Origin: a virus
Length of the DNA: 20,756 bases
IMG/VR virus record: IMGVR_UViG_3300030107_000300
Span: 1-20,756 of that record
Reading direction: 5' to 3' (one strand)
Both the position numbers and the translations under genes were made by a program. Numbering within the stretch: position 1 is the stretch's first letter; every line of letters starts with the position of its first letter. The notes below the pieces were generated by a model. That model had not been told where the DNA came from, did no database searches, and saw only the letters and a list, made by a program, of their open reading frames with translations. Below are positions 1-20,756 of the stretch, one piece after another.

Positions 1-1
1 G

Positions 2-394
2 TTGATACGAAAAGATGCAGAAAAAAGGTTAATGGATAGACATCCTGATTTTGAAGATATTAGAAACAGCGATGACTTTCATGCATGGGCAAAAGAGCAA
101 CCGGATTCAATTCAGAAATGGATTTATTCAAATGCTGATGATGCCGACTTAGCCTCAAGAGCTTTAGATTTATTTAAGAAAGATATAGGTATGGATGTTC
201 CTCAAAAGGAAAAGTCATCTTCTAAGACCACAGAATCTGCTGCTGATATGGTTTCAACTAAAACAACAACAGTTGAACCTAAACAACAAAAGATTTGGTC
301 TGAAAGGGAGATTGCTGCCATGAGTATGGATGAGTTTGATAAGTACGAAGAGGAAATATCAAACGCTATGCAAGAAGGCAGAATCACAAAGTAA
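2..394 (+). CDS. Probable capsid scaffolding/assembly protein, C-terminal part (5'-truncated)
   Basis: The reading frame is open to the left edge of the window, so the visible 130 residues are most likely the C-terminal part of a longer protein; the TTG at the edge should not be taken as a real start. The visible part is helical and acidic. It has a segment around residues 13-62 (RHPDFEDIRNSDDFHAWAKE, then DADLASRALDLFKK) of the kind I associate with phage head scaffolding proteins: a HPDF motif, a short 'xxFxxW' helix and a D-A-D-rich helix. A low-complexity linker rich in Lys, Ser and Thr follows (about 68-96), then a short charged C-terminal helix. Its position directly before the major capsid gene, 27 bases away, matches the usual scaffold-capsid order. 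The family assignment is by recalled sequence flavour and position, not by alignment. Confidence 0.62.
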   Translation: MIRKDAEKRLMDRHPDFEDIRNSDDFHAWAKEQPDSIQKWIYSNADDADLASRALDLFKKDIGMDVPQKEKSSSKTTESAADMVSTKTTTVEPKQQKIWSEREIAAMSMDEFDKYEEEISNAMQEGRITK

Positions 395-421
395 CTATTA
401 TAACTTAAAAGGAGAAGTATC

Positions 422-1396
422 ATGGCTCAATTTTTTGAACCCTCAACCGATACTAATGCCAACTTTGGAAACTCCGTAAGTGGACAAACTAATAGTTTCT
501 TTTTACCTAAGATTTACTCTAAAAAGGTTTTAAACTTCTTTAGGAAATCTTCGGTAGTAGAAGCTATCACCAACACAGATTATGCTGGTGAAATATCTGC
601 TTTTGGAGACTCTGTAAGGATTATAAAAGAACCAGTTATCTCTGTGGAAGATTACACAAGAGCAACTGATACAACTGTAACAAGACTAACTGACCAAGAA
701 CTTACTTTGGTTGTTGATAGTGCTAAAGCTTTCAAATTCATCGTAGATGATATTGAAACAAATATGTCACACATCAACTTTAAAGAAGTCGCAACATCAT
801 CTGCTGCATATGCATTGAGAGATTCATATGATGCTGCTGTTATTGCAACTATGTTCTCAGGAGTTTCTAGTTCTTCACCTGACCATGTGTTAGGTACTGA
901 TAATGCTACTGACTTAGCTGCTGGTACATTTGATGGAACTGGTAACTTGGACATTGGTTTTGGTTCTAGTGAGCATGACCCTATTGATGTAATGGCTAGA
1001 ATGGCAAGACTATTAGACGAACAAGATGTACCTGAAGAAGGTAGATGGTTCGTTGCTGGTCCTGACTTCTACGAAGTACTAGGTCAAGCTTCATCTAAGT
1101 TGTTATCTGTAGACTTCAACGCAGGTCAAGGTTCAATTAGAAATGGATTAGTATCAAGTGGAAAACTAAGAGGATTTGAGATGTACAAATCTAATAACAT
1201 TGCCTCAACAACTAATGCTGCTGGTAAAGTTTTAGGTGGACACATTTCATCTACTGCAACTGCTCAAACTATTATTTCAACAGAAACACTAAGAGACCCA
1301 ACATCTTTTGGTGATATAGTTAGAGGATTGCATGTATACGGAGCAAAGGTTTTAAGACCTGAAGCTTTAGTATCAGCTTTCTACGGTATTGATTAA
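422..1396 (+). CDS. Major capsid protein
   Basis: This is a 324-residue protein, close to the length of T7 gp10A-type capsid proteins. It follows a scaffold-like gene and is preceded by a good Shine-Dalgarno sequence (AAGGAG, about 8 bases upstream of the ATG). The N-terminal arm is polar, with FFEPSTDTNANFGN. Then come a basic segment (IYSKKVLNFFRKSSVVEAIT), a beta-rich region with GDSVRIIKEP, a central helix with the DDIETNMSH and ALRDSYDAAVIATMF stretches, and a C-terminal domain with GRWFVAGPDFYEVL and GLHVYGAKVLRPEAL. This order (arm, long helix, then a 'P...Y..L' alpha/beta domain) fits an HK97-fold coat protein. Codon use differs from downstream genes: many C-ending codons (TTC, AAC, GAC, TAC), as expected of the most highly expressed virion gene. 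A stem-loop follows the stop directly. Confidence 0.85.
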   Translation: MAQFFEPSTDTNANFGNSVSGQTNSFFLPKIYSKKVLNFFRKSSVVEAITNTDYAGEISAFGDSVRIIKEPVISVEDYTRATDTTVTRLTDQELTLVVDSAKAFKFIVDDIETNMSHINFKEVATSSAAYALRDSYDAAVIATMFSGVSSSSPDHVLGTDNATDLAAGTFDGTGNLDIGFGSSEHDPIDVMARMARLLDEQDVPEEGRWFVAGPDFYEVLGQASSKLLSVDFNAGQGSIRNGLVSSGKLRGFEMYKSNNIASTTNAAGKVLGGHISSTATAQTIISTETLRDPTSFGDIVRGLHVYGAKVLRPEALVSAFYGID

Positions 1397-1405
1397 TAAT
1401 CAATC

Positions 1406-1427
1406 GGGGGAGTCTTCGGACTCCTCC
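1406..1427 (+). terminator. UUCG-tetraloop hairpin after the capsid gene (probable terminator or attenuator)
   Basis: A 9-bp stem (one G-U pair) closes on a C(TTCG)G tetraloop, an exceptionally stable loop. The arms are 1406-1414 and 1419-1427. Only a short T run (TTTT at about 1430-1433) follows, so termination may be partial. It begins ten bases after the capsid stop codon and ends seven bases before the Shine-Dalgarno of the next gene. T7 has its late terminator, T-phi, at the same place, directly after gene 10. The same hairpin could also stabilise the 3' end of the capsid message or act as a processing site. Confidence 0.72.
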
Positions 1428-1444
1428 ACTTTTAAGGAGATAAA

Positions 1445-1627
1445 ATGAAAGATAAAAAAAGAGAAATGTATGCATACGGAACTGAAAAGAAAAAACCTAT
1501 GAAAGGTGGTCGTATGATGTACAAACATGGTGGTGGAGTACATTACTACAATTCAATAGAAGAAAAAGAAAAAAAATGTAGTGAAATGGTAGGTTACAAC
1601 GAAAGTTTAAAAGAAAAAGGTAAATAA
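1445..1627 (+). CDS. Small basic Gly-Gly-motif protein, 60 aa, unknown function
   Basis: The start is supported by AAGGAG at 1434-1439, five bases before the ATG. The 60-residue product is strongly basic and Lys-rich. Around residues 20-32 it has KGGRMMYK followed by HGGGV: two Gly-Gly elements spaced exactly eight residues apart. The same style of motif occurs three times at the N terminus of the 738-aa protein at 9401. No membrane segment or known enzyme motif is visible. The C-terminal half is charged and probably helical (SIEEKEKKCSEM). It lies between the capsid gene and the adaptor gene, and its stop overlaps the next ATG (TAATG). A minor virion or DNA-binding role is possible, but I do not recognise the protein. 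Confidence 0.7.
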   Translation: MKDKKREMYAYGTEKKKPMKGGRMMYKHGGGVHYYNSIEEKEKKCSEMVGYNESLKEKGK

Positions 1628-1773
1628 TGAAAGTTAAAGCACCTAAAGGCTACCATTGGATGAAACAAAAAAATGGTAGTTTTAAATTAATGAAACACAA
1701 AGGAAAGTTTGTACCACACAAAGGTGCAAGTTTAATGGCAAACTTTGCAATACAAAAGGTACATAAAAAATAA
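1627..1773 (+). CDS. Very small basic protein, 48 aa, unknown function
   Basis: A 48-codon frame runs from an ATG overlapping the previous stop (TAATG at 1625-1629) to a TAA that in turn overlaps the ATG of the adaptor gene (1771-1775). The product starts MKVKAPKGYHWMK and continues with FKLMKHKGKFVPHKG, ending IQKVHKK. It is highly basic (many Lys and His, almost no acidic residues), with a YHWMK / FKLMKHKGKF pair that looks like two short beta-strands or a degenerate repeat. The exact tiling between two overlapped genes argues that it is real even though it is tiny. Function is unknown; nucleic-acid contact or head binding is only a guess from charge. Confidence 0.72.
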   Translation: MKVKAPKGYHWMKQKNGSFKLMKHKGKFVPHKGASLMANFAIQKVHKK

Positions 1774-2537
1774 TGGCTACAACATATTTAGATTTAACTA
1801 ACGAAGTTCTTAGAGAACTAAACGAAATACCATTAACATCAGCAAACTTTGCAACTGCAATAGGTTTGCAAAAATTTGTTAAAGATGCAGTTAATAAATC
1901 TATATTTGATATAGCTAATGAAGAACCTCAGTTACCTTTTTTTAGTGCTGGAGTAAGTGGAAGTACAGACCCTTTTTATGGTAATGTAACAGTAGCAAGT
2001 GTAGCAGGTCAAAGATGGTACACATTAAAAGCTGATAGTTCTAGTATAACTACAGATTATGGTTCAATAGATTGGGATGATTTTTATATTACTACAATAA
2101 ATGTAAGTGGAGAATCTAGTCCTTATGTTTCTAAAGGATTAAGATTTTTAACACTTGCAGATTGGAAAAGATATTACAGAGATAGTGAAAATGCAGATGA
2201 TGCTGATACTCAATATGGTGAACCTACATATGTAATTAAATCTCCAGATAATAGAAAGTTTGGATTAAGTCCAATACCTGATAAAGTTTATAATGTACAT
2301 TTTTATGCATTTACAAAACCAACAGCTTTAGATGCTCATGGAGATACAATGGCTTTACCAGAACAATATAGTAATGTAGTAACTGCAAGAGCTAGATACT
2401 ATGTATGGCAGTTTAAAGAAAGTCCACAACAAGCAGCTTTTGCTTTAGAAGATTATAAAAAGGGAATGAAGCATATGAAATCTAATCTTATGAACCCAGC
2501 TCCTAAATATATGACAGATGATAGGACATACTTTTAA
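1773..2537 (+). CDS. Tail adaptor / head-tail connector protein (T7 gp11 tail-tubular-A-like role)
   Basis: A 254-residue protein that begins MATTYLDLTNEVLRELNEIP and continues with a 'VKDAVNKSIFDIANEE' helix. That helical opening, followed by a beta-rich middle (RWYTL, DWDDFYI, LRFLTLADWKRYY) and a C-terminal helical bundle (ARARYYVWQFKESPQQAAFALEDY), is typical of the adaptor proteins that ring the portal in short-tailed phages. T7 gp11 is about 196 aa, so this one is somewhat longer. The start overlaps the preceding stop (TAATG) and its own stop overlaps the nozzle start in the same way, which suggests translational coupling of adaptor and nozzle. The family call rests on sequence flavour and on position before the nozzle-like gene. 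Confidence 0.68.
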   Translation: MATTYLDLTNEVLRELNEIPLTSANFATAIGLQKFVKDAVNKSIFDIANEEPQLPFFSAGVSGSTDPFYGNVTVASVAGQRWYTLKADSSSITTDYGSIDWDDFYITTINVSGESSPYVSKGLRFLTLADWKRYYRDSENADDADTQYGEPTYVIKSPDNRKFGLSPIPDKVYNVHFYAFTKPTALDAHGDTMALPEQYSNVVTARARYYVWQFKESPQQAAFALEDYKKGMKHMKSNLMNPAPKYMTDDRTYF

Positions 2538-4144
2538 TGGCTAGAAGTCAACCATATACAGTTGCAGTTGATGGAGGATTAGTAAGTTCAACTAATGTTA
2601 TTAATTTACTTAAGACTCCCGGAGTTGCAAAAGACTTAAGAAACTTTGAGGTTTCTACAGAAGGTGGTTATAGAAGAATAAATGGCTATCAAAAGTTTGG
2701 TACAACAAATGCTACAAAACCTACAGGTGGTACAACTAATATACTAGGTGTATTTCCTTATGCAGATGGTGTAATAGCTACTGCAGGTACAGGAATATTT
2801 TTTAGTAATGATGGACAAACTTGGTTAAATATAGGTAGAAGTTCTGTAGCAAGTAGTGGAGATGATTATACAGCCTTTACAGGTAGAAGTACACTAACAA
2901 GAACTTCACAAGGTCAATGTCAGTTTACATTATTTGATGGGGCTACATTTGATTATGGTCAAGTTATTATAGCTGATGGTACTAATAAACCTTACATATT
3001 TAGAATGGAAGGTACAGGAGGATTAACATCTAGAACATTTTTTGCAGAAGAAATAACTGTAACAGGAACTAAAGGTGTTAAATATGTTACAACTCACGAC
3101 AAGCATTTAATAGCTGCAGGAGTTGAAGATAATTTAAGTACAGTATTTTATAGTGCTACATTAGACCCTACAAGCTTTAGTGGTACTGGTTCAGGCTCTA
3201 TAGTAGTAGAAGACCAAATAGAAGGAATTAGAGGATTCCGTAATGAGTTATTTATATTTTGTACCAATAGTATATTTAAATTAATAAATATAAATAATTC
3301 AAGCACTATAGCTATAGTACCAGTTACAAAGAATGTGGGCTGTTTAAGTGGCTATAGTATTCAAGAGATTGGTGGTGACTTAATATTTTTAGCACCAGAT
3401 GGATTAAGAACAGTTGCTGGTACTGCAAGAATCGGAGATGTTGAGTTAGGTACAGTTAGTAAAGCTATACAACCTTTAGTAACAGACTTAGCAGAAAACA
3501 TAAATACATTTGTAATAGATAGTGTTGTATTACGAGAAAAGTCACAGTACAGATTATTTTATACAAATACAAGTTTAGAGCAAACACAACAAAAAGGAAT
3601 TATAGGAACATTAAGACCAAACGGATTTCAATGGTCAGAAACAAGAAGTTTAGAAGTTACTGCTATAGGTTCAGGATTTGATAGTAATAATGTAGAACAA
3701 TATTATCATGGAGATACAGAAGGTTTTGTTTATCAACATGATACAGGAAATAGTTTTGATGGCAGTAATATATTAGCTAGGTTTGAAACACCTAACTATG
3801 ATTATGGTGATTTAGGAACATTAAAAACTTTACACTATGTAAGAGTTTCAGCAAGTTCAGAAGGTATTGTTGAACCAGACTTACAAGTAAGATTTGATTA
3901 TGGTAATACAGATATACCACAACCACCAGATTTATTTGATATAGGAGTTATTAATCCACCTTCAAAGTTTGCAGATGCATTATTTAATACTAATGTATTT
4001 GGTGGAGGAGATAACCCTTTAATAAGAGTTCCATTACAAGGAAGTGGAACAAGTAACAATTTTACAATTATAAGTGATGACACAAAAGCCCCTTATACTA
4101 TAAATGGTTTTTATGTAGATTACATACCTTCAGGCAGGAGATAA
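2537..4144 (+). CDS. Tail nozzle / stabilisation protein (T7 gp12 tail-tubular-B-like role)
   Basis: A 535-residue, almost all-beta protein without membrane segments. The N-terminal region has GGLVSSTNVINLLKTPGVAK then LRNFEVSTEGGYRRINGYQKFG. This 'N-x-L..PG-A..LRNFEV...GGYRRI.GY' pattern is what I recall from nozzle or phage stabilisation proteins of podoviruses. Blade-like segments follow (GVFPYADGVIATAG, GVKYVTTHDKHLIAAG, GFRNELFIFCTNSIFKL, GGDLIFLAPDGLRTVAG), consistent with a beta-propeller body. The C-terminal part (residues about 440-535) looks like a beta-sandwich ending DYIPSGRR. It is shorter than T7 gp12 (about 794 aa). The gene is coupled to the adaptor by a TAATG overlap, and its last codons contain the AGGAG that serves as ribosome site for the fibre. 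Confidence 0.66.
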   Translation: MARSQPYTVAVDGGLVSSTNVINLLKTPGVAKDLRNFEVSTEGGYRRINGYQKFGTTNATKPTGGTTNILGVFPYADGVIATAGTGIFFSNDGQTWLNIGRSSVASSGDDYTAFTGRSTLTRTSQGQCQFTLFDGATFDYGQVIIADGTNKPYIFRMEGTGGLTSRTFFAEEITVTGTKGVKYVTTHDKHLIAAGVEDNLSTVFYSATLDPTSFSGTGSGSIVVEDQIEGIRGFRNELFIFCTNSIFKLININNSSTIAIVPVTKNVGCLSGYSIQEIGGDLIFLAPDGLRTVAGTARIGDVELGTVSKAIQPLVTDLAENINTFVIDSVVLREKSQYRLFYTNTSLEQTQQKGIIGTLRPNGFQWSETRSLEVTAIGSGFDSNNVEQYYHGDTEGFVYQHDTGNSFDGSNILARFETPNYDYGDLGTLKTLHYVRVSASSEGIVEPDLQVRFDYGNTDIPQPPDLFDIGVINPPSKFADALFNTNVFGGGDNPLIRVPLQGSGTSNNFTIISDDTKAPYTINGFYVDYIPSGRR

Positions 4145-4148
4145 ATAA

Positions 4149-7100
4149 ATGGCAGGATATACAAGACAAAGTTCATTTGCAGATGGAGATACAATTACTG
4201 CTGCATTATTCAATAACGAATACAATCAGTTAGTAAATGCATTTCATAATTCTACAGGACACACACATGATGGCACAGCAGCTTCTGGTCCTGTTATAGG
4301 ATTAATAGGAGATGCAGGAGAAACTTCTCCAAACAACAAAGTTTTAATAGATACATCAAATAATTACATTGAGTTTTATGTAGAAGTATCAAGTAGTTCA
4401 GTACAACAACTTTACATAGCTGATGGAGCTATTGTTCCTGTTACTGATAATGATATTGATTTAGGTACTAGCTCACTTGAATTTAAAGATTTATATATAG
4501 ATGGTACAGCTTATGTAGATGCTATAAACTTTAATGGTACAGCAATTACATCAACTGCTGCTGAACTAAACATATTAGATGGAGTAACATCTACAGCAGC
4601 CGAACTTAACATTCTTGATGGTGTAACATCTACAGCAGCAGAACTTAATATACTTGATGGAGTTACTGCAACCACAGCAGAGTTAAACATTATGGATGGA
4701 GTAACTGCAACTACTGCTGAATTAAATATAATGGATGGTGTAACTTCTACAGCAGCCGAATTAAATATATTAGATGGTAAAGCTTTTCTTGATGAAGATG
4801 ATATGTCTTCTAATAGTGCTACAGGTATTGCTTCTCAACAATCTATTAAAGCTTATGTAGATTCACAGGTTACAGCACAAGATTTAGATGCTACTACAGA
4901 TAGTGGCACAATAGCAATAGACTTAGATAGTGAAACATTAACTATTGCAGGTGGAGAAGGTATTGATACTTCTGCTTCAAGTAATACAATTACTATTGCT
5001 GCTGAAGATGCAACAACAAGTAACAAAGGTGTTGCTTCATTTAGTTCAGATGACTTTACAGTTTCTAGTGGAGCTGTAAGTTTAGCAACAACATCTACTG
5101 CTGCAGAATTAAATATATTAGATGGTGCAACAGTAACTACTGCAGAACTGAATATACTTGATGGAGTTACATCAACTGCTGCAGAACTTAATTTACTTGA
5201 TGGTGTTACAAGTACTACAGCCGAGTTAAATATTTTAGATGGTGTTACTTCTACTACTGCTGAGTTAAATATATTAGATGGTGTTACAAGTACAACAGCA
5301 GAATTAAATATTCTTGATGGTGTTACAGCTAGTGCAACAGATATAAATCTTATAGATGGAATAACAAACGGAACAGTAATAGCAAGTAAAGCTATTATAA
5401 CAGATGCAAACAAAGATATTACTGGTGGTAGAAATATTACTATTAGTGGTGAGTTAGATGCAGGGTCACTTGACATATCAGGTGATGCAGATATTGATGG
5501 AACATTAGAAGCTGATGCAATTACTATTAATGGAGTTACACTAGCAGAAACAATTAGTGATACTGTAGGAGCTATGGTAACTTCTAATACAGAAACAGGA
5601 GTTACAGTAACTTATGATGATAGCGATAATACATTAGACTTTGTTATTGGAACACTAAATCAAAATACAACAGGTAATGCAGCTACAGCTACAGCATTAG
5701 AAACAGCTAGAACTATTCATGGTGTTTCATTTGATGGTACAGCTAATATAGATTTATCAGAAGTTATTCAAGATACTGTAGGAGCTATGGTATCTAGTAA
5801 TACTGAAAGTGGTATTACAGTAGCTTACGAAGATGGAGATGGAACATTAGACTTTACAGTTGGTACACTTAACCAAGATACTACAGGTAATGCAGCTACT
5901 GCAACAGCTTTAGAAACTGCAAGAACAATACATGGTGTAAGTTTTGATGGTACTGCAAACATTGACCTTTCAGAGGTTATTCAAGATACTGTAGGAGCTA
6001 TGGTATCTTCAAATACTGAATCAGGTATTACAGTAACTTATCAAGATAGTGATGGTACTTTAGACTTTACAGTATCAGGTGCTACAGTTAATCAGGTTAT
6101 TGATGCAGATGCAGATACAAAAATACAAGTAGAAGAATCAAGTGATGAAGATAAAATAAGATTTGATACTGGTGGTACTGAAAGAGTTGTTATAGATTCT
6201 AATGGATTAACTGCATCAGCTTTAGTAGTAACAGGCACAACAGATTTAGGCAGCACTATAACAACTGGTGATTTAACTATTGATGTTGATGATACTCCTT
6301 CACTACACTTTAAAAAAGCAAGTGCTGCTGATATTTTAGCTAGTATAAATGTAAGCACAGATGCAGGTTCAGGTGGTAAATTTGTAATTCAAACAAAAAG
6401 AAATGGAGATACAGCATTAGATAGATTAACTATAGATGATGATGGTAATGCTACATTTACTGGTCAGATTATTACAAGCACAGATGGCAGTAACAATGTA
6501 AGATTAGGTGATGGTGCTGGTGCTGCATTAGCAAGTGGTGGAACTAGAAATGTTGCTATAGGCTCTAATGCAGGTGCTGCTCTAACAACCGGTGATTATA
6601 ATGTAGCTGTTGGATATAATGCTCTTGATGCAGAAGATACAGGAACTAGGTCAACAGCTATAGGTTATTTTGCTTTATCTGCACAAAATAATGATTCATC
6701 AAACCATAACACAGCAGTAGGTTTTACTGCGTTAGAACAAACAACAACTGGTGTTTTTAATGCATCTGTAGGTTCAAATTCTTTAAACGCAAACACAACA
6801 GGTAGTAATAATAATGCTTTAGGATATGGTGCTTTACTTTCAAACACAACAGCAAGTCACAATAACGCTTTTGGAACACTAGCTTTAGATGCTTGTACGA
6901 CTGGTGGTTCAAATGTAGGTATAGGTAGTAATGCTTTAGGAGCATTGACTACAGCATCAAACAATGTAGCCATAGGTTATAATGCAGGAGGAAATGCAAC
7001 AACAGCATTAACAGATAGTGTTTTCGTAGGTTATCAAGCAGGTAGTTCTGGAACACAAGGAACAGCTAATGTCGGTGTAGGCTATAATGCACTTTACACT

Positions 7101-8900
7101 AATACAGGTGCTAACAATACAGGAGTAGGATATAATGCTTTATTTGCTAATACAAGTGGTACAGCTAATGCTGCATTTGGTACTTTTTCTTTAGATGCAA
7201 ACACAACAGGTTCATCAAACACAGCTTTTGGTTATGGAACTTTAACTGGTTGTGAAGCAGCAGAAGAAAATACTGCTGTGGGTAGAAATGCAGGACTAAG
7301 CATTACAAGTGGTGATAACAATGTAGCTATAGGTGCAAGAGCATTAGATGCTAATACTTCAGCAAGTGGTAACACAGCAGTAGGTAAAGATGCTCTAACT
7401 GACAACACTACAGGTGCAAATAATGTAGCAGTAGGAGAAAATGCTTTAGCTAATAACACTACAGCAGGTGAAAATACAGCACTAGGGCAAAATGCTATGC
7501 TTACAAATACAACTGGAGCTAATAATGTATCAGTTGGACATGATTCAATGAGACTTAGTACAACTGGTGATAATAATACTGGTGTTGGTTATGATACTTT
7601 AAGGTCTAACACTACAGGCGATGAAAATAGTGCTTTTGGTTCTGCAGCTCTTGATGCTAATACTACTGGAATTAGAAATGTAGCTATTGGTTATCAAGCT
7701 ATGACTGGAAATACTACAGCAGATAATAGTACAGCTTTAGGTTATGCAGCTTTACTTGTTAATTCAACTGGTGAATCTAATGTAGCTTTAGGTAGTGGTA
7801 CTTTGTTATCAAATACTACAGCAGATTACAACACAGCAGTTGGAACAAACGCTATGTTATTAAATACTACAGGAACAGCTAATGTTGCAGTTGGTACTTT
7901 TGCTCTTGATGCTTGTACAACAAGTGGCAGTAATACAGCTATAGGCTATGCATGTATGGGTGCATTAACAACATCTGGTGGTGGTAATACAGCAGTAGGT
8001 AAGGCAGCATTAACAGCCTGTACTACTGGTGATTCAAACTCAGCTTTAGGTTTTGAGTGTTTAGAAAAAGTTACTACTGGTATTCATAATACTGGTTTAG
8101 GATATAGAGCAGGTTTTACACAAACTACTGGAAGCTACAATATTACTATAGGAAATTTTTCAGGTGATGCTATTACAAGTGCTACGAGTAGTACTTTGGT
8201 TGGTTATGGTTCTGGTTCTGAAATTACAACTGGTACACATAATGCTTGTTTTGGTTCTAATGCAGGTAGTGCTATAACTACTGGTAGATACAATACTTGT
8301 GTTGGAGCTAGTAATCCCGGACAAAATTTAACTACTGGTGAATTTAATATTTACATGGGTTATTTAGCAACAGCAAGTGCTGCTGATGTTGATGGTGAAT
8401 TAGTAATTGGCACAGGTAATTCTACAAATACTGGTAAAGGCGATAATACCGGTTTTATAACTGTAACAAGTGGAGTATATCAAGGTAATAATTCATCATC
8501 TTGGTCAACAACTTCTGATAAAAGAATTAAAAAGAACATAAAAAATAATGATAGTGGTCTTGAAGCTATAAATCAAATACAAGTTAAAAACTTTGAATAT
8601 AAAACTAAAGATGAAATAACTGAAGTTCCAAGTCATGCTGCTATTGATAAAGAAGGAATACAACTCGGTGTTATAGCACAAGAAATAGAAACAATTTTAC
8701 CTGACATGGTTGAAACACAATCAACAGGAGTAAAAACTGTAAATCCAGATAACATGACATGGTATCTAGTAAATGCAGTAAAAGAACTTTCTAAAGAAAT
8801 AGAAGAACTTAAAAAAAATTCCCACAAGCCAAAAGGTTTAAAGGATATGGATGGTTATGATGAACTCATGGCTGAAATTAAAAACTTAAAAGGAGAATAA
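4149..8900 (+). CDS. Tail fibre / tailspike with three repeat classes and C-terminal S74-type intramolecular chaperone
   Basis: A 1583-residue receptor-binding fibre, presumably trimeric. Residues 1-60 hold a virion-attachment module with [20 protein letters not shown], a pattern common at phage fibre N termini. Two arrays of a 13-residue repeat ([13 protein letters not shown] consensus) occupy 134-211 (six units) and 315-405 (seven). A 71-residue repeat containing [19 protein letters not shown] spans about 471-642. Residues about 782-1418 form about 37 rungs of a 17-residue repeat, NTAVGYNALxANTTGxx, resembling YadA-head or beta-roll stacks. The C terminus has the S74 signature S1456-DKRIKKNI and [10 protein letters not shown], then a coiled coil ([17 protein letters not shown]). 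S74 domains help the trimer fold and then cleave themselves off; cleavage at S1456 would release about 128 residues. All eight cysteines lie in the beta-roll. The ribosome site AGGAG lies in the end of the previous gene. Confidence 0.9.
4548..4781 (+). repeat. 39-bp coding tandem repeat, array 1 (6 units, [12 protein letters not shown])
   Basis: Six head-to-tail 13-codon units inside the fibre gene. At protein level they are nearly identical: three [13 protein letters not shown], two [13 protein letters not shown], then one ending DGK. At DNA level the units differ at many synonymous positions, for example serine as TCA or TCT and leucine as CTA, CTT or TTA. Confidence 0.93.
5091..5363 (+). 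repeat. 39-bp coding tandem repeat, array 2 (7 units)
   Basis: Seven more 13-codon units of the same family as the array at 4548. The units are [39 protein letters not shown], three [13 protein letters not shown] and a degenerate last one ([13 protein letters not shown]). Serine switches between TCT, TCA and AGT from unit to unit. The two arrays are separated by about 100 residues of non-repeated sequence (AFLDEDDM... to ...AVSLAT). Confidence 0.93.
5559..6074 (+). repeat. 213-bp coding repeat (2 full units and a 90-bp partial)
   Basis: Unit starts fall at 5559, 5772 and 5985, exactly 213 bases (71 codons) apart, each opening with DTVGAMV. The units contain the [39 protein letters not shown] sequence typical of phage fibre shafts. 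The third unit stops at TLDFTV after 30 codons. A 52-codon stretch at 5667-5822 and its copy at 5880-6035 encode identical residues but differ at 19 codons, all synonymous. Confidence 0.93.
6492..8402 (+). repeat. 51-bp coding repeat, about 37 rungs (NTAVGxNALxxNTTG)
   Basis: A long array of 17-residue units with consensus N-[TV]-A-[VI]-G-Y-N-A-L-x-x-N-T-T-G-x-x; a few units are 16-19 residues long. The invariant feature is N-x-x-x-G at the start of each rung. It fits a beta-roll or YadA-head-like stack. DNA identity between units is low although the protein pattern is strict. The last rungs ([11 protein letters not shown]) become irregular before the S74 domain. Confidence 0.9.
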
Positions 8901-8901
8901 T

Positions 8902-9150
8902 ATGGCAACAGTATCAGAAGTATTAACAGCAGCAACTGATAGCGTATCACTTATTAATGGTGTAAAAGCTGGAAGTTGGAATGTTACAGGTATGACACAA
9001 GCTGAAATAAATGCAATGGTTCAAAGAAATGTAGACCATTTAGAAGTTATTTTAGAATATACTGACCCAGATGTAAAAGGCTCTTCAGATGATAAAACAT
9101 CTTATACAGATGCTATTACAACTGGTAAAGCATACATCGCAGCTAACTAA
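8902..9150 (+). CDS. Small conserved-looking phage protein, 82 aa, unknown function
   Basis: An 82-residue acidic protein with a strong ribosome site (AAAGGAG, within the last codons of the fibre gene). It starts MATVSEVLTAATDSVSLINGVKAGSW, then has a helix AEINAMVQRNVDHLEVILEY and a polar tail with DPDVKGSSDDKTSYTDAI. No signal peptide, membrane segment or catalytic motif is visible. Its location right after the fibre and the similar codon use suggest an accessory virion or fibre-associated protein, but the sequence itself does not prove this. The protein is probably helical with a short amphipathic N-terminal helix. Confidence 0.8.
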   Translation: MATVSEVLTAATDSVSLINGVKAGSWNVTGMTQAEINAMVQRNVDHLEVILEYTDPDVKGSSDDKTSYTDAITTGKAYIAAN

Positions 9151-9156
9151 TAAGCT

Positions 9157-9399
9157 ATGGAATTAACACCTTATTTATTTTGGAATATCTTTATAACTTT
9201 GGTGTTAGCTCCGGTGCTTTATGGCATTCGTAAAAACGAAACAGAAGCAAAAAGAATAGACATACTTTTGAATAAGACTCGTGAAGAGATTGCAAAAGAT
9301 TATGTTACAAAACAAGAAGTAAAAGATGATATGAATATCCTAATGGATAGATTAGAAAAATTACATGAAAAAGTTGACAAACTCTTTGAGGTAAAGTAG
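9157..9399 (+). CDS. Small membrane-anchored coiled-coil protein, 80 aa
   Basis: The product has one N-terminal hydrophobic helix (about residues 3-23, LTPYLFWNIFITLVLAPVLY). A charged helix follows that looks like a continuous coiled coil to the end (about 28-80, with LLNKTREEIAKDY, MNILMDRLEKLHEKVDKL). The shape, one TM segment plus a coiled coil, is shared by small holin-like and spanin-like phage proteins and by virion proteins that contact the membrane. There is no clear Shine-Dalgarno; the ATG lies six bases after the previous stop, so translation is probably coupled. It sits between the fibre and the ejection module rather than in the lysis cluster at the right end, so a lysis role is unproven. 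Confidence 0.75.
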   Translation: MELTPYLFWNIFITLVLAPVLYGIRKNETEAKRIDILLNKTREEIAKDYVTKQEVKDDMNILMDRLEKLHEKVDKLFEVK

Positions 9400-9400
9400 A

Positions 9401-11617
9401 ATGGCAAAACAAAAGAAAAAAAGAAATAAAAAATATAAAAAGTATAAACAAAACTATGTTACTGGTGGTAGAGTAGATATGAGTGCTGGTGGTAGAGTAA
9501 GCTATCAAACTGGTGGTGATGTACCAATGAAACCTAAAGGTTCTGCAACTACAGGTCCTAACGAGGAAGAAGAAAGAGCTAACCAAATGAGAGATAATTT
9601 TTCTATTGAAAGACAGGATAATTTAGGTTTTAATAGAGAAGATGATGTACAAAATTTAGGTAAAAATATTAATAATACATCTAATGATACTGAAGTAAAT
9701 GTAACACCGGATGATGAAACTCCACCAGTACCCGGTACACCTCAAATGGTTGTTGGGTATGGTAAAGATAAAGAAACAACTGCTGACCAACAAAGAACAG
9801 ATAGAATAGCTCAAACTGCTGCAGATGTACAAGCTGCTTCACAAGGTCAAGTTCCTGATAGTGCTGTAATAAAACCTGCTGTAGAAGTAGATGAAAATAT
9901 TGGAAGCACAAAAATTGTAACTCAAAAAGAACAAGAAGAAAGAGCAAAAGCTGCTAAAGCAGAAAGTGTAAAAGAAGAAAAGGTTGCAACCGATGAAGCT
10001 ACAGAAGGAACAGTAGCAGAACAAATAGAAGCAAATACATTTGGAGCAAGAAAAGAAGCATTAGATGCAGAAGTAGAAGCAGCACAAACTGAAATTGATG
10101 AAGATACTATGTTGGCTAAAGCTGCTGGAGTAGATAGAGTAGACCCAATAAAAACAGCTACAGTAGATATACCAGAAGGTGCATTAGCATCAAGAGTAAC
10201 AGGAACATTAAGTCCGGGAGCTATGGCTCAAATATCTAAAAATACTGGTACAAATTTAGCTAGAGTTACTAGAGCTAAAAAACAATTAAGAAATGCAGGA
10301 TTACCAGAAGATGCTATTAATGAATTAGGTAATGACCCTGAAGCTTTAGAAGATAAACTTACACAATTTACAGAGCAAGAAAGAGGACTTATAGCAGGAT
10401 TACCTGAAGAAGCATTAGTATCTAATCAAATGGATAGTCTTTTAAGTGGTATGGAAAATGGTGAAATACCTAACTGGGCAAAACCTGCTGTTGCTAATGT
10501 AGAAGCTATGTTAGCTACTAGAGGTTTGAGTGCTTCTAGTGTGGGTAGAGATAATTTATTTAATGCTATTATACAAAGTGCTGTACCTCTAGCTCAAAGT
10601 AATGCACAAGCTATACAACAAAGCGTAGCTCAACAAAGAGGCATTGAAGCACAAGCTGCAGAAGCTGATGCTCAAAGAAGACAACAAGTAGGTTTAGATA
10701 GAGCTAATAAAGTATTTGGTATGAATATGGCTCAGTTTAGTGCTGACCAACAAACAGAGTTAGCTAATAGTAAATTTTTACAAAGTGTAGGAATGCAAAA
10801 TGCTAATTTTGAACAACAAGGAGTAGTACAAGATGCTTTACTTATGTCTCAAGCTAATTTAGCTGAAGCTGATTTTTTTCAAAAAACTCAAATACAAAAT
10901 GCTCAAGCATTCTTGCAAACAGATATGGCTAACTTAAACAATAGACAACAAGCTAATGTATTAACAGCTCAACAGAATCAACAAAGACTTTTAAGCAATC
11001 AAGCTGCTGATAATGCTGCAAGACAATTTAATGCTGCTAGTGCAAATCAAACAGAACAATTTATGGCAAGTCTTAATGCACAAATGAGTCAGTATAATGC
11101 ATCACAACAAAATGCAATGAAACAATTTAATGCTAGTCAAAAAAATGCTGCAGAAGCTAGAAGAGCTGGTAGAGATGCTGACTTAGAAAAATTTAATGCA
11201 CAACTTTTAACATCAGTAGACCAGTTTAATTCTCAACAGGACTTTGCAAGAAATCAATGGAATGCACAAAATGCTGCAGCAGTAGAAGCTTCTAATGTTC
11301 AATGGAGAAGACAAGCGAATACAATTAATAGTGCTGCTCAAAATCAAATCAATGCACAAAACGCACAGAATGCTTATGGTATGTCTATGCAGTCTATGGC
11401 TTTCTTATGGCAAGAACTAAGAGACCAAGCAGACTTTGATTTTAGAGCTTATGAAAACGAACAAAATAGAATGGCTCAAATAGTTTCAACAGCTATTGGT
11501 AATGAAGGTAGTGCTGGTAAAACATTTGATAATTTATTAACAGGATTAGTAACCACACTAAGTAATTCTTTCCAAAGTGGATTTGGTGGTTCTGTTTATT
11601 ATGGTGGAAATAAATAA
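9401..11617 (+). CDS. Probable internal virion / DNA-ejection protein, Q/N/A-rich, 738 aa
   Basis: The first 18 residues are almost all basic (MAKQKKKRNKKYKKYKQ). Then comes a triple 8-residue Gly-Gly repeat (TGGRVDMS-AGGRVSYQ-TGGDV, residues 21-41). Residues about 45-250 are acidic and disordered-looking, rich in Glu, Thr and Ala. Residues about 255-400 are helical (LASRVTGTLSPGAMAQISKN, then NWAKPAVANVEAMLATRGLSASSVG). The rest, to about 690, is dominated by Gln, Asn and Ala helices, including an 11-residue aromatic periodicity at 543-620. No cysteine was found. Short-tailed phages carry large helical internal core proteins in this part of the genome, so this is inferred to be one of them. 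The start follows the previous stop (TAG) by one base. I cannot assign it to a named family. Confidence 0.62.
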   Translation: MAKQKKKRNKKYKKYKQNYVTGGRVDMSAGGRVSYQTGGDVPMKPKGSATTGPNEEEERANQMRDNFSIERQDNLGFNREDDVQNLGKNINNTSNDTEVNVTPDDETPPVPGTPQMVVGYGKDKETTADQQRTDRIAQTAADVQAASQGQVPDSAVIKPAVEVDENIGSTKIVTQKEQEERAKAAKAESVKEEKVATDEATEGTVAEQIEANTFGARKEALDAEVEAAQTEIDEDTMLAKAAGVDRVDPIKTATVDIPEGALASRVTGTLSPGAMAQISKNTGTNLARVTRAKKQLRNAGLPEDAINELGNDPEALEDKLTQFTEQERGLIAGLPEEALVSNQMDSLLSGMENGEIPNWAKPAVANVEAMLATRGLSASSVGRDNLFNAIIQSAVPLAQSNAQAIQQSVAQQRGIEAQAAEADAQRRQQVGLDRANKVFGMNMAQFSADQQTELANSKFLQSVGMQNANFEQQGVVQDALLMSQANLAEADFFQKTQIQNAQAFLQTDMANLNNRQQANVLTAQQNQQRLLSNQAADNAARQFNAASANQTEQFMASLNAQMSQYNASQQNAMKQFNASQKNAAEARRAGRDADLEKFNAQLLTSVDQFNSQQDFARNQWNAQNAAAVEASNVQWRRQANTINSAAQNQINAQNAQNAYGMSMQSMAFLWQELRDQADFDFRAYENEQNRMAQIVSTAIGNEGSAGKTFDNLLTGLVTTLSNSFQSGFGGSVYYGGNK
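9461..9532 (+). repeat. 24-bp coding repeat, three units (xGGxV motif)
   Basis: Three consecutive 8-codon units, TGGRVDMS, AGGRVSYQ and TGGDVPMK. Each contains the core CTGGTGGT followed by AGAGTA or GATGTA. The Gly-Gly pairs are exactly eight residues apart. Confidence 0.85.
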
Positions 11618-11618
11618 T

Positions 11619-12641
11619 ATGGGTAAATTAAGAAAAATAGGTAGAAAAGTTAAAAAAGGAATAAAAAAACTTTTTAGTTCTGATATAGGAAGATTTGTAG
11701 GTATGGTAGGAATGTTTATGGCAATGAGCTGGGCAGGAAAAGCAATGAAAGGTTTCTTTAAAGGAGCTGAAACTGTTGCTACTGAAGCTGCTGCTGCTGC
11801 TACTGAAGGTGCTGCTGTTGCTACTGAAGCTGTTACTAGCGAAGCTATTTCTGCAACAACTGGTGAAAGTTTAGTAGGAGCTGGTGGAGGTTTTGGAACA
11901 CAATCAGGAACTCTAGCAACAGGTGGAGGTGGTAGTGGAACTATTATGACTGAAGCAAATACTGCTGTAAATCAAATAAATTCTGCTGCTGTTAATCCAA
12001 GTATTAATGCAAATGCTACAATAGATAATACTATTACTGGTTCTTTAGATAAATCAGTAGAGGCTGGAGTATTTGACCAACCTGCATCTGAAGTAAGTAA
12101 AAATGTAGTAGACATTGATACTACAACTTTAGTTGATAGTAAAGATATGATTGGTAGTGATATGTTAGCTGAAAATAAACTTGTACCTGAAGCTAATTTT
12201 ACCGAAGGAATGTCACAAGATGTTACTAAATTAAAAGAAGTATCTGGAGACTCTGTAAATCCTAATGTAAAAGATTTAGAAATTGGTTCTGGTAAAATAA
12301 AACAAATGGCTAGAAATACAGGTCAAAATATTAAAAATTATTTTACAGATGGTAGTATTGTTCCTGATACAATAACAGGAGTAAGTACTGGTGTTATTAT
12401 GTCAAAACTTCAAGATGACCCTGAAATGGGAGGAGGTTTTATATCACCTCCACCTATGCAAGAAATGGCACAAGGAGCTTACATGCAAGAAATAGCACCG
12501 GTAGTAGCTAATGTTACAGGCGTACCAAACTTTAAAAGTTTTTCAGACATGGCTCAACAAACTATTTATGGTGTAGGAACACCTAATCATTTAGCAGGAT
12601 TATACGCAACTCCTCCTGCACCAACAGTTAATTACGGATAG
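11619..12641 (+). CDS. Putative membrane-active internal virion protein, 340 aa
   Basis: I place the start at the ATG at 11619, one base after the previous stop. An in-frame ATG at 11577 would lie inside the preceding gene and add 14 hydrophobic residues with no ribosome site. From 11619 the protein begins with a very basic stretch (MGKLRKIGRKVKKGIKKLF) followed by a hydrophobic Met/Gly/Ala-rich helix (about 25-48, GRFVGMVGMFMAMSWAGKAM). Next come an Ala/Thr/Glu-rich repeat (TEAAAAATEGAAVATEAVTSEA), a Gly-rich linker, a Thr/Asn-rich polar middle, and a C-terminal Pro/Gly/Met-rich tail (GGGFISPPPMQEMAQGAYMQ). A basic plus hydrophobic N terminus fits a protein that inserts in membranes, such as small ejection proteins. 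Function is inferred from this and from its neighbours. Confidence 0.68.
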   Translation: MGKLRKIGRKVKKGIKKLFSSDIGRFVGMVGMFMAMSWAGKAMKGFFKGAETVATEAAAAATEGAAVATEAVTSEAISATTGESLVGAGGGFGTQSGTLATGGGGSGTIMTEANTAVNQINSAAVNPSINANATIDNTITGSLDKSVEAGVFDQPASEVSKNVVDIDTTTLVDSKDMIGSDMLAENKLVPEANFTEGMSQDVTKLKEVSGDSVNPNVKDLEIGSGKIKQMARNTGQNIKNYFTDGSIVPDTITGVSTGVIMSKLQDDPEMGGGFISPPPMQEMAQGAYMQEIAPVVANVTGVPNFKSFSDMAQQTIYGVGTPNHLAGLYATPPAPTVNYG

Positions 12642-12649
12642 GAGAAATA

Positions 12650-13246
12650 ATGGCAATAACAAAAGAAGCAACAGATTTTATGCAACAAAGCTTAGATGTA
12701 GGAAGACCTATTCCGGGTCAAAGTCTTACTAACTCTCCAGAGCAACCATATAACTGGGAAAAACCTGCAGAATACACTAATCCTAAAGAAGCTATGTTAT
12801 ATACTTTTGAAATTTTAACAGAGCCTGAAACTACTGCTAATATTTTATTATCTATATCAAAAGGAATAAGTGTTATAGATATTGCTTCTATAATTTTATA
12901 TCAAGGTTTTACAGAAGGTAAATGGAATCCTGATTTAATGACATTATTAATGGAACCGACTATGTATATGATTATGGCTCTTGCTGAAAAAGCAGAAATA
13001 AAGTATAAATTAGATTCTGCTGATGATGATGATGTTGAAGAAATATTAGGAGATAAAGCTGTAGCTGCTGTAGAAAAAGAAGTAAATAATTTAGATGCTA
13101 TAAGAAGAAAAGCAGTACAGCGAGTTAGTCCACAATCTGTACCTGAAGATGTTAGAGAGGTTATAGAGCAAACTAAAATACAACCTAGTTTGTTAGAACA
13201 AGTGAAACAAGAACAAAATAATAGTTTATTAAGTAAAGGAGAATAA
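12650..13246 (+). CDS. Virion-associated protein of unknown function, 198 aa
   Basis: A ribosome site AGGAG overlaps the previous stop codon (12640-12644), six bases before the ATG. The N terminus has GRPIPGQSLTNSPEQPYNWE followed by KPAEYTNPKEAM, a motif I recall from hypothetical proteins of marine tailed phages, including T4-like cyanophages. Residues about 60-85 form a hydrophobic helix (ILLSISKGISVIDIASIILY), then GFTEGKWNPDLMTLLMEPTMYMIMALAEKAEIKY. The C-terminal third is charged, with an acidic run (SADDDDVEEIL) and amphipathic helices. No catalytic motif is seen. Because it lies in the ejection module it is probably a minor virion or assembly protein. Confidence 0.72.
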   Translation: MAITKEATDFMQQSLDVGRPIPGQSLTNSPEQPYNWEKPAEYTNPKEAMLYTFEILTEPETTANILLSISKGISVIDIASIILYQGFTEGKWNPDLMTLLMEPTMYMIMALAEKAEIKYKLDSADDDDVEEILGDKAVAAVEKEVNNLDAIRRKAVQRVSPQSVPEDVREVIEQTKIQPSLLEQVKQEQNNSLLSKGE

Positions 13247-13248
13247 TT

Positions 13249-14676
13249 ATGACTGATATTAAAAGTTTATTAGAAAAAACACAGTCATCAGGTAATTGGC
13301 AAAATATAGCTCAAGCATGGGCTTCTCAAAATAATAAGAATAGTAAACATTTACTAGGTCTTTTGGTTGGTCAAACTTTATTTGGAGCTAAAGAATTTGC
13401 AATGCAAAATAAAGTTTTAAAAAATTTAAGAGAAAATGAAAAACAAAAAACTTTTCAACTTGCTGGTATGGATGCAAAATATAAAGCATATACTGAGCTA
13501 TTAGATAATGATGAAGCATTTAGAAAAAATCCTTTATTTTTTGATTTAAAAGCAGAAGAAAAATTCAAAGAACTAAATCCAGACTATGATACACGATATA
13601 ATACTGTACAAAATAGTCAAGCAAGAGATAATAGAGATTTACAAGTTCAAGAATACTCAACAGCATTAAAAGCACAACATGAAGAAAGAATGAAAACTGG
13701 TAATTTTGATACGGATAAAGCAAGAATGACTAAAGAAGAATTCTATAAACCTTTTAATGATTATTACGAAAGTGAAGCAGAAAGAATGTCTTCTCCATCA
13801 GAATTAAGTTTAATTCATAGAGGATGGAATAAAGTAATAAGAAGAAGAAAATCTGAAGAACTAACACCTCAACAAATACAAGAGAACATAAATAAAGCAA
13901 ATAGAACTGCTTTAGATTTCTTAGTAGACCCTGTAAAGTTTTCAGAAGAAGCAGCTATACCTGTTTATAGAAAGAAAGATGAATTTGAATTTACTAAAGA
14001 TGATGCTTTAGCATATGTACATGCAGAATTAGGTCCTGCTCCATCAGCTCCTAGTGTTTTAAGAAGCTTACGAAACGAGACAAAAGAATCATTTACTATT
14101 AATGAGTTAAATACTATGGTAGTTGCTGGTAAAATAGATTACAATAAATTTGAAGAAGAAAGTAAAGAGTTAGGAAGAGCATTTGATTCTACATGGAAGA
14201 GAGATAATCAAAGACAAAATATACCTGCTCCGAAAGATGATGACTATGAACTTTATTACATGGAAAGAGCAGACTTTATAGATGCTAAACAAGGAATAGG
14301 AAATGAAAAATCAAGAGAATTAAGAAGACATATATTTGGGTTAGCTAAAATAGATAAAGATATAGCTGCTTCAGGTATAAAACCAGAAGACCATAAGTTG
14401 TATGCACAAAAAGTTGCACATGAAAATGCTATTAAAATGGCACAAATAGATGTTGTTGCATTTGAAATGTGGAAACTAGCTAACGCACAATTAAATCATC
14501 CTCTTGATGGTCAATTACTAAAAGACCAAATAAGAAACCATCCTGAGTCTAGACTTGACCCTAAAGATGATGATTATGAGGAAAAAATTAAATATGATTC
14601 TACAACTGATTATTATCTAAAAACTGTAAATGCATCTATGGATGGCTTAAACGCATACTTTTTTCCTAAAAATTAA
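13249..14676 (+). CDS. Large helical protein of the ejection module, 475 aa, unknown function
   Basis: The start has a ribosome site AAAGGAGA at 13235-13242, inside the end of the previous gene. The protein is highly charged and predicted mostly helical. An N-terminal segment of about 45 residues includes a mildly hydrophobic helix (KHLLGLLVGQTLFGAKEF). Long Lys/Glu-rich helices follow (residues about 50-220), including RGWNKVIRRRKSEEL. The C-terminal half keeps recurring 'D-D-D-Y-E' segments (PKDDDYELYY at about 327 and PKDDDYEEKIKYD near 440). No enzyme motif is recognised. By position it corresponds to the middle internal core proteins of T7-like phages (gp15 role), but no sequence similarity is claimed. 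Confidence 0.68.
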   Translation: MTDIKSLLEKTQSSGNWQNIAQAWASQNNKNSKHLLGLLVGQTLFGAKEFAMQNKVLKNLRENEKQKTFQLAGMDAKYKAYTELLDNDEAFRKNPLFFDLKAEEKFKELNPDYDTRYNTVQNSQARDNRDLQVQEYSTALKAQHEERMKTGNFDTDKARMTKEEFYKPFNDYYESEAERMSSPSELSLIHRGWNKVIRRRKSEELTPQQIQENINKANRTALDFLVDPVKFSEEAAIPVYRKKDEFEFTKDDALAYVHAELGPAPSAPSVLRSLRNETKESFTINELNTMVVAGKIDYNKFEEESKELGRAFDSTWKRDNQRQNIPAPKDDDYELYYMERADFIDAKQGIGNEKSRELRRHIFGLAKIDKDIAASGIKPEDHKLYAQKVAHENAIKMAQIDVVAFEMWKLANAQLNHPLDGQLLKDQIRNHPESRLDPKDDDYEEKIKYDSTTDYYLKTVNASMDGLNAYFFPKN

Positions 14677-14685
14677 ATAAAAATT

Positions 14686-17600
14686 ATGTCTAAATTAACT
14701 AACGATAAAACACCTGAATTTAATTTTGATAAAGATGGTAATTTAATATTTGATTTTGATTCTGATATTACTGATGAAGAAAGAAAAAAAATTAAAGAGT
14801 TAGAAAAAAAATATAAATTTAATCGAAAACAAAGATTTGATGAATTTCAAGACCAATTTGAAACTTTTGGTGGAAGAATCCCTGAAGATAAAGTAAGAGA
14901 ATATAAAAGAACTGTAGGATTTGTTCCTGATATTATTAATTCAATAGTAGACTTATCAGAAAGTGTAGCATTAGGTCCTGCTTCAGAAGCAATACTTCAT
15001 GCTCGTGCTGCAAAACAAGGTATATCTAAAGAAGAAGCAAAAAAAGCCTCATATGATAAAGTATATGGAGGATTAGAAAATGTATATAAGTTTTTATATG
15101 GAGATGAAAATATAGAACTTGTTGAGCAGGGAGGGAGAAAAGTTCCTGTTGTTAAGCAACCTAGAGAAGAAAAATATAAAAGAACAATAAGAACTTTTGG
15201 TGAGTTAGGTGCTTTAATAGTTGGTCCGGGTAAAGTAAAAATTTTTACAGACCCTAAAAATCCTCAAAAAGCAAAAACATTTTTTCAAAAATATATTAAA
15301 CCATCAGCTAAAACTAAAAATGCAACACTTGCTGTAGAAGCTCGTTTTTTTGCAGGTTATAATCCTTATCGAGAAGGAGTTATAGCTCCTGCATTAGGAA
15401 ATTGGATAGGTCAAAATAATGAAAGTGAAATGCTTAATGATATTAGTGCTTATCTAACAGCCCCTCCTGAAGAACTTTCTGGATTAGAAAATAGAATGAA
15501 ACATTTTGCTGATGCAGTAGTATTTGGTGGTGTAATAATGACTGGTGGAGCTGCTGGTATAGGAGTTTTTAAAGAAACACCGGGAGCTATAAAAAGAGTA
15601 GCACCTGAAGGTACAGAAAAAGCAATTAAAGCTAGAGATGGTATATTAGAATATTTAAAAAAAGTAAGAGAAAGTGGAACAGAAGGTATAAATAAATTTT
15701 TACAACAAATAAAAGAAGCTACAAAAGTAAATGAAGTACAACAAAAATTATCTATTAAATATAGAGATATAGATTTTAAAGATGGTAAAGTAGTAAGTAA
15801 AGAAGGAGACATGGATGCTTTAAAACCCGGATTTTTTAGTAGATTATTTACTGACATAAACCCAATGTTTAGTGAAAATCCTATACTTAGAGGTATTGAA
15901 TCTTTTAGAAGAAAAGTATTATCTACAAAAGGAAACAAGTCTAAAGCTTTACATGAAAAATATTTAAAGTCTGAAAATGCAAAAGAAAAATGGGAAGATA
16001 GTATATTAAATATAGCTACAAATTTAGAACATAATATAGAACAAATAGTAGCAAAATCTTCTAAAAATAAATTTTTTAAAAACAATCCAGAAAAATTAGC
16101 AGAACTTAAAGAAGAAATTAATCGTGTTTTATATACAGATTTTTCAGATACAAAAACAACATTTTTAAAAGAACTTAATAAGCTACCTAAAGAATTAAGA
16201 CAACCAATAAAAGCAGCTAGAGAGCAACAAAAATTATTATCGCAAGAGATGATAAATACAGGTACTTTAACAGAAGCACAAGAAAAAATATATAGAGAAC
16301 AACTAGAGTTTTATGGTAGAAGGTCTTATGAGTTATTTGAAAATCCAAATTACATTCCAAGTACAGATGCTAGACATGATGCTTTTAAATTTATAAGTAA
16401 TCAAATAAGAAATAGTGACCCAAACAAAGGAACAGTCGATGCATTAACTGATGACCAAATTCATCTTAGAGCTAATAATAAAATAAATGAAATACTAGAT
16501 GTTAAAGGTGGAGATTTTAAAGCAGCAGGAGAAAAATTTACTAGAATTAAAGAAGAAATTTTAAAAGGTAGAAAAGATATTCCTGCTGAAATAAGAAAAT
16601 TAATGGGAGAAATAGATGACCCTACAAAAAGATTTATACATTCTACTGTTAAATTAGCTAACTATGTAGAAGATGTAAAATTCTTTAATGATTCTTTTGA
16701 AGAAGGTGCAGGTATTTATTTTAGAGAAACTTCAGAAGGAGTTTTTAATAAACAAATTCCAGAAGGTTTTGGTCCTTTATCAGGTAGGTATACAACACCA
16801 GAACTTTATAAATACTACAGTAATTATCAAACTATATCTCAAAAAATGTTATCTTCTCAAAATGTAGGAGGTGCTTTATATAGAAATATGGCTATATTAA
16901 AAGGTTTATCTCAAGCAGCTAAAACTGTATGGTCACACACTACTCATGTAAAAAATGTATCTGGTGGTATACAAATGTCTTTAGCAAATGGAGTTAATCC
17001 TTTTAGTCCTAAAAGAATAAATGAAACTATTAAAATTTTAAGAGCTAGAACATCAAACGATGTAGAGCTACAAAAATTACATGAAGAATTAAGTGGACTA
17101 GGTTTATTAAACAAAGGAATTATAGCAAGAGATTTAAAAGGATTAGCTAGTGATATTAAAGCCGGTGGTGCTAAAACTTGGTTAGATTACCCAGCTAAAT
17201 GGGCTAAACAACTAGCTGATGCAGAAAAAATACCTTATTATTCTTTTAAAAATCGTGGATTTAAAACTGGTTCACTATCTCAATTTGCAGATAAGTGGCA
17301 GAAAGCATATGTAGCAGAAGATGATTTCTTTAAAATAAATATGTATTTTGTTGAAAAACAAAGACTAACAAAATTAAATGACTTATATAAAAATAAAAAT
17401 TTAAAATTAACAGACCAAGAAATAAATGAACAAGCAGCTAGAATAGTTAGAGATGTTTTACCCAATTATGATTTAGTTCCTGAACTACTAAGAAATTTAA
17501 GAAGAACTCCTATCTTTGGTAGATTCTTTTCATTTATGGCAGAGTCTGTAAGAATTAGTGGTAACTCTGTAATTAATGGAGTTAAAGAAGTTCATAAAGG

Positions 17601-19680
17601 AAGAAAGTTAATTCAACAAGGAGAAAAAGAAGTAGGTAATGAATTTATTAAAAGAGGTACTTTAAGGTTAGCTTCATTTACTGCGATGGCAGGAGCAGGA
17701 GCTAAAGCAGTAGAAAAAACAAGTCAGGCTGTTACTGGGTTTAGTAATGATGAAAAAGAAGCTGTTAAAGATTTAGCATTACCTGATTACATGCAAAATT
17801 CAAATGTTATGATTACAATAGCACATAATGGAGAACCAGTTATAGCTAATTTAAGTGCTTGGGATGCTTATGATTTTCCTAAAAAACCTTTTCAAGTTTT
17901 AATAAATAAATATCTTACTGATGATATTTTAAATGAAGATGGTTTAGTTCGTGATGTTATGACTACAACATTTCAAGAAACAGTCTCTCCTTTTCTAGGA
18001 CAGTCTATTGTAGCAGAAACATTAGGTGATTATTTCTTAAGACAAGGTAGAGATTTAGATGGAAGATTAATGAAAAATCCTCATAATAGATTAGAAAGAT
18101 TTGAAGTTAAAGATAACTATATAAACTCTTTAACATCTAGAGAAAATTTAAGAATTTTAGGTGCAAATCTTTTTAAAGATATAACTCCCGGAACAGTAGA
18201 TAGAGCTATTGATTTACATAGAGATTTAAATGCTCCTATGGAAAAAACACCTTTTAATCAAAATGTATATAAAAATCAATCATATGTTAAGTTTCTTACA
18301 GGTTGGGGAATGACTCCTATTAATGATGACTATTTAAAAAAGATGCTTGAGTTTAAAAGTTATAATTTTAAGAAAGCAAAATCAGATGCAAGAAGTCAAA
18401 TATCTAGAGCAATAGGTGTTGAATTAGACCCAGAACTTTTTATAAATGAATATATGGATGCAAATGCTAAATATTATGAAGAATATTCAAAGTTTTACAA
18501 AAATATAGAATCAGCAGAAACTCTTGGTATTTATACTACTGAAGAAATAATTAGAAATGACCTGTTAAATAAAAGAGATTATGGTACAATGATTGGACTA
18601 AAGCGTTTTGAACCTATAGGTCTTTCAGATAATATGAAAAGAGAATTATTAATAGTAACTAGAGGAAAAGGTTATTCAGATGTTGTGAGAGCAATAAATC
18701 ATATTGATGGTAAATTATTCTCTATGCCTATTTATACAAGTCCTGAAAATTATAAAAAAGATAAAGAAGAAAAGAAAGAAATAATGGAAGAACTTAGAGA
18801 AGAATATAAAACAGGTGGTAGAGTTTTAAATGTTGAAGAAGACCCTGTAGATAGACAAAATCCTTTTACAGGTAATACATATTCTCAAGATGCACAAATG
18901 CAAAGACTTGGTTTATCTACAGGAGGAATAGCTGGAAACGATATAACTAAAATATTTAAAGATATAATACCTAAAAAATCTGAAACTCAAAAACCTTTAA
19001 AACAATTTACAGATTATATGAATAGATATGATTATAAACCTAAAAAATTAAACTTTGATGAAGGTGGACCTGTTGATTCTTTTGGAGAAACTATTAATGA
19101 TTTAATATCTGATTATAATACTAACTATGAAAAGCAATATAAAAAAGATAAAAAAGGTGAATATGTTTTAGATAAAGATGGGAAATATATTCATACTCAT
19201 AATGCGTGGGTAAACAAAGACCCTGATAAGTTTGTTAGAGATATGTATTTACAATTAAAAAATAGTGGACATCCTTTTCCAGCTATGGCAGCAGTACAAG
19301 CTGGAGTAGAAAGTAGATATGGAATGAGTGATTTATCAAAAGAACATAATAACACTTTTGGAGTTAAAGTAAGAGCAGGAGAAGATTTTAAAGGTACACA
19401 AATGCTTACAAAAGAAGATTATGGAAAAGGTTTAATAGAAGAAGAACACAATTTTAGAAGTTATGATTCTATAAAAGAAAATATAGAAGGTTATATAAAC
19501 TTTTTAGAAACAGGAAAATATGACGATGGTACTCCTAGATACAAAAAAGCTTTAGAAGCATCAAGTGATTTAGAATTTTTACAAGAAATGAAAAATGCTG
19601 GTTATGCTACTGACCAAAAATATATTGAATTATTAACTAGCGTATATAATCGTAATGTAAAAAAAGGTACATTTGATTAA
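14686..19680 (+). CDS. Giant internal virion/ejection protein with C-terminal glucosaminidase-type muralytic domain, 1664 aa
   Basis: The longest gene here; T7 gp16 (1318 aa) has the same role and relative place. The N-terminal half is helical. It has a hydrophobic segment around residues 272-295 (FADAVVFGGVIMTGG), long charged helices (about 300-640), and near residue 745 a HTTHVKNVSGG motif of a kind I recall from very large marine-phage proteins. A second weakly hydrophobic segment lies near 993-1010 (LRLASFTAMAGAGAKAV). A linker at about 1370-1470 carries three Gly-Gly motifs (TGGRV, STGGIAG, DEGGPV). The last ~150 residues resemble N-acetylglucosaminidases of the FlgJ/Acm2 type, with AAVQAGVESRYG (E1542 the likely catalytic acid), then NNTFGVK and FRSYDSIKENIEGYINFL. 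It would cut peptidoglycan during DNA entry. There is no clear Shine-Dalgarno. The stop overlaps the next ATG. Confidence 0.82.
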   Translation: MSKLTNDKTPEFNFDKDGNLIFDFDSDITDEERKKIKELEKKYKFNRKQRFDEFQDQFETFGGRIPEDKVREYKRTVGFVPDIINSIVDLSESVALGPASEAILHARAAKQGISKEEAKKASYDKVYGGLENVYKFLYGDENIELVEQGGRKVPVVKQPREEKYKRTIRTFGELGALIVGPGKVKIFTDPKNPQKAKTFFQKYIKPSAKTKNATLAVEARFFAGYNPYREGVIAPALGNWIGQNNESEMLNDISAYLTAPPEELSGLENRMKHFADAVVFGGVIMTGGAAGIGVFKETPGAIKRVAPEGTEKAIKARDGILEYLKKVRESGTEGINKFLQQIKEATKVNEVQQKLSIKYRDIDFKDGKVVSKEGDMDALKPGFFSRLFTDINPMFSENPILRGIESFRRKVLSTKGNKSKALHEKYLKSENAKEKWEDSILNIATNLEHNIEQIVAKSSKNKFFKNNPEKLAELKEEINRVLYTDFSDTKTTFLKELNKLPKELRQPIKAAREQQKLLSQEMINTGTLTEAQEKIYREQLEFYGRRSYELFENPNYIPSTDARHDAFKFISNQIRNSDPNKGTVDALTDDQIHLRANNKINEILDVKGGDFKAAGEKFTRIKEEILKGRKDIPAEIRKLMGEIDDPTKRFIHSTVKLANYVEDVKFFNDSFEEGAGIYFRETSEGVFNKQIPEGFGPLSGRYTTPELYKYYSNYQTISQKMLSSQNVGGALYRNMAILKGLSQAAKTVWSHTTHVKNVSGGIQMSLANGVNPFSPKRINETIKILRARTSNDVELQKLHEELSGLGLLNKGIIARDLKGLASDIKAGGAKTWLDYPAKWAKQLADAEKIPYYSFKNRGFKTGSLSQFADKWQKAYVAEDDFFKINMYFVEKQRLTKLNDLYKNKNLKLTDQEINEQAARIVRDVLPNYDLVPELLRNLRRTPIFGRFFSFMAESVRISGNSVINGVKEVHKGRKLIQQGEKEVGNEFIKRGTLRLASFTAMAGAGAKAVEKTSQAVTGFSNDEKEAVKDLALPDYMQNSNVMITIAHNGEPVIANLSAWDAYDFPKKPFQVLINKYLTDDILNEDGLVRDVMTTTFQETVSPFLGQSIVAETLGDYFLRQGRDLDGRLMKNPHNRLERFEVKDNYINSLTSRENLRILGANLFKDITPGTVDRAIDLHRDLNAPMEKTPFNQNVYKNQSYVKFLTGWGMTPINDDYLKKMLEFKSYNFKKAKSDARSQISRAIGVELDPELFINEYMDANAKYYEEYSKFYKNIESAETLGIYTTEEIIRNDLLNKRDYGTMIGLKRFEPIGLSDNMKRELLIVTRGKGYSDVVRAINHIDGKLFSMPIYTSPENYKKDKEEKKEIMEELREEYKTGGRVLNVEEDPVDRQNPFTGNTYSQDAQMQRLGLSTGGIAGNDITKIFKDIIPKKSETQKPLKQFTDYMNRYDYKPKKLNFDEGGPVDSFGETINDLISDYNTNYEKQYKKDKKGEYVLDKDGKYIHTHNAWVNKDPDKFVRDMYLQLKNSGHPFPAMAAVQAGVESRYGMSDLSKEHNNTFGVKVRAGEDFKGTQMLTKEDYGKGLIEEEHNFRSYDSIKENIEGYINFLETGKYDDGTPRYKKALEASSDLEFLQEMKNAGYATDQKYIELLTSVYNRNVKKGTFD

Positions 19681-20120
19681 TGGGTTTTCCGTTTGAAATA
19701 ATAACCATGTTAGCATCAACTGTGCTTGGTGGATTAATGAGTATCTGGGCTGAAAGTAGAAAAGCCAAAATGGAAAATGAAAAACTACTTATAACCAGAG
19801 GCGAGTTTAATTTAAAAGCAACTAAAGCAGCTAGAAATCATGGATTAAAAGATAAAGGATTTGCTTGGACTAGAAGAATTATAGCTTTAAGTTCTGTGTT
19901 TGCTATTGTTGTGTTTCCTAAATTAGTTGCTGTATATTATCCAGAAGTTGCAGTTACTGTTGGTTATACACAATGGAATCCCGGAGGACTGTTTAGAAGT
20001 GGTAGAGAAGTATTTGATTGGATAACCTTTCAAGGTCTTGTAATTACACAATTAGACACCAACTTAGTATCAGCTATTATAGGTATGTACTTTGGTGGTA
20101 GTTTAGCAAAAGGCAGATAA
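19680..20120 (+). CDS. Holin-like three-transmembrane protein, 146 aa
   Basis: Three hydrophobic segments are visible: about 4-23 (PFEIITMLASTVLGGLMSI), about 67-87 (IIALSSVFAIVVFPKLVAVYY) and about 118-140 (GLVITQLDTNLVSAIIGMYF). Between the first two is a basic linker (SRKAKMENEKLLITRGEF, then KAARNHGLKDKGFAWTRR). The layout resembles the '3-TM holin' family found in gene transfer agents and many alphaproteobacterial and marine phages. A holin would permeabilise the inner membrane to start lysis. Start and stop both overlap neighbours (TAATG at 19678-19682 and 20118-20122), so it is coupled to the ejection/muralytic gene and to the next membrane protein. The family match is recalled, not searched. 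Confidence 0.72.
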   Translation: MGFPFEIITMLASTVLGGLMSIWAESRKAKMENEKLLITRGEFNLKATKAARNHGLKDKGFAWTRRIIALSSVFAIVVFPKLVAVYYPEVAVTVGYTQWNPGGLFRSGREVFDWITFQGLVITQLDTNLVSAIIGMYFGGSLAKGR

Positions 20121-20407
20121 TGAACAGCAGTCAATGGATGGATTTATTAGAAACTGTAGGTATTCCTGCAGCTTTTGCAGTTGGTGCTGGTTGGATGGTT
20201 TGGAAATTATTTAATCATTTAATAGCAGATGTGCATAAAAAACTAGACACACAACATGGTATGATAGTTGCGTTAATAGATAGAGTAAGACAAATGGATA
20301 ACGACATGATACGAATAGATACAATGGTAAGAACAGCCATGAAAGTTCCTATAGATGTCGATAAATTAGCAAGAGCAGATGGTAAAAAAGACCAAAGGAA
20401 AGATTAA
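20120..20407 (+). CDS. Small one-TM coiled-coil protein of the lysis-like cluster, 95 aa
   Basis: One hydrophobic helix (about residues 13-35, VGIPAAFAVGAGWMVWKLF) follows a short polar N terminus. Then comes an amphipathic helix with heptad spacing (LIADVHKKLDTQHGMIVALIDRVRQMDNDMIRIDTMVRTA) and a charged tail (KKDQRKD). The shape suits a spanin-like subunit, antiholin or holin accessory. No lipobox cysteine is present, so an outer-membrane lipoprotein role is unlikely. Both ends overlap neighbours through TAATG. Confidence 0.75.
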   Translation: MNSSQWMDLLETVGIPAAFAVGAGWMVWKLFNHLIADVHKKLDTQHGMIVALIDRVRQMDNDMIRIDTMVRTAMKVPIDVDKLARADGKKDQRKD

Positions 20408-20756
20408 TGAAATACTATCAACAAGCACTTTTAAACTTTAAAAATAGAGATTCCACAATAGAGGAGCAAGAAATTTGGAACGAACAAGAACTAAAACCTT
20501 GGGCTGACAAACAATTAGGTATAGTTGGAATTATGTCTTTTGTGCAAGTTGGAATGTTTGGACTTATGTTATTAGCATTTTGGGGTAACTCTAAACTTTT
20601 TGCAGATGAAATGGTACATCAATTTAAAAATCCTAGTTTTAGTGGTATAGGTACATCAGCACATTATCTTACTATAGAAAATCAAGAGTTTAATAGAAAG
20701 ATGTCTATTAAAGAAGAAATAAAAGCTTTACAAGACCAGATTAAAAGAGACAAAGA
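20407..20756 (+). CDS. Membrane-anchored coiled-coil protein, partial (runs off right edge)
   Basis: The frame begins at an ATG overlapping the previous stop (TAATG at 20405-20409) and is open to the end of the window; 116 residues are visible. It starts MKYYQQALLNFKNRDSTIEE, and has WNEQELKPWADKQLG before one hydrophobic helix (about 37-60, LGIVGIMSFVQVGMFGLMLL). After this come a polar stretch (KNPSFSGIGTSAHYL) and a Lys/Glu-rich helix (MSIKEEIKALQDQIKRDKE) that looks like the start of a coiled coil. A type II membrane protein with a long extracytoplasmic helix could be an inner-membrane spanin, but the N-terminal cytoplasmic part is long for that. Function is left open. Confidence 0.75.
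   Translation, partial: MKYYQQALLNFKNRDSTIEEQEIWNEQELKPWADKQLGIVGIMSFVQVGMFGLMLLAFWGNSKLFADEMVHQFKNPSFSGIGTSAHYLTIENQEFNRKMSIKEEIKALQDQIKRDK

What the first reader, a model, noticed from the sequence alone, without database searches (positions are those of the whole stretch)
9461..9532. Gly-Gly motif with an 8-residue period shared by unrelated virion-region proteins
The 738-aa protein has GG at residues 22, 30 and 38 (TGGRV, AGGRV, TGGDV). The 60-aa protein at 1445 has GG at 21 and 29, the same spacing (KGGRM, HGGGV). The 1664-aa protein carries TGGRV, STGGIAG and DEGGPV in the linker before its muralytic domain. Otherwise unrelated proteins carrying one short motif suggests a common partner, a virion packaging tag or a processing signal.
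Basis: partly seen in the sequence, partly recalled or inferred. Interest (0 to 1): 0.55.

Follow-up and report, generated by a model that had tools for sequence, protein, structure and literature searches.

The report
Shared repeat tag in phage proteins
A short eight-residue repeat (Gly-Gly-Arg-Val-x-Tyr-x-x) turns up in dozens of otherwise unrelated phage particle proteins, mostly ones of the kind that help push DNA into the host, and it looks like a real docking tag whose partner is not yet known.

Summary
The window is a fragment of an HMO-2011-like marine podovirus. The loose form xGGxV is barely above chance here. The specific form GGR[VM] is not (5 seen, 0 of 1000 shuffles reach it), and its 8-residue spacing is exact. 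Scans of 2.9 million viral contigs found at least 120 stretches with GG[R/S]VxYxxGG (scan stopped at its limit) against 9 for the order-reversed control; 257 Gb of bacterial and archaeal genomes gave 13, apparently unrelated. The viral carriers fall into 43 sequence clusters. The repeat sits at N-termini, C-termini and in linkers, and the register runs on outside the searched letters (aromatic or large hydrophobic at -3 in 37 of 42). In 11 phage records all 21 strict hits lie on the capsid-gene strand. Of 40 carriers scanned, the 8 with a PHROG match all match tape-measure or DNA-ejection families. I read it as a short docking element of genome-delivery proteins. The partner is not shown: portal/tail, each other, or the host envelope. 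A pure capsid-packaging tag is less likely, since tape-measure proteins are not packaged in heads; processing is untested. Literature searches found no description.

The parts
9401..11617 (+). 738-aa protein, long helical, no family; ejection/internal-virion-protein candidate
   Evidence: no PHROG/Pfam; 22-sequence alignment; AlphaFold2: residues 15-55 pLDDT < 50 without secondary structure, rest mostly helix, overall low confidence
9464..9487 (+). repeat unit 1, GGRVDMSA (residues 22-29)
   Evidence: R24 and D26 at least 90% conserved in 22 homologues
9488..9511 (+). repeat unit 2, GGRVSYQT (residues 30-37)
   Evidence: R32 invariant, G30 and G31 at least 90%; synonymous codon variation
9512..9523 (+). 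half unit 3, GGDV (residues 38-41)
   Evidence: G38 at least 90% conserved
1445..1627 (+). 60-aa basic protein directly downstream of the major capsid gene
   Evidence: small basic GG-rich ORF at this place in relatives
1505..1540 (+). GGRMMYKHGGGV, one 8-residue unit plus half unit (residues 21-32)
   Evidence: 34 of 41 distinct relatives have GGx[VIMA] in a small ORF here, 10 of 41 with the 8-residue spacing
14686..19680 (+). 1664-aa virion protein with C-terminal glucosaminidase domain
   Evidence: PF01832 residues 1523-1657, E 2.3e-21; phrog_22602 virion structural protein
18814..18825 (+). TGGRV motif of the linker (GGRV, residues 1377-1380)
   Evidence: kept as TGG[RLI]V in most relatives at least 42% identical
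18922..18933 (+). STGGIA motif (GGIA, residues 1413-1416)
   Evidence: second GG 34-41 residues after the first in most of the same relatives
19063..19074 (+). DEGGPV motif (GGPV, residues 1460-1463)
   Evidence: also in the L134 homologue
422..1396 (+). major capsid protein, marks the virion module
   Evidence: phrog_267, 2.6e-68; 61% to Pelagibacter phage HTVC115P

Best explanation
A recurrent short linear motif. The core is an aromatic or large hydrophobic residue, two residues, Gly-Gly, one residue, then V/I/M/A; it overlaps itself every 8 residues as GGRVxYxxGGRVxYxx. It lies in disordered tails and linkers of phage virion proteins, above all proteins of the genome-delivery kind: podoviral ejection proteins, tape-measure proteins and internal muralytic proteins. 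Most likely each GG makes a tight turn between short extended segments, and the segments dock, as beta-strand-like adhesive tags, onto a partner shared by the delivered proteins: the portal/tail conduit, the host envelope, or other copies of the same motif, so that these unrelated proteins are held together during assembly or while they build the channel into the cell. Shown by computation: the motif, its period, virus specificity, virion-strand confinement, selection on the protein sequence, and the family matches of the few nameable carriers. Inferred: turn/strand geometry, docking, the partner, and that the window's own carriers are ejected.
For: Virus-specific: 13 stretches in all GTDB genomes held, 6 of the 13 being a GGRVVY[GD]xGG stretch of one protein type, the others scattered. 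Many carriers: 124 occurrences, 114 distinct proteins, 43 clusters with the motif masked. Register beyond the searched letters: Y/F/M/L at -3 in 37 of 42 clusters (P 1e-23), V/I/A/M at +11 in 26 of 42 (P 2e-8), A at -2 in 19 of 42. Place among 42 clusters: 18 internal, 8 N-terminal, 6 C-terminal, 10 small proteins. Conserved island: in 22 homologues R24, D26, G30, G31, R32, G38 stand out and the next conserved column is G149; in 7 C-terminal carriers of 31-47% identity the last ~31 residues are nearly invariant. Codons vary while G, R and V/I stay. Carriers with a PHROG match: 8 of 40, all tape measure or DNA ejection. Strand: 21 of 21.
Against: No binding, localisation or structure data. AlphaFold2 gives no confident fold to the motif (the second shows only a 3+3-residue hairpin around one GG at pLDDT near 45). 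32 of 40 carriers have no family, so the delivery link rests on 8, some weak (L223, E 0.006; L313, E 0.0008), and 10 of the 40 were picked by me from the GC-rich hits partly for length. The small Lys/Met-rich carriers beside the capsid gene have no known link to delivery. The register does not extend to -5 (7 of 42) or +13 (11 of 42). The motif is missing in part of the homologues: only 23 of 36 homologues of the 738-aa protein have GGR[VIMLA] in the first 60 residues, 20 of 36 with the period; HTVC115P, HMO-2011 and contig G003 have no strict hit.
Confidence: 0.45

Rival explanations
1. Head-packaging (capsid-targeting) tag: the motif binds capsid, scaffold or portal during procapsid assembly and brings cargo proteins into the head.
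For: Carriers are podoviral internal-protein candidates and a small protein next to the capsid gene; N- or C-terminal placement in 14 of 42 clusters; a near-invariant C-terminal tail in 7 divergent proteins.
Against: Tape-measure proteins carry it too (L302, L313, L317, L331) and are not packaged in heads (established knowledge of long-tailed phages); 18 of 42 clusters have it internally.
Confidence: 0.2
2. Processing signal: a protease cuts at the Gly-Gly sites and releases tails or separates domains.
For: The motif sits before the muralytic domain in the 1664-aa protein and in HTVC104P gp54, and before a Tat-like RRxFL hydrophobic stretch in 3 of 114 carriers.
Against: Exact 8-residue register and conserved R, V, Y across units are not needed for a cut site; several C-terminal copies would release only a few residues; the fetched stretches of five annotated records list no prohead protease; no proteomics.
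Confidence: 0.12
3. Flexible spacer: glycine-rich linker kept only for flexibility or for threading through the portal, with no partner.
For: Lies in regions predicted disordered.
Against: R, V and Y are conserved, the order matters (reversed control 9 against at least 120) and spacing is exact.
Confidence: 0.12
4. Nucleic-acid contact or condensation element, like an arginine/glycine/tyrosine sticker.
For: The 738-aa N-terminus and the small carriers are strongly basic.
Against: Many carriers are not basic around the motif (FADGGRVGYEAGG) and hold a single copy; units read GGRV, not RGG clusters.
Confidence: 0.08

Closest known systems
Podoviral ejection (internal virion) proteins, T7 gp14-gp16 type
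   Same: Late genes behind the tail genes, long helical proteins, one with a muralytic domain; three motif carriers match a DNA ejection protein family, phrog_4287.
   Different: The 738-aa protein matches no ejection family; the review I read in passages and one section (PMC8954989) reports under 10% sequence conservation among ejection proteins and, in what I saw, names no shared short motif.
Tape-measure proteins of long-tailed phages
   Same: Four carriers match tape-measure PHROGs; in several the motif stands just before a DTVxAMLTPxEFV-like segment.
   Different: The described tape-measure repeats are 11 or 18 residues with Trp/Phe (PMC5099701, passages); this one is 8 residues with Gly-Gly, Arg, Val, Tyr.
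T4 capsid-targeting sequence of internal proteins (recalled, no call)
   Same: Short tag common to several unrelated packaged proteins.
   Different: T4's is N-terminal and cut off by the prohead protease; this one occurs anywhere in the chain and no cleavage is known.
Encapsulin cargo-loading peptides (search listing and abstract starts only)
   Same: Short peptides that load unrelated cargo into an HK97-fold shell.
   Different: Usually C-terminal (recalled); here only 22 of 124 occurrences are, and no shell binding is shown.
RTX nonapeptide repeats (recalled)
   Same: Gly-Gly turns in short tandem repeats.
   Different: Period 9 with calcium-binding Asp; here period 8 and no conserved Asp.

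Membership tests
HMO-2011-like podoviruses (the window) | major capsid protein of the HMO-2011/HTVC115P type and neighbouring tail genes | tested here: met
   61% to the HTVC115P capsid and 43% to the HMO-2011 coat protein; phrog_267
Podoviral ejection proteins | sequence match of the carriers to a known ejection family | tested here: inconclusive
   3 of 40 carriers match phrog_4287 (L192, L304, L305); the window's 738-aa protein matches none
Podoviral ejection proteins | present in the virion and expelled into the host | not testable with these tools
   needs proteomics or tomography
Tape-measure proteins | match to tape-measure families | tested here: met
   for carriers L302, L317, L331, L313, not for the window's proteins
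T4-like capsid-targeting sequence | strictly N-terminal placement | tested here: not met
   27 of 124 occurrences N-terminal, 22 C-terminal, 56 internal, 19 in small proteins
T4-like capsid-targeting sequence | removal by a prohead protease | not testable with these tools
   no protease annotated in the fetched stretches; cleavage itself needs proteomics
Encapsulin cargo-loading peptide | C-terminal peptide binding the shell interior | tested here: not met
   placement not met; binding not testable
RTX repeats | nonapeptide period with conserved Asp | tested here: not met
   period 8; no conserved Asp in the profile

The most novel reading that the evidence does not exclude
GGRVxYxx is a common adhesive code of phage genome-delivery machines: one short self-recognising or host-envelope-binding repeat that spread across unrelated ejection and tape-measure proteins, so that proteins with no other similarity assemble into one conduit. 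It would be a first sequence marker for ejected proteins.
Probability: 0.25. Interest if true: 0.85.

Novelty: new variant of a known kind. Interest (0 to 1): 0.6.

Why it matters
Ejection proteins are reported to share under 10% sequence between phages (PMC8954989), so they are hard to recognise in sequence and their assembly rules are unclear. A repeat shared by dozens of unrelated virion proteins, most of them without a family (32 of 40 here), would give a handle to find delivery proteins in uncultured phages and a concrete target for asking what gathers them.

Tried and rejected
Loose xGGxV as the unit: rejected as the defining form, near chance in the window; on the virion strand of 11 records the loose form with a hydrophobic at -3 is enriched. 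DNA-level repeat: rejected, Gly, Arg and Val codons differ between relatives while the residues stay. Cellular origin: rejected; of the 13 GTDB matches 6 are one GGRVVY[GD]xGG-type stretch in open frames of about 440-550 aa (I take them for S41 peptidases, recalled) and the others are scattered, several in short or open frames. Solved structures: none for the 738-aa profile (E up to 1) or a motif peptide (E up to 10). Isolated phages by a short motif peptide: only Bordetella phage variable-region matches at E about 0.1, discarded. Full-length carriers against isolated phages: 2 of 4 had a match. Literature: GGRVGY, GGRIGY, GGRVNY, GGRVGF, GGRIGF, GGRAGY anywhere in text gave one paper, on duck Tembusu virus, judged unrelated from its title and abstract start; FADGGRV, YADGGRV, FAKGGRV, FATGGRV, FAEGGRV, YASGGRV gave none; three other searches on ejection, tape measure and glycine motifs gave no description of it (listings). 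The library lacks most subscription papers.

Rows dropped: the single GGSV cluster (L139) before the 42-cluster profile; neighbour cluster 5 (23 ORFs) not scanned because of its size, and 11 of the last 64 neighbour representatives left out of the batch scan. One search used 16 contigs that I chose for length and variety; 5 of 16 had no hit. One search used 11 records that I chose, ORFs with ATG starts of 40 aa or more, called per piece of at most 50 kb. Of the 34 GC-rich stretches about ten lie in short or likely wrong-frame ORFs. Fold search was not run because both models were of low confidence.

Full report
What the window is. A 20,756-base IMG/VR fragment with the virion genes of a podovirus of the HMO-2011/HTVC115P kind: capsid protein 61% to Pelagibacter phage HTVC115P and 43% to HMO-2011, tail genes, a Peptidase_S74 fibre, then the 738-aa protein and, after three more genes, a 1664-aa protein with a C-terminal glucosaminidase domain.

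Observation. Shuffling shows that GGR[VIM] and the 8-residue spacing exceed chance while loose GGxV barely does. In 480 non-redundant proteins from relatives selected by homology (homologues of the same families remain among them), the distance from GG[RK][VIMA] to another GG is 8 in 25 cases and 16 in 5, against about 0.8 expected per distance and no more than 3 at any other distance.

Conservation. Among homologues of the 738-aa protein with a readable N-terminus, 23 of 36 have GGR[VIMLA] in the first 60 residues, 20 of 36 the 8-residue spacing and 32 of 36 some GG. In a 22-sequence alignment R32 is invariant and R24, D26, G30, G31, G38 are at least 90% conserved; the next conserved column is G149, so the motif is an island in a variable tail. 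Codons vary synonymously. AlphaFold2 leaves residues 15-55 without structure. More distant homologues with a different N-terminus still have a related form, MAKGGMI in HMO-2011 and MNGGMVRINYEEGG in L014. Directly downstream of the capsid gene, 34 of 41 distinct relatives have GGx[VIMA] in a small ORF, 10 of 41 with the period. In the 1664-aa family the pair TGG[RLI]V and a second GG 34-41 residues later recurs in most relatives of 42% identity or more. Across all 30 hits with a readable C-terminus only 7 have GGR[VIMLA] in the scanned parts (last 40% or first 80 residues); the more distant ones mostly lack it.

How wide it is. The GTDB collection gave 13, which look unrelated. The AT-rich set holds 124 occurrences in 114 distinct proteins and 43 clusters when the motif is masked. 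Of 42 clusters (one chance cluster dropped), 18 have it internally, 8 N-terminally, 6 C-terminally and 10 are small proteins. Positions that were not part of the search follow the same register: Y/F/M/L at -3 in 37 of 42, V/I/A/M at +11 in 26 of 42, A at -2 in 19 of 42; the register does not extend to -5 or +13. Hence the core unit is a hydrophobic residue, two residues, Gly-Gly, one residue, then V/I/M/A, overlapping itself every 8 residues. Seven C-terminal carriers of 31-47% identity keep a nearly invariant final stretch of about 31 residues.

Which proteins. In 11 records (six contigs of about 51-54 kb and stretches of up to 50 kb of five named phages, HMO-2011 among them) the strict motif occurs 21 times, all on the capsid-gene strand, which holds 131,809 of 177,200 ORF residues; chance of 21 of 21 is about 0.002 by hand. 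Three of the 11 have none (G003, HTVC115P, HMO-2011). In HTVC027P and 023Pt nearly all ORFs lie on that strand, so there the module is the evidence: the hits lie between the large terminase gene and the end of the structural genes. Of 701 neighbouring ORFs of the IMG/VR carriers, representatives of 20 of the 21 largest clusters (400 ORFs) were scanned: 231 ORFs fall in clusters matching head, packaging or tail families (25 of these by weak tape-measure matches), 55 auxiliary metabolism, 7 lysis, 14 DNA metabolism, 93 without informative match. Of 40 carriers scanned against PHROGs 8 match anything, all tape measure (L302, L313, L317, L331 and weakly L223) or DNA ejection (L192, L304, L305); 10 of the 40 were chosen by me from 34 GC-rich hits.

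Mechanism. Shown: a specific ordered repeat under protein-level selection, virus-specific, on the virion strand, shared by unrelated proteins. Inferred: because delivered proteins of both short-tailed and long-tailed phages carry it, a partner met by both (the conduit, the host envelope, or the motif itself) fits better than a capsid site. The alternation V-x-Y between Gly-Gly turns suits short extended segments; the only structural hint is a low-confidence hairpin.

Verdict. Real, general, apparently undescribed in the held library, function unproven.

Noticed in passing
L135:23691-24140 (HTVC115P gp46); HTVC104P gp36: Annotated toxin-activating lysine-acyltransferase (HlyC-like); in HTVC115P it lies directly beside the homologue of the 738-aa protein.
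   Followed up: no
L136:15204-20120 (HTVC104P gp54): A DVFSQFKVTEPT-like segment stands near the N-terminus (two copies) and again right after the GG motif before the lysozyme-like end.
   Followed up: no
L145, L150, L154, L163, L197, L213, L226; L157, L166, L211; L156, L160: C-terminal endings GGLASIL or GGLAGLL, GGIADMLEIYD or GGLADMLEIYD/GGLADMLDIYD, and GGGVQTLFRRKAS or GGGVETLFRRKAS close several proteins; two HTVC115P ORFs end in YKKGGKVSK and FKKGGKVSK.
   Followed up: partly
L156, L175, L200: A Tat-like RRxFL plus hydrophobic stretch follows the motif in 3 of 114 carriers.
   Followed up: partly
window:1445-1627 and relatives: Small Lys/Met/Gly-rich proteins with repeats such as MMYGGMARKKK, many ending in PKAKPN or EVQKPN, follow the capsid gene in many relatives.
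   Followed up: partly
window:4149-8900: Tail fibre with [14 protein letters not shown] repeats and NNTAxGxxAL-type repeats before a Peptidase_S74 domain.
   Followed up: no
L223, L204, HTVC027P gp82: Podoviral proteins that end in a tape-measure-like segment (DDIPAMLSNNEFVFTADAVR...) found by weak matches to phrog_5448.
   Followed up: no
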